DNA of 64,000 nucleotides from Knoellia sinensis KCTC 19936 (lineage in GTDB: Bacteria > Actinomycetota > Actinomycetes > Actinomycetales > Dermatophilaceae), in the NCBI RefSeq assembly GCF_000768705.1, contig NZ_AVPJ01000007.1:62001-126000 (forward strand), given 5' to 3'. The position numbers were made by a program, and so were the translations under genes. This document shows, piece by piece, positions 1 to 64,000 of this stretch; position 1 is the stretch's first letter, and every line of letters starts with the position of its first letter. The notes below the pieces were generated by a model. The model saw nothing but the letters and a program-made list of their open reading frames with translations, had not been told where the DNA came from and searched no databases.

Positions 1-768
1 GGAACGGGCCTCAGGGGTCAGGCGTCGCCCTGGGTCAGAGGACGTCGTGGCCGGGATGTGGCTCCGTCGGGATCGTCCCGAGTCGCCCTGCCTGGAAGTC
101 CTCGAACGCCTGCATGAGCTCAGCCCTCGTGTTCATCACGAAGGGGCCATAGGCCGCGACGGGCTCGCGGATGGGCTGCCCACCCATGATGTAGAGGTCG
201 AGGCTGGGGCTGCGGCTCTCCTGCGTGTCGTCGGCAGCCACCTCGAGCACAGCACCGGCCCCGAGGACGGCAAGCTGACCCATGTGGATCGGGCGCCGTT
301 CACTCCCCACGGTGCCCCGGCCGGCCAGCGCATAGACCAGGGCGTTGTAGCCGGGGTTCCACGGCAGGCGCACCTGCGCTCCCGGAGCGAGCGTGGCGTG
401 CACGATGCAGATGGGCGTGTGCGTCACACCCGGGCCGCCGTGACCGTCGAGGTCGCCGGCGATGAGCCGCAGGAGCGCACCACCGTCGGGGCTCGACAGG
501 AGGGCGACGTCGCCGCCTCGGATGTCCTGGTAGCGCGGTGGCGACATCTTGAGCGAGCTCGGGAGGTTGACCCACAGCTGGAGTCCGTGGAACAGGCCTC
601 CGCTCAGGACCAACGACTCCGGCGGCGTCTCGATGTGGAGCAGTCCTGAACCTGCGGTCATCCACTGGGTGTCGCCATTGGTGATCTGCCCGCCACCACC
701 GTGCGAGTCCCGGTGCACGAACGTCCCGTCGATGATGTAGGTCACCGTCTCGAACCCGCGGTGCGGGT

Positions 769-774
769 TCCACG
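769..774. other. Left junction core of the integrated element (6 bp)
   Basis: The plus strand reads TCCACG between pirin sequence (GTGCGGGT on the left) and the element end TTATCTGCATG on the right. The right-hand core is GCCACG, so the two cores differ by one base. This is the expected pattern when a tyrosine recombinase exchanges a short core and one end keeps the core brought from the previous site. The assignment depends on reconstructing the pirin codons. Confidence 0.75.
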
Positions 775-785
775 TTATCTGCATG
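775..785 (+). repeat. Left terminal inverted repeat of the element
   Basis: TTATCTGCATG pairs with the inverted copy TTATCTGAATG at the other end (12984-12994). Joined across the 6-bp core in a circle, the ends give CAGATAA, then 6 bp, then TTATCTG. This is the usual layout of a tyrosine-recombinase crossover site, with inverted arms flanking a 6-8 bp spacer. Confidence 0.75.
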
Positions 786-829
786 ATTCGAGGATCGGAT
801 GGGCGGTGACCTCGGGTTTCATCGTTCAC

Positions 830-1025
830 TCGCGTGGAGCCACGTGAGTCACGGGCCGATGAAAGTGGCCGGATGCGTTAAGGGCTTCGCTCGGGCAAGA
901 GCTCATGGAGCAGGTAAAGGCAGAGTAAAAGTTCGCCGTTCAAGTTGCGGGAGAGCAACTCTTGCCTTCACTGTTCTCGCTAGTTGGCCCTGCTGGGGGG
1001 CTGTTCGTAGTTCAGGGGTTGGGCC
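830..1025. promoter_or_regulatory. Upstream region of the rhs gene, with one inverted repeat
   Basis: This stretch lies inside the element and has no convincing gene. It is less GC-rich than its surroundings. At 943-960 a perfect 6-bp inverted repeat, AGTTGC and GCAACT around GGGAGA, lies about 65 bases before the rhs start codon. It could be an operator or a transcript hairpin. No clear -35/-10 pair was recognised. Confidence 0.35.
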
Positions 1026-4000
1026 ATGACGGCTTCCTCAGGTTTCTTCGACCGGTTGTATGTCGGTGGCCTGTTCCGGCCGGCGTTGCGGGGTGTGGCG
1101 TATGCCGCGTCCGCGGCGCTGGTGGTGACGATCGCACCGATCGCGGACGCCACCCCCACGGCCACGGCTGCCGCGGCCCCGGCGGCGAAAGCCCCGGCGG
1201 CGACGGTGTCCTCGCGCCCGGACGCGGTGTCCGCGCGGGTCGCGGCGAAGGCACAAGGCAGCCGGGTCGAGGTCGAGGGGTTGCGGTCGGGGTCGTCGTC
1301 GACGTGGGTGAACCCGGACGGCACCTGGACCACGCAGCAGCATCAGGGCCCGATCCGGTTCAAGGACCCGAAGGCGAAGGACCCGAAGACCGCGGCCTGG
1401 GTGAACGTCAACCTCGATCTGGAGGGCAAGTCGGATGGCACCGCTGGCGCAGTGGGTCACCCGGCCGGGCTGTCCCTGGCCGGCAAGACCGCCGGCGCGG
1501 GCAAGGGTGCGAAGGCGGCGGCTGGGTCTGATGCGGTCGCGGTCGACGAGAAGTCCGGCCGGACCGTCTCCATGGCGTGGCCGGGCGCGTTGCCGACACC
1601 GGTGATCAAGGACGAGTCGGCGACGTACCCGGAGGTGCTGCCGGGGGTGGATTTCGTGGTGCACTCGCGCCGGTCCGGGTTCGAGTCCGATGTGGTCATC
1701 AAGACCGCCGCGGCGCGGGACGCCCTCGTCGCGAAGGCCGGCGAAGGACCGGTGTCGTTCAGCTTCCCGCTCAGGACCAAGGGTTTGATCGCCCGCGCGG
1801 AGAAGGACGGCAGCGTCTCGTTCGTCGACAACAAGGACGCGGTGGTGTCGTCGTTCGCGGCGCCGATGGCGTGGGACGCGAAGGTGGACGCGAAGTCGGG
1901 GAACCGGGTCAACGAGTCCCCGGTGACGATGACCGTGGCGCAGAAGAACCCCGGGAACGCGATGCTGACCGTGACGCCGGATCGGGAGTGGCTGACCGAC
2001 CCGGACCGGGAGTTCCCGGTCACGATCGACCCGACCTACGCGACCGGGACCAGCATCACGACCAGCTTTGACACGTTCGTGTCGAAGTCGTGGGCGGAGT
2101 CGACGACGCCGCAGACGATGACCGAGCTGCGGGTCGGCACCTACAACGGCGGCGCCGACGTCGCCCGCTCGTACCTGAACTTCCCCATTGCCGGGATGCA
2201 GGGCAAGGACATCACCGCGGCCTCGCTGAGCTTGTACGAGTTCCATTCGTTCTCGTGCACCGCGATGCCAGTGACGGCGCACAACTCCGGTGCGGCCGGA
2301 ACCTCCACGACGTGGGGGAACCAGCCCACCCAGTATGCGCTGGCCGGATCCGTGTCGGTTGCGAAGGGCGCCACCGGATGCGCCGCCGGGCGGATCTCGG
2401 TGCCGATCACCCCGGTCGCGCAGGGCTGGGCGTCCTCGGGTGCCGCGAATGGGTCGTTGAAGCTGTCGGCGTCGGAGACGAACAACAACGGGTGGAAGAA
2501 GTTCTACTCCCTGGAGTCCAGTTCGGACCCGTACGTCACATACACGTACAACCGGAAGCCGAACGCGGCCGCCCTGCCCACTGTGGCGGGGGCGAACACG
2601 TACACCGTCCCGGGGACGAGCACGTCGTACGTGTTCACCAGGGACACCAAGCCGGCGTTTGAGTCGTCGGCGACCGACCCGGACGCCTCCAAGGTGCGGG
2701 TCACGTTCGAGGTCCACAAGGACACCAGCGGTGCCGCCGCCTCACGCGTCACCTCGTGCGAGACGCCTCTGGGGAACTCGGCCGCGACGGTGTCGTGCGA
2801 GGTCCCGGCCGCGTTGGCGCAGAACACCTCGTCGCAGCCGGCCTGGTACGTGCGGGCCGCGGTCCGCGACGAGCGGGGCCTGTGGAACGGGACGTGGTCG
2901 CCGTGGCGCACCTTCTACCTGCAGACGGGCGCCCCACCGGCGGCGGCGGTGTCCTGCGACCGCGGGTACGCCGCGGGGACGTGGACCGACACGGACCCGA
3001 CCGGTGAGGTCACCTGCACGGTGACCGCGGCCGGTGTCAATGGCGGCTACTCCGCCCCGGGCTACCTCGACCTCACCGTCGACGGCGTCGCCCAGCCCGA
3101 ACCGCTGCGGATCACCGCCACCAACGACACCACGAAGGTGCACTTCACCAAGAAGTACCCGGCTTCGGCGCGCGGGTATCACGAGATCACGGTGACCCCG
3201 ATCGGGCGGTCCCTGGTGCCCGGTCCGACGACCACGCACGGGTTCGGGTGGGGTGCCGCGTCCATGACGGTCCCGACTGACGGCACCACGTCGTCCGGGA
3301 AGATCAAGGTCGACGCCGGCGGCGCCCCGCGCGGGTCCGCGACGGCGGTGTCGGCGAAGGTGCAGTGGCGGGTCGCCGGGTCCGGCAACGAAACCACCGG
3401 CTGGACCGACGCCGCCGCCGGGGAGACGGTTATCACCCCGGGGTCGACGACCGTCCCGGCCGAGTACAAGAACAGAATCTTCGACCTCACCACGGCTGTG
3501 CGGGAGGCGGGGGCGTCCGCGGACATCCCGTCCCGGACCCCGGTCCGTCTCGACGTGCAGGTGTGCTTCATCTACAGCGGCGGGTCGGGTGCCGGCACGC
3601 AGTGCACCTGGTCCCAGTCCCCGGTGACGGTGACCAGGCTGCCGCACGCGTTTGGGGCCGGGTACCCGGTCGCCGACGCCGGGGTCGGGCAGGTTGCCCA
3701 GTACACCGGTGAGGTGTCCCTGTCCGGGACCGACGTGTCCGTGCCCGGGTACACCGGTGACATCTCCATCTCCCGCTCCCACACCTCCTTCGCCGGAGAC
3801 GGGTCCGTGACGAACTGGCCGTCCGACCCGGTGACGGGTGTGTTCGGGCCCGGGTTCACCGCCAACCTCGACGGCGGCGAGGCCGGCCTGGCCGGGCTGA
3901 CCGTGGTCGACAACACCGGCGTCGACGGCTCGATCGTGTTCATGGACGAGGAGGGCGAGCCGCTGGTCTATGTGAACCCGGCCGGGACCCGCACCTACCC

Positions 4001-7000
4001 CGCCGCGGGCACCACCTACGACGCAGGCACGGATGACACCGAGGATTCCGGCACCCTGCTCAAGCTCACCGGCACCGGCACGTCCACGGTGCTCACGTTG
4101 ACGGAGGAGGACGGGACCGCGACCACCTGGAAGCCGCTTGCCGCACCGTCGACGGCGTCGGCGACGGTGTGGAAGCCGGACACGATCAGCGAACCCGGCC
4201 AGACCGGGAAGACCACGTTCGGTCACGACGCGACCGGGCGGGTGACCCGGATCGTCGCCCCCGTCCCGGACGGCCTCGCGGGCTCGTCCTGCCCCACCAG
4301 CGGGCCCCTGGTCAAGGGGTGCCGCGCCCTCGACGTCGCCTACGCCACGACCATGACCGCGACCGGCACCACACCGGGTGACTTCACCGGGCGGGTCAAG
4401 TCGGTCACGGCGCAACTGTGGGACCCGGCCACGTCGTCGATGAAGCCCACCGTCGTCGCGGTCTACGACTACGACATGTCGGGGCGCCTCGTGCGCGTCA
4501 CCGACCCGCGCTCGGGGCTCGGCACCACCTACACCTGGTCCGGTGCCACGACCCGGATCGCGTCCGTCGCCTCCGCTGGCTTGGCGGCGACCAAGCTCAC
4601 CTATGACACGGGCGGTCGCCTCACCCAAGTCGCGAAGGAAGCCCCGGCCGCCGGTGGCGCCGACGTCACCACCAGCCGGTACGTCTACGACGTCCCCACC
4701 TCCGGCAGTGGGCTGCCGACCGTCGACGACGCCGACACGGCGTACCGGCAGGCCAAGGAACCGGTGACCGGGTTCGCGGTCTTCGGGCAGGACTACACCG
4801 GCCCCACCAGCGGGGGCGGGACGGACTGGACCTACGCGGACCTGTCCTACGTCGACGACCTCGGGTACACGGTCAACACCGCCTCCTACGGCGTCAACAG
4901 GTGGCTGATCACCTCCACCGACTACGACGCCCACGACAACGTCATCCGCACCCTCGACGCGTCCGCCGCGCAGACCGCCCGGGACAACCCGGCCTGGAGC
5001 GTCGACCAGGTCAACGCGCTCTCCACCCAAACCGTGTTCAACGCCGAGGAGAAGAACGCCGCCGGCGAGGTCATCCTCCCCGCCGGGTCCCGCGTCACCG
5101 ACACGTTCGCGCCCGCCCGCACCGTGTCGCTGGCCGACGGCACCACCGTCCCGGCGCGACCGCACACCCGCACCCTGTACGACGAGGGCGCACCCAACGG
5201 CGGGATCAACCCCGCCACCGGGCAGCGGTACTCCCTGGCCACGACCGAAACCACGGGTGTCTCGGACGCGGTCGCGGCATCGGGCGCGACCGACCTCGAG
5301 GTCCACTCCACCACCAAGACCGAGTACGGCAAGCACGACACCGCCGACGCCACCGAAGGCGACGGGTGGGCCCTCGGGACCGCGACCCGCACCACCACCG
5401 TCAAGCCCGGCGACAGCGCTGGGAACATCGTCAAGAGCACCCGGTACGACACGATGGGTCGGGTCACCGACACCCGCCAACCCCTCTCCAACGGTAACGA
5501 TGCCGGGGCGACCAAGACCGCCTACTACACGGTCGCGGCCCAGGGCGCACCGAACGCCGCGTGTGGTGGGAGGCCGGAGTGGGCCGGTCTGACCTGCCGC
5601 ACCCACCCGGCCGCCCAGCCGGCCGGGACCACCCTGCCCGACAGCGCCACGACCGGGTACTCGATGTGGCTCAAGCCGACCAGCGAGGTCGAAACCTCCG
5701 GGTCCTCGACCCGCACCACCACCACGACGTATGACGCTGCCGAACGCGCCGTCTCCTCGAAGGTGGTCGCGTCCGGGATCACCGGCTCCACGGCTCGTCC
5801 GGGGACGTACACCAAGTACGACACCACCACCGGGCTCGTCATCTACACCGGGCACCTCAACGCCGGCGGCACCGATGCCGACGGGACCGGCCGCACCACG
5901 AACACGCACGACCGGTGGGGACGGGTCACGAGCCAGTCCGGGGACGCCGGCCCGGTCACCACCGCCTACGACGCGGCCGGCCGGGTCAAGACCGTCACCG
6001 ACGCCAAGGGCACCACCACCTACGGGTACGACGGCGACGGTGAGCGCCGTGGTCTGACCACGTCCCTGACGGTCACCCGCGGCGGCACCGCCGGGAGCCT
6101 GACCTACGGTGCCACGTATGACGCCGACGGGAACATGACCCGCCAGACGCTGCCCGGCCAGCTCACCCAGGTCACCACGTACGACGAAGCCGGTGAGGCG
6201 GTCGGGTTGCAGTACCTCGGCCAGGTCACCCCCGTGACCGAGACCATCGACCCCGACACCGGCGAGACCACCTGGACCCCCGGCACCCCGGTGCAGGACC
6301 AGCCGTGGCTCACCTGGTCGACCGTCAACGACGCCGCCGGCCGGGCCCGGTTCGAAGCCACCGGCACCGGTGCCGCGTTCGACAACGGCAACGGGGTCGC
6401 CACCATCGACGACGTCACCGACTGGACCGCCGACGCGGCCGGGCAGGCCTCCAGCTACGGGCGGGAGTACCGGTACGACTTCGCCGGACGCCTCAGTTCT
6501 GTCGAGGACGCCTCCTCGGCGCTCGACCCGGGCGCCGGTGAGCTGGTCGCCTCGTGTGCGACAAGGGCGTACACGTTCGACAAGAACGGGCGTCGCACCC
6601 AGCTCGCCACCACCACGCGCGCCGGCGGCGACTGCACCGCCACCGGCACCTCGACGACCGTGGCCACGACCGGGTACGACGATGCGGACCGCCCCACCAC
6701 CGGCAAGGGCGGCGCCGGCACCTACGTCTACGACACCTTCGGGCGGCAAACCACCCTCCCCGCCGTCGACGCCCCCGACCCGACCAAGGGCAACATCACC
6801 CTCGGCTACTACGACGACGACCAACCCCGCACCGTCGCCCAGGGCGGGACGTCGACGACGTTCACCCTCGACGCGAGCGGGCGACGGTCCGTCCAGACCA
6901 CGACCGACCCGTCCGGGACCACTACGACCACCCGGCGGTACACCGACGACGGCGACAACCCCGCCTGGATCGACACCACCGGACCCCAGGGTTCGTCGAC

Positions 7001-7877
7001 GACTAGGTTCACCGAGTCCCTCGGCGGCGACCTGTCCGCCACCATCAACGACGACGGCGGCCTGTCCCTGTCCCTCGCCAACCCGCACGGCGATGTTGTC
7101 ACGACCGTCGACATTCCGGCCGCCCAAACCAGCGACACCGCGGCGACCGCGGTCACCGGCTGGGCCGCCTACGACGAGCACGGCAACAAGGCCTCCGCCG
7201 CGGATGTGGATGCGGTCGACGGGCCCCTCGGGTACGGCTGGCTCGGTGCCAAACAACGCGCCACCAGTACCGCCACCGCCGGGCTCACCCTCATGGGGGT
7301 GCGGTTCTACAACGCGGCACGAGGACTCTTCACGTCACTCGACCCGGTCCCCGGCGGCAACGACACCGCCTACAACTACCCCAACGACCCCATCAATGAA
7401 TCCGACACCGACGGACAGTGGAAGAAATGGAAGAAGTGGGGTCGGAACATCATGAGGTGGGGTGCCGGTAACTCGCGGAGCGCACGGTGGTTCCGAGGAG
7501 CATGCGGGTGGGCTCCGGGACTCGCGGGAACGGCCTGTGGTGCGTACCTTGCTGGATCCTACGCTTACTCCGGAAACCGGCGCCAAGCGGGTCGTTGGGC
7601 CATTAACGCCGCTGCATCGGCGTTTGGTGGCGGTCTGGTGAGCCGCGGCCTGACGCGAGGCCTCTGGGTCGCAAAGAGTTACAAGGCAAGCCGGAGGCTG
7701 TCGAAGAAGTCGCGGCGGTTCGGTGTGCTGCGCAGTGCGCGGTACATGTCCGCCCATGTTCACGGACTGGCGGCTAGCGGCGCCTCCAACCACGGCTACA
7801 GCGCATGGAATCGGAGGAGTTACCGGAACGCTTCCCGGAAGAGCTGGCGCCCTCGCGTCAACAGAGGCCTCCGTTGA
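1026..7877 (+). CDS. Secreted RHS/YD-repeat polymorphic toxin with DNRLRE-like domain
   Basis: This 2,283-residue protein begins with a basic segment and a hydrophobic stretch ending near ADA (residues about 20-42), which looks like a Sec signal peptide. A DNRLRE-like cell-wall domain spans about residues 335-505. A long YD-repeat RHS shell follows, about 1055-2130, closing with the conserved core ending RFYNAARGLFTSLDP and DTDGQ. The last 152 residues (from about 2132) are a variable tip with no recognised fold. The tip is rich in Arg, Lys, Gly and Trp, and its DNA is visibly less GC-rich than the core. In this family the shell encloses a C-terminal toxin released against neighbouring cells. 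The toxic activity here is unknown. The ATG follows only a weak purine-rich site. The gene is the main cargo of the transposon. Confidence 0.9.
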   Translation: MTASSGFFDRLYVGGLFRPALRGVAYAASAALVVTIAPIADATPTATAAAAPAAKAPAATVSSRPDAVSARVAAKAQGSRVEVEGLRSGSSSTWVNPDGTWTTQQHQGPIRFKDPKAKDPKTAAWVNVNLDLEGKSDGTAGAVGHPAGLSLAGKTAGAGKGAKAAAGSDAVAVDEKSGRTVSMAWPGALPTPVIKDESATYPEVLPGVDFVVHSRRSGFESDVVIKTAAARDALVAKAGEGPVSFSFPLRTKGLIARAEKDGSVSFVDNKDAVVSSFAAPMAWDAKVDAKSGNRVNESPVTMTVAQKNPGNAMLTVTPDREWLTDPDREFPVTIDPTYATGTSITTSFDTFVSKSWAESTTPQTMTELRVGTYNGGADVARSYLNFPIAGMQGKDITAASLSLYEFHSFSCTAMPVTAHNSGAAGTSTTWGNQPTQYALAGSVSVAKGATGCAAGRISVPITPVAQGWASSGAANGSLKLSASETNNNGWKKFYSLESSSDPYVTYTYNRKPNAAALPTVAGANTYTVPGTSTSYVFTRDTKPAFESSATDPDASKVRVTFEVHKDTSGAAASRVTSCETPLGNSAATVSCEVPAALAQNTSSQPAWYVRAAVRDERGLWNGTWSPWRTFYLQTGAPPAAAVSCDRGYAAGTWTDTDPTGEVTCTVTAAGVNGGYSAPGYLDLTVDGVAQPEPLRITATNDTTKVHFTKKYPASARGYHEITVTPIGRSLVPGPTTTHGFGWGAASMTVPTDGTTSSGKIKVDAGGAPRGSATAVSAKVQWRVAGSGNETTGWTDAAAGETVITPGSTTVPAEYKNRIFDLTTAVREAGASADIPSRTPVRLDVQVCFIYSGGSGAGTQCTWSQSPVTVTRLPHAFGAGYPVADAGVGQVAQYTGEVSLSGTDVSVPGYTGDISISRSHTSFAGDGSVTNWPSDPVTGVFGPGFTANLDGGEAGLAGLTVVDNTGVDGSIVFMDEEGEPLVYVNPAGTRTYPAAGTTYDAGTDDTEDSGTLLKLTGTGTSTVLTLTEEDGTATTWKPLAAPSTASATVWKPDTISEPGQTGKTTFGHDATGRVTRIVAPVPDGLAGSSCPTSGPLVKGCRALDVAYATTMTATGTTPGDFTGRVKSVTAQLWDPATSSMKPTVVAVYDYDMSGRLVRVTDPRSGLGTTYTWSGATTRIASVASAGLAATKLTYDTGGRLTQVAKEAPAAGGADVTTSRYVYDVPTSGSGLPTVDDADTAYRQAKEPVTGFAVFGQDYTGPTSGGGTDWTYADLSYVDDLGYTVNTASYGVNRWLITSTDYDAHDNVIRTLDASAAQTARDNPAWSVDQVNALSTQTVFNAEEKNAAGEVILPAGSRVTDTFAPARTVSLADGTTVPARPHTRTLYDEGAPNGGINPATGQRYSLATTETTGVSDAVAASGATDLEVHSTTKTEYGKHDTADATEGDGWALGTATRTTTVKPGDSAGNIVKSTRYDTMGRVTDTRQPLSNGNDAGATKTAYYTVAAQGAPNAACGGRPEWAGLTCRTHPAAQPAGTTLPDSATTGYSMWLKPTSEVETSGSSTRTTTTTYDAAERAVSSKVVASGITGSTARPGTYTKYDTTTGLVIYTGHLNAGGTDADGTGRTTNTHDRWGRVTSQSGDAGPVTTAYDAAGRVKTVTDAKGTTTYGYDGDGERRGLTTSLTVTRGGTAGSLTYGATYDADGNMTRQTLPGQLTQVTTYDEAGEAVGLQYLGQVTPVTETIDPDTGETTWTPGTPVQDQPWLTWSTVNDAAGRARFEATGTGAAFDNGNGVATIDDVTDWTADAAGQASSYGREYRYDFAGRLSSVEDASSALDPGAGELVASCATRAYTFDKNGRRTQLATTTRAGGDCTATGTSTTVATTGYDDADRPTTGKGGAGTYVYDTFGRQTTLPAVDAPDPTKGNITLGYYDDDQPRTVAQGGTSTTFTLDASGRRSVQTTTDPSGTTTTTRRYTDDGDNPAWIDTTGPQGSSTTRFTESLGGDLSATINDDGGLSLSLANPHGDVVTTVDIPAAQTSDTAATAVTGWAAYDEHGNKASAADVDAVDGPLGYGWLGAKQRATSTATAGLTLMGVRFYNAARGLFTSLDPVPGGNDTAYNYPNDPINESDTDGQWKKWKKWGRNIMRWGAGNSRSARWFRGACGWAPGLAGTACGAYLAGSYAYSGNRRQAGRWAINAAASAFGGGLVSRGLTRGLWVAKSYKASRRLSKKSRRFGVLRSARYMSAHVHGLAASGASNHGYSAWNRRSYRNASRKSWRPRVNRGLR

Positions 7878-8419
7878 ACAGCAGCGACGCACAGGTGCTT
7901 CCCGATGGACTTCTGGGGGCAGTTTGGGGCTCCTGGCCCTTTCTTGGGATCGCCATCGCTGGACTGCTAGGCGCGGGCCGACCGGTTAGCGAGGATGCGC
8001 TCCTGTTTTCGGCGGTGTTCTTAGGTTGTGGGCTGATCAGGGCGGGCCTGTGGCTACGACATCGACGGCGTAACCGCGTCGTCGTTCGTCGCGATCACAT
8101 CAGCATCGTTTCAGGTGGTCAGGCGGTCGACGTCGACCTTGCTGATGTGGTGTCGGCGGAATGGTGGTTTGGTCATCCATCGACCACATTCGACAGGATG
8201 CGGGACTACGCCATGCTGACTCTTGAGGCTCACGGCGAAGAACTAATCGTCGATCTGCTTCTATCGCGAGTCTCTGAGCAGAGGCGAGCTCTGACCGTCT
8301 TGGGTGCCGCGATGCCTACCGTCCCGTGGCGTGTCGGCTGGTCGACGGTTGGTGACAAGACCGTGGTCTGGGATCCAGGCATGAGCCCTAAGCCACCAAC
8401 ACGCGCCTTTCACGGGTAG
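7874..8419 (+). CDS. Small membrane protein, candidate immunity partner of the RHS toxin
   Basis: I do not recognise the family. The chosen TTG start at 7874 overlaps the rhs stop codon (TTGA) and has AGAGG six bases upstream, suggesting coupled translation. An in-frame ATG at 7805 lies inside rhs and has no ribosome site. The 181-residue product has two predicted membrane segments near the N-terminus. A basic patch (RHRRR) and a soluble domain of about 110 residues with alternating hydrophobic residues follow, perhaps PH-like. RHS toxin genes are usually followed directly by the gene that protects the producer. Position, overlap and low GC similar to the toxin tip suggest that role, but no sequence motif proves it. 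Confidence 0.6.
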   Translation: MNSSDAQVLPDGLLGAVWGSWPFLGIAIAGLLGAGRPVSEDALLFSAVFLGCGLIRAGLWLRHRRRNRVVVRRDHISIVSGGQAVDVDLADVVSAEWWFGHPSTTFDRMRDYAMLTLEAHGEELIVDLLLSRVSEQRRALTVLGAAMPTVPWRVGWSTVGDKTVVWDPGMSPKPPTRAFHG

Positions 8420-8743
8420 GTCTTCGCCGTTCGTGAACAATCCGGCGTGGCATCCACCGGGGGAGTCGTCCCGTCTGTCTCCAGCCGTTCTGCGGGCCTG
8501 GCCGGTCACCCAGTTCGGAAGTGCGAACACAGACCACATCCTCGGCCGGGCCCGGTTCGAGCCAACCGGCACACCGCTCGAAGAGTTCCTCCAGGTGGGT
8601 AGGTTGGACGCTTCAATCAGCTGCAACCAGTCCAGAACGACACCTCATGAGCCGCAACATCTATTCGACTCGCCATGGTTCTCGTGCTATCCGAATGTCG
8701 AAACCGGTATAGCCACGGTGAGTCGCATTGCCACCGACGCGGT
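8420..8743. other. Non-coding stretch between cargo and recombinase operon
   Basis: This 324-base stretch has no recognised gene. An open frame (8433-8828, plus strand) resembles no family known to me and runs into the helper gene on the other strand. Within it, 8544-8560 is identical to 6339-6355 of rhs, and the same frame there gives GRARFEPTGT against GRARFEATGT. It may therefore include a scrap of decayed rhs sequence. No terminator or promoter was obvious. Confidence 0.4.
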
Positions 8744-9337
8744 CTACGCACGATCTGCCAAGGGGGAACTGACTACTCCGGAAAGCCGGGACAAATCTCT
8801 CATGAGTAGCCGATTGGCGTCCGATTGAGCTTGGACCTGCGCTGCTAGTTCTTGGTTTTCGTCGGTCAACCGCCGGAGTTGCGGGCCGGTCTCCTCCCGC
8901 TCTCGATTCAGTGCCGCGACGGCCCCTTCGAGGTCGTGGATGCGTTCGACGAGTTCCGCTTGGGAATGCGTGCTGACTTCGGCGCCGAGCGATTCCTGGA
9001 GTCGTCGCCGGAGACGTGCGACCTCATGCTGCGCATCCTTCAGGTGTTCCCTGGCCAACGCAAGGTCGGTGCGGAGCCCCACAACTGTGGCAGCGTCCAC
9101 CGCGCCTGGCTGGGCTTGAGCCGATTGTTGGGCACGGGTGATTGCGGCGTCCACGACAGCACGAAGCTCGGGCACCTTGTAGACCATGTGGGTGCTGACT
9201 CGTGCGCGCGCGGTGATGGAGGCCCGGGTGATCACGCCACCTTCGGCTTCGATTTCCTCGATGGCGCGCAGGACCCGGCCACGTTTGACCGCGCTGTCAC
9301 GGCGGCGGGCCTCTGCCATGGGGGCGGTCTCAGGCAT
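8744..9337 (-). CDS. DUF6262 / TnpC-like helper of the transposon
   Basis: The 197-residue product has an N-terminal region that looks helix-turn-helix-like (ITRASITARARVSTHMVYK, residues about 36-54). A long Leu/Arg/Glu-rich segment that should form a coiled coil follows (about 90-180). DUF6262 proteins accompany paired tyrosine recombinases in Tn554-like elements. In Tn554 the corresponding small gene, tnpC, affects transposition frequency and orientation. The ATG overlaps the end of the upstream recombinase gene by 8 bases and has AAGGAG six bases upstream, so it is the last gene of the three-gene operon. Confidence 0.8.
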   Translation of the reverse strand: MPETAPMAEARRRDSAVKRGRVLRAIEEIEAEGGVITRASITARARVSTHMVYKVPELRAVVDAAITRAQQSAQAQPGAVDAATVVGLRTDLALAREHLKDAQHEVARLRRRLQESLGAEVSTHSQAELVERIHDLEGAVAALNREREETGPQLRRLTDENQELAAQVQAQSDANRLLMRDLSRLSGVVSSPLADRA

Positions 9338-11756
9338 TCTGACTCCTTCGATCGATCACCATGAGGTCGAGGAACCGGCGGCTCTTCCGGATCTCGGCGT
9401 GGAAGGTTTCGTAGATGGCCTGCTCCTCAGGTGTGAGCGTGGTCAACTTCTCGTGCATCTTCCGCAGCACGGCCTGCATCATGCCGACGTTGTACTCAAG
9501 GTTCTCCACCACCGGCCGGGTGGCGCTGAGTTCGGCGATGGCGATCTGGGCGCGCAGGTTCTTGATCTCCTGCTCGATCTCGGGGATGTAGGTGGGGTCG
9601 GGTCGGTAGTGGTTGCACGCACCGCACTGGAATCGGATGGGGCAGCTGCGTCCTCCGGCCTTGACGTTGGATGGTTCGACGCATCCACCCAGGATGGTGG
9701 CCACTTCGGTGCGTTCGTAGGCCTCCAGGTCGCGGACCGGGCGGCTGCGTCCGTGGGTGTCCACGCGCAGTTTGTTGAGCACCTCGATGGCTTCACGCTT
9801 TCGCTTGCGGCTGACGTGGAAGTAGCCGGTGGTGGTGTCCAGGCTGCGGTGGTCCATGAGTTCTTGAAGGATCACCGGATCGATGCCCGCGTCCGCGGCC
9901 AACTGGGCGTACGCGTGCCGGAACCCGTAGAGGACGAGCTGCTCGTCAAGGAAGGGATCGCCCGCTGCGTCAAGCCGGGCCAGGAGTTGAGGTAGTTCGT
10001 CTAGGCTGCTCGTCCACTTCCGGAACGCCTGCCCGAAGTAGCCGCTGGTGACTGGTCGCGTGAAGGTGGTTCGGACGGTCAGCATGGGGAACAGTGGCCC
10101 CGAGGGGTCAGGATTGGGGACCTTGGATCGCAGGAACTCCTGCCAATCGAGGATGATGTCGACAGTGCTCCGCCAGATGGGGAGCCTGCGACCGAGGCGC
10201 TTTCCCTTGCGGTTGTCCCAGATGAGCAGTCCGCCCTCGTCGTCGACGTCACGCAGGCAGTTGAACCGCAGTTCCGTGGCCTCGTAGGGCCGCCGGCCGG
10301 TGTCGCGCAGGACTTTGTAGATGGTTTGCCACAGGTGGCCGTAGTCGTCGTTGGTCCAGCCATCGGCGCGGTGGCTGCTGCGGAAGTTCGGCTTGAACGA
10401 GGCCAGGTTGTCGTCCAGGAAGGCGATCACGTCTTCGGGGATCGCGTCACCGGGCTCCTCGTACGGCTGGGTCTTGTTCTGCTTGCGCATCCGGTGCATC
10501 GGGTGGAACGCGAACCCCTCGGGTATCCCGGCCATGTATCCGGAAGTCCTGCAGTGCAGGAGCATCTGCTTGAGCCGTCCAGCCATGCGCGTGGCTTCGG
10601 TGTAGGACAGGCCGCGGACAGTTTCGAGGTCTTTCACGATGCGCGTCATGTGGCGGAGGTCGGCCTGGGTGCGATCGTCAAAGGCCGGGGTTGCCCGCAG
10701 CGAGGCCGAGGCCGCCTTGCATGCCCTCAGGTACTGCGTCACGTCCTCACGACGCGGCAGGGTGTCCGCGACGTAGCGCTTGCCCAGGTCGCGGAGCCAG
10801 AGGCAGTCCACGTCGCACCAGTCCCAGCCGGTGCGTGGGACAACTCGGCGTTCCTGCGATGACGGGAAGAGGAACTCTGCGTGAGGTGGCCAGACGTCGC
10901 CGGCCAGCACATCGGTGCCGGTGTAGCGGTCGTGCAGTTCCGCGACGTAGGGCCGGAGGTTGTCGACGCACTGCGCGGCCTTGTGAGGCAGGACGCTGGT
11001 GTCGACGTCCAAGAGGGATATGCAGGACTCGATGTGAGGCATGAGTTGTCGGATCAGGAACGGGGCCACGGCGAACTCGGCCAGGTCGCGACGTTGCAGG
11101 CCGTACAGAATCTCGGCCCGCAGTGTCTCTGAGCAGTACTCCAACGTGAAATGGTGCGCGGGAAGGACACGGCGAGCCTGTGAAGCGAAGATGCGCGGCT
11201 CGACATCGAGGCTGCGTGCCTCGGCGTGATGGGTCCGGCACAGCTCCGTGTTGCCCGCAGTTCGCTGCTTCACGCATCCGGCGACATCGCATTCGCCCAA
11301 CGCGGGCAACGGGGTCTGCGACATCGCCCACGCAATGATTGCATCGTCGGACCACTTTGTGCCGCCGACCTTGTGGAGGGCGCTGTAATGGCGGCGACAG
11401 AGCCCATGCACGCAACGGACCCGTTCGCATCCCGGGACTCGCCCCTGCCCGCACACGGCGTCGTCCAAGGGCTTGGCGACCGGCGTTTCACCGCGGGAGA
11501 CTGCATTGCGGCAGCGAGCACAGTGGCCCTTCTTGACGATGGCGGCCGTGTCGCATCCGGGGGTCATACATCCGTACGCGATCGTCCTCGGGTTCGTTTG
11601 GTCACTGGCGAAGATGTGCGTTTCTTCGTGCCACTCGCTCGGTCTCCACCCGTCGTCGAGGTGGCGGGTGACGAACGCCGTCCAGGTCTCGCCGGGTTGC
11701 GGAGTTGGTGTCGCCAGGACTCTCAGTGCACCCCCACCACCGGAAGGCCGTGCCAT
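9330..11756 (-). CDS. TnpB-like large tyrosine recombinase
   Basis: The protein has 808 residues. The start was chosen at the ATG that overlaps the upstream stop codon (TGATG at 11754-11758). Earlier in-frame codons belong to the neighbour's frame. Cys-rich segments at about residues 63-120 and 156-174 look like small zinc-binding modules. The C-terminal recombinase domain shows Arg488 (DTGRRPYEATEL), Arg613-His614 (LYGFRHAY), His636 (LMDHRSL) and the nucleophile Tyr645 (TGYFHV). A second Cys cluster follows (Cys692, 705, 711, 714) and then a helical tail. The usual His two residues before box II is Tyr610. Together with TnpA-like it would catalyse excision and integration. Confidence 0.9.
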   Translation of the reverse strand: MARPSGGGGALRVLATPTPQPGETWTAFVTRHLDDGWRPSEWHEETHIFASDQTNPRTIAYGCMTPGCDTAAIVKKGHCARCRNAVSRGETPVAKPLDDAVCGQGRVPGCERVRCVHGLCRRHYSALHKVGGTKWSDDAIIAWAMSQTPLPALGECDVAGCVKQRTAGNTELCRTHHAEARSLDVEPRIFASQARRVLPAHHFTLEYCSETLRAEILYGLQRRDLAEFAVAPFLIRQLMPHIESCISLLDVDTSVLPHKAAQCVDNLRPYVAELHDRYTGTDVLAGDVWPPHAEFLFPSSQERRVVPRTGWDWCDVDCLWLRDLGKRYVADTLPRREDVTQYLRACKAASASLRATPAFDDRTQADLRHMTRIVKDLETVRGLSYTEATRMAGRLKQMLLHCRTSGYMAGIPEGFAFHPMHRMRKQNKTQPYEEPGDAIPEDVIAFLDDNLASFKPNFRSSHRADGWTNDDYGHLWQTIYKVLRDTGRRPYEATELRFNCLRDVDDEGGLLIWDNRKGKRLGRRLPIWRSTVDIILDWQEFLRSKVPNPDPSGPLFPMLTVRTTFTRPVTSGYFGQAFRKWTSSLDELPQLLARLDAAGDPFLDEQLVLYGFRHAYAQLAADAGIDPVILQELMDHRSLDTTTGYFHVSRKRKREAIEVLNKLRVDTHGRSRPVRDLEAYERTEVATILGGCVEPSNVKAGGRSCPIRFQCGACNHYRPDPTYIPEIEQEIKNLRAQIAIAELSATRPVVENLEYNVGMMQAVLRKMHEKLTTLTPEEQAIYETFHAEIRKSRRFLDLMVIDRRSQNA

Positions 11757-12889
11757 CAGCGGGTCCTCGACCGGGCTGCCTGCAGGGCCGTGAGTGCTTC
11801 GCGCTTCCCCGCATCTGAGGTGTGCCGGTACACGGCCGTGGAGGCCAGGCTCGCGTGGCCCGCGAGCTCTGCCACCGTGGCGATGTCGACGCCTCCGTCC
11901 ATGAGGTCGGTGACGTAGGTGTGCCGAAGCATGTGCGGACGGAACTCGACGCCCGACTTTCGCGCCAACCGATCGAAGCACCGTTTCGCGTTGCGGTAGC
12001 GCAGCGGCGAGGTCCGGTTCTGGGTGAAGTACAGGTTGATGAACACGAACTCCGAGCAGTCATCGGGCACCAGTACGTGCCGTTCAAACTGATAGACGCG
12101 GTAGGCGTCGACGACCTCATCGGTGACGGGCACTGCCCGAGGGTGGACACTTTTCGCCCATGCCCCGTTCTCGTTCCGCCGTCGAAGCACGTGCACGTGC
12201 GGGCCGCAGATGCGACACCCCAAGCTGGTCGAATCGCTGAGGAAGTGCATGTCGCCTCGATGCAACCCGATCGCCTCACCGATCCGGACACCCGTATCGA
12301 GCATGAGCTGCACGAGGAGGTCATCACGGGCAGTCCTCGAGGCCCTGAAGACCTGGTCCAGCTCACGGCTCGACAGCGCCTCTGGTGGTCGCCGCGGGTT
12401 GCTCACTCTCAGCGCGCTCGACCTCCCGTTCCGCCGCCGGAACTGGCCCTGCTCGCCCTCGAGCTGCCCAGGACGGAGGTAGTCGATGAACGTGGAGTCA
12501 GTGCTCAGCCGCGCGAACACCGCGGCCCCCATGAGGCCGCTCGACGCCGCGTACTGCAGGAAACTGTGGATCGCCGTGAACATCAGGGACACCGTTCCCG
12601 GGGCGGGAGGCCGACCGTAGCGCGTCGGCGATGACTCAACGAGGTGCCTGAGCAGGACGAGCTGCCGCAGACTGGCCTTGGCCCAATCGATGCCCGAGTC
12701 GTGGCAGTAGTTCAAGAACATGGCCACGTACGGCACATACGACTTGAGGGTGTTCTCAGATCTTCCCGCCGCCTCGAGCGCCACGACCCAGTCCCGCGCC
12801 GGCACGAACACGCGCAGATCCGAATCCAGGACGAGCCACGTGTCAGCAGCCCCCGACCTGCGGGCCCTCTCCACGACATACGGCGGCAC
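11756..12889 (-). CDS. TnpA-like tyrosine recombinase
   Basis: This 377-residue site-specific recombinase has an N-terminal SAM-like core-binding domain (about residues 30-135) and a catalytic domain from about 170. Active-site residues are visible: Arg202 (TGVRIGEAIGL), His319-x-x-Arg322 (RPHMLRHTYV), His345 (LAGHASL) and Tyr354 (STAVYRHT). It starts with GTG about 95 bases from the right inverted repeat. It is first in an overlapping operon with the TnpB-like and TnpC-like genes, an order typical of Tn554-family elements. Confidence 0.9.
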   Translation of the reverse strand: MPPYVVERARRSGAADTWLVLDSDLRVFVPARDWVVALEAAGRSENTLKSYVPYVAMFLNYCHDSGIDWAKASLRQLVLLRHLVESSPTRYGRPPAPGTVSLMFTAIHSFLQYAASSGLMGAAVFARLSTDSTFIDYLRPGQLEGEQGQFRRRNGRSSALRVSNPRRPPEALSSRELDQVFRASRTARDDLLVQLMLDTGVRIGEAIGLHRGDMHFLSDSTSLGCRICGPHVHVLRRRNENGAWAKSVHPRAVPVTDEVVDAYRVYQFERHVLVPDDCSEFVFINLYFTQNRTSPLRYRNAKRCFDRLARKSGVEFRPHMLRHTYVTDLMDGGVDIATVAELAGHASLASTAVYRHTSDAGKREALTALQAARSRTR

Positions 12890-12983
12890 TCCGTGACGGT
12901 AACCCGTGCCTCAAGACGTCCAGACTATTTCGAGCCACGGCGTGTCCGGCTCCAGGCTCTCACGTCAATCAAGGCTCCCGGTC

Positions 12984-12994
12984 CATTCAGATAA
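12984..12994 (-). repeat. Right terminal inverted repeat of the element
   Basis: The minus strand reads TTATCTGAATG, matching the left end (775-785) at 10 of 11 positions. It abuts the 6-bp core at 12995-13000, beyond which pirin codons resume. Confidence 0.75.
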
Positions 12995-13235
12995 GCCACG
13001 GCGTGCCCTTGGGCTCGCCCGGCGCGTATTCCACCTCACCCATCTGGTCCATGTGGATGAAGGGGTCGAGGGCAGCGAGGTCGACGCCGGCGAAGGCCCG
13101 GCGGACGGGGAAGCCCTCCCCCTCGAAGCCCTGCGGCGCCGTCGTCACGCCGCTGACCGGTCTGGTGACCGCGTCGGCGCGAGGCTCCGCGACGCGGGGC
13201 AGCGCGAGGATGTTCTCGACAGTCACTGCTGGCAT
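12987..13235 (-). pseudogene. Pirin-family protein, N-terminal fragment (split by mobile element)
   Basis: The first 80 residues read as a pirin N-terminus. They include GFEGEGFPVRRAFAG, DPFIHMDQMGEVEY and GEPKGTPW, the segment that normally runs straight into HPHRGFETVTY. After GTPW the frame enters the element, adds two codons and stops at 12987. The start ATG (13233-13235) has GGGAG seven bases upstream. The missing 244 residues lie at 35-774, 12.2 kb away on the same strand. The fragment is therefore the promoter-proximal half of the interrupted gene and cannot form either complete cupin barrel. Confidence 0.9.
12995..13000. other. Right junction core of the integrated element (6 bp)
   Basis: The plus strand reads GCCACG (CGTGGC in the pirin sense). 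With pirin flanks on both sides this core gives TGG CAC CCG CAC, coding W-H-P-H as expected for the family. It is therefore taken as the native target core. The other junction has TCCACG. Confidence 0.75.
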
Positions 13236-13339
13236 GACAGCTCCCTCGCGCGGTCGTCGCCGGATGCGGCGGCTCACCTCTGGCCGAACCTAGTTGAAGC
13301 CTTCACGAGCCCACAAGACCCCGGCCCCAGTGGCGCAGG

Positions 13340-14461
13340 TCAGCGGGGGGAGGTCACGCTGGCGCGGTCGGTGGAGGCAATGGTCGCCGATCCGACGACA
13401 CGCGTCCCGTCGTAGAGCACGACCGACTGGCCCGGAGCGACGCCACGGATGCGCGAGTCGAGCCGCACGTGCACCACCTCGGGGTCGTGTTCGTCGACCC
13501 AGGCCTTCGCGGGGTACTCCTCACCATGGGCCCGCACCTGCGCTCCGACGCGCACCTCACCGACCGGCGCGGCGCCGCACCAGCGCGCGTGGTCGGCCTC
13601 GATGACGTCGACCCCGAGCAGGTCCTGGGTGCCGATGAGCACGCGGTTGGTCGACGCCTCGACACCCACGACATAGCGCGGTTCGGCGTCGAGCGACGAC
13701 CGGTCGAGCCCGAGGCCACGGCGCTGGCCGACCGTGAAGCCATAGGACCCCCGGTGCTCACCCACCACCTCGCCCGACACGGCGTCGACCATCTCGCCGG
13801 GCTGCTCCCCCAGTCGCGACGTGAGCCAACCGCGGGTGTCGCCGTCGGCGATGAAGCAGATGTCGTAGGAGTCCGGCTTCTTGGCCACGGAGAAGCCGCG
13901 AGCGGCAGCCTCCTCGCGGATCCGGGGCTTCGTCGTGTCGCCGAGCGGGAAGAACGCCCGCGCCAGCTGCTCGTCGTCGAGGACGCCCAGCACATAGGAC
14001 TGGTCCTTGGCAGCGTCCACTGCCCGGTGCAGCTCCCGCACCACCTCGCCGTCGGCGCCATCGCGCTCGACGATCTGCGCATAGTGACCCGTCGCGACCG
14101 CGTCGAACCCCAGCGCGAGCGCCCTGTCCAGCAGCGCCGCGAACTTGATCGACTCGTTGCAGCGCAGGCACGGGTTGGGCGTGCGCCCGGCTTGGTACTC
14201 CGCCACGAAGTCCTCCATGACGTCGCGCTGGAAGCGCTCGGCCATGTCCCAGACATAGAACGGGATCCCCAGCCGGTCGGCCACACGCCGCGCGTCTCCG
14301 GCGTCCTCGATGGTGCAGCACCCACGTGCCGACTCGCGCAGCGTGGCCGCCGAGCGCGACAGCGCCAGGTGCACGCCGACGACCTCGTGCCCGGCGTCGA
14401 GCATCCGGGCGGCCGCGACAGCCGAGTCCACTCCGCCGCTCATGGCAGCGACGACACGCAT
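13340..14461 (-). CDS. mnmA: tRNA-specific 2-thiouridylase MnmA
   Basis: The enzyme activates U34 of tRNAs for Lys, Glu and Gln with ATP and inserts sulfur. The PP-loop MSGGVDS is at residues 7-13. The two catalytic cysteines are Cys98 (NPCLRC) and Cys202 (DICFIADGD). The 373-residue length is normal. The ATG at 14459-14461 overlaps the stop of the upstream cysteine desulfurase (TGATG), so the sulfur donor and acceptor are translated together. An upstream extension of the frame carries no family similarity. Confidence 0.96.
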
Positions 14462-15639
14462 CAGGCTGCCCCGCTCGCACGTCGAGCCCGCTCGACGACG
14501 CCGGGGAGGGCGCCGAGGAACGCAGCGACATCCGCCTCTGTCGACGTGTGCCCCAGTGACAGCCGAAGGGCCCCGCGCGCCTCGGCCTCCGGGTAGCCCA
14601 TCGCCAGGAGCACATGGCTCGGCTGCGGCACCCCGGCCTGGCACGCAGACCCGGTCGAGCATTCGACGCCGGCAGCGTCGAGGAGATAGAGCAGCGAGTC
14701 GCCTTCGCATCCCGGAACGAGCAGGTGGGCGTTGCCCGGAAGCCGACCCGCCGCATCACCCTCGGACCAGGACCCGCTCACGGAGATGCCCAGACCGAGC
14801 CCGAGCGCCCCGAGGATGAGGCGGTCGCGCAGGGCCGTGAGCCGCGCGGCGTGCGCTTCACGCTCGCCGACCGCTTCGACCAGGGCCACGGCGAACGCCC
14901 GTATGCCGGCCGCGTCCAGGGTCCCCGACCGCACCTGCCGCTCCTGCCCCCCTCCGTGGACGAGAGGCACGAGTCGCGCGTCGCGTCGCGCGAGCAGGGC
15001 CCCGACGCCGACGGGACCGCCGACCTTGTGGGCCGACACGGTCATGAGGTCGGCACCGCTGGCGGCGAAGTCGACGGGCACCTGACCGACGCCCTGGACG
15101 GCGTCGGTGTGGAACGGCACGCCGTGCTCTCGGGCCACGGCGGCGAGTTCGGCCACGGGCTGCACCGTGCCCACTTCGTTGTTGGCCCACATGACACTCA
15201 CGACGGCCACGTCGAGGTCGGGCGTGAGCGCCGCGCGCAGGTCGTCGACCGCCATGTGTCCGTCACGGTCGGGCTCGAGCCAGGTGACCTCGGCCCCCTG
15301 ACGCTTCACGAGGTACTCGACCGGGTCGAGGACGGCGTGGTGTTCGATGCCGCTCACGACGAGTCGGGAGGCGCCCACGGAGTGGAGGCGGGCGGCATAC
15401 GTGCCCTTGATCGCGAGGTTGTCGGCCTCGGTGCCGCCAGACGTGAAGACGACCTCGGACGGCCGCGCGCCGAGCGCTCCGGCGATCTGTTCGCGTGATT
15501 CCTCCACGACGGCCCTGGCAGCACGGCCGGAGGTGTGGAGCGACGACGGGTTGCCGCCCCGCTCACTCTGCTCGATCCACGCAACTCGAGCAGACGCCCG
15601 CATCGGGGTCGTCGCTGCATGGTCCAGATACACACTCAC
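14461..15639 (-). CDS. iscS: Cysteine desulfurase (NifS/IscS-like)
   Basis: This 392-residue PLP enzyme takes sulfur from cysteine to give a persulfide for sulfur-transfer reactions. The PLP lysine is Lys205 ([11 protein letters not shown]) and the cofactor-binding HTDAVQG is at 177-183. The catalytic cysteine lies in [10 protein letters not shown] (Cys333 by position, with Cys327 nearby). The next gene, mnmA, overlaps its stop codon, so tRNA thiolation is the likeliest direct use. The iscS name follows the mycobacterial arrangement and is a family-level assignment. The start has an inverted-repeat region upstream. Confidence 0.94.
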
Positions 15640-15668
15640 CGGACAATCCTACGTTCGCCAAACAGAAA

Positions 15669-15742
15669 CGACTTATTGCCCGTTCGGCCACCATCGCGCG
15701 CGGCGCACCGCCGCTGGGACTGGCCGAACGGGCAATAAGTCG
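15669..15742. terminator. Long perfect inverted repeat between etfA and the desulfurase gene
   Basis: Perfect 22-bp arms at 15669-15690 and 15721-15742 enclose a 30-bp loop. Each arm begins CGACTTATTGCCC and ends GGCCA. It follows the etfA stop and precedes the desulfurase start, both on the minus strand, so it could terminate the etfBA transcript. There is no clear U-run. Related palindromes with the same outer motif occur at 34802-34878 and 46376-46449. Confidence 0.6.
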
Positions 15743-15745
15743 AAC

Positions 15746-16702
15746 TCAGGCCTTGGCCTTCTTGACGGCTTCGGTCGCCTGCGGCAGGACGGTGAAGAGG
15801 TCACCGACGACGCCGAAGTCGACGAGCTCGAAGATCGGGGCCTCCTCGTCCTTGTTGATCGCGATGATCGTCTTGGACGTCTGCATGCCGGCGCGGTGCT
15901 GGATGGCACCGGAGATGCCCGCGGCCACGTAGAGCTGCGGCGAGACCTGTTTGCCGGTCTGGCCGACCTGGTTGCTGTGCGGGTACCAACCAGCGTCGAC
16001 GGCGGCGCGCGAGGCACCGACTGCGGCGCCGAGGCTGTCGGCGAACTCCTCGACCGGGCCGAAGTCACCGCCGGTGCCACGGCCACCGGAGACGACGATC
16101 GACGCCTCGGTGAGCTCGGGACGGCCGGTGGCAGCCTTGGGCTTGGACTCGGTGATCTTCGCGGCCTTGGCAGCGTCCGAGAGGGTGACCTCAATCTTCT
16201 CGACCGCGCCGGCAGCGGGGGCCGGCTCGATCGGGACAGAGTTCGGCTTCACCGCGACGATCGCGGCACCCTTGGTCACGGTCGCCTTGACCGTGTAGGA
16301 ACCGGCGAAGACGGACTGCGTCGTCTCCACGCCCTCGGCGCCCGCGACCACGTCGACGGCGTCGGTGATGACACCGGACTCGGTGCGGACGGCGAGACGG
16401 GCGGCGATCTCCTTGCCGGCCGAGTTGCTCGGGATGAGCACGGCAAGCGGAGAGGTCTTCTCGACGACCGACGCGAGGATCTCGGCCTGGGGGGCGACGA
16501 GGTACTCGAGCGCGTCGGGGGCGTCGTAGACGTAGACCTTGTGGGCGCCGTACTTGGCGAGCGTGACCTGCGCCGTCTCGGCATTGGGGCCGATGAAGAC
16601 GGCGGAGGGCTCGCCGAGGCGGCGGGCGATCGTCAGCAGCTCGGCGGTCGCCTTGCGGATCTTGCCGCCGGCGTGGTCGACGAGGACGAGAACTTCAGCC
16701 AT
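15746..16702 (-). CDS. etfA: Electron transfer flavoprotein alpha subunit
   Basis: EtfA (318 residues) binds FAD and, with EtfB, carries electrons from acyl-CoA and related dehydrogenases to the respiratory chain. The C-terminal FAD domain is clear: [10 protein letters not shown], then [31 protein letters not shown] and [12 protein letters not shown]. The start ATG has a GAGGAG site and lies 13 bases after the etfB stop, so the two form an operon. The enoyl-CoA hydratase gene nearby fits a fatty-acid oxidation context. Confidence 0.96.
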
Positions 16703-16715
16703 GGGTGATTTCTCC

Positions 16716-17507
16716 TCAGAGGAACTTCTGGGCGGACAGGAACTCGGCGAGCTTGGTGCCACCGTCGCCCTCGTCGGTGACGATCTGGCCCTGCTCACGC
16801 GGGGGACGCTTGGCGAACGACGTCACCTTGGTCCACGCGGCGTCAAGGCCGACCTGGCCGGCGTCGACGCCCAGGTCCGCGAGGGTCCACGTGTCAACGG
16901 GCTTCTTCTTCGCGGCCATGATCCCCTTGAAGGAGGGGTAGCGCGGCTCATTGATCTGGTCGGTGACCGAGACGAGCGCGGGCAGGCTGGAGACGATCGT
17001 CTCGGAAGCGGCGTCGCCGTCGCGGCGGATCGTCACCGACTCGCCCTCGAGCGTCAGCTCGGAGGCGTAGGTGACCTGCGGCAGGCCGAGGCGCTCGGCG
17101 ACCATCGCGGGAACGACACCCATGACGCCGTCCGTGGACGACATGCCCATGAGGACGAGATCGGGGTTGCTGCCACCCGCGGCCTTCTTGATGGCCTCGG
17201 CGAGGATGAGTGAGGTCGCGGCGGCGTCGGAGCCGTGGATGGCCTCGTCGCTCACGTGGACGGCCTTGTCGGCACCCATCTGGAGAGCCTTCTTGACCGC
17301 GTCGACAGCCTGGTCGGGGCCGACGGTGACGACGGTGACCTCGCCCTCGCCGGACTCGGCAAGCTTGAGCGCCTCCTCGACGGCGTACTCGTCGATCTCC
17401 GACAGGAGACCCTCGACGCCCTCACGGTCCGTCGTGTTGTCGGCCTCGTTGAAGGTGCGGTCGGACTGTGCGTCGGGCACGTACTTGACGCAGACGACGA
17501 TGTTCAT
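16716..17507 (-). CDS. etfB: Electron transfer flavoprotein beta subunit
   Basis: EtfB (263 residues) is the partner of EtfA and binds AMP. It opens MNIVVCVKYVPDAQ and carries the family signature region with DEYAVEEALKL, VGPDQAVDAVKKALQMG and SSTDGVMGVVPAMVAE. The ATG at 17505-17507 begins the conserved N-terminus. The 18 in-frame codons upstream show no similarity. It is first in the etfBA operon. An inverted repeat at 17591-17628 lies in its upstream region. Confidence 0.96.
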   Translation of the reverse strand: MNIVVCVKYVPDAQSDRTFNEADNTTDREGVEGLLSEIDEYAVEEALKLAESGEGEVTVVTVGPDQAVDAVKKALQMGADKAVHVSDEAIHGSDAAATSLILAEAIKKAAGGSNPDLVLMGMSSTDGVMGVVPAMVAERLGLPQVTYASELTLEGESVTIRRDGDAASETIVSSLPALVSVTDQINEPRYPSFKGIMAAKKKPVDTWTLADLGVDAGQVGLDAAWTKVTSFAKRPPREQGQIVTDEGDGGTKLAEFLSAQKFL

Positions 17508-17590
17508 GCGTGCCTCGTCCTCTTCTCGGGGTTGGTTTCGGTGGGCTTGACGCCCTTCCACGAGCGTATGCCGGGTGCTCCCCGTCGCGA

Positions 17591-17628
17591 TAATCCTTCG
17601 GGCGTGATGGTGGGCACAGAAAGGATTA
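17591..17628. promoter_or_regulatory. Inverted repeat TAATCCTT...AAGGATTA, possible operator
   Basis: Perfect 8-bp arms at 17591-17598 and 17621-17628 lie in the 200-base gap between the divergent etfB and HAD-like genes. This AT-rich inverted pair in a GC-rich gap could bind a dimeric regulator. No regulator gene is adjacent. Confidence 0.35.
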
Positions 17629-17708
17629 CCGCTGTGCTCCGGCCCACACGCGGCGGCAGGTGAGAGACCATCAAAGGGACGTCAAGAAGTGGCGCTGGGA
17701 GGTGCGTT

Positions 17709-18314
17709 GTGTTCAAGGTGCTCTTGCTCGAACTCGACGGTGTCCTCCGATTCTGGGACCCCACCCTGACCGAGGCCGTCGAGGCGAGCTACGGCCTCCC
17801 GGCGGGGGCCCTCGCGCTCGCGGCCTTCGCCCCCCACCGGTTCGACCCGGCGCTGACGGGGACGATCGACGACCAGACGTGGCGCGAGTCCGTGGCGCGC
17901 AATCTCTCCCTCGACGACGTCGACACGGCGCGCGCCGCGGTGCAGGCGTGGATGGGGCCAGTCGGTCGGGTCGATCCCGACGTGCTCGACGTCGTCCGCC
18001 TGGCACGCACCACGGTGCGGGTGGTGCTGCTCACCAACGCCACGAACCGCCTCCAGGACGACCTCGAGCGCCTAGGACTCACCGACGAGATCGACGATGC
18101 GATGAGCAGCGCCCAGCTGGGGCTGGCCAAGCCGGACCCGGACGTGTTCAGCCGGGCAGCACTGCGCAACGGCCTGATGTTCAGCGAGATCGCCTACGTG
18201 GATGCTTCGCCGGTCAACATCGCGACCGCCGAGATCCTCGGCATCAGGTCACACCGCTACGTGGGCGTCGACGAGTTCCGGACGTTCGTCGACGACGTGC
18301 TCATCGACGCCTGA
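17709..18314 (+). CDS. HAD-superfamily-like protein with altered nucleophile
   Basis: This 201-residue protein has the overall plan of a subfamily I HAD hydrolase. Motif I is LLLELDGVL, motif II VVLLTNATN, the motif III lysine is in GLAKPDPDVF, and motif IV is IAYVDASPVN. The catalytic first Asp of motif I (normally DxD) is Glu8, and the second motif IV acidic residue is Ala. It may therefore be a weak or non-catalytic member. The GTG start is preceded by GGGAGG with good spacing. It converges with the enoyl-CoA hydratase gene, leaving 8 bases between stops. Confidence 0.85.
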   Translation: MFKVLLLELDGVLRFWDPTLTEAVEASYGLPAGALALAAFAPHRFDPALTGTIDDQTWRESVARNLSLDDVDTARAAVQAWMGPVGRVDPDVLDVVRLARTTVRVVLLTNATNRLQDDLERLGLTDEIDDAMSSAQLGLAKPDPDVFSRAALRNGLMFSEIAYVDASPVNIATAEILGIRSHRYVGVDEFRTFVDDVLIDA

Positions 18315-18322
18315 CGCAGACT

Positions 18323-19117
18323 TCAGGCGCCCTCGAAGGTTGCCTTGCCCGGCCCGTTCTCGATGAAGGACTTCATGCCGGTCGTGCGGTCCTTCGTGGC
18401 GAACACCGACGCGAAGAGCATCCGCTCGATCTCGAGGCCGGTCTGCAGGTCGGTCTCGAGACCCGAGTCGATGGCCTCCTTGGCGGCGCGAAGAGCGTAG
18501 GCCGGCCCGCCGGCATACTGCTTCATCTTTGCCTTGGCGGCGACCAGCACAGCTTCGGAGCCCCGCTCACCGGGGTCGACGACCTCGTCGACGAGGCCGA
18601 TCGCGAGGGCCTCGTCGGCGTCGACGAAGCGTCCCGTGAAGATGAGGTCCTTGGCCTTGGCCGGACCGATGAGGCGCGCAAGGCGCTGCGATCCACCTGC
18701 ACCCGGAATGACGCCAAGCAACACCTCCGGCTGACCGAGCTTGGTGCCCTTGGCCGCGATGCGGAAGTCACACGCGAGGGCGACCTCGCACCCGCCACCG
18801 AGGGCGTAGCCGGTGATCGCGGCGACGGTCGGCTTGGGGATCGCCGCGAGTGCCTTGGTGAAGTCCTGGAAGAGCGCGGAGTGGTCGACCATGTCGGTGT
18901 AGGACCAGTCGGCCATCTGCTTGATGTCGACACCCGCGGCGAAGACCTTCTCACCGCCGTAGAGGATGACGGCGAAGACGTCCTTGCGCTCGGTCGCCTC
19001 GGCCGCAGCGGCGATGATTCCGCGCTGGACCTCGTCGTTGAGCGCGTTCATCGGCGGGCGGTCCAGCCGGATGATGCCGATGCCGTCCTCGACCTCGAGG
19101 CGCACGACCTCCGTCAC
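18323..19117 (-). CDS. Enoyl-CoA hydratase (crotonase family)
   Basis: This 264-residue enzyme would add water to 2-enoyl-CoA in beta-oxidation. Both catalytic acids are present at the crotonase spacing: Glu111 (LGGGCEVALACDF) and Glu131 (LGQPEVLLGVIPGAGG). The GTG start overlaps the stop of the upstream YbjN-domain gene by 4 bases (GTGA), so the two are co-translated. The etfBA operon just beyond the HAD-like gene would accept electrons from the preceding acyl-CoA dehydrogenase step. The exact substrate is not shown. Confidence 0.93.
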   Translation of the reverse strand: MTEVVRLEVEDGIGIIRLDRPPMNALNDEVQRGIIAAAAEATERKDVFAVILYGGEKVFAAGVDIKQMADWSYTDMVDHSALFQDFTKALAAIPKPTVAAITGYALGGGCEVALACDFRIAAKGTKLGQPEVLLGVIPGAGGSQRLARLIGPAKAKDLIFTGRFVDADEALAIGLVDEVVDPGERGSEAVLVAAKAKMKQYAGGPAYALRAAKEAIDSGLETDLQTGLEIERMLFASVFATKDRTTGMKSFIENGPGKATFEGA

Positions 19118-19629
19118 GACTGACCCTGGCCGGGCGTGGACCCGTTGACGTCGGGGCCTTCCTGACCCTGCTCACCCTGGGCACCCTGACCCGGCTCGAG
19201 GCCGAGCGCACGCTCGTGCCACAGCTGCACCGCCGAGAGGATGATCGACGTGCTCACCTGGACGAGCGTCGACAGGTCGGCTCCCTGGACGACGAGGTGC
19301 TCGCTCGTGACGACGAGGGTGTTGTTGGCGACGCCGGTCTTGACGCAGTTGAGGGAGAGGTTGACCTCGTTGCACGTCTGGGAGACCTTGGTGGCGTCGG
19401 CGGCGACCTCGTCGGGGAGGGTCCACTGGCCGAAGATCCGCATGACCGGAAGGTCACCCTCGGTGACCCGGACGAAGACCGTCTGCTCGTTGGCCTGATA
19501 GGCCACGTCGCCGTCCGTGTCGATGTTGGGCTGCGCGCCCATGTCGACGAGCACGTCGAGGACGCGACCCCGCAGGGGGTGCTCGTCGGCGGGCGGCGGG
19601 AAGTTCGGGAGGGAGGTCGGATCACTCAT
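19114..19629 (-). CDS. YbjN domain-containing protein
   Basis: This 171-residue protein belongs to the YbjN family, whose fold resembles type III secretion chaperones. Its molecular function is unknown in actinobacteria. The domain covers about residues 15-140 (LRGRVLDVLVDMGAQPNID through STSIILSAVQLW). A Gly/Gln-rich tail that looks disordered follows. The ATG has AAGGTGG upstream. It forms a coupled pair with the enoyl-CoA hydratase and is divergent from glgX. Confidence 0.88.
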   Translation of the reverse strand: MSDPTSLPNFPPPADEHPLRGRVLDVLVDMGAQPNIDTDGDVAYQANEQTVFVRVTEGDLPVMRIFGQWTLPDEVAADATKVSQTCNEVNLSLNCVKTGVANNTLVVTSEHLVVQGADLSTLVQVSTSIILSAVQLWHERALGLEPGQGAQGEQGQEGPDVNGSTPGQGQS

Positions 19630-19705
19630 GGGTCCACCTTGTCACGGGTGCGATCCGACGCGCGCGGGAGGCAGCACAAACGATGCGACCGTCACATGGC
19701 CTCTC

Positions 19706-19711
19706 TAGGCT
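19706..19711 (+). promoter_or_regulatory. -10 element TAGGCT for leaderless glgX transcript
   Basis: TAGGCT matches TANNNT and lies exactly 7 bases before the ATG at 19719, which has no ribosome-binding site. This is the spacing expected if transcription begins at the A of the start codon. The -35 is weak. Confidence 0.5.
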
Positions 19712-19718
19712 GCGACCC

Positions 19719-21884
19719 ATGACGCCTCTGACGTCCGCCGCCGCCGCTCCCGCTCTGCGCATCCCCCGCGACCTACCGCCAGCTCCCGGCGTCACGGTCG
19801 TCGAGGGCGGCGTCGAGGTGAGTGTCTATGCCGGCCACGCCGAATCCGTGGAGTTCTGCCTGTTCGAGCCGGGAGACGTCGCCGGCACCACGGAGCGGCG
19901 CATCCCTCTGGTCGACCATGCCTTCGGCTGGTGGTTCGGGTTCGTGCCGGACGTGGGTCTGGGCCAGCGCTACGGCTTCCGCGTGGGCGGCGAGTGGGAT
20001 CCGGAGCAAGGGCTGCGCCACAACCCCGCCCAGCTACTCATGGATCCCTACGCGCGGGCCATCGAGGGAGAGGTCCGCTTTGGCCCGAGCGTGTTCGGCC
20101 ACGTGGTCGACGACGCGTCGTGGGAGGGTGACGGCTTCGCCCGCTCCGACTCCGACTCTGCCCCCGACATGCCCCGCTCCGTCGTCGTCGACCAGTCCTT
20201 CGACTGGGGAGGCGATGCGCCCCCAGAGGTGACGCGCTCCGAGACCGTGATCTACGAGACGCACGTCCGCAACCTCACGATGGAGCTCGCCGGCGTCCCC
20301 GAGGAGCTCCGCGGCACCTATGCCGGCATGGCCCACCCCGCGACCATCGCCTACCTCACCTCACTGGGCATCACGGCCGTGGAGCTGTTGCCGATCCACT
20401 CGTTCGCGTCCGAGCCGTTCCTCGTCCAGAAGGGCCTGGCCAACCACTGGGGCTACAACACCCTCGGGTTCTTTGCGCCACACGCGCCCTACGCCGCGGC
20501 GAAGGACCCGCAGGGAGTGCTCGACGAGTTCAAGGGCATGGTCAAGCTCCTCCACGCAGCCGGCCTCGAGGTGCTGCTCGACGTCGTCTACAACCACACG
20601 GCCGAGGCGAGCGGCACCGGCGCCACGCTGTCGTTCCGCGGGCTCGACAACCGGGCCTACTACCGCCTCGACGAGCGCGGACGCGACATCGACGTCACGG
20701 GCACCGGCAACACCCTCGACCTGCGGCACCCAGTCATGTGCCGCCTCGCGCTGGACTCCCTGCGCTACTGGGTGCAGGAGTGCCACGTCGACGGCTTCCG
20801 CTTCGACCTCGCCGTGGCCCTGGGGCGCGGGCGGACCGACGAGTTCGACCCCGACCACCCGTTCCTCGTCGGCCTGCGCACCGACCCCGTCCTGTCCCGG
20901 ACCAAGCTCATCGTGGAGCCCTGGGACGTCGGCATGCACGGCTGGCGTACCGGCCAGTTCCCCCCACCATTCTCGGAGTGGAACGACCGCTTTCGCGACT
21001 CGGTCCGGGACTTCTGGCTCGCTGACCACCGTCCCGGCGTCCCCGGCCAGGCGCCGCACGGCGTCCAGGACCTCGCCACCCGCCTCGCCGGGTCGCGAGA
21101 CCTGTTCGGGACCCGCGATCGCGGCCCCACCGCGTCGGTGAACTTCGTCGCCGCGCACGACGGGTTCACGCTTGCCGACCTCACGGCATACAACGAAAAA
21201 CACAACGAGGACAACGGCGAGGACAACAACGACGGCTCCAACGGCAACCGGTCCTGGAACCACGGGGTCGAAGGCCCGACCGAGGACGCACAGGTGAACG
21301 AGCTCCGGCGCCGTTCGATGCGCAACCTGCTCGGCACGCTGTTGCTGTCGTCCGGGATCCCGATGGTCAATGCCGGCGACGAGCTCGGGCGGAGCCAGGG
21401 CGGCAACAACAACCCCTACAACCAGGACAACACCACGACGTGGTTCGACTGGGATCTCGCGCCGTGGCAGGAGGACCTGCTCGCGACCACCCGGCACCTC
21501 ACGGCGATCCGGCGCGAGCACCCGGCGCTGCGTCAGCGCACGTGGGCCGAGGGCAAGGAGGTCCACGAGGACGGGTCGATCGACCTCGCCTGGTATGCCG
21601 CCGACGGCTCGCCCATGCAGGACTGGTCGGCTCCCGGTCAACGGACGTTGCAGATGCTCGTCAACGGAGCCTGGTTGGGCCACGAGTCGGTGCTCGTCGT
21701 GCTTCACGGTGGACTCGACGAGCAGGCCGTGTCGTTGCCGGAGGCTCCCGGACTGTCCGCCTATCGGCTCCTGTGGGACAGCACGTGGGAGCGGCCCGCA
21801 GACGGCGAGGTGACCCGCGCCGGCACCGACGTCACCTTCGCGCCGTTGAGCATGCGCGCGTATGCCGTGACCGACCCGACCTGA
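19719..21884 (+). CDS. glgX: Glycogen debranching enzyme GlgX
   Basis: This 721-residue GH13 isoamylase-type enzyme cleaves alpha-1,6 branches of glycogen. An N-terminal CBM48-like domain (about residues 15-110) precedes the catalytic barrel. Barrel motifs are DVVYNHTAE, DGFRFDLAVALG (nucleophile Asp), IVEPWDVG (acid/base Glu) and FVAAHDGFTLADL. The loop NEDNGEDNNDGSN and GDELGRSQGGNNNPYNQDN are typical of GlgX. The start at 19719 was preferred because a TAGGCT -10 box sits 7 bases upstream. An ATG at 19683 is an alternative, with GGGAGG 11 bases upstream. Confidence 0.95.
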   Translation: MTPLTSAAAAPALRIPRDLPPAPGVTVVEGGVEVSVYAGHAESVEFCLFEPGDVAGTTERRIPLVDHAFGWWFGFVPDVGLGQRYGFRVGGEWDPEQGLRHNPAQLLMDPYARAIEGEVRFGPSVFGHVVDDASWEGDGFARSDSDSAPDMPRSVVVDQSFDWGGDAPPEVTRSETVIYETHVRNLTMELAGVPEELRGTYAGMAHPATIAYLTSLGITAVELLPIHSFASEPFLVQKGLANHWGYNTLGFFAPHAPYAAAKDPQGVLDEFKGMVKLLHAAGLEVLLDVVYNHTAEASGTGATLSFRGLDNRAYYRLDERGRDIDVTGTGNTLDLRHPVMCRLALDSLRYWVQECHVDGFRFDLAVALGRGRTDEFDPDHPFLVGLRTDPVLSRTKLIVEPWDVGMHGWRTGQFPPPFSEWNDRFRDSVRDFWLADHRPGVPGQAPHGVQDLATRLAGSRDLFGTRDRGPTASVNFVAAHDGFTLADLTAYNEKHNEDNGEDNNDGSNGNRSWNHGVEGPTEDAQVNELRRRSMRNLLGTLLLSSGIPMVNAGDELGRSQGGNNNPYNQDNTTTWFDWDLAPWQEDLLATTRHLTAIRREHPALRQRTWAEGKEVHEDGSIDLAWYAADGSPMQDWSAPGQRTLQMLVNGAWLGHESVLVVLHGGLDEQAVSLPEAPGLSAYRLLWDSTWERPADGEVTRAGTDVTFAPLSMRAYAVTDPT

Positions 21885-21900
21885 GAGCACTCACCTCCGG

Positions 21901-21971
21901 GGCGGTCAGGTCGCCGGAAGGTGCCGTTGCCGGGCGGTCCGGTTGCCGGGCGGTGCGGTTGCCTGACCGCC
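21901..21971. repeat. Inverted repeat enclosing 16-bp tandem repeats after glgX
   Basis: GGCGGTCAGG at 21901-21910 and its perfect reverse complement at 21962-21971 enclose about 2.5 tandem copies of a 16-bp unit (CGGTTGCCGGGCGGT-like, 21924-21961). It lies between glgX and the next plus-strand gene and may serve as a terminator or simply be a replication-slippage repeat. Confidence 0.5.
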
Positions 21972-22017
21972 GCGTCGACCCTGTGGAAAAGTCCGCGGCC
22001 GGTTCGCCGATCTTCCC

Positions 22018-22023
22018 TACCGT
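22018..22023 (+). promoter_or_regulatory. -10 element TACCGT for leaderless FHA-FtsK transcript
   Basis: TACCGT fits TANNNT and is followed by 7 bases and then the ATG at 22031. No ribosome-binding site precedes that ATG, which suggests a leaderless message. Confidence 0.45.
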
Positions 22024-22030
22024 TCTGGAC

Positions 22031-25000
22031 ATGCCGAGTCCGCCGTCCGCTCCCGCAGCGAGTCCCACCCTGTCGTTCGACGTCACGGTTCGGGCCGCTC
22101 GCCGCCGGGACGAGAGCATCGACGTCCGCATCACCGCCCCGGCTGGCTCCACCGTGGCCGACGTGCTCCCCCTGCTCGCCGACATCACGGGCACGGTCCC
22201 TGCTCGTATCGCGTGCCGGGGAGTCGGCGTGGCCCCCGACGCCCTGCTCGGGATGCCACCCTTGGTGCACGGCGCGACGCTGGTCCTCGACGACGCGTCG
22301 ACCCCGTCCACATCGCCCACTCCGCCCACGTCTCCGTCGCGGACGTCATCGGCGCCGATGGACCTCGTCGTGGTGGCTGGCCCGGATGCCGGTCGCCGCG
22401 TGCCCATCCCGCGGGACGGCATCGTCGTGGGGCGGTCCGCGGGGCTGGGTCTCAGTCTGGCGGACGTGCGCCTGAGTCGCGGTCATGCCCGAATCACGCC
22501 TGCGGACAACGGTATTCACGTGGTCGATCTTGGATCCACCAATGGGACGCGGTGCGGCGAGATGGTGCTGCGCGACGGCGCCAGCGCCCACCTCGACGGG
22601 TCCGAGGCCATCTCCATCGGCGGTTCCATGCTGCGAGTGATGCGATCGCTCGGCACGACGTCACCGACGGCGTCCCAGGGCGACGGTCACGTCGCCGTGA
22701 ACCGCTCACCGCGCCCCCGCCCGCCCGAGCTCACGGTGGCCGTGTCGGCGCCCACGCCTCCGACCCCGCCGCACGCGGGCCGTATCCCTTGGGTCGCGGC
22801 CGCACTCCCCCTGCCCTTCGCCGGCGTGCTCGCCGCCTTCTTCGGGCCCCAGATGCTCGCCTTCGCACTCCTGTCGCCACTCATGCTCGTGGGCAACGTG
22901 CTCGGCGACCGTTGGGGTCGGCGCCGCGACTACGCCCGGGAACTGGCCGCCCACGACGACGAGCTGGCCCAGCGCGAGTCCGAGTTCGCGACCCTGCGGC
23001 GACTCGAGCGTGATCAGCGCTGGGCGGACGTCCCGGACCCTGCGGCCGTGCTCACCACGGCACTGGGACCGGGGACCCGCCTCTGGGAGCGTCGCAGCAA
23101 CGCCGCCGACGTGGGACGGGTACGCCTGGGGGTCGGCGAGCTCCCCTCCCGGGTCGGGTGGGCGCCCGCCGGGGGCGGCCCCGTCCAGCACACGCTGCTC
23201 GCCGACCTCCCGGTCGAAGTGGACCTTCGAGCGGTCGGTGGGTTGGGGATCGCTGGTCCCCGGGATGAGGTCGATGGGATCGTGCGCCACGTCCTCGGAC
23301 AGGTCGCAGTCCTGCATTCGCCGAGGGACGTGCACATCATCGTCCAGGCCGAAGGCCCCGGGCACGCGCTCTCGTGGGCGAAGTGGCTTCCGCACACCAC
23401 GGCATACGGTGAGCGTGCGACGTGCCTGGACGCCCTCCGGCATCTCGTTGCAACCCGCGAGGGAGACGGCGAGCGAGGTCGCCAGGCGACACACCCCGCG
23501 GTGCTGTTCGTGCTCCCCGACGCGGGGGCCGATCTCGGTGCCGGAGAGCTCGCCGATCTGCTGGAGCGGGGGCACGCCCTCGGCGTGTGGTCCGTGGTCG
23601 GCGCACCCACCGCAGCGTCACTCCCCGCCTCGTGCCGCGCCGTCGTCGGGGTCGGGCAGGGGGCCGCAGATGGCACATCTCGGCTGGATGTGGACGGCGC
23701 TGCCCCCGTGCCGTCCTTCCGCCCCGACGTCGTGGGCTCGTGGTGGGGAGAACGGGTCGGCCGTGCGCTCGCGCCGCTCGTGGACGGTTCCGGCCGGGGC
23801 GACACGGTGCCCGACTCCGTCGACCTCCTCGACCTTCTTCCCGGACTCACCGATGGCGTCACCATCTCGCCGACGGCCGTGGCTCGGCAGTGGCGTGCCG
23901 GAAACGGTGCACCGAGAGCACGCCTCGGCCGCCTCGCCGGAGACGACTGGGTGGTCGACCTGGCAGCGGACGGTCCGCACCTGCTCGTGGGCGGGACGAC
24001 CGGTTCGGGGAAGTCGGAGCTCCTGCGCACGCTCGTCACGTCGCTCGCCCTGCACAGCTCGCCGGCCGACATGACCTTCGTCCTTGTGGACTACAAGGGC
24101 GGGTCGGCCTTCGGTGAGTGCGCTGACCTTCCCCACACCGTGGGGCTCGTGACCAACCTCGACGAAGGTCTTGCCCGCCGCGCCCTGGTGAGCCTCACGG
24201 CCGAGATCCATCGACGCGAAGCACTGCTGGCGGCGTCCGGCGCGCGAGACTTCGACGACCACCGACGCCGCGCGGGAGGTCTGCCACGACTCGTCATCGT
24301 CATCGACGAGTTCCGCCTCTTGGCCGAGGAGCTCCCGGACTTCGTCGACGGTGTCGTGTCCCTCGCCGCCGTCGGACGGTCCTTGGGCGTCCACCTCGTG
24401 CTTGCCACACAGCGACCCGCTGGGGCGATCACCGCCGACATCCAGGCCAACGTCAACCTCCGCATCGCCATGCGCGTGCGGGACGTGGCCGACTCGACCG
24501 ACGTCATCGGGGCACCGAACGCCGCGCGCCTTCCCGTGGACCGTCCGGGCCGCGGAATCGCCTGCGGTGGCGATGGCGAACTGGTCGAGTTCCAGGCAGC
24601 GCGCGTCGGGGCCGGGTCCGCCACTGCCACAGCACGGCTCGCGGTGCTCGGTGCCGACGGTCGTCCCCTTGTCGTCCCGGGCGAAGAGCCCCGAGGAGGC
24701 GGTTCGACCGACGGCGGACTCGACGCCGAGCCCACCGGGCTCGCAGCCCTGGCGTCCGCCGCGCGGACTGCCGCCGGACACGAGCGGGTGCCGACACCCC
24801 ACCGCCCATGGCTTCCGCCCCTCGCCGACGAGCTCAGCGCTGCAGACGTGGGGCCCGACGCCCTCGGCCTGCTCGACGATCCGAGCCGACAGCGTCAGGC
24901 CCCGTTCACCCATGGCGCCGACGGTCATTGGCTCATCGCCGGGGGTCCGCGCTCCGGCCGGACGAGCGCCCTGCGCACGATCCTCGCGGCTCACGTGTCC

Positions 25001-26263
25001 GACCCCGCCTGCCCTGACCACGTCTACGTCATCGACACGACGGGCGAACTCGCTGACCTCGAGTCGTTGCCGCACGTCGGAGCGGTGGTGCGCGGCCACG
25101 ACGCCTCACGGCTGCGCCGACTGCTCGACCGACTGCAGGCGCGGTCGACACGTGGGTTCTCGGCCCCCGGAACCCCGGTGCTCCTCCTCGTGGACGGATG
25201 GGACCGCCTCGCCTCCGACTCCGAGGTCGCCGTCGACGGGATCCGCGACGCTGTTCTCGATCTCCTCCGCTCCGGTGAGTCCGGGTTGCGCGCGGTGATC
25301 ACGGGCGACCGATCCGTGCTGAGCAGTCGCCTGACCGCGATCGCGACCGAAACCTTCCTGCTCCCCCTCGCGGACCCGGCCGATGCCACGTATGCCGGCC
25401 TCTCCCGTCGCGACCTCCCGTCCAGCCGGGTGCCAGGGCGGGCCCTGTGGTTGCGGGACCGGGTCGAGGTCCAGTTCGCGTTGCGGGACCCCGGCGCCGA
25501 GGCCGCGCCCCGTGGCACGTCCCTGGGCGAGCCGTTCAGGCTCCCTCAACTGCCCGACCTGATCGACCACGCGGACCTGCTCGCCCGCGCAGATGGCCCT
25601 GACCTCTGGGCCGGTCCGGGTCCCGTGCCGTTCGGCCTGTCCGCGGAGACCGGGTCCGTGGCGGCCTGGGATCCGGAGCAGCACGGGCGCAGGATGCTCG
25701 TCCTCGGGCACGCCCGGTCCGGCCGTTCCACGACCCTCGCGACACTGGCCCGGTCCTTGCTGATGTCGCGTCGACCGGTCGCCGTGATCGAGCGTCGAGG
25801 TGGGCGGATCGGGGCCTCCGCCGAGGTCGACCCCGGCGAGATCGGACCCTCCGGATTGCTCGTCATCGTCGACCCTTGGGATGCCGAGTCCCTCATTGCA
25901 GCCAAACGGGCGCACCCCGACCTCGCCGTCCTGGTCGACGACGCCGACGCCATCGACGGAACCCCCGTCGAACCGGTGCTCACCGAGATCGTCTCCCTCG
26001 TGGACCGCGACGGGGGCCTCGTCGTCGCGGTCGGCACCCCCATGGCGGCCGTCACCCAGTTCCGCGGCCTGCTGCACGCGGTGGCGCGGGCTCAGGCAGG
26101 AATCCTCCTCGCGCCGCGCACTCCCTCGGACGGCGAGGCCTTGGGGATTCGAGCCCCTCGGGGACTCGCCTCGGTGCCGGGCCGGGCGCTCCTCGTCTCG
26201 GGCCGTCACCAGACCGAGGTCCAGGTGGCTCGATCGCGCAGCCGCCTGCAGGCCGCAGCGTGA
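22031..26263 (+). CDS. FHA-domain FtsK/SpoIIIE (EccC/EssC-like) ATPase
   Basis: This 1,410-residue membrane ATPase resembles the motor of type VII secretion. An FHA domain at about residues 110-205 shows IVVGRSAG, LSRGHARI and GSTNGTRC. Two membrane segments follow at about 250-295. The first FtsK domain has a canonical Walker A, GGTTGSGKS (about 653-661), and Walker B VIVIDEF. The second and third ATPase modules keep the fold, but the Walker lysine is Arg (GGPRSGRTS and GHARSGRST). Most EccC proteins sit with EccB, EccD and WXG100 genes, which are absent here. The start is set by a TACCGT box 7 bases upstream. The function (secretion motor or other translocase) is inferred. Confidence 0.85.
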   Translation: MPSPPSAPAASPTLSFDVTVRAARRRDESIDVRITAPAGSTVADVLPLLADITGTVPARIACRGVGVAPDALLGMPPLVHGATLVLDDASTPSTSPTPPTSPSRTSSAPMDLVVVAGPDAGRRVPIPRDGIVVGRSAGLGLSLADVRLSRGHARITPADNGIHVVDLGSTNGTRCGEMVLRDGASAHLDGSEAISIGGSMLRVMRSLGTTSPTASQGDGHVAVNRSPRPRPPELTVAVSAPTPPTPPHAGRIPWVAAALPLPFAGVLAAFFGPQMLAFALLSPLMLVGNVLGDRWGRRRDYARELAAHDDELAQRESEFATLRRLERDQRWADVPDPAAVLTTALGPGTRLWERRSNAADVGRVRLGVGELPSRVGWAPAGGGPVQHTLLADLPVEVDLRAVGGLGIAGPRDEVDGIVRHVLGQVAVLHSPRDVHIIVQAEGPGHALSWAKWLPHTTAYGERATCLDALRHLVATREGDGERGRQATHPAVLFVLPDAGADLGAGELADLLERGHALGVWSVVGAPTAASLPASCRAVVGVGQGAADGTSRLDVDGAAPVPSFRPDVVGSWWGERVGRALAPLVDGSGRGDTVPDSVDLLDLLPGLTDGVTISPTAVARQWRAGNGAPRARLGRLAGDDWVVDLAADGPHLLVGGTTGSGKSELLRTLVTSLALHSSPADMTFVLVDYKGGSAFGECADLPHTVGLVTNLDEGLARRALVSLTAEIHRREALLAASGARDFDDHRRRAGGLPRLVIVIDEFRLLAEELPDFVDGVVSLAAVGRSLGVHLVLATQRPAGAITADIQANVNLRIAMRVRDVADSTDVIGAPNAARLPVDRPGRGIACGGDGELVEFQAARVGAGSATATARLAVLGADGRPLVVPGEEPRGGGSTDGGLDAEPTGLAALASAARTAAGHERVPTPHRPWLPPLADELSAADVGPDALGLLDDPSRQRQAPFTHGADGHWLIAGGPRSGRTSALRTILAAHVSDPACPDHVYVIDTTGELADLESLPHVGAVVRGHDASRLRRLLDRLQARSTRGFSAPGTPVLLLVDGWDRLASDSEVAVDGIRDAVLDLLRSGESGLRAVITGDRSVLSSRLTAIATETFLLPLADPADATYAGLSRRDLPSSRVPGRALWLRDRVEVQFALRDPGAEAAPRGTSLGEPFRLPQLPDLIDHADLLARADGPDLWAGPGPVPFGLSAETGSVAAWDPEQHGRRMLVLGHARSGRSTTLATLARSLLMSRRPVAVIERRGGRIGASAEVDPGEIGPSGLLVIVDPWDAESLIAAKRAHPDLAVLVDDADAIDGTPVEPVLTEIVSLVDRDGGLVVAVGTPMAAVTQFRGLLHAVARAQAGILLAPRTPSDGEALGIRAPRGLASVPGRALLVSGRHQTEVQVARSRSRLQAAA

Positions 26264-26396
26264 GCGCCGCCGGAGCCCCGCCGGTGCCGTCACGGAACGC
26301 ATCACTTCGGCCGCGCGTTGAGCCCCACGAGCCCGATATCCCGGGTTCGACGGAAATAAGTGCCCCGAACCCGGTGCGGAATTGGGTCGCAGGGTC

Positions 26397-26402
26397 TAGG
26401 CT
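26397..26402 (+). promoter_or_regulatory. -10 element TAGGCT upstream of whiB1
   Basis: TAGGCT lies in the 261-base gap before whiB1 and about 120 bases before its start codon, implying a 5' leader of around 115 bases. The rest of the gap (26264-26524) shows no gene. A ribosome site AAGGAG precedes the ATG. Confidence 0.4.
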
Positions 26403-26524
26403 GAAGGTTCGGACGTCTGCGTGTCTACGTCCGAATTGGTATGCAAGGACGCAACCGCCGTTGGTTCTTGCTCCCCCTGCAAGCGGCCAGCACCACTGAA
26501 CTCCACGGACAAGGAGCACCACCC

Positions 26525-26773
26525 ATGGATTGGCGCGACCGCGCTGCCTGCCTCGATGAGGATCCCGAGCTGTTCTTCCCCATTGGGAACACTGGCCCGG
26601 CGATCATGCAGATCGAGGAAGCCAAGGCCGTGTGCCGCCGCTGTGAAGTCGTTGACACCTGCCTCAAGTGGGCGCTGGAGTCCGGTCAGGACGCTGGCGT
26701 CTGGGGCGGTCTCTCCGAGGACGAGCGACGCGCACTCAAGCGCCGCAATGCCCGCGCCCGCCGCGCTGGCTGA
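26525..26773 (+). CDS. whiB1: WhiB1-type iron-sulfur transcription factor
   Basis: This 82-residue Wbl protein has the four cluster ligands Cys9, Cys37, Cys40 and Cys46. The turn GVWGG is at about 58-62, and a basic C-terminal tail (RRALKRRNARARR) is expected to bind DNA. MDWRDRAACLDEDPELFFP closely matches WhiB1/WblE, an essential, NO-sensitive 4Fe-4S regulator that works with the primary sigma factor. AAGGAG precedes the chosen ATG. It sits beside pdtaS, as in M. tuberculosis. Confidence 0.96.
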   Translation: MDWRDRAACLDEDPELFFPIGNTGPAIMQIEEAKAVCRRCEVVDTCLKWALESGQDAGVWGGLSEDERRALKRRNARARRAG

Positions 26774-26792
26774 CCCACAGCTCACACACTCG

Positions 26793-26818
26793 ACGGCCTC
26801 GCCATCGGGCGAGGCCGT
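26793..26818 (+). terminator. Intrinsic terminator hairpin after whiB1
   Basis: Perfect 11-bp arms ACGGCCTCGCC (26793-26803) and its complement (26808-26818) enclose an ATCG loop and are followed by TCTTGT. It lies 20 bases after the whiB1 stop and before the end of the convergent pdtaS gene. Confidence 0.8.
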
Positions 26819-26847
26819 TCTTGTGTCCGCGCACCGCCGCCCCCTCC

Positions 26848-28332
26848 TCAGCGAGACGACAGGGGCCTCAACCGAGCCGTGAACTCCACCCGAGTCCCCT
26901 GCGGCTTCGCCGGCTCCCACCGGATCCTGCCCTGAAGGTCCTGCACGAGCGAGGTGACGATGCGCGTCCCCAGCCCCGCGAGCACAGGGCGAAAGCCGGC
27001 CGGGAGGCCCGTCCCATCGTCGGTGATCGTGACCGTGAGCCCGTCCACACCGGGTTCGACCTCGGACCTCTCGACCTCGACCGAGATCGTCCCGCCGCGC
27101 GACGCCAGTCCGTGCTCCACGGCATTCTGGACCAGCTCGGACACGATCATCGCGAGCGAGGTCGCATCCTCGGCGCGCATCCGCCCGAACGACCCGCTCA
27201 CGTGCGAATCGACGCGGTGCTCCGTGACCGCGACATCGACGACCGCTCGCAGTCCACGGACGGCGATTTCGTCGAAGTCGACGGTCTCGTCGATCCCCTG
27301 ACTGAGGGTCTCGTGCACCAGTGCGATCGTGCCGACCCGCCGCACGGCCTCGTCCAGGGCGTTGCGTGCGGTCTGGTCGGGGATCCGCCGGGACTGCAGG
27401 CGCAGCAGGGCAGCGACGGTCTGGAGATTGTTCTTGACCCGGTGGTGGATCTCCCGGATCGTCGCATCCTTGGTGATGAGCTCCTGCTCACGACGGCGGA
27501 GCTCGGACACGTCGCGCAGCAGGAGCATGGCACCTTCGCGCGCCCCCTGGTCGGTGAGCGGGATCGCGCGCAGGGTCACGCTTGCGGAGGGCGTCCCCAC
27601 CTCGGTCCACCAGGGCGCACGCCCGGTGATGACGACCGCCAGCGACTCGTCGGCTGGCGACCCTGATTCCTGCAGGAGGTCCGCCACGACAGTGGCGAGC
27701 ACCTCGCCGATGACGTCACCACGATGACCCAGACGGTGGATCGCACTGATGGCGTTGGGGCTGGCATAGAGCACCACCCCATCGAGATCGAGGTGGACGA
27801 CACCGTCTCCGACACGAGGGGCCCCACGCCGAGCACCCGTGGGGGCCGACGTGCTCGGGAACTCCCCCGCGGCGATCATCCGGGTCATCGCCTGGGCCAG
27901 GTGCCGATAGGTCAGCTCGAGCCGACTGGGCGTGCGGCCGCTGACAACATTGGTGTGCTGCGTGATGACCGCGAGCGCGCGGCCTTCTCGCACCACCGGA
28001 ATGGCCTGCTCGCGCACTGCCATCTCGCCCTGGCGCTCGGGCTCGCGACCGGCCACGATGCGCCGACGCCGGTAGGCCTCGTTGAGGATCGGGTCCCGCC
28101 ACCGCCCTGACGTCCGTCCGACGACGTCCTCATAGAAGACCATCGGCCCGGTGTTCGGGCGAACGTGCGCGACGGCCTTCCATCCATCGAGGCCCGACGG
28201 CACCCAGAGCACGAGGTCGGCAAAGGCGAGGTCGGCGATGAGCTGCCAGTCGCCGACCACGAGGTGGACCCACTCGATCTCGTGGTCCTCGAGCGTCGTC
28301 GAGGCGCGCAGGGATTCGGCGAGGGTGCTCAC
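26848..28332 (-). CDS. pdtaS: Sensor histidine kinase PdtaS
   Basis: This 494-residue soluble kinase has an N-terminal GAF-like domain (about 1-150) and a PAS domain (about 175-285). A HisKA_2 phosphoacceptor helix contains REIHHRVKNNLQTVAALL (His296/His297). The HATPase domain has the N box SELVQNAVEHGL and a G box DDGTGLP. PdtaS normally phosphorylates the ANTAR-type RNA-binding regulator PdtaR, whose gene is not in this window. No transmembrane segment is seen. The GTG start is 6 bases after TAGGCT, suggesting a leaderless message. whiB1 is the neighbour. Confidence 0.92.
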   Translation of the reverse strand: MSTLAESLRASTTLEDHEIEWVHLVVGDWQLIADLAFADLVLWVPSGLDGWKAVAHVRPNTGPMVFYEDVVGRTSGRWRDPILNEAYRRRRIVAGREPERQGEMAVREQAIPVVREGRALAVITQHTNVVSGRTPSRLELTYRHLAQAMTRMIAAGEFPSTSAPTGARRGAPRVGDGVVHLDLDGVVLYASPNAISAIHRLGHRGDVIGEVLATVVADLLQESGSPADESLAVVITGRAPWWTEVGTPSASVTLRAIPLTDQGAREGAMLLLRDVSELRRREQELITKDATIREIHHRVKNNLQTVAALLRLQSRRIPDQTARNALDEAVRRVGTIALVHETLSQGIDETVDFDEIAVRGLRAVVDVAVTEHRVDSHVSGSFGRMRAEDATSLAMIVSELVQNAVEHGLASRGGTISVEVERSEVEPGVDGLTVTITDDGTGLPAGFRPVLAGLGTRIVTSLVQDLQGRIRWEPAKPQGTRVEFTARLRPLSSR

Positions 28333-28338
28333 TCGGCG

Positions 28339-28344
28339 AGCCTA
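28339..28344 (-). promoter_or_regulatory. -10 element TAGGCT for leaderless pdtaS transcript
   Basis: On the minus strand TAGGCT is followed by 6 bases and the GTG start of pdtaS, with no ribosome site, consistent with transcription starting at the initiation codon. Confidence 0.45.
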
Positions 28345-28357
28345 GATCCTCGGCCTC

Positions 28358-31300
28358 TCAACTCCCCGAACGGACCACGGATCGGAGTGCACGCAGGGCC
28401 ACCGACAGAGCAGCGATGTTGGGCTTCTCGAGCGACCGGATGCCGGTGAGCTGGCCGCTGGCCCGCGTCACACCGTCGGCATTTGCCACGTCCCACGCGT
28501 CGATGCGTTCGTCCGCGGTGACCACGCCGTCGCCGTCGAGATCGCGGTTGAACTCGAAGGCGTTGCGCGTCACCGCTTCGAGCACGGCGTAGAGGTCGTC
28601 GCGGAGGGCTCCGCGCGCAAGGGCGTCCCAACGGTCGTCGCGCGGGAGCGCCGCGACTCGGTTGAGCATGGCGTCGATCCCGAAGCGCTCGGACATCTTG
28701 AAATAGACCTCGGCCACCTCGTCGGGCTGGCGGCCCAGGTCCGACGCGATCTCGGTGACATCCAGCAAGGAGTAGCTGTCGAGCAGTGAGGCACCCCGCT
28801 GGGCCAGGTCCTCGGGAACGCCGGCGTTCGTCCAACGGCCCACTTGGGTGGTGACGCGTTCGCGTTCGGTGCCCTGCAGCAGTTGTGGGATCCGCGGTGC
28901 CAGCGCCTCGACGACCGGGGTGAACCGGTCGATCTCGGTCGTGATGTCGAGGCCCGACGGGCGCGCCACGAGCAGCCATCGAACGGCACGGTCGAGGAGT
29001 CGGCGGAACTCGAGATAGAGCTCGGTCTGGACGCGCGTCGGGAGCTGGTTGTCGAGCGCCTCGATCGCCTCCACATAGGTCCGCAGGCCGAAGACCTCAC
29101 GGCACACGATGTAGGCGCGGGCCACCTGTTCCGGCGTGCTTCCCGCCTCCTCCTGGGCCCGGAAGGCGAAGGTGATGCCGCCGCGGTTGACCATCGAGTT
29201 CACGACCGAGTTGGTGATGATCTCGCGGCGGAGGGGGTGCTCTCCGAGCTCCGCGGCATACGTCTCACGCAGTGCTGCCGGGAAGTAGTCGGCCAGGGTG
29301 GCGCTGAAGTACGGGTCGTCGGGCAGGTTGCTCTCGAGGATGTCGCGCTTGAGAGCCAACTTGGCGTAGGCGACGAGGACGGAGAACTCGGGTGACTTCA
29401 GCCCCAGGCCCTCCGACGCACGCTTCTCGATCTCGGCGTCGCTCGGGAGGAACTCGAGACCACGGTCGAGCTCACCGCGCCCTTCGAGCCACCCCATGAG
29501 CCGGACGTGCACGGGCACCATCGAGACCTCTTGGGCCCGCGCGTTGCCGAGCAGGACGTTCTGCTCGTAGTTGTCGCGCAGCACGTGGTCGGCGACGTCG
29601 TCGGTCATCGACGCAAGGAGGGTGTTGCGCTCCTCGGTCGTGAGGTCGCCGCGGCGCACCACATCACCGAGGAGGATCTTGATGTTGACCTCGTGGTCGG
29701 AGGTGTCGACGCCCGCACTGTTGTCGATGGCGTCGGTGTTGACGCGCACGCCAGCCAGCGCGGCCTCGATGCGCCCCAACTGCGACAGCCCGAGGTTGCC
29801 GCCCTCGCCGACGACCTTGACACGCAACTCGCTGCCGTTGACGCGGATCGGATCGTTGGCGCGGTCACCGATGGCGAGGTGGTCCTCGGTGGAAGCCTTG
29901 ACGTAGGTGCCGATCCCGCCGTTCCAGAAGAGGTCGACCGGCGCCAGGACGATCGCGTGGATGAGCTCGGTCGGCGTCATCGTCGACACGTCGTCGTCGA
30001 GGCCCAGGGCAGAACGCATCTCAGGGGTGATCGAGATCGACTTGAGGGACCGCGCGAACACGCCGCCACCGGCGGAGATGAGGGAACGGTCGTAGTCGTC
30101 CCAGGAGGAACGGGGCAACTCGAAGAGCCGCTTGCGCTCTTGGAACGACGTCGCCGCGACGGGATCGGGGTCGACGAACACGTGCCGGTGGTCGAATGCC
30201 GCGACGAGGCGGATGTGTTCGGACAGCAGCATGCCGTTGCCGAAGACGTCACCGCTCATGTCACCGACACCGACGACCGTGAAGTCCTCGGACTGGGTGT
30301 CGACCCCCATCTCGCGGAAGTGCCGCTTGACGGACTCCCATGCGCCGCGCGCCGTGATGCCCATCGCCTTGTGGTCGTAGCCGGCGGAGCCACCCGACGC
30401 AAAGGCGTCGTCGAGCCAGAAGCCGTAGGACTGCGCCACACCATTCGCGATGTCGGAGAAGGTGGCCGTGCCCTTGTCGGCCGCGACCACGAGGTAGGGG
30501 TCGTCCCCGTCGTGCCGCACGACGCGTTCGGGCGGGACGATCTCGGTGCCGACGCGGTTGTCGGTGAGGTCGAGCAGACCGGAGATGAAGGTGCGGTAGG
30601 CCGACTGGCCCTCGGCGAGCCAGGCCTCGCGGGACACCGCGGGGTCGGGGAGCTTCTTGGCATAGAAGCCACCCTTGGACCCCGTGGGCACGATGACGGC
30701 GTTCTTGACCATCTGCGCCTTGACGAGGCCGAGGATCTCGGTGCGGAAGTCCTCGCGCCGGTCACTCCAGCGCAGGCCTCCGCGCGCCACCGATCCGAAG
30801 CGCAGGTGCACGCCCTCCACCTGAGGGCTGTAGACCCAGATCTCGTAGGCCGGCCGTGGAGCCGGCAGATCGGGAATCGCCTTGGGATTGAGCTTGAGCG
30901 AGACGTAGGGCTTGGGCTCCGTCTCGGGCGAGTCCGCATCCGAGCTCCCGGCGGCGGCTGCACCGGAGTGCTGGAAGAAGTTCGTGCGGAGGGTCGCCTG
31001 CATCACCGCGAGGAAGGACCGGATGATGCGGTCCTCGTCGAGCGAGCTCACGTCGTCGAGGGCAGCCCTGATGCGGGTGGCGATGGCCTCGGACTCAGCC
31101 TCCCGGTCCTCATCGGCCTGACCCGCGAAGCGGTCCGGGTCGAACCGCGCTTCGAAGAAGGCCACGAGGTCCGCGGCGATCGAGGGGTTGGTGACCAGGG
31201 CGTCTTCGAAGTAGGACTGGCTGAAGGTGGCCTGCGTCTGCCGGAGGTACTTCGCGACCGTGCGCAGGATGACGACCTGACGGCAGGTGAGGCGCGCGGC

Positions 31301-33289
31301 GAGGACGAGCTGGTTGAACCCGTCGGACTCCGCCCGGCCATCCCACACCGCGAGCACGGCACCCTCGAACAGGTCGCGCAACTCCTCGTGGGTCACCCCG
31401 GACCAGATCTCAGGGTCGTTGACGCGGAGCCCGAAGTCGTAGACGTGAAGCTCCGAACCGTCGGAGCGCGTCACCTCGTAGGGCTGCTCGTCGACGACCT
31501 CGACACCCATGTCGGTGAAGATGGGGAGGATGTCGGTGAGCGAGAGCGGGTCGACGCGGAAGAGCTTGAAGCGGCGGATGTTCTCGGGCGAGTCGGTCGG
31601 CCGATAGAGCGCGACGCTCGTGCGCCGATCGTCCCCGAGTCGGTCGAGGTGGCTGAGGTCGGCCACACCCTGGACGACGGAGAAGGTCTCCTCGTAGGCG
31701 GTGGGGAAGCCTCGGCCGAAGCGGTCGAGCAGGCGGTCGCCCTCGACCTCGCCGAGCCGGTCACGCAGCCCGTCTCCCAGGCGGTCGGACCAGTTGCGGC
31801 TCACCTCCACAAGGCGCCGTTCGAGGTCGGCCTGCTGGGCCTCGTCGAGGCTGCGCACGCGCTCCCCCACAGGAACCCGGACGACGAACTGCAGTCGCGA
31901 CAGGGCCCGCTCGCTCACGCTCGCGGTGAACTCGACGCTCTCGCCGCCGAAGGCCTCCTTGAGGATCGAAGCCATCCGTGTGCGCACGCCAGTGTTGTAG
32001 CGATCACGCGGGATGTAGACGAGGCAGGACACGAAGCGACCGAAGTCGTCCTCGCGCAGGAAGAGCTTGGTGCGTCGTCGTTCCTGCAGCTGGGTGACCG
32101 CCATGGCCGTCTCGAAGAGCTGGTCCGGGCTGGCCTGGATGAGCTCGTCGCGGGGGTAGGACTCCAGGACCTCGACGAGATCCTTGCCGGTGTGCGAGTC
32201 GGGTGCGAGCCCGGACCGCTCGAGGACCGCCTTGACCTTCTCGGAGACGACGGGCAGGCGCATCACCGACTCGGTGTAGGCGGTGGACGCATAGAGACCG
32301 AGGAAGCGCTTCTCCCCCAGCGTGGTCCCGTCGGGTGCGTAGGTGCGGACACCGACATAGTCGAGGTATGCCGGGCGGTGCACTGTCGAGAGCGAGTTCG
32401 CCTTCGTGAGAACGAGGACCCCCCGCTCGCGGGCCTTGCGACTCGACTGCTCGGAGAGGGGCTTGATCGCCTTGTCCGCCGGCGGGTCCTCGTGCAGCAT
32501 TCCGAGTCCGGTCCCGCCAAGCGGTCGGATGACGTCGCCCTCGGCGGTGGCCTCCAGCGAGTACTCCCGGTAGCCGAGGAAGGTGAAGTGGTTGTCGGCC
32601 ATCCAACGCAGGAACGCGACGGCCTGCTCGACCTCGGCACGGTCCACGTTCGCCGGCGGCGCACCCTCGAGCTCGGCGGCGATGACGAGGCACTTGGTGC
32701 GCATCGCAGGCCAGTCCTCGACGGCCTCACGGACGTCACGCAACACGTTCTCGATGGCACCCGTGATCGTGGCGCGGGCCTCCTCGTCGCCCAGTCGGTC
32801 GATCGTGAGGAGCATCCACGACTCGGTGATGACGCCGTCTGCGTCGCCGGCCCCGGCGCTGCCCCGATCGAGCACCTCGAGGAGCTCACCGGCATCGTCG
32901 CGACGCACCCGCATCTGCGGGTGGATCACGAGGTGGATGTCGATCTCGCGCTGCACGAGCGAGGCCGTGACGGAGTCCACGAGGAACGGCATGTCGTCGG
33001 TGACGACCTGGACGACGGTCCGCGAGCTGGACCAGCCGTCGGTCTCCGTCGTGGGGTTGTAGACGCGCACGGCAGCCGAACCCGGGACGCGCGTCGCCGC
33101 CAGCTCGAGGTGGGACTTCAGCGTCCCGGCCAGCATCTCGGGCGGCCGAGCGGTGAGCTCCTCGTCGGGCACGTGGCGGAAGTACCGAGACACGACGACC
33201 GACCCGTCAGGCCGTGCGTCCACCTCGGCGAACGCCGTGACGATGGTGTCGAGCGTGGTCGATCGGGGTTGGACCGATGACTCCGTCAT
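28358..33289 (-). CDS. gdh: NAD-dependent glutamate dehydrogenase, large (about 180 kDa) type
   Basis: This 1,643-residue enzyme deaminates glutamate to 2-oxoglutarate. The length fits the L-180 class known from Streptomyces and mycobacteria. The N-terminal half contains ACT-like regulatory regions. The dehydrogenase core (about residues 800-1250) carries RGGLRWSDRREDFRTEILGL, then VPTGSKGGFYAKKLP with the catalytic-type lysine, VVGVGDMSGDVFGNGML, and the Rossmann region. The protein ends in a long helical domain. pruA, five genes away, produces glutamate from proline breakdown, so the two could act in sequence. The ATG is the first in the conserved N-terminus. Confidence 0.95.
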   Translation of the reverse strand: MTESSVQPRSTTLDTIVTAFAEVDARPDGSVVVSRYFRHVPDEELTARPPEMLAGTLKSHLELAATRVPGSAAVRVYNPTTETDGWSSSRTVVQVVTDDMPFLVDSVTASLVQREIDIHLVIHPQMRVRRDDAGELLEVLDRGSAGAGDADGVITESWMLLTIDRLGDEEARATITGAIENVLRDVREAVEDWPAMRTKCLVIAAELEGAPPANVDRAEVEQAVAFLRWMADNHFTFLGYREYSLEATAEGDVIRPLGGTGLGMLHEDPPADKAIKPLSEQSSRKARERGVLVLTKANSLSTVHRPAYLDYVGVRTYAPDGTTLGEKRFLGLYASTAYTESVMRLPVVSEKVKAVLERSGLAPDSHTGKDLVEVLESYPRDELIQASPDQLFETAMAVTQLQERRRTKLFLREDDFGRFVSCLVYIPRDRYNTGVRTRMASILKEAFGGESVEFTASVSERALSRLQFVVRVPVGERVRSLDEAQQADLERRLVEVSRNWSDRLGDGLRDRLGEVEGDRLLDRFGRGFPTAYEETFSVVQGVADLSHLDRLGDDRRTSVALYRPTDSPENIRRFKLFRVDPLSLTDILPIFTDMGVEVVDEQPYEVTRSDGSELHVYDFGLRVNDPEIWSGVTHEELRDLFEGAVLAVWDGRAESDGFNQLVLAARLTCRQVVILRTVAKYLRQTQATFSQSYFEDALVTNPSIAADLVAFFEARFDPDRFAGQADEDREAESEAIATRIRAALDDVSSLDEDRIIRSFLAVMQATLRTNFFQHSGAAAAGSSDADSPETEPKPYVSLKLNPKAIPDLPAPRPAYEIWVYSPQVEGVHLRFGSVARGGLRWSDRREDFRTEILGLVKAQMVKNAVIVPTGSKGGFYAKKLPDPAVSREAWLAEGQSAYRTFISGLLDLTDNRVGTEIVPPERVVRHDGDDPYLVVAADKGTATFSDIANGVAQSYGFWLDDAFASGGSAGYDHKAMGITARGAWESVKRHFREMGVDTQSEDFTVVGVGDMSGDVFGNGMLLSEHIRLVAAFDHRHVFVDPDPVAATSFQERKRLFELPRSSWDDYDRSLISAGGGVFARSLKSISITPEMRSALGLDDDVSTMTPTELIHAIVLAPVDLFWNGGIGTYVKASTEDHLAIGDRANDPIRVNGSELRVKVVGEGGNLGLSQLGRIEAALAGVRVNTDAIDNSAGVDTSDHEVNIKILLGDVVRRGDLTTEERNTLLASMTDDVADHVLRDNYEQNVLLGNARAQEVSMVPVHVRLMGWLEGRGELDRGLEFLPSDAEIEKRASEGLGLKSPEFSVLVAYAKLALKRDILESNLPDDPYFSATLADYFPAALRETYAAELGEHPLRREIITNSVVNSMVNRGGITFAFRAQEEAGSTPEQVARAYIVCREVFGLRTYVEAIEALDNQLPTRVQTELYLEFRRLLDRAVRWLLVARPSGLDITTEIDRFTPVVEALAPRIPQLLQGTERERVTTQVGRWTNAGVPEDLAQRGASLLDSYSLLDVTEIASDLGRQPDEVAEVYFKMSERFGIDAMLNRVAALPRDDRWDALARGALRDDLYAVLEAVTRNAFEFNRDLDGDGVVTADERIDAWDVANADGVTRASGQLTGIRSLEKPNIAALSVALRALRSVVRSGS

Positions 33290-33318
33290 GGTGCGCTGCA
33301 GTTCCTTAGTTCGCTACG

Positions 33319-33338
33319 TCACCGATGGCCCTCGGTGA
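33319..33338. promoter_or_regulatory. Inverted repeat in the gdh divergent promoter region
   Basis: TCACCGA (33319-33325) and TCGGTGA (33332-33338) flank TGGCCC, 30 bases upstream of gdh and about 95 bases upstream of the divergent small gene. It is a candidate operator. It is unlikely to be a terminator, because both neighbours are transcribed away from it. Confidence 0.35.
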
Positions 33339-33419
33339 GACACGTCACAGTGTCCGAGACCGAGACTACTCATCGCATGGGGGCTGTGGATGACGGGTCG
33401 GGTTACCCACCAGTCGCAC

Positions 33420-33425
33420 TACAGT
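33420..33425 (+). promoter_or_regulatory. -10 element TACAGT before the small helical protein gene
   Basis: TACAGT fits TANNNT and is followed by 6 bases and the ATG at 33432, consistent with leaderless transcription. Confidence 0.4.
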
Positions 33426-33431
33426 GAGGTG

Positions 33432-33731
33432 ATGCCCACGCCGCTGGACCCTTCCGCGCTCGCCGAGGTGAGCACGGCTCTCGGCGGCCTGTCCGACAGG
33501 GTCACAGCGGCGGAGGCCGACCTCCTGTCGTGCCTCGTCGTGATGGGCGAGCCCGACGCCCAGCAGGCCGTGGACGGCTGGATCGACCAGGTCGTCGATC
33601 TCCTGCGTGCCGTCGACGAGGTCACCGCCCAGCACCTCACCACGTTGTCGCGGGTGTCCAGGCGTCACGACCAGCCTGTCGCGGCCCATGCGCCGGCTGC
33701 CACCGCGTCGCTCCCCTCGGACCCGCGATGA
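33432..33731 (+). CDS. Small helical protein, unknown function
   Basis: The family is not recognised. The 99-residue product is rich in Ala, Leu and Val, with regular amphipathic spacing, probably two helices (about residues 8-37 and 40-72). A Pro/Ala-rich tail follows. It has no signal peptide, no membrane segment and a single cysteine. The start is placed at the ATG 6 bases after TACAGT. Its stop overlaps the next gene's start (ATGA), so the two are almost certainly made together. Size and pairing recall WXG100-like partners, but no WXG motif is visible in this member. Confidence 0.65.
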   Translation: MPTPLDPSALAEVSTALGGLSDRVTAAEADLLSCLVVMGEPDAQQAVDGWIDQVVDLLRAVDEVTAQHLTTLSRVSRRHDQPVAAHAPAATASLPSDPR

Positions 33732-34252
33732 GAACCCCGGTCCCCGGCGACCCCGGGTCACTGGCAGCGGCCGGTGCGGTTGCACGGCGTGCGGGCCGCG
33801 ATCTGGTGGCGGCACGAAAACGCAGCGCGACGGCATACACATCGCTCAAGGCCGTGTGGGGCACCTCGACGTCGGTCCGCACGCGCAAGGAGGGGACGCG
33901 GTCCCTCGCGGCCCTCGCCGAGGGCGCGCGGCACGCCGACGCGGTGGGCGCGGTTCTTCAGGGGTATGCCGTCGAGCTGAGTGAGCTCCAGACGCGCGCT
34001 CGTCGTCTGGTCGAGTCCGTCGCGGCTGCCGGCCTCACCGTGGAGGGCGAGCGCATCGGACTCGGGTGGGGCGTCACTGGCGAAGCTGACGCCGCGGCTG
34101 CGCGAGAGCGGGAGGGCGTTCGGGCCGCGTTGCAGCAGGAACTGGACGCCTTGCTGGCGCAGCATCGTCGGCGGCGGGACCGCCTCCTCGCCGAGGTCGC
34201 CGGATCGACCCATGACCTCGAGCGCCTCGCGCGCGAACTACGCCTCGGGTGA
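33728..34252 (+). CDS. Helical protein with WXG100-like features, unknown function
   Basis: The 174-residue product is almost entirely helical. A first hairpin region contains SLKAVWGTST (Trp-Gly turn), then alanine-rich helices (AALAEGARHADAVGAVLQGY). A charged coiled-coil tail (about 120-174) follows. This pattern resembles the N-terminal helical hairpins of type VII secreted proteins, but similarity is by eye only. ATGA overlap with the preceding gene implies coupling. The EccC-like ATPase 7.5 kb upstream is the only related component in the window. Confidence 0.6.
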   Translation: MRTPVPGDPGSLAAAGAVARRAGRDLVAARKRSATAYTSLKAVWGTSTSVRTRKEGTRSLAALAEGARHADAVGAVLQGYAVELSELQTRARRLVESVAAAGLTVEGERIGLGWGVTGEADAAAAREREGVRAALQQELDALLAQHRRRRDRLLAEVAGSTHDLERLARELRLG

Positions 34253-34301
34253 GCGCCTCGGTGAGAGGATCGGCTGCACCCGTCACATGTGAGGAGACCT
34301 C

Positions 34302-34790
34302 TTGAAGTTCACCCATCGAGCCGAGTACCCCGCCAGCGTGGACGACGTGTGGGCCGTGATGAGTTCGCAGGAGTTCCAGGACGCCAAGTGCGAGGCGACG
34401 ACGACCGGCGACTGGACGTCCCGCGTCGAGACGTCTGGGGACCGCACGACCATGACGAGCGAGCGCGTCCTGCCGACCGATGACCTGCCCGACATCGCGA
34501 GGTCGTTCGTGGGCTCCACACTGACCATCGCGGAGGTCCAGACGTGGGGCTCGCCCGCGCCGGACGGCACGCGCGTGGCCGAACTGCACGTGCAGATCAA
34601 GGGCGCGCCGATGACGCTCAAGGGCACGGTTCGGTTGTCCCCCAATGGTTCTGGGAGCGTTCAGGAGATCGACGGCGACGTGAAGGTCAGCGTCCCGCTC
34701 ATCGGCGGCAAGCTCGAGAAGGCCGCGTCCGACCCCCTGCTCTTCGCGGCCAGGACCGAGACGGACCTGCTCCGCCAGCGCGTCAGCTGA
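34302..34790 (+). CDS. DUF2505 domain protein (SRPBCC-like fold)
   Basis: This 162-residue protein belongs to DUF2505, which is related to START/SRPBCC lipid-binding folds. Recognisable parts are the opening KFTHRAEYPASVDDVWAVM, then the middle strand region TIAEVQTWG and the final helix LEKAASDPLLFAARTETDLL. The TTG start is preceded by GAGGAG with 5-base spacing, and no better ATG exists. No ligand is known. It converges with pruA across a large palindrome. Confidence 0.85.
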   Translation: MKFTHRAEYPASVDDVWAVMSSQEFQDAKCEATTTGDWTSRVETSGDRTTMTSERVLPTDDLPDIARSFVGSTLTIAEVQTWGSPAPDGTRVAELHVQIKGAPMTLKGTVRLSPNGSGSVQEIDGDVKVSVPLIGGKLEKAASDPLLFAARTETDLLRQRVS

Positions 34791-34801
34791 CGGCCCCATG
34801 G

Positions 34802-34878
34802 GCGACTTTGTGCCCCCATGGGACACGCTTGGTCGGCCGAAGGCCTCCGTCGCGTGTCCCATGGGGGCACAAAGTCGC
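34802..34878. terminator. 27-bp perfect inverted repeat between convergent genes
   Basis: Arms at 34802-34828 and 34852-34878 are perfectly complementary, with a 23-base loop. The gap separates the convergent DUF2505 gene and pruA, so a two-way terminator is likely. The arm starts GCGACTTTGTGCCCCC, sharing CGACTT..TGCCC with the palindromes at 15669 and 46376. No U-tract is seen. Confidence 0.65.
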
Positions 34879-34894
34879 GGCTCGCGTGCGGGCG

Positions 34895-36523
<1,629 letters not shown>

Positions 36524-36666
36524 CGGTGGCTTCCTCGATTCCGTGTGGGTGAAGGTTTCGTCCCATGTTCCCACGGTGTGACGCGCGCAACTTCCCGCCC
36601 CTTCCGCTTGCGTCAGTGCCGACGGTCGCCCTAGCAGCCGTTCCCGCTGACGTTGCGGGACGGGGG

Positions 36667-37080
36667 TCAGCCGAGAAGGGCGATGACGTCGTCGAGTTCG
36701 GTGACGTCGTACCAGAGCAGGTCGGCGACATCGCCGCCGGCTTCCTCATCGATGTGGAACGACGCGATCCGCGGCAGCGGCACGGCGCTGCCCACCTCGA
36801 CTGCCGTCCCGTTCTCATCGATCCGGCTCACCACCGCCGCGTCGACATCAGCCGACGCGATGACGCGCCGATTGCCCTGCGCCGCAACGGAATCGGCGTC
36901 AGAAGCGGCAGCCGACCACGCGGCATACTCTCGATCTTCTTCGTCGTTCCCGAGTCCGGGCCGCGCCACGGCGGGCAGGGCAGCGTGTGCCGCGACGGGT
37001 GCCGGGGCGAGTTCGCCAGAGGTGCGCAGGCCGGCGAGGGTCGCCGAGTCGAGGGGGAGATAGACGCGGACGAGGGGCAC
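36667..37080 (-). CDS. DUF6912-like small protein
   Basis: This 137-residue protein starts PLVRVYLPLDSATLAGL and has an internal EEDREYAAWSAAASDA. It ends in a segment with FHIDEEAG and LLWYDVTELDDV. The arrangement matches an actinobacterial family annotated DUF6912, with no known function. It starts with GTG, 12 bases downstream of the acyltransferase gene stop, so it is probably in the same operon. No signal or membrane segment is visible. Confidence 0.75.
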   Translation of the reverse strand: MPLVRVYLPLDSATLAGLRTSGELAPAPVAAHAALPAVARPGLGNDEEDREYAAWSAAASDADSVAAQGNRRVIASADVDAAVVSRIDENGTAVEVGSAVPLPRIASFHIDEEAGGDVADLLWYDVTELDDVIALLG

Positions 37081-37092
37081 GGGCGGGTCCTT

Positions 37093-38523
37093 TCAGCGGG
37101 CGCGCGAGCGCGGGGCCTCGAGCAGCTCCTGGAGCCCATCGACGATCGACTGGCCGAGGACGTCGGTGTCGGGCAGGGCGTCACGGTCGGCGTAGAGGCC
37201 GTAGTAGACGCCACCGTCGTAGGACGTCAGGCCGATCGAGAGTCCCTTGGACGCGCTGAGCGGCATGACCGGGTACGTCGACACCATCTGGGCGCCGGCG
37301 ATGTAGAGCGGGTGCTGGGGGCCGGGCACGTTGGTGATCGCGACGTTGTAGAGGCGCCGCGACATGGCGCCACCGAGACGGGCCGCCAGGGTGTGCATCG
37401 TGGGTGGGGCGAAGCCGCCGAGTCCGGAGAGGGTGTCGGCGCCGACGGCGCGACCCGCCTCGATCTGCTGGCGCATCGCGAAGGCGATCTGGTGCAGGCG
37501 CATCGAGGCACCGGGCTCCCCCACGGGCAGGTCCACGAAGGCGGCATCCAGCTGGCGGCCGTTGGACGGGTCACCCTCTTCGTCGTGGACGCTCACGGGA
37601 ACCATGGCCCGGATGGTCGTCCCACCATGGACGCTCTCTCCTCGGGTCATGAGCCACGTGCGGAAGGCACCGGTGATCGTCGCGAGGATGACGTCGTTGA
37701 TCGTCACGTCGTCGGCGAAGGCACCCTTGGTGAGGCGTGACCGGATCTTCTTGTAGTCGTCGAGGTCGGTGCCGACCATGACGAAGCGGCGGGCCTTGCC
37801 GATGCGGGCATTCAACGGCGACGTGGGGGCCGGCGACGTCGACGCCCGGGCCAGGGTGGATGCGACCTCTCCGGCCGTCCCGAGCAGGCGTCCGGCGGTG
37901 GCCTTGACGTCGGTGATGCCGGACTGGACCGTGTCGACGATCTGGCTCGGCGTGCGCACCGAGTCGGCGAGCGCGCTGACGACGAGTTCGGTGTGCGACG
38001 GTTCCCGGCTCGGACGCCAGGTGTCGTCGACGCTCTCGGCGCTCGGCGTCTGCGAGTCCTCGAGGATGAGGTGTGCGATGTCGACCGCGTTGACTCCGTC
38101 GACGAGCGCCTGGTGGGTCTTGGTGATGATCGCGAAGCGGTCCTCGGCCAGCCCCTCGACGAGATAGACCTCCCAGAGCGGCCGAGTGCGGTCGAGTGGC
38201 CGCGGCTGGATGCGCGCGATGAGCTCCTCGAGCTGCTCGTCACCGCCGGGCCGCGGCAGCGCCGATCGGCGCACGTGGTAGGTCACGTCGAACCGCTCGT
38301 CGTCGATCCACACCGGATTCGCCACCCGGCCGGGCACCGTCCGCACCCGCTGCCGGTAGCGCGGGACATAGGCGATGCGACGGGCGATGATGCCGACGAG
38401 CCGGTCGTAGTCGAAGCCCTCGGTCGGTGCGTCGAAGACCATCACCGATCCCACGTGCATGGGGGTGGTCGGATCCTCGAGCGCGAGGAAACTGTTGTCG
38501 AGGGTGCTCAGGCGGTCGGACAC
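37093..38523 (-). CDS. Wax ester synthase / diacylglycerol acyltransferase family protein
   Basis: This 476-residue WS/DGAT family member would transfer acyl groups from acyl-CoA to make triacylglycerol or wax esters at the membrane. The N-terminal condensation-type half carries the active-site motif as KTHQALVDG. In the usual HHxxxDG the second His is taken as catalytic, and here it is Gln. The C-terminal half has NDVILATITGAFRTWL, then FVDLPVGEPG and NVAITNVPGPQ. It corresponds in neighbourhood to tgs3 of M. tuberculosis. Whether it is active is uncertain because of the His-to-Gln change. Confidence 0.88.
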   Translation of the reverse strand: MSDRLSTLDNSFLALEDPTTPMHVGSVMVFDAPTEGFDYDRLVGIIARRIAYVPRYRQRVRTVPGRVANPVWIDDERFDVTYHVRRSALPRPGGDEQLEELIARIQPRPLDRTRPLWEVYLVEGLAEDRFAIITKTHQALVDGVNAVDIAHLILEDSQTPSAESVDDTWRPSREPSHTELVVSALADSVRTPSQIVDTVQSGITDVKATAGRLLGTAGEVASTLARASTSPAPTSPLNARIGKARRFVMVGTDLDDYKKIRSRLTKGAFADDVTINDVILATITGAFRTWLMTRGESVHGGTTIRAMVPVSVHDEEGDPSNGRQLDAAFVDLPVGEPGASMRLHQIAFAMRQQIEAGRAVGADTLSGLGGFAPPTMHTLAARLGGAMSRRLYNVAITNVPGPQHPLYIAGAQMVSTYPVMPLSASKGLSIGLTSYDGGVYYGLYADRDALPDTDVLGQSIVDGLQELLEAPRSRAR

Positions 38524-38590
38524 CGCCCCATCGTGTCAGATTCGCGGGCCGAGTCGGCACGACGCGTGCACGGTCGACCGGTGCGACGCA

Positions 38591-39715
38591 TCACCCTCTC
38601 GCCGCCTTGGCGAGGTCGGAGCTGTCGAAGCCGAGGATCGTGTTGCCGGTCCGACCCACCGCCCAGAGCTTCCCCCCGGCCACGGCCAGTGTCCCTCCAC
38701 CGTCGGGGAGCTCCAGCGTTCGGACGACCTTCCTGCTCCGCGGGTCGAGAAGGGCGAGCGCCGTCCGGTCGGTGACCATCTCGCCGGTCACGTCCGACTC
38801 GACCGCGATCGAGGCCCAGAGGAACCCGTCGACCAGAGCAACGTCCTCGCTGTATCGCTCACCGAGCGAGATGCTCCCTGCAGACCGCCTGCTCGTGGTG
38901 TCGAAGCCCACGACCTGCTGGCCCGAGAAGCACCCGGTCGCCCAGATCACGGCCCCGACCTTCTCCATGCCACCGCAGGCCAACGCCTCGCCACGGAGCT
39001 GCGCCGTTGCCCCCGTCCTTGGGTCGATGCGATAGAGCGCGCGGTCACGTGGAACCGTGACGTAGACCGCGGCGTCGTCCGCGAACAGCGACTGCGGGCC
39101 TGCCCTGTCCTTCTTGACCACCTGCACCTCTCGGGTCTGGCCGGTGATCGGGTCGATGCGCAGCACGGTCCCCTCGTGGTGCTGCGAGACCCACACCGAG
39201 CCGTGAGCGATCACGAGGTCCACGGGCTTCAGCGCCGGGACCACGTTGCCCTGCTTCCCGTCGGGCAGGTGGTACTGGACGACGACGCCAGCGAGTTCGC
39301 CTGTGGCCCAAGCCCATTCACCGGTCACGGCGATCCGATCGACTCCACCCTGCACCGGGAAGGAGGAGAGTTGTGCTCCTGTCCTTGCGTCGAGGTTCAC
39401 CGCGTGACCGTCGACAACCGTCCAGATCGTGTCTCCCTCCACGTTGAGCACGCCGGCCACGCCCTCGCCGGTCCCGATGATGGCGGAGGGTGTCAGGCCG
39501 CTTGGCCACGGAGCCGATGGCGGACTCGGCGGCGGCAGGGCGAAGGGGACATGCTGCGGCGTGGACACGGCCGACGAACCACTGGCCCGAGCCACGGGAT
39601 CCGTCGTCGACATGCCTCCGTTGCACCCGGCGACCAGGAGCGTTGCTGCGAGGACAACCCCGACAGGCACTGCACTGGCCCGTCGCCCCTCCCCTCGGCT
39701 GTATCGAGTGGACAC
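38591..39715 (-). CDS. Lipoprotein with beta-propeller (PQQ/YncE-like) repeats
   Basis: This 374-residue secreted protein has an N-terminal hydrophobic segment and a lipobox LVAGC, so it should be a membrane-anchored lipoprotein. A Ser/Pro-rich linker follows. Repeats of the type TIWTVVDGHAVNLDARTG, SVWVSQHHEGTVLRIDPITG and AVYVTVPRDRALYRIDPRTG are typical of six- or seven-bladed propellers. Function is unknown. The GTG at 39713-39715 is preceded by GGGAGG and is preferred over the earlier in-frame start at 39832. Confidence 0.82.
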   Translation of the reverse strand: MSTRYSRGEGRRASAVPVGVVLAATLLVAGCNGGMSTTDPVARASGSSAVSTPQHVPFALPPPSPPSAPWPSGLTPSAIIGTGEGVAGVLNVEGDTIWTVVDGHAVNLDARTGAQLSSFPVQGGVDRIAVTGEWAWATGELAGVVVQYHLPDGKQGNVVPALKPVDLVIAHGSVWVSQHHEGTVLRIDPITGQTREVQVVKKDRAGPQSLFADDAAVYVTVPRDRALYRIDPRTGATAQLRGEALACGGMEKVGAVIWATGCFSGQQVVGFDTTSRRSAGSISLGERYSEDVALVDGFLWASIAVESDVTGEMVTDRTALALLDPRSRKVVRTLELPDGGGTLAVAGGKLWAVGRTGNTILGFDSSDLAKAARG

Positions 39716-39815
39716 GGCGCCTCCCAGACCTGGCAGGTCGGCGGAGCGCCGACGTCCCGATCCTGACAGCGCGTGATCGCCGACGGGTCGCCTTCGGCCG
39801 AATCCGTAGGACGCC

Positions 39816-40409
39816 TCAGCGTGCGAGGACACTCAGGAAGCGAGCACAGCGCTCCATCACGTCGTCGGCCGTCAACTCGTCGTGCTCCTGCCAGAACCGC
39901 ATCGTCGTGGCCACTGCTGACTGCCAGAGCCGGTCGACGAACTCGTGGTCCAAGGGGTCGTCGCTACCGGCGGCCCTGACGATCTCACCGCTGCCGGTGG
40001 TGCCGAGCGAGCCGAGTTCGTCGCGGTATGCCTCCGCCGCAGCCGCCGCGGCACTGCCGACAGGCAGGGACGGGTCATAGACGACTGCCCAGCCGTATCG
40101 GTGCTCGCTGAGAACGCCGAAGATCGCCGCCAGCGTGTCCAGCGCCCGTGGGACGGGGTCGGTTGCGACCTGGGCGTCCCGGACGGCGGAGACCAATGGC
40201 GCACCGACCTCCTCCAGGCAGGCAAGAGCCAGACCCTCCTTGGAGTCGAAGAGGTGATAGACCATCGCCTTCGAGACCCCCGCCGTCGCGGCAACCTCGG
40301 CCACGGACACCTGCGCGTAGCCCTGTCGGCCGAAAGCCTCGATCCCGCCGTGCAGCAATTGGCGCCGGCGGTCCTCCCGCGGCACGCCCTTGGTCCCGGC
40401 CTCGCCCAT
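39816..40409 (-). CDS. TetR-family transcriptional regulator
   Basis: The 197-residue protein has an N-terminal TetR helix-turn-helix (about residues 10-56, containing SVAEVAATAGVSKAMVYHLFDSKEGL) and a ligand-binding helical domain. It is divergent from the sterol-desaturase-like gene. A perfect palindrome at 40440-40459 lies between them. The longer start at 40457 would place the start codon within that palindrome, so the ATG at 40409 was chosen. It probably represses itself and the divergent gene. The ligand is unknown. Confidence 0.9.
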   Translation of the reverse strand: MGEAGTKGVPREDRRRQLLHGGIEAFGRQGYAQVSVAEVAATAGVSKAMVYHLFDSKEGLALACLEEVGAPLVSAVRDAQVATDPVPRALDTLAAIFGVLSEHRYGWAVVYDPSLPVGSAAAAAAEAYRDELGSLGTTGSGEIVRAAGSDDPLDHEFVDRLWQSAVATTMRFWQEHDELTADDVMERCARFLSVLAR

Positions 40410-40439
40410 CCACCGACTCCAGATCTTGTGGTTCGACCG

Positions 40440-40459
40440 AATTGACCCTATGGTCAATT
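40440..40459. promoter_or_regulatory. Palindromic operator AATTGACC-CTAT-GGTCAATT
   Basis: This perfect 8-bp inverted repeat with a 4-bp centre lies between the tetR gene (minus) and the desaturase-like gene (plus). It is AT-richer than its surroundings and has a size and location typical of TetR operators. Confidence 0.7.
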
Positions 40460-40513
40460 CCAGTCCCGACCCCCGCAGTCTGACACCTGCCCGCGCCCCG
40501 CAAGGACCTCTGC

Positions 40514-41722
40514 ATGAAGCTCGACCTCACCGTCCTCGCCATCCCCGCCTATGTGGGCGCGATGGCTGCCGAATACGTCTGGCAGCGCAAGCACCCGGTG
40601 GAGCCGGGGACGCGCGCCGGGGACTACGAGTTCGCGGACACCATGGCCAACCTGACGATGGGTCTGGGCAGCCTCATCGCGCCCCACGTCTCGCGCCACC
40701 TGCTCGGCCCGGTCGAGCCCCGTGGCGGCAAGTACGCCAAGGCACTCATGGCGACTGCGGTCGCGGCCGGTCTTGCCACGACGGCCGCCGACGTGATCCG
40801 ACGGCACCGGAGCACCGGCCTTCCGCGCGCCGGCACCGTCCCCGACTGGGACCCACGAGAACTCCAGGCAGCCCGCGAGACCACCACGGCAACGATGGAG
40901 GCGACTCCCCCAGTCCTGCGGCGCATCACGGCGGGCGCCGCCGTCACCGCGGTCGCCTCGACCGTCGTCAGCGTCTCCGCTCTCTGGGGTGCCGAAACCA
41001 CGGGCCGTCGCATGTTCCGTGCCACTCGCGCGGACCTGGGCTCCGGGGCAGCGGCCACTGCGGTCGCGATCCTCGGCTGGGACCTCATCTACTACTGGAA
41101 CCACCGCGCCGACCACGAGGTGCGCTGGCTGTGGGCCATGCACGTCGTCCACCACTCCAGCGAGCGCTACAACCTGTCGACGGCCCTGCGGCAGCCGGTC
41201 GCCGACACCCTCACGATCTATGTGCCCTACGGCCTGCTCGCCCTCGCCGGCGTCCGGCCCGAACTCATCGAGCGAGCGCGCGCCCTCAACCTCATCTATC
41301 AGTTCTGGATCCACACCGAGGCCGTGCGCTCCATCGGCTGGCTCGAGCGCTACCTCAACACCCCCAGCCACCACCGCGTGCACCACGGCAGCAACAGCGA
41401 GTACCTCGACCGCAACCACGGCAGCATCCTCATCATCTGGGACAAGCTGTTCGGCACGTTCGAGCAGGAGGATGCCCGGCCGGTCTATGGGTTGACGAAG
41501 AACATCAACACCGACAACCCGGTCACGATCGCGACCCACGAGTGGCGGGCCATCCTCACCGACATCGCCCGCTCCGAGACCTGGCGGGACCGATGGTCCT
41601 TCCTGCTGCGCGGCCCGGGTTGGGCCCATGACCGACGCATCGAACTCGACGACAGTCCTGAACCCCGCAACCCCGACGACTCACCACGGGAGATGTCACC
41701 GGCAGCGATCGGCGCAGCCTGA
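40514..41722 (+). CDS. Sterol desaturase / fatty acid hydroxylase family protein
   Basis: The 402-residue membrane protein has the histidine clusters of the di-iron hydroxylase superfamily: WNHRADHE, HVVHHSSE and TPSHHRVHHGSN. These bind the two irons for oxygen-dependent hydroxylation or desaturation of a lipid. Membrane segments flank them. AAGGA lies upstream of the ATG. The substrate is unknown. The gene is divergent from tetR and likely controlled by the palindromic operator between them. Confidence 0.88.
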   Translation: MKLDLTVLAIPAYVGAMAAEYVWQRKHPVEPGTRAGDYEFADTMANLTMGLGSLIAPHVSRHLLGPVEPRGGKYAKALMATAVAAGLATTAADVIRRHRSTGLPRAGTVPDWDPRELQAARETTTATMEATPPVLRRITAGAAVTAVASTVVSVSALWGAETTGRRMFRATRADLGSGAAATAVAILGWDLIYYWNHRADHEVRWLWAMHVVHHSSERYNLSTALRQPVADTLTIYVPYGLLALAGVRPELIERARALNLIYQFWIHTEAVRSIGWLERYLNTPSHHRVHHGSNSEYLDRNHGSILIIWDKLFGTFEQEDARPVYGLTKNINTDNPVTIATHEWRAILTDIARSETWRDRWSFLLRGPGWAHDRRIELDDSPEPRNPDDSPREMSPAAIGAA

Positions 41723-41727
41723 CTCGA

Positions 41728-43164
41728 TCAGGCCGTGCGCCGAGACCCGCGCCCGAAACGGCCGCTCGCCCTGCCGCGCCCGGACAGCGCCTCCGTGCCC
41801 GACGCGACCTCCGGGTGGACCCGAGTGGCAACGCGTGAGACGGCGCGGGTGATCTCCGCCGTCGGGGCGGACTCGACGAGGCTGCGCCCGGCAAGCAGGG
41901 CGGCGTCGCACACGTCAGGTGCCCACGGGACGAAGACAGGGTCCTCGAGTCCGGCGAATCGTCCGAGGACCTCGGTGATCGCCCGCTCGGGCTTGGGTCC
42001 GGTGGCCGACGCTCGCACCTTGTTGATGACGATGATCGGCTCGGGTGACGGCACGACCCCGACGTCCTGCACCGCACGCACCAGCCGCTGCAAGCCGATC
42101 GGGTCGGCGGCGCCCACCGCCACGAGGTTGTCACTGACCTCCAGTGCGGCGAGGGTGGTGGCGTTGCGTCGCGGCGCCGCCGTGTCGTAGCTCAACTCCT
42201 CGTCGTCCTCGATGGAGAACCCGCAGTCGACGACGACGTGGTCGACGAGCCCCCGCGACTTCTCGAGGACGTCCTCGATTGCCGCGGCTCGCAGTTCAGG
42301 CCATCGATCAGGCTTCGGTATGCCGGTCAGCACCCTGAGTCCGGACGTCACCTCGGGTGCCACTCGGGACAGCGAGGCGCTGTCGAGGGTGCCCTGCTCT
42401 GAAGCGCGGGCCGCGGCGGCGACGCCGGGCGCCTCGTCGATGAGGGCGAGCGACTGGGCGATGCTGGCGCCCCACGTGTCGAGGTCGACGAGCAGGGTGC
42501 GCACGCCGCGTGCGGCGAGGTCTGCGGCCAGGGTGACCGCGATCGTCGTGCGCCCCGGCGACCCGATGGGACCCCAGACAGACGTGACGCGGCCTCGCCT
42601 CGGCCCCTCGGGGACTGGATCCGCGTCGACCGGTCCCGCATCGTGGCCGAACCTGCCCAGTCCGCTGCCACCGGCGTCGTTGTTGCCGTCGAGCCAGCGA
42701 GCGAGGTCGCCATCGGTCAGTTCGAATCCGCCCCGGGCGGACGCAGGGCCGCCAGCTGACGTGGTGACGTCCGCGGAGGCTCCTGGTCGGGGCAGCCCCA
42801 TCTCGGCGCCCCCGCCTGCGAGTGCCTCGAGGACGCGGATCAGCTCGTCGGATTCGGTCCCCGGGCGAAGGAGGGCGGTGATTCCCAACTGTCGGAGCCG
42901 AGCCTCGGCGGCGTCGTCTCCCGTCGCCACGAGCCCGGCCACGCGCACGCCGTGACCGGACAGGTGCCGCAGGGCGTCACGGTCCAGACCACGGAAGTCC
43001 GCCGAAACGATGGCGACGTCCGCGACACCCGAGGCGCCGGTGGACAGGAGTTCGGCGACGTCGGCGCACCTGCGCACGACGCTCGCGGCGCTTGCGGAGT
43101 CCAGCGCGGCCACGAGTTCCTGCTCGTGGTGGTGCGAGACCCCCGTGATGACAGCGGTCGTCAT
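41728..43164 (-). CDS. CpaE-like MinD/ParA-type ATPase
   Basis: This 478-residue protein has an N-terminal receiver-like region (about 1-120) and a C-terminal ParA/MinD-type ATPase (about 195-430). The P-loop is WGPIGSPGRTT, which lacks the signature lysines of the deviant Walker A. VDLDTWGASIAQSL and VDHVVVDCGFSIE follow. The start overlaps the upstream SAF-domain gene by 4 bases (ATGA). Such pairs are found with Tad/Flp pilus genes. The main Tad locus here lies at the right end of the window, 16 kb away. It may position a secretion or pilus complex. Confidence 0.82.
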   Translation of the reverse strand: MTTAVITGVSHHHEQELVAALDSASAASVVRRCADVAELLSTGASGVADVAIVSADFRGLDRDALRHLSGHGVRVAGLVATGDDAAEARLRQLGITALLRPGTESDELIRVLEALAGGGAEMGLPRPGASADVTTSAGGPASARGGFELTDGDLARWLDGNNDAGGSGLGRFGHDAGPVDADPVPEGPRRGRVTSVWGPIGSPGRTTIAVTLAADLAARGVRTLLVDLDTWGASIAQSLALIDEAPGVAAAARASEQGTLDSASLSRVAPEVTSGLRVLTGIPKPDRWPELRAAAIEDVLEKSRGLVDHVVVDCGFSIEDDEELSYDTAAPRRNATTLAALEVSDNLVAVGAADPIGLQRLVRAVQDVGVVPSPEPIIVINKVRASATGPKPERAITEVLGRFAGLEDPVFVPWAPDVCDAALLAGRSLVESAPTAEITRAVSRVATRVHPEVASGTEALSGRGRASGRFGRGSRRTA

Positions 43165-43838
43165 GATGCGTTCAGGGTGGTGGCGCCGGGGACCGCGACG
43201 AGGGTGATCTTGGCGCCCAGGTCGACGTCGCCGACGACCTGCTTGACCTTGTCCTTGGGAACCATGATCTGCAGGGCACGGGTGTCCCCCGATCCGCCCA
43301 TCACCCCTCCGTCCTGGGGCACGGCCACCACCGTGACACCGGCCAGGGTGAGCACGGGCCCGGAGAAGCCGGTCGAGCCGATCGACCCCTTGGCCGATGG
43401 CAGGGGCCGGTTGACATAGACGTCGACGACCGAGCCGACCTGGAGGGTGGAGGCCGACGTCGCGTCGACCTGCAGGGCCACGGGCTGTGCCGTCGCCTCG
43501 TCGCGGCTCCCGACTGCGGTCGCCGGGATGAGCTCGCCGGCACGCACCTCCCGCAGCACGAAATGGTCCGGCGGCACGTCCGTTCCGGCGCTGACGTAGT
43601 CGCCGGCCGACTCGCCCAGCTGGACGTCGACCCGCACGACGTCGTCGGCGGTGAGTGGCTGACCGGCCACGAGACCGGACTTCGCGGCATACATCGGCAT
43701 TCGATCGTCTGCGCGACTCACGACGTAGGCGCCGATCGCGGTCGACGCGAGGACCAGGAGGAGCCCGATGAGGAGTCGGCTGTCACGCCAGGACGGCTTG
43801 TGCAGTCTCTGGGCTGAGGGCGTGGGCAGGTCACTCAT
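43161..43838 (-). CDS. SAF domain protein, CpaB/RcpC-like
   Basis: The 225-residue protein has one N-terminal membrane segment (about residues 22-42) followed by a SAF domain (about 50-115, containing GLVAGQPLTADDVVRVDV). It ends in a domain like that of RcpC/CpaB pilus assembly proteins. It is anchored in the membrane with the SAF domain outside. It is co-translated with the CpaE-like ATPase downstream. The chosen ATG begins MSDLPTPSA. Another ATG 15 bases earlier is possible. Confidence 0.82.
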   Translation of the reverse strand: MSDLPTPSAQRLHKPSWRDSRLLIGLLLVLASTAIGAYVVSRADDRMPMYAAKSGLVAGQPLTADDVVRVDVQLGESAGDYVSAGTDVPPDHFVLREVRAGELIPATAVGSRDEATAQPVALQVDATSASTLQVGSVVDVYVNRPLPSAKGSIGSTGFSGPVLTLAGVTVVAVPQDGGVMGGSGDTRALQIMVPKDKVKQVVGDVDLGAKITLVAVPGATTLNAS

Positions 43839-44108
43839 CGTGGTGTGCTCCATGAGGCGAGTCGGCGATCGGGCAGGGACGTGGAGGATCGCGAACCCAA
43901 CCCCCCGCAGAGATTGTGGCCCACGCGAGCCGATCATGCGCGCCGAGGGCCACCCCTTGTGGACAACCACCCGCTGAGGCGCGCCCTGTGGACAACTGCC
44001 CCGGCGGGCGAGGCCGTGCGTGGCAAACTGGAGCGAGACGCACGACTGGTGCGGCCGGCATACGGGATTCGGGTCGGCGACGAGACGCACATCAGGAGAG
44101 GAGAAGCC
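43839..44108. promoter_or_regulatory. Divergent promoter region with two DnaA-box-like sites
   Basis: The 270-base gap between the SAF-domain gene and the small HTH gene contains TTGTGGACAA (43957-43966) and TGTGGACAAC (43987-43996). These are two close matches to the actinobacterial DnaA box, 30 bases apart in the same direction. No gene is recognised inside the gap. AGGAGAGGAG just before 44109 is a strong ribosome site for the HTH gene. Confidence 0.4.
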
Positions 44109-44321
44109 GTGGCCAAGCGGTTCATCCCGCTCACCGAGGTGTCCGAGATCCTCGACATCTCCTCGGCACAGGCCTACGCGCTCGTGCGCTCCGGTGACCT
44201 CCCCGCGATCAAGGTCGGCGGGCGCGGCCAGTGGCGGGTCGAGACGACGGTGCTCGAGGACTACATCCAGCGGATGTATTCACAGACTCGGGATTTCGTC
44301 CGCGCCAACGGCGACGACTGA
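44109..44321 (+). CDS. Small helix-turn-helix DNA-binding protein (MerR/excisionase-like)
   Basis: The 70-residue protein is a single winged HTH of the excisionase/BldC-like type. FIPLTEVSEILDISSAQAYA and LVRSGDLPAIKVGGRGQWR show the helix and wing pattern. The GTG start is chosen because AGGAGAGGAG precedes it. No phage or integrase gene is adjacent, so it is more likely a chromosomal regulator than an excisionase. Targets are unknown. Confidence 0.88.
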   Translation: MAKRFIPLTEVSEILDISSAQAYALVRSGDLPAIKVGGRGQWRVETTVLEDYIQRMYSQTRDFVRANGDD

Positions 44322-44343
44322 GCCGACAGGCGCCGACAGCCCC

Positions 44344-44886
44344 TCAGCGAGCCTCGATGAGCGCCACCGCCGCGAACGGCACGGTCTGTCGACCACGCAC
44401 GTTCTCGGTCCGACGGCTCTCCTCCGGAGCATGCTCGGAGAGGTCGAGTGAGTCCGCGCCCACGATGTCGATCGTGCCCGTGAGCACCTGACCGCTCGTG
44501 TCGGTGAGGGCGACGGGCGTCCGGTCGCGCGACAACCCGCGCAGGGCGTAGCCCAGCCCGAACCGGCGGGCCGTCCGCGCTGCCGACGCGCGCAGGGGAA
44601 GCCCCACGATCCCCGCCACGGCATGAATCGGGACAACCGCTTCACGACCGGTCTCCAGCCGGAGCAGCAGCCAGTCATCCCCGAGGTCGAGCAGCTCGCC
44701 CTGGACCTGCGTGCGCGAGACGAGCCGCAGGCGCAGGCGCTCCCCCACCGCCGCCGCGCAGCGTGCCGCGAGCTCGACGCTGGCGCGCTCCCGACGCGTT
44801 CGATCGGCGATCTCGGAGTCGCGCTCTCGGCGTTCCTCCGCGCCGAGTTGTGCCTCGAGGTCGTCGAAGAGTTGGTCCCACCGCAT
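44344..44886 (-). CDS. Conserved hypothetical protein with two beta-rich halves
   Basis: The family is not recognised. The 180-residue protein starts MRWDQLFDDLEAQLGAEERR. It then has an acidic/basic helix and two similar stretches: QVQGELLDLGDDWLLLRLET and QVLTGTIDIVGADSLDLSEH. These look like duplicated small barrels, perhaps Sm- or PRC-barrel-like. It is soluble and has one cysteine. The ATG lies 7 bases after TACGCT, with no ribosome site, suggesting a leaderless message. The LysM protein gene is divergent. Confidence 0.7.
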   Translation of the reverse strand: MRWDQLFDDLEAQLGAEERRERDSEIADRTRRERASVELAARCAAAVGERLRLRLVSRTQVQGELLDLGDDWLLLRLETGREAVVPIHAVAGIVGLPLRASAARTARRFGLGYALRGLSRDRTPVALTDTSGQVLTGTIDIVGADSLDLSEHAPEESRRTENVRGRQTVPFAAVALIEAR

Positions 44887-44893
44887 GGCGCCG

Positions 44894-44899
44894 AGCGTA
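44894..44899 (-). promoter_or_regulatory. -10 element TACGCT (minus strand)
   Basis: On the minus strand TACGCT is followed by 7 bases and the ATG at 44886, the leaderless arrangement seen several times in this window. Confidence 0.45.
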
Positions 44900-44923
44900 G
44901 AGGCACGAATTCCTGCCCACACC

Positions 44924-44952
44924 TTGCGCACCCCATCAGCATGAAATACGGT
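44924..44952 (+). promoter_or_regulatory. Promoter TTGCGC-17 bp-TACGGT for leaderless LysM gene
   Basis: TTGCGC (44924-44929) and TACGGT (44947-44952) are separated by 17 bases. The ATG follows TACGGT after 7 bases, with no ribosome site. This is the clearest -35/-10 pair in the window. Confidence 0.6.
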
Positions 44953-44959
44953 CATCATC

Positions 44960-45826
44960 ATGCAAACCGCAGCAAACAGCATCAAACTTCACTCAAAGGC
45001 CTCGAGCGCCACCGTCGCTGGTCGCCTCCTCGTGACGTCGCTGCTCGCTGCGGTCGTGGTGGGCGCCGCCACGTGGCTCCTCGCGGTGGCGTGGCTCTGG
45101 GCGCACGCTCGTGTCACGGCGGCTGGACCCGCCGCGGTCGATGAGGTGCTGGCTCTGGCCCTGGCCACGCTCGCCGCAGCTGTCGGCGCATGGCTCTTCG
45201 TCGGCGTCGCCCTCGAGGTCCTGTCCCACGCTCCCGGGCGCCTCGGACTTCTGGCCGGGCATTGCGCCGATCGCCTGACCCCGGCACTGGCGCGGCGCGT
45301 CGCCGCGTTCATCCTCGGCGTCGGCATCGGAGTCGCCGGCGGACCCACCCAAGCGGTTGCCGCGCCACGCAGCACCGTCGCCTCCGCAACCGACAGTCCC
45401 GGAGGGGTCACCGTGGTCGCCGACCCGGGGTTCGTGCCGACCCGAGGGACCGCGCCCGAGGCGGGCTTCGAGAGCCTCACCCGACCGGCGACTCGAGCCG
45501 CAACGTCCCAGAAGCCTTCACCCGCGCCGGCTCCCGGGTTCACCCCGAGCGCGCCTCGTGTCCGCCCCCAGGCCGACCCCGGACTCCTCGGCAGCCGTCC
45601 GTCGAACGCTCCCGAGCTCGAGGTCGTCGTCCACCGCGGCGACTCGCTCTGGTCGATCGCTGCGCGTCACCTCGGGCCCGATGCGACCGACGCCGAAATC
45701 GCGCGGTCGTGGCCCCTGTGGTTCGAGACCAACCGTGACCGCATCGGCGACGACCCCGACGTCATCCTTCCCGGCCAGATCCTCCGCATCCCCAGCCCTG
45801 AGCAGACAGCGAGTGTGACCCGATGA
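44960..45826 (+). CDS. Membrane protein with C-terminal LysM domain
   Basis: This 288-residue protein has three predicted membrane segments (about 24-48, 63-85 and 112-130). A long Pro/Ala/Ser linker follows, then a LysM peptidoglycan-binding domain (about 222-280, VVVHRGDSLWSIAARHLG to LPGQILRIPS). It would anchor in the membrane and touch the cell wall. Its stop overlaps the start of the next gene (ATGA). Confidence 0.85.
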   Translation: MQTAANSIKLHSKASSATVAGRLLVTSLLAAVVVGAATWLLAVAWLWAHARVTAAGPAAVDEVLALALATLAAAVGAWLFVGVALEVLSHAPGRLGLLAGHCADRLTPALARRVAAFILGVGIGVAGGPTQAVAAPRSTVASATDSPGGVTVVADPGFVPTRGTAPEAGFESLTRPATRAATSQKPSPAPAPGFTPSAPRVRPQADPGLLGSRPSNAPELEVVVHRGDSLWSIAARHLGPDATDAEIARSWPLWFETNRDRIGDDPDVILPGQILRIPSPEQTASVTR

Positions 45827-46368
45827 GCCCGACCGTGACGTCCCACCTTCGCTCCGTCAACGTCATCCCGGCCCCCGGGCCGCGCCCACCGGCCATCCCC
45901 CTCGGTGAGGCACTCCGACGGTCGGCCGACCACGTCGGCCACCCGGCCTACGTCCAGGACGCCCTGGCCGTCGACCTCGCCCACGCGAGCGACGAGCAGC
46001 TCTTCGGCCCCCAGAGGACGGCCCGGGCCGACCTCCCGGAGCCGGGGCAGTGGGTCACCCAGATCGCCCAGGCGATCGTGGAGGTCATGTCCGGGCTGCG
46101 CCCCGCGGCTCAGGTCGTCCGTTGGACGACGCCCCAGGTCTATGCCGTGATCGCCCGACGGGGCGCCCTCGCCGCCCGTCGCCGCGCGTCGGGAACGCGC
46201 GCCACCGCTCAGCGGGCCCGGGTGATCTCGGTGCGCGTGTGCGAGCCGGCCGACGGCGTCGCCGAGTGCGCGGTCGTCGTCAGCGAAGGCGTGCGGGTGC
46301 GTGCCATGGCTGCCCGCCTCGCCGGACAGGACGGCCGCTGGCGCGTGGAAGCACTGCAGATCGGCTGA
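45823..46368 (+). CDS. Rv3235-like family protein
   Basis: The 181-residue protein has an Arg/Pro-rich N-terminus. A conserved domain from about residue 75 includes WVTQIAQAIVEVMSGLRPAAQVVRWT and VSEGVRVRAMAARLAGQDGRWR. This matches the actinobacterial family named after Rv3235. Function is unknown. It is coupled to the LysM protein gene and converges with secA, as Rv3235 lies near secA1 in M. tuberculosis. Confidence 0.85.
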   Translation: MSPTVTSHLRSVNVIPAPGPRPPAIPLGEALRRSADHVGHPAYVQDALAVDLAHASDEQLFGPQRTARADLPEPGQWVTQIAQAIVEVMSGLRPAAQVVRWTTPQVYAVIARRGALAARRRASGTRATAQRARVISVRVCEPADGVAECAVVVSEGVRVRAMAARLAGQDGRWRVEALQIG

Positions 46369-46375
46369 GACACCG

Positions 46376-46449
46376 ACGACCTCTTGCGCCAGGACCACCG
46401 TCGCGCACCAGATTTCGGCGCGCTGCGGTGGTCCCGGGGCAATGAGTCG
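46376..46449. terminator. Imperfect inverted repeat between Rv3235-like gene and secA
   Basis: GGACCACCG (46392-46400) pairs perfectly with 46426-46434. Outer arms continue imperfectly as CTCTTGCGCCA against CTCATTGCCCC, giving a stem about 20 bp long. Read from the right, the outer end is CGACTCATTGCCC, the motif shared with the palindromes at 15669 and 34802. It lies between convergent genes, so it is a likely two-way terminator. Confidence 0.55.
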
Positions 46450-46465
46450 AGCTGAGGGCAGCCGG

Positions 46466-49348
<2,883 letters not shown>

Positions 49349-49530
49349 GGGTTGGACTCCTCGTTGAACACAATGTCTCGCTCGGCCGCCTCGTTGACAG
49401 TCGACGAGACCTGCCAAGGGTAGTCGAGTCAGTGGGCCGGACCACACCTGATGCGGGTCTCCACCGTCTTCCAACGAGCCGGGCCGGTGAATCGGTTCCG
49501 GCTGTCGGCGTTCCGTGATGACATTCCCGT

Positions 49531-50655
49531 ATGCCGTTCCCGGACTCCGTGCCCACCCTCACCGATGGCGTCGTGCGCCTCCGAGCCCACTCCGAGCACG
49601 ATGTCGACCGCATCGTCGAGCAGTGCACCGACCCCGAGAGCCTGCGCTGGACGACCGTGCCGCGCGGCTACACGGCGGAGATGGGCCGCGAATGGATCGG
49701 TGAGATCGCGAAGGGCTGGGACACCGGTGGCGACCAGCTCTGGGCCATCGAGGACGTCGCCGATGACGGGACGGACCGCGCCCACCGGTTCCTCGGCACG
49801 ATCGATCTGCGCCCGAAGGAGGCCGGTCGGATGGAGATCGGCTACGGCCTCCACCCGGACGGTCGCGGTCGGGGCCTCATGGCGCGCGCCCTCAAGCTCG
49901 TCTGCCAATACTGGTTCGACGCCGGCGGCCAGCGGGTTGACTGGTACGCCGAGGTGGGCAATTTCGCCTCGTGGGGTCCGGCACGATCGGCGGGCTTCGA
50001 GTTCATCGCGACCCTCCCCAAGCACGTCGCCCACGGCGAGGGACAGCTGGTCGACGCATGGTTCGGCAGCCTCGGCCGGGATGACGCGATGGAACCACGC
50101 ACGGAGTGGATCGCTCCCCCGGTTCTGGAGGCGGACGGCATACGCCTCCGCCCGTGGCGGGACGCCGACCGTGACAGAGCAGAGGCACACGACCACCCCG
50201 CGCACCATCTGCCGGCCCGGGCGATCCCGACCCCCGACACGTGGGACGACTGGCTCGTGCGCCGCCGCCTCTTCATGGCCCGCGGCTCCAGCGTGAACTG
50301 GTGCATCGCCGACGCCGAGTCCGATCGCGCGCTCGGCGAGATGCTCGTCTTCGTGCACGCGGGCGCGCTCGCCGACGGCGACACGGCGGAGCTCGGCTAC
50401 TTCCTGTTCCCGTCAGCACGAGGCCGCGGCGCCGCCAAGGCCGCAGCGCGACTGGCCGCGCACCACGCCTTCACCGCCAAGGACGACGGTGGGCTCGGAC
50501 TGCGCCGACTCGTCGCGGAGACCGCCGCCGACAACGCCGCGAGCAACGCGGTGCTCGAGTCGACGGGCTTCACCCGCTGGGGTCACGAGAAGGCTGCGAC
50601 CGCACCGGACGGATCAGTGACGGCGGCCGACCACTGGGAGCTCATCCGCTCCTGA
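49531..50655 (+). CDS. Double-domain GNAT N-acetyltransferase
   Basis: This 374-residue protein has two GNAT domains in tandem (about 10-185 and 200-374). Both have acetyl-CoA-binding loops: [11 protein letters not shown] in the first and [10 protein letters not shown] in the second. Paired GNAT proteins are common in actinobacteria and include mycothiol synthase, but the substrate cannot be read from this sequence. It overlaps the end of the convergent small membrane gene by 42 bases. Confidence 0.88.
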
Positions 50656-50982
50656 CGTCTCCGCCGACCGCTCGGCGTGGGGCCGGGTGAGCGCAAACGC
50701 GATGAGGCCCAGACCTGTGAGCTGTGTTGCGGCGCCCAGGACCGACGTGATCACGATCATGGCGGACAGGAGCCCTTCGCCGAAGCCGGGGATCCACGGC
50801 GTGGCGATGTTGATCAGCCATTGAGCCACCATGCCCAGCGCGATCACACCGAAGCCAGCGGCGCCGAGCTGCCCCCGACGCGCGAAGGACCCCCGCCTGA
50901 GCATGAAGGCCAGTCCCGCGAAAGTGGCCAACGACGCCAGCGAGAGCAGGGTGGAGACGATCCCGAAGATCTGAGGGGTCAT
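50614..50982 (-). CDS. Small integral membrane protein, unknown function
   Basis: The 122-residue protein has three or four hydrophobic segments (about 5-27, 41-60 and 69-97) and a charged C-terminal tail. I do not recognise the family. Its ATG overlaps the stop of the upstream membrane protein gene (ATGA), so the pair is translated together. Its 3' end overlaps the convergent GNAT gene by 42 bases. Confidence 0.7.
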   Translation of the reverse strand: MTPQIFGIVSTLLSLASLATFAGLAFMLRRGSFARRGQLGAAGFGVIALGMVAQWLINIATPWIPGFGEGLLSAMIVITSVLGAATQLTGLGLIAFALTRPHAERSAETSGADELPVVGRRH

Positions 50983-51290
50983 CGCCCTCCCTCCTCACGG
51001 GCGGCGGTGGCCACGGCACGTCCGAGGATCAGGGCCCCGGCGATGGCGATCACGGTGCCCAGGACGTTCTGCAAAAGCGCGACCGACAGTCCGTCGAACG
51101 ACTCATCGCCACGCGCCTGCCTCGTCAGCGACATCGCACCCAGGAGCGCGAACGCGCCCAACCCCACGACGCCCCAGGTCCGCGTCCGGCCACGAGTGCG
51201 GATCAGCACCCAGGCCATGAGAGCGAGTACGCCGAGCAGCACCACCACGGACACGGCAAGGTTGACCGCTTCAGCCGCTCCAAGAGTCAT
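50979..51290 (-). CDS. Small integral membrane protein, unknown function
   Basis: This 103-residue protein has three predicted membrane segments: VNLAVSVVVLLGVLALMAWV, GVVGLGAFALLGAMS and LLQNVLGTVIAIAGALILG. The ATG at 51288-51290 overlaps the stop of the YcaQ-like gene (ATGA) and was preferred over an earlier GTG. It is the middle gene of a three-gene coupled set (YcaQ-like, this gene, the next membrane protein). Confidence 0.7.
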   Translation of the reverse strand: MTLGAAEAVNLAVSVVVLLGVLALMAWVLIRTRGRTRTWGVVGLGAFALLGAMSLTRQARGDESFDGLSVALLQNVLGTVIAIAGALILGRAVATAAREEGGR

Positions 51291-52480
51291 GCGCTGGAGT
51301 GTGACACACCCGAGAGACCGAGCCACTGCGCCATGAGGCTCAGTTCCTCTTGCAGCTCGCGAGTGTCGTCAGCTCCCCCGCGACCCGGCTCCCACGTGAT
51401 GCGTCGCGCGAGCAGCCGACCAGCCGCACGGTCGGCCTTGAGGTCGACGCGTGCGACGAGGTCCTCGCCGAGGAGGAAGGGCAGCACGTAGTAGCCGTGG
51501 ACCCGCTTCTCCTCGGGCACATAGATCTCGAGTCGGTAGTCGAACCCGAAGAGCGCAGACGTTCGATCCCGTTGCCAGACAAGGGAATCGAAGGGAGACA
51601 ACAGCGCCCGCGCGGAGATCCGTCGTGGTCGCCGTGCGCTCGGATGGAGGTATGCCGGCCGCTTCCATCCGTCGATCGTCACCGGTTCCAGCTCACCCGC
51701 CTTGACGAGCGAGGCGATGGCGGGTCGGGCCTGCTCGGGCTTGAGCCTGAAGTAGTCGCGCAGGCACTGCTCGGTGCCGACACCGTGGGCGCGGGCGGCG
51801 ATCCGGATGAGGTCGACGAACGCCTCGTCGTCGCGGGGACGTGCCTCCGGTGACTCAGCCACGTCGCGAAGGTTCGGTGGAAGGACGCGGGACGGGACGG
51901 CATACCGGCGTTCGAATTGGCTGGTGCGTCCGGCCGAGCTGACCTCCCCTGCCCAGAAGAGGTGCTCCAACGCCTGCTTCACGAGGGACCAGTTCCAGCC
52001 CCACTGGTCGCGCTCGCGCGGCAGGTCATGGGCCAGTGCAGCCTCGAGTTGTCGACTGGTCAGAGGGCCCCGGGTGCGGACCTCGGCGAGGACCGCGTCG
52101 ACGAGTTCGGGGTGGTTGCGCTTGACGCTCTGCATGCCGCCCCAGGACTCGTCGTGGGCGCGGAGCATCCGGAAGTTGAGGAGGGGCCACGTCGCCGGGG
52201 GGACGAGCGAAGCCTCGTGCGCCCAATATTCCACCAGGCGGCGCGGCGCCCGGTCGCGGGCCCGGTCGACGAGGGCGCTGTCATGTGGCCCCAGCCGGGA
52301 GAAGAAGGGCAGGTAGTGGCTGCGGGAGACGACGTTGACGCTGTCGATCTGGACGATGCCGACCGTGTCGATGACCCGCTGCACGTGGCGCGACGTCGCG
52401 GACCACGGCTCCGGCCGGGACATCCCGAACCCCTGTGCGGCGAGCGCGATGCGGCGCGCGGCAATCGTGCTGAGTCGCAT
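51287..52480 (-). CDS. YcaQ-like winged-helix DNA glycosylase family protein
   Basis: This 397-residue member of the HTH_42 family is related to YcaQ and AlkX, which unhook interstrand DNA crosslinks. The diagnostic VQIDSVNVVSRSHYLPFFSRLG is near residues 41-62 and includes the Gln-x-Asp active-site segment. Wing-helix repeats follow (LVKQALEHLFWAGEV). The start ATG is the one beginning MRLSTIAARRIAL. Earlier in-frame codons have no similarity. Activity is inferred from the family. Confidence 0.88.
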   Translation of the reverse strand: MRLSTIAARRIALAAQGFGMSRPEPWSATSRHVQRVIDTVGIVQIDSVNVVSRSHYLPFFSRLGPHDSALVDRARDRAPRRLVEYWAHEASLVPPATWPLLNFRMLRAHDESWGGMQSVKRNHPELVDAVLAEVRTRGPLTSRQLEAALAHDLPRERDQWGWNWSLVKQALEHLFWAGEVSSAGRTSQFERRYAVPSRVLPPNLRDVAESPEARPRDDEAFVDLIRIAARAHGVGTEQCLRDYFRLKPEQARPAIASLVKAGELEPVTIDGWKRPAYLHPSARRPRRISARALLSPFDSLVWQRDRTSALFGFDYRLEIYVPEEKRVHGYYVLPFLLGEDLVARVDLKADRAAGRLLARRITWEPGRGGADDTRELQEELSLMAQWLGLSGVSHSSA

Positions 52481-52523
52481 GGACCCCATCATGTCGGCCG
52501 CCACCGACAGGCCCATCTCCGCC

Positions 52524-53240
52524 TTACGCGTCAGGTTCGATGAGGTTGCGTCGCAGCGCATACAGCGCAGCCTCGACGCGGGAGTGGAGCTGGAGCTTCT
52601 CGAGGATGTTGCGCACGTGGTTCTTGACCGTGTTCTCGCTGATGAACAGCTGGGATGCGATCTCCTTGTTGGCCTTGCCGCGGGCGACGAGCGCGAGCAC
52701 CTCGAGCTCACGGTCGGTGAGGCGCGGCCCGGACTGAGCCTCCTTGGGGGGCTCGTTGCTCAGGCGCGAGAACTCCGCGATGAGCTGGCTGGCCATGTGC
52801 GGCGGGATCATCGACTGACCCGAGTGGACCAGACGGACCGAGTCGGCGATCTGCTCGGTCGGCAGGTCCTTGAGGAGGTAGCCGCTCGCTCCGGCCTTGA
52901 TCGCCGAGAAGAGGTCGGACTCGTCGTCGGAGGCGGTGAGGATGAGGATCTTGGTGCGCGGCGCCTTCTCCTTGATCGCCGTGCAGGCCTCGATGCCGCT
53001 GTTTCCGGGCATGCGCACGTCGAGGAGGACGACGTCGGGGTCGAACTCGAAGACCTTCTCGACCGCCTCGGCCCCGGAGCCCGCCTCAGCGACGATCTCG
53101 AGGTCGGGCTCAAGTCCGATGACTGCCTGCATGCCACGCCTGTAGAGGTCGTGGTCATCGGCGATGACGATGCGGATTCGGTCGCTGGCGTCCCCCACGG
53201 ACGAGGACCGCGATCCGTTCTCGGACTGGAGCGGGCTCAC
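52524..53240 (-). CDS. NarL/FixJ-type response regulator
   Basis: The 238-residue protein has an N-terminal receiver (RIRIVIADDHDLYRRGM, phosphorylation site in VVLLDVRMPG, switch Thr/Lys in LTASDD and LLKDLP). A C-terminal LuxR-type HTH follows (LTDRELEVLALVARGKANKE to VKNHVRNILEKL). No kinase gene is adjacent, so the partner is unknown. The start is uncertain. GTG at 53238-53240 was chosen over the upstream frame extension, which continues into intergenic sequence. hpf is the next gene upstream. Confidence 0.9.
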   Translation of the reverse strand: MSPLQSENGSRSSSVGDASDRIRIVIADDHDLYRRGMQAVIGLEPDLEIVAEAGSGAEAVEKVFEFDPDVVLLDVRMPGNSGIEACTAIKEKAPRTKILILTASDDESDLFSAIKAGASGYLLKDLPTEQIADSVRLVHSGQSMIPPHMASQLIAEFSRLSNEPPKEAQSGPRLTDRELEVLALVARGKANKEIASQLFISENTVKNHVRNILEKLQLHSRVEAALYALRRNLIEPDA

Positions 53241-53361
53241 TGCGTCATAGTGACACGGCGAGCCCGCTCCTGTCCGGCCATTGGACAACTGTCAATGACG
53301 ACTTCGGGGCACCTTTGGCAGGTGACCGAGTGTGCGGGTCACGGCGTAGCCGCGTCGCACG

Positions 53362-54021
53362 TCAGGACGCCGCAGCGCGCTCCCGATCGGTGTCGTCGGC
53401 GGATGCTCCGGCGGACGCCGGGGCCTCGCCGTTGAGCTCGAGGTGAAGGACGCCGTAGGACCACCCGCGGCGGCGGTAGACCACGCTCGCCTTGTCGGTC
53501 TCGAGATCGTGGAAGAGGTAGAAGTCGTGGCCCACGAGCTCCATCTCGCGCAGGGCCTGTTCGAGGGTCATTGGGGCCGAACTGTGGACCTTCTCGCGGA
53601 CGTCGATCGGCGAGTCGCCGAACACTCCGCCGTCGTCCTCGTCGGCCTCGGCACCGTTGACGGCGGGCTCGGGCGGGACGAACGCGGTCGCGCTGGCGAC
53701 CGACTCCTGGTGGCGCCCGCGGCGGACCGTGCGGTCGTGCTTGCGGCGCAGTCGCTCGAGGAGCTTCTCGAGAGCGACGTCGAGGGCGGCGTACTTGTCT
53801 TCCTGGCACGCTTCTGCGCGCACGACGGGTCCCTTGATGTGACACGTGATCTCCACGCGGTCACAGGCCTTGGACTGGCGGCGATTGGCTTCGTGGCTGA
53901 TCACGACTTCGATCCGGCGGGTGCGGGGGGCCAATTGCTGAACCTTGTCGAGCTTGTCCGCAATGTGCTGCCGGAATCGGTCCGAGACGGTCGTGTGACG
54001 TCCGGTAACGACGATGTCCAC
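53362..54021 (-). CDS. hpf: Ribosome hibernation promoting factor, long form
   Basis: This 219-residue protein has the N-terminal ribosome-binding domain (about 1-100, MDIVVTGRHTTVSDRFR to ALDVALEKLLERLRRKHDR). A linker and the C-terminal dimerisation domain follow (about 145-205, containing MTLEQALREMELVGHDFYLF and YRRRGWSYGVLHL). Long HPF dimerises 70S ribosomes into inactive 100S in stationary phase. GTG start with AGGAGG five bases upstream. It is equivalent to Rv3241c beside secA1. Confidence 0.95.
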   Translation of the reverse strand: MDIVVTGRHTTVSDRFRQHIADKLDKVQQLAPRTRRIEVVISHEANRRQSKACDRVEITCHIKGPVVRAEACQEDKYAALDVALEKLLERLRRKHDRTVRRGRHQESVASATAFVPPEPAVNGAEADEDDGGVFGDSPIDVREKVHSSAPMTLEQALREMELVGHDFYLFHDLETDKASVVYRRRGWSYGVLHLELNGEAPASAGASADDTDRERAAAS

Positions 54022-54117
54022 TAGTCCTCCTAGGGTCTGGGCGTGCCTGTCTGTGCCTGTCGAGGGCTAACGGCGGCGGCACCACCTCCGGGGGAGGAGT
54101 CGTCTCATGCACTGACG

Positions 54118-54900
54118 TTAGACCCCTCCTCGGACCCTTTCAAGGGATGGGACTGGCAATCTGCTGGCAACCTCGGCGTGTCGCCTCGTGGCCCCGATCG
54201 CGGCCGCCACGACATGCCCGGAACCCGCCGCACGAAGCGCCCGAGCGGCCTCCGCGAGGGTCGCTCCGGTCGTGACGAGGTCGTCGACGACGAGGCACAT
54301 GGCCCCCTCGACGACGGGCCCGTGCCTGACCCGCACAGCCATGGCACCGCCGAGGTTGGTGGCCCGCTCGGTCGCCGAGAGGCTGGACTGGTCACGTGTC
54401 ACCCGGGTCGGCTCGAGCACCTCGGCGACGACGACCCTGCCCGGCAGGGCTCTCACGGCATCGGTCACCAGGGGCAGCAGGGGCACGTCCCCTCGTCTGC
54501 GCCGCGCCCTGGGCGATCCCGACACGGGCACGACGAGCAGCCCCCTCCCCCGCAGGGCACGCCGCAGCTCCGGGCTCGACGACGCGGCCGCGCGCAGAGC
54601 TGGCGCGAGCCACTGCGACAGCGTCACGCGCAGTTCCCGCCGATCTTCGTCCTTGTATGCCGTGACAACGGCCCTGAGCGCTCGGCTCGCCTCCCCGGCA
54701 ACCCAGCAGGACGGCATACCGGGCGGAATCGGGTCGGGCATGGTGAGGCGCGGCACCGGGTGGAGGGACGAGGTCGCGGCACTCCGGCAGCCCGGACACA
54801 ACGGCCCGCCCGGCACGTGGCACAACGCGCATGTGGCGGGAAGGACGAGGTCGACGAGAGCGGCTAGCACCCAATCAGCCTGCGCGACAGGCCCGCTCAC
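54118..54900 (-). CDS. comF: ComF-family phosphoribosyltransferase-like protein
   Basis: This 260-residue protein has a Cys pair CALC and another (CPGC) near the N-terminus, which probably bind zinc. A PRTase domain follows with the PRPP-binding signature CLVVDDLVTTGATLAEA. ComF proteins are linked to DNA uptake in competent bacteria, but many members have no proven role. The GTG start is near the end of the secA-hpf block. A DnaA-box-like TGTGGACAAC (54923-54932) lies just upstream. Confidence 0.9.
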   Translation of the reverse strand: MSGPVAQADWVLAALVDLVLPATCALCHVPGGPLCPGCRSAATSSLHPVPRLTMPDPIPPGMPSCWVAGEASRALRAVVTAYKDEDRRELRVTLSQWLAPALRAAASSSPELRRALRGRGLLVVPVSGSPRARRRRGDVPLLPLVTDAVRALPGRVVVAEVLEPTRVTRDQSSLSATERATNLGGAMAVRVRHGPVVEGAMCLVVDDLVTTGATLAEAARALRAAGSGHVVAAAIGATRRHAEVASRLPVPSLERVRGGV

Positions 54901-54962
54901 CCGCTAGCCCATCAGATCAATCTGTGGACAACTTCCGCAGGACGCCAATCCCTGTGGAGAAG

Positions 54963-56474
54963 TCAGTTAGGAGCCCTGAGCAGGACATATCTCTCGCCTG
55001 CTCGGACGACGGACCAGCCCTGCTGATGCACAAGGCCAGCGGCGGGAGCGTCCGTCTGTGCCAGCAATGCGAAGGAACAACCGACCCGGCCGACGTACTC
55101 CTCCCAGCCCGGAGACCCCGACTGGAATTTCAGATAAGCCTTGAAGTAGTCGAGTCCATAGATCTCGGTTCGGCCGTCGACTGCGGGACGGATATTCGGG
55201 TGCTTCCAGATCAGCCAGCCGCCGAGCACGTAGTCGTTGCACACGGTCGTTCCCGCTGGCAAGGTCGACAACTGCGAATCGAGGTCGTTCGCACCGGCAC
55301 CGGGCTTTGCTGATGTGCTGGGTACTAGGGCGCCTGCGAGTGTGAGACCAGCCAGTGCGGCCCCCAAGGTCAAGCCGACTTCGCGTCGGCTGACCTTTTC
55401 TCGTAGCAACGGGGTGGCTTTTTGAATCTCGAGCGCGGCAACCGGCGCGAGGATGGCCATGCCCACGGGCACGGTTCTGGCGTACAAGAGTGCCAAGCCC
55501 ACCGCACTGCCTACGAGGAGGACCCTGACCCAAGGAACCGGCCGCCCCCGCCGCGCCCAGATCAGCACAAGGACGCCACACAGGGCCACGAACGCAGCGA
55601 AGCCGACGTCGCGGATGGATGGGGACTGCCACTCTTGGACGTACGACGTGTATTCACTGACCTCGAAAGGGCTGAGGAGAAGTCCCGGCCCAACCGGGGT
55701 TAGGCACGCGGCTATCACGGACGCGATGGGGACGAGCACCAGCCGCAGACATGCGCGAAGGTCGAGGCGGCGATCAAGGCACATGCCGACAACCACGACG
55801 ACCCCGATGATCGGCCCGATGAACCACATTCCATGGCTGCAGGCCCAGACCCAGGTCACGGGCACCAGCCACCAGCGAGATTTGCCATCCAGCGAGGTCT
55901 GCAGCCACGCCCCCGACGTAACGACAGTCAAAGCAAAGGTCACGAGGTGCGGCCGGAGGGAAAGGCTGCCGCTCATGCCGACAAACACCACCGCCATCAA
56001 CAGGGCCGTGATCAGGAGGGACGTAGATCTACGCAGCCACCACCACAGGCTCAGCAGGATTGCGACCACTCCCACGGGGAGGAGCCACGCAACCGCGGGC
56101 AATCCGGCGGCGTCGTACAGAGCACTCATTCCCAACTGGGGAAGCCACTCATGCAGGCGCCAAGGCTGGGTGGACATGTCGCTCCACGGGTCCGGCCCGC
56201 TGAATGCCCAATGCTCCCAGAGGTATCCACCAGCGGCGATATGCCAGAAGGTGTCAGGGTCGGACACGGGTTGCAAGGCCCTGACGGCGCCCATCAAAAG
56301 CACCAGGCCCGGCAGCATCTGCCGCAAGATCAGTGGCAGAGCGCTTGGTCGGTCCTGCGTCTCCTCTTGGAGCCGAGTTGCGGGCAGTTTCGGTCCGCGC
56401 TGCGCTGTCCCTGTACTCGCCTGCTCGGTCCTCACACGGAGATGATTCCCGGTTGCCCCGTCGCGCTGAGTCAA
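54963..56474 (-). CDS. Polytopic membrane protein (GT-C-like), unknown function
   Basis: The 503-residue protein has a soluble N-terminus of about 45 residues and then about 10 hydrophobic segments. An acidic loop DPDTFWHIAAGGYLWEH follows the first membrane segment, and a C-terminal extracellular domain follows the last (GTTVCNDYVLGGWLIWKHP). The D-x-F-W-H loop and topology recall GT-C glycosyltransferases using polyprenyl-linked sugars, but no definite family was recognised. Gene spacing suggests its own promoter. Confidence 0.7.
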   Translation of the reverse strand: MTQRDGATGNHLRVRTEQASTGTAQRGPKLPATRLQEETQDRPSALPLILRQMLPGLVLLMGAVRALQPVSDPDTFWHIAAGGYLWEHWAFSGPDPWSDMSTQPWRLHEWLPQLGMSALYDAAGLPAVAWLLPVGVVAILLSLWWWLRRSTSLLITALLMAVVFVGMSGSLSLRPHLVTFALTVVTSGAWLQTSLDGKSRWWLVPVTWVWACSHGMWFIGPIIGVVVVVGMCLDRRLDLRACLRLVLVPIASVIAACLTPVGPGLLLSPFEVSEYTSYVQEWQSPSIRDVGFAAFVALCGVLVLIWARRGRPVPWVRVLLVGSAVGLALLYARTVPVGMAILAPVAALEIQKATPLLREKVSRREVGLTLGAALAGLTLAGALVPSTSAKPGAGANDLDSQLSTLPAGTTVCNDYVLGGWLIWKHPNIRPAVDGRTEIYGLDYFKAYLKFQSGSPGWEEYVGRVGCSFALLAQTDAPAAGLVHQQGWSVVRAGERYVLLRAPN

Positions 56475-56508
56475 ATCGACAAAGTGCTTTCTCCCGACTC
56501 AGCGCGGG

Positions 56509-56967
56509 TCACGATAAGGCGGCACTTGGGACGGTAGCAGTCGCCGGACTACGGTTGGGACCCGCGCCCGTCGCGGCCGCACGGAGGATCGCTTCCACAA
56601 TCACACCCGACTCCACGGACTTGAAGAGGTAGGACGTTGCCCCAGCGGCGAGCGCAGCATCGATCTCTTGAGGGTCGTCAGCCATCGTGAGCATGAGACA
56701 CCGTGTCGCAGGAGCCAACTGCCCGATCCGCGCGCAGGCTTCGACCCCTCCGACACCGGGCATGCGTGCGTCGAGAAGCACGACATCTGGTTCGAGGTCC
56801 TCGACCATCGATACGGCCTCTGCCCCGTCCGATGCCTGACCGATGACGGTGATCCGCGGGTCGAGAGCCAGCACCATCGCCATTAACTGGCGGTGACGCA
56901 CGTGATCATCAGCGATGACGACCCTGACGGCCGCCTCCGACCACAAGCCCTCGCGAATCTGGTGCAC
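56509..56967 (-). CDS. Stand-alone receiver-domain response regulator
   Basis: The 152-residue protein is a complete receiver: VVIADDHVRHRQLM, phosphorylatable Asp in VVLLDARMPGVGG, LTMADD and the lysine in SYLFKSVESG. It has no output domain. It ends in a short Ala/Pro/Thr tail where NarL-type regulators have an HTH. It may act as a phosphate sink or by protein contact. It faces the NarL-type kinase gene (57097-58746) across a short gap and probably works with it. A GTG start was taken. Confidence 0.82.
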   Translation of the reverse strand: MHQIREGLWSEAAVRVVIADDHVRHRQLMAMVLALDPRITVIGQASDGAEAVSMVEDLEPDVVLLDARMPGVGGVEACARIGQLAPATRCLMLTMADDPQEIDAALAAGATSYLFKSVESGVIVEAILRAAATGAGPNRSPATATVPSAALS

Positions 56968-57096
56968 GGCTCAACTATGACGATGCATCTTCGGCACGTG
57001 GCGCACTTCGGCGAAACCGGTCCGAAATGACCAGCGATGAAGGACCATGGCGAGAACCCCTGTTCGTTGCTCCGGCTCAAACCCCTGAGGAGCCAC

Positions 57097-58746
57097 GTGC
57101 CGTCGAAAACGCCACGCCAGCTGAGAGTTCCCATTGGACTCCTCGTGCGTGTCTGTCTGGCCGCCATCGCGGTCCTCCTGAACCACACCGCGACGGGGTC
57201 GATGGGACTCCTCCCGTGGGCGTTATTGGTCGTACTCGTCGACATCACGGCCTCGTATCTCTTGGACGGACCGGTGCCGATCCTGCGTTCACGTCACCTG
57301 GCGGAGTGGACGGTCGTCGCGGTTGCGGGGTTGGCGAGCGCTGCGGCGGTGAGTGCCGGTCCCGGGGCACTCGTTCTGCTGCTCGTCCCAGCGGCGATGG
57401 CCGGGCAGCGACTCCGTCCGCTGGGCGCTGGGTTGGTCACAGCGCTCGTTCTGGTCTTGACCCTCCTCATAGCGTCGCGAACTGACCTCCTGACTTCGCC
57501 CCAAGCCATCACCTTCCAGCAGCGTGTTGGGCTGGTGTCGATCGGCGCGTTCCTCGTCGCGTGGGCCTTCGCTTCGCGGCACGCAAGGACTGACGAGGGG
57601 CAGCTGCGTGCAGGTGAGGCCGCGGAGATGCTGGAGCACCTCACCCACTTGGCGACGGGCTTCAATCGTGGATTCGACGGACCTGCTCATGCTGAGGACG
57701 CCCTATCGCACTTCGTACGCGAACTATCCGCGGAAAGTGGCCAAGTGAGTGTGGCTGACCCCGACGGCCGAGCCCAGACGTGGGCCCTGTCAGGTAGCTG
57801 GGGTGAACAGTGGCCGGAAGTCGACACGCCCGACTCCCCCTTGGCCATGGTCTGGGAGGGCAAGGCCATAGCGATCCCGCAGTGGCAGGACTCGCGTGGC
57901 CGGGTCAGGGCTCTTCTGGCAGCACCTCTGTCGGCGAGGGACGGCTCGGTCATCGGCCTCCTGATCGCGAGCCGGCAGACCAACCGACCGTTCACCGACG
58001 CCGAGGTGGCGTTGGGCAGGCGGGTCGCCCGCCACCACGAGACGTTCATCGAACTGTCCTCCCTGTTCGCCTGGCTGCGGGATCAAGCCCTCTTCGAGGA
58101 GCGTGACCGGCTCAGCCGTCAGATGCACGACGGGATCGGCCAGGAGATCGCCGCCTTGGGCTATCAGCTCGACGCGGTGAGGATGCTCGTGCAGGAGCGC
58201 GAGCCTGACCTCGAACCCCTCATCGCGCAGGTGCGGTCGAGCTTGTCGGAGGTCGCGTCGGACGTGCGTCTGCACATCACCGACCTGCGGCGCCGGGTGC
58301 CGTCGGTGCCGCGCGCCCACCTGGCCATCGAAACCCGGCTGGCAGCCTTCCGAGCTGCTACGGGTGTCCCGACCGTCGCCGCGCTGGGAGCCACACCGAA
58401 GGATCTCGGCACGGGTGCAGAGCTGGCGCTGTACCGCGTCGTCAACGCGGTCCTTCGGGATGCCGCAGAATGCGATCCGACAAGAGTCTCGGTGCAATTG
58501 CAGACCCGCGCCGACACCGTCACCCTTGTCGCCTCCCACAATGGTGCGACACATCTGACGTTGGAGAGCCTGCTGCCGCATACAGCCATGGTTCCTCGTG
58601 CCGATGTCTCGCTTCCCGAACGCTCAGAGGACGGCGTTGTGGTGCGGGTGGTACTTGTCGTGCCCCTTGAACCGAGTGATCCCACGCCTGACCGGAAAGG
58701 GCCGAACCGGGGCGCTACGGTGACCGGGGCAGTGAGTGCTCGCTGA
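57097..58746 (+). CDS. NarL-type sensor histidine kinase with degenerate ATPase domain
   Basis: The 549-residue protein has several membrane segments in the first 160 residues. A GAF-like region follows at about 200-330. A HisKA_3 helix carries the phosphoacceptor His344 (SRQMHDGIGQEIAALGYQLD). The last 150 residues should be HATPase_c. The N box reads LYRVVNAVLRDAAE, where the usual Asn is Asp, and no DxGxG box or ATP lid is visible. It may bind ATP poorly or act as a phosphatase. GTG start chosen, with AGGAG upstream. Regulator genes flank it on both sides. Confidence 0.82.
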   Translation: MPSKTPRQLRVPIGLLVRVCLAAIAVLLNHTATGSMGLLPWALLVVLVDITASYLLDGPVPILRSRHLAEWTVVAVAGLASAAAVSAGPGALVLLLVPAAMAGQRLRPLGAGLVTALVLVLTLLIASRTDLLTSPQAITFQQRVGLVSIGAFLVAWAFASRHARTDEGQLRAGEAAEMLEHLTHLATGFNRGFDGPAHAEDALSHFVRELSAESGQVSVADPDGRAQTWALSGSWGEQWPEVDTPDSPLAMVWEGKAIAIPQWQDSRGRVRALLAAPLSARDGSVIGLLIASRQTNRPFTDAEVALGRRVARHHETFIELSSLFAWLRDQALFEERDRLSRQMHDGIGQEIAALGYQLDAVRMLVQEREPDLEPLIAQVRSSLSEVASDVRLHITDLRRRVPSVPRAHLAIETRLAAFRAATGVPTVAALGATPKDLGTGAELALYRVVNAVLRDAAECDPTRVSVQLQTRADTVTLVASHNGATHLTLESLLPHTAMVPRADVSLPERSEDGVVVRVVLVVPLEPSDPTPDRKGPNRGATVTGAVSAR

Positions 58747-58775
58747 AGGAACGTACGACGGAAGGGGTTGGCCCG

Positions 58776-59405
58776 ATGGCGATTCGAGTGCATCTGGTCG
58801 ATGATCACGCGGCCATCCGACAGGCAATGGCCCATCTCATCAACGGCGAAGATGGACTCGAGGTGGTGGGCCAGTCAGGCAGTCTCGTCGAGGCGCGCAG
58901 CGCAAACCCGGGGAGCCGTGCCGACGTCGTAGTCATTGACGTCAATCTCCCCGATGGAAGTGGACTCAATCTCGTCAGCGAACTGCGTGTCGCCTCCGAA
59001 CAGCTTGGTCTCGTGGTCCTCACCATGCTCGATGACGACGACACCCTGATACGCGCGCTGGACAGTGGGGCCTCGGCGCTCGTCCTCAAGACTGCACCCG
59101 CCGAACATGTATTCAGCGCCATTCTCCATGCCCACCGTCAACCCGGCGCGTTCAGCGCCGAAGGCTTGTCCGCGGCTTTGCAGCGTCGCCGCAGCGCCCC
59201 TGCCGACCTTCTGACGCCGCGCGAGCGAGAGGTCGTTGCTGCCCTGCTTGCGGGCCATTCCGTAGACCAGGTCGCCGCGCGGCTCTACATGAGCCGCTCG
59301 ACGGTCAAGACCCACGTGAGCAAGGTTTACGACAAACTCGGTGTGCACAATCGCGCGGGCCTGGCTGTGCAGGCACAGAAGCACGGCATCTTGCCAGACC
59401 CCTGA
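58776..59405 (+). CDS. LuxR/NarL-type response regulator
   Basis: The 209-residue protein has a receiver (IRVHLVDDHAAIRQAM, phosphorylation site VVVIDVNLPDGSG, VLTMLDDDD, LVLKTAP). A LuxR-type HTH follows (LLTPREREVVAALLAGHSVD to VKTHVSKVYDKLGVHN). It lies 29 bases after the kinase gene, making it the likely partner. It ends 11 bases from the convergent tadC gene, so the pair may control the Tad operon, although no binding site was seen. Confidence 0.92.
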   Translation: MAIRVHLVDDHAAIRQAMAHLINGEDGLEVVGQSGSLVEARSANPGSRADVVVIDVNLPDGSGLNLVSELRVASEQLGLVVLTMLDDDDTLIRALDSGASALVLKTAPAEHVFSAILHAHRQPGAFSAEGLSAALQRRRSAPADLLTPREREVVAALLAGHSVDQVAARLYMSRSTVKTHVSKVYDKLGVHNRAGLAVQAQKHGILPDP

Positions 59406-59416
59406 CGGAGCGTCGA

Positions 59417-60325
59417 TCAAAGGCGTCCAGAGAAGGCTTCCATCATCTGGATCACGCCGGGGCCCATGACCACGATGAAGAGCACCGGGAGAATGCACAG
59501 CATCAGCGGGAAGAGGATCTTGACTGGGACCTTCTGAGCCTTCTCCTCGGCGAGCTGCCGCCGCACCAGCCTCATCGTCTTGGCCTGCTCGCGGAGCACG
59601 CCGGCGATGGGGACTCCGAGGCGATCCGCTTGGACGAGGGCGCTGACGAAGTTCTTGAGCTCGGCCACCGAGGTACGATCCGCCAGCGCCGAGAAGGCGT
59701 CAGCGCGGCTCTTGCCCAACTGGATCTCCGAGATCACCCGAGCGAACTCGCCGGCGATGGGTCCCTCCACGGAGCGCGCGACTTGGAGGAGTGCTGCGTC
59801 AAAACCTTGGCCTGCTTCTACGCACACGGTGAGCATGTCCAGAGCGTCGGCCAGACTGCGCTGCACGGCATCCTTGCGGCGCAGTGCCACGTTGTATAGC
59901 AGCACGTCGGGAAGGAAAAACAGGCCTGCGCCGAGGACCGCCGACAGGAACAGACTCTTGATGGTGAGCCCGCCACCGTAGACAAGGCCCAACAGAGCGC
60001 CCACGAGAAGAGCCGCACCCTTGGCACCCATGATCCGCTCAACGGGCCACGCCGGTGGGTTGCCGATGCGGTCCAAACGGCGAGCAATCCGGTCGGTGGT
60101 TCCGGCGGGGGACAGCCTTGTTGCCAGGCCGCGGGTGGCGTCGAGGAGAGGGATGAGAATTCGGTCTCTGCCACTCAACTCGGCCTTCGCGACCTCCCTC
60201 CGGTCGAGGCTGTGCTCGATGAGGACGAGTGAACGGGCCACACCCGTGGGTCCGCCAGTGGACAGTGACACGGCCAGGACGCCGATGGCCGCCAGGATGA
60301 TCCCGAAACCCAGTACGAACAGCAT
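59417..60325 (-). CDS. tadC: TadC-like type II secretion F-family protein
   Basis: This 302-residue inner-membrane platform protein of a Tad/Flp pilus has one N-terminal and several C-terminal hydrophobic segments (VLGAGLFFLPDVLLYNVALR, PVKILFPLMLCILPVLFIVV). The T2SSF core between them contains LADALDMLTVCVEAGQGFDAA. The ATG overlaps the tadB stop by one base (TGATG). Last gene of the tad operon in this window. Confidence 0.9.
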   Translation of the reverse strand: MLFVLGFGIILAAIGVLAVSLSTGGPTGVARSLVLIEHSLDRREVAKAELSGRDRILIPLLDATRGLATRLSPAGTTDRIARRLDRIGNPPAWPVERIMGAKGAALLVGALLGLVYGGGLTIKSLFLSAVLGAGLFFLPDVLLYNVALRRKDAVQRSLADALDMLTVCVEAGQGFDAALLQVARSVEGPIAGEFARVISEIQLGKSRADAFSALADRTSVAELKNFVSALVQADRLGVPIAGVLREQAKTMRLVRRQLAEEKAQKVPVKILFPLMLCILPVLFIVVMGPGVIQMMEAFSGRL

Positions 60326-62301
60326 CAGACCTCCACCTTGACCGTTTTCGACATCCAGAACGTGCCGACTGCCAGGAGGGCCACAGCGGCGAGAGTCATG
60401 AGCAGCCCGAGGGGCGTCGTCCACAAGAGAGCCACGTAAGGCCGGTTCACCATCAGCATGTAGACGAAGAGCCCGATGGGCAGCGCAATCAGGATGTAGG
60501 CGGACAGCTTGCCCTCCGCCGAGAGTGCCGCGACGTGCCGCGTCAAGGAGTGCCGATCTCGGATCGTCTGGGCCGTTGTCCTGAGAGTCTCGGCCAGGTT
60601 GCCGCCGACCTCGCGTTGAATCTTGATGGCCATCGCTGTCCAGCGTGTGTTCTGACTGTCCATGCGCTCGCCGACGCGCTCCAGCGCGTCGGCGACCTCA
60701 GCACCGATGCGGGCCTCGGCGAGGGCACGGGAGAATTCCTTGGCCAGCGGGTCGGCCGAGTCCTTGGCGACCGCGTCGAGGGCCTGATGCAGGCTGAAGC
60801 CAGCCCCCAGACTGCTCGACACGAGCATCAGCGCGTCAGGCAGCTGGTTGTCGAACTGCTTGGCCCGGCGTGCGGCGAGGATCCGGAGGACGATGGCCGG
60901 AAGCAGAATCCCGAGCAGAATTCCAAGGATGAGGCCAATCCACCCGCCCATCAGGAGGAAGCCCATCGAGGCCACCACGACGATCGCCACCATCCTGATG
61001 ACCCACCACTCGCCGGCCCGGAACGGCAGGTCGGCTCGCTCGATGAGAGCCATGGTCTTGCCCGTGGACTTCCTATCGGCCATGCGCTTGTCGCCGAAGG
61101 CCACAAGGCTCGTCGTGAGGGCGCTGGGCGATCGATCGCGCCGAGCGCGCGCCGTGATCTCCCGTTCGGGAAGGTAGACCTCGACGCCGGCGACGCGCTT
61201 CGATCGCTTCGACTGGAATGCCGGAGCGAGGAGTGCGGCCACGAGACCGAAGAGACCCAGGAACAGTGCGCCGATCGCAGCAGGGAGCATCCAAGACATA
61301 GCCGGCGCCTCGAACTGCGCGGGAGCGCCGTTCGTGGGAGGTGTCCCGCCGGCCGGGGGGTCAGTCGGGCTGCTGGTACGCAGGTTGCCGAGGTCGACGT
61401 CAGTCACCGCCCGAAACGGTTGGGGTCCGACGCTGCCTGACAACACGAGTTGCTGGCGCCCGGCCAAGCTGGCCGGTGGCGTCAGGCGCCACCTGACCTG
61501 GTTGTCCAGCGTCTTCGCTGCCGCCGTAAAGGCTGCCGTGACTGCCTTGTCATCGCCGGCCTGCACGACGGAGCCACCGCCGGCGGCTGCGAAGCGGTCG
61601 AGCACCTTGGTGTCGGTCTCATCGGTGTTGAACGCCACGACCTCAGCTCGGATCCCGCCCTTCGTCAGGGTCGCGACGGCCGCCTCCGCATCCCTTGCCT
61701 TGTTCTTGGCCATCGTGTCCCCGCCGTCGCTGAGCAGGATGACGCTTCGCTCGCCGCTCGGCCCGAGAGCCTTGGCTGCTGTCTGGATCGCAGCGTAGAG
61801 CGCCGTCTCGCCGTTGGACTGCAAGGCGTCCACGGAACGACCCAGCCGGGCACGGTCAACTGTGAGGGGCACGTCCACTCCGGACGTGTTCGCAAAAGAG
61901 ACGAGCCCCACGAGAACGTCCTTGGGTGCCGCGGCAATGAACGACTTCGCCGCTGAGCGGGCTGTTCGCATCCCTTCCTCGCCCATCGACCCGCTGGTGT
62001 CAACCACAAGCATCGCCCGCCGAGGTGTCCGGCTGATGGGTTCGAGCGCAACCGTCACGGACTGGTCACCCAGCGTGCCCGTCAGGCTTGAGGCGTTGAT
62101 CTCGGCGTCGGACCGACCGGCGCGAACCGTGAGCACTCCCAGGACGTCGTCGCCGGCGCGCGTCACATCGCTCAGGGTGGCGGGCAGGGGTCCCGACGGC
62201 TCAGCCGCAACCCCAGGAGCCATCCACCCCAAGAGAATGGACGCAACGAGGGCTGCGAGAGGGCCCGAAGGCCGACCCCAGTTCATCTGGCGAGAAATCA
62301 C
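60325..62301 (-). CDS. tadB: VWA-TadB fusion: von Willebrand A domain plus T2SSF domain
   Basis: The 658-residue protein begins with a signal-like hydrophobic segment. A VWA domain follows (about 90-270) with the MIDAS sequence VDTSGSMG and ILLSDGGDTM. After a Pro/Thr linker and a membrane segment (about 335-360) comes a TadB-like F-domain (from about 435) containing LPDALMLVSSSLGAGFSLHQA. Ordinary TadB has about 300 residues, so this is a clear fusion. The VWA part should face outside and may bind a pilus or matrix partner. GTG start overlaps the tadA stop (GTGA). Confidence 0.88.
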   Translation of the reverse strand: MISRQMNWGRPSGPLAALVASILLGWMAPGVAAEPSGPLPATLSDVTRAGDDVLGVLTVRAGRSDAEINASSLTGTLGDQSVTVALEPISRTPRRAMLVVDTSGSMGEEGMRTARSAAKSFIAAAPKDVLVGLVSFANTSGVDVPLTVDRARLGRSVDALQSNGETALYAAIQTAAKALGPSGERSVILLSDGGDTMAKNKARDAEAAVATLTKGGIRAEVVAFNTDETDTKVLDRFAAAGGGSVVQAGDDKAVTAAFTAAAKTLDNQVRWRLTPPASLAGRQQLVLSGSVGPQPFRAVTDVDLGNLRTSSPTDPPAGGTPPTNGAPAQFEAPAMSWMLPAAIGALFLGLFGLVAALLAPAFQSKRSKRVAGVEVYLPEREITARARRDRSPSALTTSLVAFGDKRMADRKSTGKTMALIERADLPFRAGEWWVIRMVAIVVVASMGFLLMGGWIGLILGILLGILLPAIVLRILAARRAKQFDNQLPDALMLVSSSLGAGFSLHQALDAVAKDSADPLAKEFSRALAEARIGAEVADALERVGERMDSQNTRWTAMAIKIQREVGGNLAETLRTTAQTIRDRHSLTRHVAALSAEGKLSAYILIALPIGLFVYMLMVNRPYVALLWTTPLGLLMTLAAVALLAVGTFWMSKTVKVEV

Positions 62302-63680
62302 GGGCCAACTCCGCGGACGAACAGGTGTGGGGGCAGTTCGACACCATGATCTGCAAGATCCTGCGTGAACTTGGGCCGCAGACCCGTGCTGACGAGATGA
62401 CCCAGGAATCGGCCCGACTGGTCCCGCCCAGCGGCATAGTCGAAGGTGAAGAGATCCTGCATGGTGACGACGTCGCCTTCCATGCCGACAACTTCCGTGA
62501 TGGCGACGATGCGCCTCGTGCCGTCCTTGAGTCGCTGCTGCTGGACGACGAGGTCGATACCGCTGGCGACCTGTTCACGGATGGCCCGGACGGGCAACTC
62601 AAGGCCGGCCATGAGGACCATGGTCTCGAGGCGCGACAAGCTGTCGCGTGGACTGTTGGCGTGCACAGTCGTGATCGAGCCGTCGTGCCCGGTGTTCATC
62701 GCCTGAAGCATGTCCAGGGCGGCACCGTCACGGACCTCACCCACGATGATCCGGTCCGGCCGCATACGCAAGGCGTTCTTGACGAGGTCTCGGATCGCAA
62801 TGGCGCCGCGGCCTTCGATGTTCGCCGGACGGGACTCCATCCGCAGGACGTGCTCCTGGTGGAGCTGCAGCTCTGCGGCGTCCTCAATGGTGATGATGCG
62901 CTCATCCTCAGGGAGGAAGGAGGAGACGACGTTGAGCGTGGTCGTCTTCCCGGAGCCGGTTCCACCAGAGATGATGATGTTGCGACGTCCAACAACGCAC
63001 GCGTGGAGGAAGTCGCGGACGGGCGCTGACATGGTTCCGAAGGCAATGAGGTCAGCGTCGGTGAACGGGTCCGTGGCGAACTTTCGGATCGTCAGCATCG
63101 CCCCATCGAGGGCGATCGGCGCGACCACAGCGTTGACGCGAGAGCCGTCGGGCAGGCGCGCATCTACCAAAGGGCTGGCCTCGTCGATACGGCGACCAAC
63201 GCGCGAGACGATCTTGTCGATCGTGCGACGAAGGTGAGCATCGTCAGCAAAGGTCGTCGACGCCGCGTGGATCTTGCCGAGGCGTTCGATGTAGATCTGG
63301 TCAGGGCCGTTGACCATGATCTCCGTGATGTCGGGGTCCCGAAGCAACGGCTCCAGTGGCCCATGCCCCAAGATGTCGTCCGAGACCTCTTGCGCGATTC
63401 GCGTGCGGTCGGCATGCGACAACGGCTTCTGTTCAGTCGCGATCACCTCGGACAGCGCAAGTCGCACGTTCGAAGCGATCTCGCCCTCGGTGAGGTGAGG
63501 GTCGTAGAGCTTGGCACCGAGAGACTCGAGAAGGGTCTGGTGGACGCGCCCCTTCACGCCCGCGAAGGGGTCCTCTCCACGGCGATGGCGGGCACGTCGC
63601 GTCGGGCCGGCGACGGTTTGATTGGGCTCGGCTGCAGACTGAGAACTGCGGGCACTGTCCAGGCGATCGGCGAGACTCAT
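62298..63680 (-). CDS. tadA: Tad secretion ATPase (CpaF/TadA family)
   Basis: This 460-residue hexameric ATPase powers Flp pilus assembly. The GSPII_E-type domain has Walker A GGTGSGKTTTLN, the Asp box ITIEDAAEL, Walker B region PDRIIVGEVRDGAALDML and the His box NTGHDGSITTVHANSP. The N-terminal basic region has RRARHRRGEDPFAGVK. The ATG overlaps the end of the upstream cpaE-like gene (63677). It is the central gene of the operon. Confidence 0.95.
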   Translation of the reverse strand: MSLADRLDSARSSQSAAEPNQTVAGPTRRARHRRGEDPFAGVKGRVHQTLLESLGAKLYDPHLTEGEIASNVRLALSEVIATEQKPLSHADRTRIAQEVSDDILGHGPLEPLLRDPDITEIMVNGPDQIYIERLGKIHAASTTFADDAHLRRTIDKIVSRVGRRIDEASPLVDARLPDGSRVNAVVAPIALDGAMLTIRKFATDPFTDADLIAFGTMSAPVRDFLHACVVGRRNIIISGGTGSGKTTTLNVVSSFLPEDERIITIEDAAELQLHQEHVLRMESRPANIEGRGAIAIRDLVKNALRMRPDRIIVGEVRDGAALDMLQAMNTGHDGSITTVHANSPRDSLSRLETMVLMAGLELPVRAIREQVASGIDLVVQQQRLKDGTRRIVAITEVVGMEGDVVTMQDLFTFDYAAGRDQSGRFLGHLVSTGLRPKFTQDLADHGVELPPHLFVRGVGP

Positions 63681-64000
63681 CGACGGCTCCTCAGCAGCCC
63701 GCGGCCCCGGCGACTCGGTTCTTCGCTGGAAGTCGAGAGGGGTTCAACCCGCAGATGGCGCTCGGCAAGGCTGCGGAGCGCAGCACTCACCGGGTGCTTG
63801 GGTGAGGTAAGGACAATCGCGTCACCCCGGTTGATGGACGCTGGTACATCCAAACTGTTCGGCACCGAGACGCCGATCGGGCGCTTGAGCACCGTCTCGA
63901 CGTCCTCAGCACGGAGGCCCACCTTGGCGTCTGCACGGTTGAGAACGATCACTCGGCTGTCCGCCGGGTGCCCGAGCAGGTCCAGCGTGTCGAGGGCGAG
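63677..64000 (-). CDS. CpaE/TadZ-like ATPase, C-terminal part (cut by window end)
   Basis: The frame is open to the end of the window. The last 107 residues read LALDTLDLLGHPADSR, then VIVLNRADAKVGLRAEDVE and PIGVSVPNSLDVPASINRG. These match the C-terminal half of CpaE/TadZ localisation ATPases of Tad pili. The N-terminal receiver-like region and P-loop lie outside the window. It overlaps the tadA start and is the upstream gene of the operon. Confidence 0.85.
   Translation of the reverse strand, partial: LALDTLDLLGHPADSRVIVLNRADAKVGLRAEDVETVLKRPIGVSVPNSLDVPASINRGDAIVLTSPKHPVSAALRSLAERHLRVEPLSTSSEEPSRRGRGLLRSRR

Follow-up and report, generated by a model that had tools for sequence, protein, structure and literature searches.

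We conclude with high confidence that the pirin gene of Knoellia sinensis KCTC 19936 is interrupted by a site-specific transposon of the actinobacterial Tn554-like class, which carries an RHS gene as its cargo and is inserted in the codons of the pirin metal-binding motif. The element spans positions 775 to 12994 (about 12.2 kb) of the window, the 64,000-nucleotide stretch of contig NZ_AVPJ01000007.1 that was analysed, and its features are listed in Table 1. The assignment to the Tn554-like class had been proposed in the initial annotation of this DNA and is backed by gene content, homology, the terminal repeat and the asymmetry of the cores. The two tyrosine recombinases, the DUF6262/TnpC-like gene and the RHS gene named in that annotation are all present.

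Table 1. Features of the transposon and of the split pirin gene (positions in the window)
Feature	Position	Strand	Evidence
Pirin, C-terminal part (most of first cupin and Pirin_C)	35..768	-	Pfam PF02678, PF05726
attR core CGTGGA, read as donor footprint	769..774	-	8/8 orthologues have C at last position
Right terminal inverted repeat TTATCTGCATG, + strand reading	775..785		10/11 match to other end
RHS protein, 2283 aa	1026..7877	+	PF05593, E 8e-8, over cut-off; TIGR03696, E 4e-5, below cut-off
Candidate immunity gene, 204 aa from first start	7805..8419	+	Position only; hydrophobic stretches by eye
ORF, 131 aa, perhaps not a gene	8433..8828	+	No family match
tnpC-like gene, DUF6262	8744..9337	-	PF19776, E 1.4e-9, over cut-off
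tnpB-like long tyrosine recombinase, 808 aa	9330..11756	-	PF00589 just at cut-off
tnpA-like tyrosine recombinase, 377 aa	11756..12889	-	PF00589, E 2e-29
Left terminal inverted repeat TTATCTGAATG, - strand reading, 105 bp before tnpA	12984..12994		10/11 match
attL core CGTGGC, taken as target-derived	12995..13000	-	Same six bases in 6/8 orthologues, TGGC in 8/8
Pirin, N-terminal part, 80 codons up to W of WHPHRGFE	12996..13235	-	Joined-halves query

Results

The split pirin was examined with a query made of both pieces joined, which was run against all nine genomes of the genus, the source genome (3.99 Mb in 61 contigs) included. Each of the eight other genomes has one uninterrupted open gene that matches this query over 316-324 of its 324 residues with 62-91% identity. 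In the source genome the query returns two pieces, residues 1-81 and residues 72-324, the latter being the C-terminal part, which matches at 98%. The initial annotation had read the two pieces as halves of one pirin gene and had named two findings that would speak against it, relatives with no pirin at this place and pieces from different pirins; the relatives do have one uninterrupted pirin, and both pieces match the same gene. Nothing lies between the halves in any of the eight other genomes in the joined-halves search. Genes for mnmA and cysteine desulfurase adjoin pirin in four of these genomes, as they do in the window, and are absent from the approximately 1.5 kb flanks searched around pirin in the remaining four. 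A second pirin-like gene with 27-31% identity is found in all nine genomes of the genus and is therefore not a replacement that arrived with the element. Because the insertion parts the 80 N-terminal codons from the rest, the split pirin is very probably inactive. The dN/dS of the split gene against five uninterrupted orthologues is 0.08-0.20, compared with 0.12-0.29 among those five, which suggests that the pirin has escaped selection for only a short time. The recent insertion proposed earlier is supported by these values and by the open frames of both halves, but no date follows from dN/dS, since dS to the nearest relatives is 0.6-1.0.

On the minus strand the junction on the tnpA side reads GGCACGC-CGTGGC-TTATCTGAATG and the far junction reads CATGCAGATAA-CGTGGA-ACCCGCAC. 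The inverted repeat of the inner ends matches at 10 of 11 positions; of 200000 pairs of positions drawn at random within the element, 14 equal this match. The limits of the element, given earlier as 769 to 13000, shift to 775 and 12994, with the 6-bp cores now flanking it. The two cores differ by a single base. All eight uninterrupted pirin genes have the motif W-H-P-H-R-G-F at the split, with the codon CAC for its first H, and the target-like core is therefore the one adjoining tnpA. When the halves are joined as in the initial annotation, they do give a continuous frame of 324 residues, but this frame reads W-N-P-H-R-G-F, with an N where 8/8 orthologues have H. The N codon spans the far-end core, and one base of the joined frame is probably not derived from the target. 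A published model, in the available part of its text, places the 6 bp of the target at attL and a fingerprint at attR (PMC10214605), and another paper, also available in part, speaks of an 'att brought in' via the circle (PMC12486829). The asymmetry and polarity of our cores agree with the Tn554-like and SE footprints in those parts of the two papers. A later point mutation would equally explain the one differing core base.

The transposition module consists of three genes whose frames are all open. The start of tnpB overlaps the stop of tnpA, and both genes run in the same direction. The window TnpA is 26% identical to the TnpA of a Bacillota element (E 2e-35), and the window TnpB gives a profile match of 96.4% to the Bacillota TnpB (E 1.3e-9) over 404 columns. 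Tyrosine recombinases are expected to carry R, HxxR, H and Y at their catalytic positions. These are invariant in TnpA and TnpB across five aligned elements, except that all five TnpB proteins have Y in place of the first H of HxxR. Conservation at the catalytic positions makes it plausible that the element is still mobile. A second copy was not found in the source genome. Weak matches to GmtY and GmtZ (E 1e-5 to 5e-5) reach 24-25 bits against a cut-off of 340 and 22 bits against a cut-off of 600, so that the window recombinases fall below the curated thresholds for these families. The PADLOC search gave a single weak match, of the TnpC-like protein to LmuB (E 5e-5); we took it as coiled-coil likeness and rejected this identity.

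The RHS protein has a hydrophobic N-terminal stretch that looks signal-like by eye, followed by YD repeats, the RHS core and a variable C-terminal tip. Its family is present in 14 of the 247 other genomes of the order sample, and the relatives are 33-54% identical to it. The 203-residue tail was compared with those of eight usable relatives (L141-L148), L140, L154 and L149 (contig end) and L150-L153 being left out. Similarity ends at residue 50-52 in L143, L144, L146 and L147, which have nothing in common with the window tail past the core, and extends to residue 122-199 in L141, L142, L145 and L148, which share part of it. The protein has two of the features expected of RHS polymorphic toxins, namely a C-terminal tip that varies among otherwise similar proteins, and YD repeats over the cut-off together with an RHS-associated core below it. 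The tip itself has matches, mostly weak, in 5 of the 247 other genomes and no match to toxin families, and its single-sequence structure prediction is poor (mean pLDDT 54). The small gene downstream, earlier named as a candidate immunity gene, keeps this status by its position, but has no family match, and neither the 247 other genomes of the order sample nor 72,556 plasmid records contain a relative. The cargo is thus a possible RHS polymorphic toxin with a possible immunity gene. The G+C content of the bin 8001-9000, between the RHS gene and tnpC, is 60.7%, compared with 64.7-71.8% in the other 1-kb bins of 1001-13000.

Genes of the tnp type are absent from the 15 context stretches read around RHS relatives (L140-L154; three are whole short contigs) and from two plasmid contexts, and RHS genes of this kind therefore usually lie outside such elements. 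In these two plasmids, from Arthrobacter agilis and Tessaracoccus flavescens, the RHS relative stands shortly after conjugation-type secretion genes, from which one small gene separates it. A link between the RHS and tnp contigs of another genome, G041, was considered and rejected, the tnp contig having no RHS match; this contig has an IS3-type transposase fragment upstream, as judged by eye.

Relatives of the module are scarce and distant. Used alone, the window TnpB finds no relatives in the named genomes, and an alignment of five TnpBs used as the query finds 61 named genome loci. TnpB relatives occur in 3 of 395 other genomes of the order sample (E 1e-20) and in 95 of 72,556 plasmid records. 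At E 1e-40, TnpA relatives occur in 5 of 395 others in the phylum sample and in 7 of 185 other genomes of the family (best 40%), with no pirin within the 1.5 kb flanks of these family matches. The main aligned stretches of TnpA and TnpB relatives are at most 46% identical, the best TnpA being the 46% match in L039, and one 68-residue piece of TnpB in L165 reaches 53%. The initial annotation had asked whether other TnpB homologues are also flanked by pirin halves. Pirin lies beside none of the tnpB relatives at 61 genome loci and 4 plasmid loci within the available flanks, several of which are short contigs, and we rejected it as a common target of the class. The one pirin insertion found is that of the window. 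As there is neither a second copy nor another pirin insertion, a single insertion is all that speaks for a site preference of this lineage. A phage origin was also rejected, given no TnpB match in 50,697 phage records and one weak partial match in viral contigs.

The RHS cargo had been called unusual, and the survey bears this out, for an RHS gene occurs at 1 of 65 other tnpB loci, 45 of which reach 7 kb or more past tnpB. This locus, L059, is from Streptomyces hyaluromycini (NZ_BCFL01000032). It has a split ABC-transporter gene, whose far piece, located by a protein query, occupies contig positions 77536-77742 and whose near piece occupies 92758-93171. The RHS gene, at 79858-86079 as converted from the coordinates of the locus, falls between the two pieces and hence within the element. 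Elements of this class thus rarely carry RHS genes, and those that do have at least two targets. An attempt to pair the ends of L059 by computer yielded pairs indistinguishable from chance. A further tnpABC element, at 6943-15329 of L029 (NZ_CP108868, Streptomyces sp. NBC_00829), splits an ABC-transporter gene, the same kind of target as that of the S. hyaluromycini element, and has as its cargo a class II lanthipeptide synthetase (LanM) gene, likewise of an offensive type.

The targets of the relatives were examined in the near-side flanks of tnpA, printed for 49 loci, of which ten were domain-scanned, a non-random choice made for an open frame reaching tnpA. In six of these ten flanks the gene is interrupted inside a conserved domain or where such a domain ends. 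The Phage_integrase domain stops at profile position 136/172 in L038, L067 and L041, the Resolvase domain at 129/145 in L027 and the OB domain of NAD-dependent DNA ligase at 56/79 in L033, and the flank of L059 stops at the last ABC_tran position, the gene resuming elsewhere. The other four flanks hold a complete domain, T2SSF in L046 and L064 and GmrSD_C, on the opposite strand, in L051 and L058, so that no cut is demonstrated there. In L163 a RadC piece stops at 78/121. Judged by eye, the flank of L164 terminates in an NGCGAC motif, that of L166 in a DNA-methylase-like LPDQMFYNT motif and that of L155 after an IS3-type transposase motif. The elements of L038, L067 and L041 are recombinase elements living inside tyrosine-recombinase genes, and in L033 the tnpA relative directly follows the truncated ligase frame.

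Both sides were located for the window and for three ABC-transporter insertions. The latter reveal that a sister lineage reuses a site, and in all three the far-end core is unlike the near-end core. These three elements have TTATCY at their far ends and ATATCTATAG instead at their near ends. Upstream of tnpA, TTATCY is also present in 6 of 15 further TnpA-matching loci (L033, L164, L165, L166, L024 and L032). Its distance to the estimated tnpA start is about 106-117 bp in the first five, compared with 105 bp in the window; recomputed by hand, it is about 117 bp in L024 and about 127 bp in L032. The motif was not found within the available stretch of the other nine loci, among which L026 and L171 have a partial TnpA match and an unreliable start. 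In L163 the motif precedes the annotated start of tnpA by 135 bp.

Discussion

A comparison outside the phylum is offered by the radC-splitting element of the Bacillota on Exiguobacterium plasmid p1 (NZ_CP075898), which we take to be of Tn554 type from its gene order and its radC target. It shares with the window element homologous TnpA, TnpB and DUF6262 proteins, TTATCY beside the near junction, and insertion beside a conserved motif, by eye HQHPSGDP of RadC. It differs in its resistance-gene cargo, its radC target and the length of TnpB (632 compared with 808 aa), and the alignment leaves out roughly the first 265 columns of the window profile. The order tnpA-tnpB-tnpC is shared with this element and with Tn552-II, as far as the available part of the source tells (PMC12486829). 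The actinobacterial class related to Tn554 was described in 2012 (PMC3414803). In the available portion of that paper, its transposons, like that of the window, have one long (611-828 aa) and one short (about 350 aa) tyrosine recombinase, mostly together with a TnpC relative, and belong to Actinobacteria. The word pirin is absent from that portion and its three 'RHS' strings are catalytic-motif entries; this text therefore describes neither a pirin target nor an RHS cargo. Neither feature was found described in the open-licence literature on the Tn554-like class. The window element is a further case of this known actinobacterial class, with a pirin target and an RHS cargo not found described.

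The S. hyaluromycini element resembles that of the window in its tnpABC genes, in the RHS gene convergent with the tnp genes and in the gene split by the element. It differs in its ABC-transporter ATPase target, in an RHS protein 31% identical to ours and in extra HTH (ArsR-like) and MFS genes. A system of Gammaproteobacteria also has two tyrosine recombinases, a 6-bp footprint of the same polarity and target specificity, but it has four core genes and its hosts are Gammaproteobacteria. Gamma-mobile-trio elements are said, in the accessible part of a citing paper, to carry offensive (T6SS) and defensive cargo (PMC12715929). They are mobile elements with cargo, as is that of the window, but their recombinases are only weakly similar to ours, as compared via NCBIfam profiles and within the source as available.

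We propose a mechanism in which TnpA and TnpB, aided by DUF6262/TnpC, would recombine both ends of the element into a circle, where one 6-bp core would lie between two inverted TTATCTG arms. The circle would then insert between the W and the first H of the pirin metal-binding motif WHPHRGFE. The core of the target itself, CGTGGC, would come to lie at the tnpA-proximal junction, and CGTGGA, the core carried over from the earlier donor site, at the far one. The RHS toxin candidate and the possible immunity gene would benefit the carrier against competing neighbours.

Several other readings deserve consideration. The tnpABC part alone may have first moved into pirin, with the RHS gene and its neighbour coming separately, and RHS relatives in 14 of the 247 other genomes of the order, with no tnp genes in 15 context stretches, are consistent with such a history. 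The RHS gene, however, sits between two repeats that are joined directly to the pirin halves, the eight other genomes of the genus have nothing between these halves, and a second RHS gene with the same convergent layout lies inside the S. hyaluromycini element. These points make a separate entry very unlikely. The relationship to other recombinase elements raises the question of whether this one is gamma-mobile-trio-like or RIT-like instead of Tn554-like, as the weak GmtY and GmtZ matches might hint. Those matches remain far under the curated cut-offs, and the third gene encodes DUF6262, as in the Bacillota element, with no third recombinase present; we find this placement hardly credible.

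It is also conceivable that what is left of the element is no longer active and that the split pirin is an old pseudogene. Its single copy in the genome would fit this, as would the lack of a close recombinase relative in the samples searched, where the best TnpA match is that of L039. We nevertheless consider it unlikely, given that the frames of the three tnp genes and of the two pirin halves are all open and that the dN/dS of the halves is not above the range among the uninterrupted orthologues. Our preferred reading is thus a Tn554-like transposon that brought its RHS cargo into pirin. Beyond it, we tentatively put forward a joint reading, which may well prove wrong in one part or another, that actinobacterial Tn554-like elements move whole polymorphic toxins between unrelated hosts and combine this with motif targeting and a memory in their cores. 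The home of each lineage may be DNA cut at the codons of a conserved catalytic or metal-binding motif, such as HPHRGF of pirin, HQHPSGDP of RadC, the D-loop of the ABC ATPase, the HxxRHT box of the integrase and others. Such codons might be chosen because they are the most predictable DNA in any genome, and the far-end core may be a six-base memory of the previous home.

In summary, the window supplies a member of the actinobacterial class for which both ends are known and relatives show the uninterrupted target. It shows that the cargo of such elements can be a giant toxin candidate, beyond resistance genes. Lineages differ in the conserved gene that they occupy, and several of these genes are cut at codons of a conserved domain, which offers a testable rule for locating ends and cargo, and the far-end core may provide a route to asking where an element originated.
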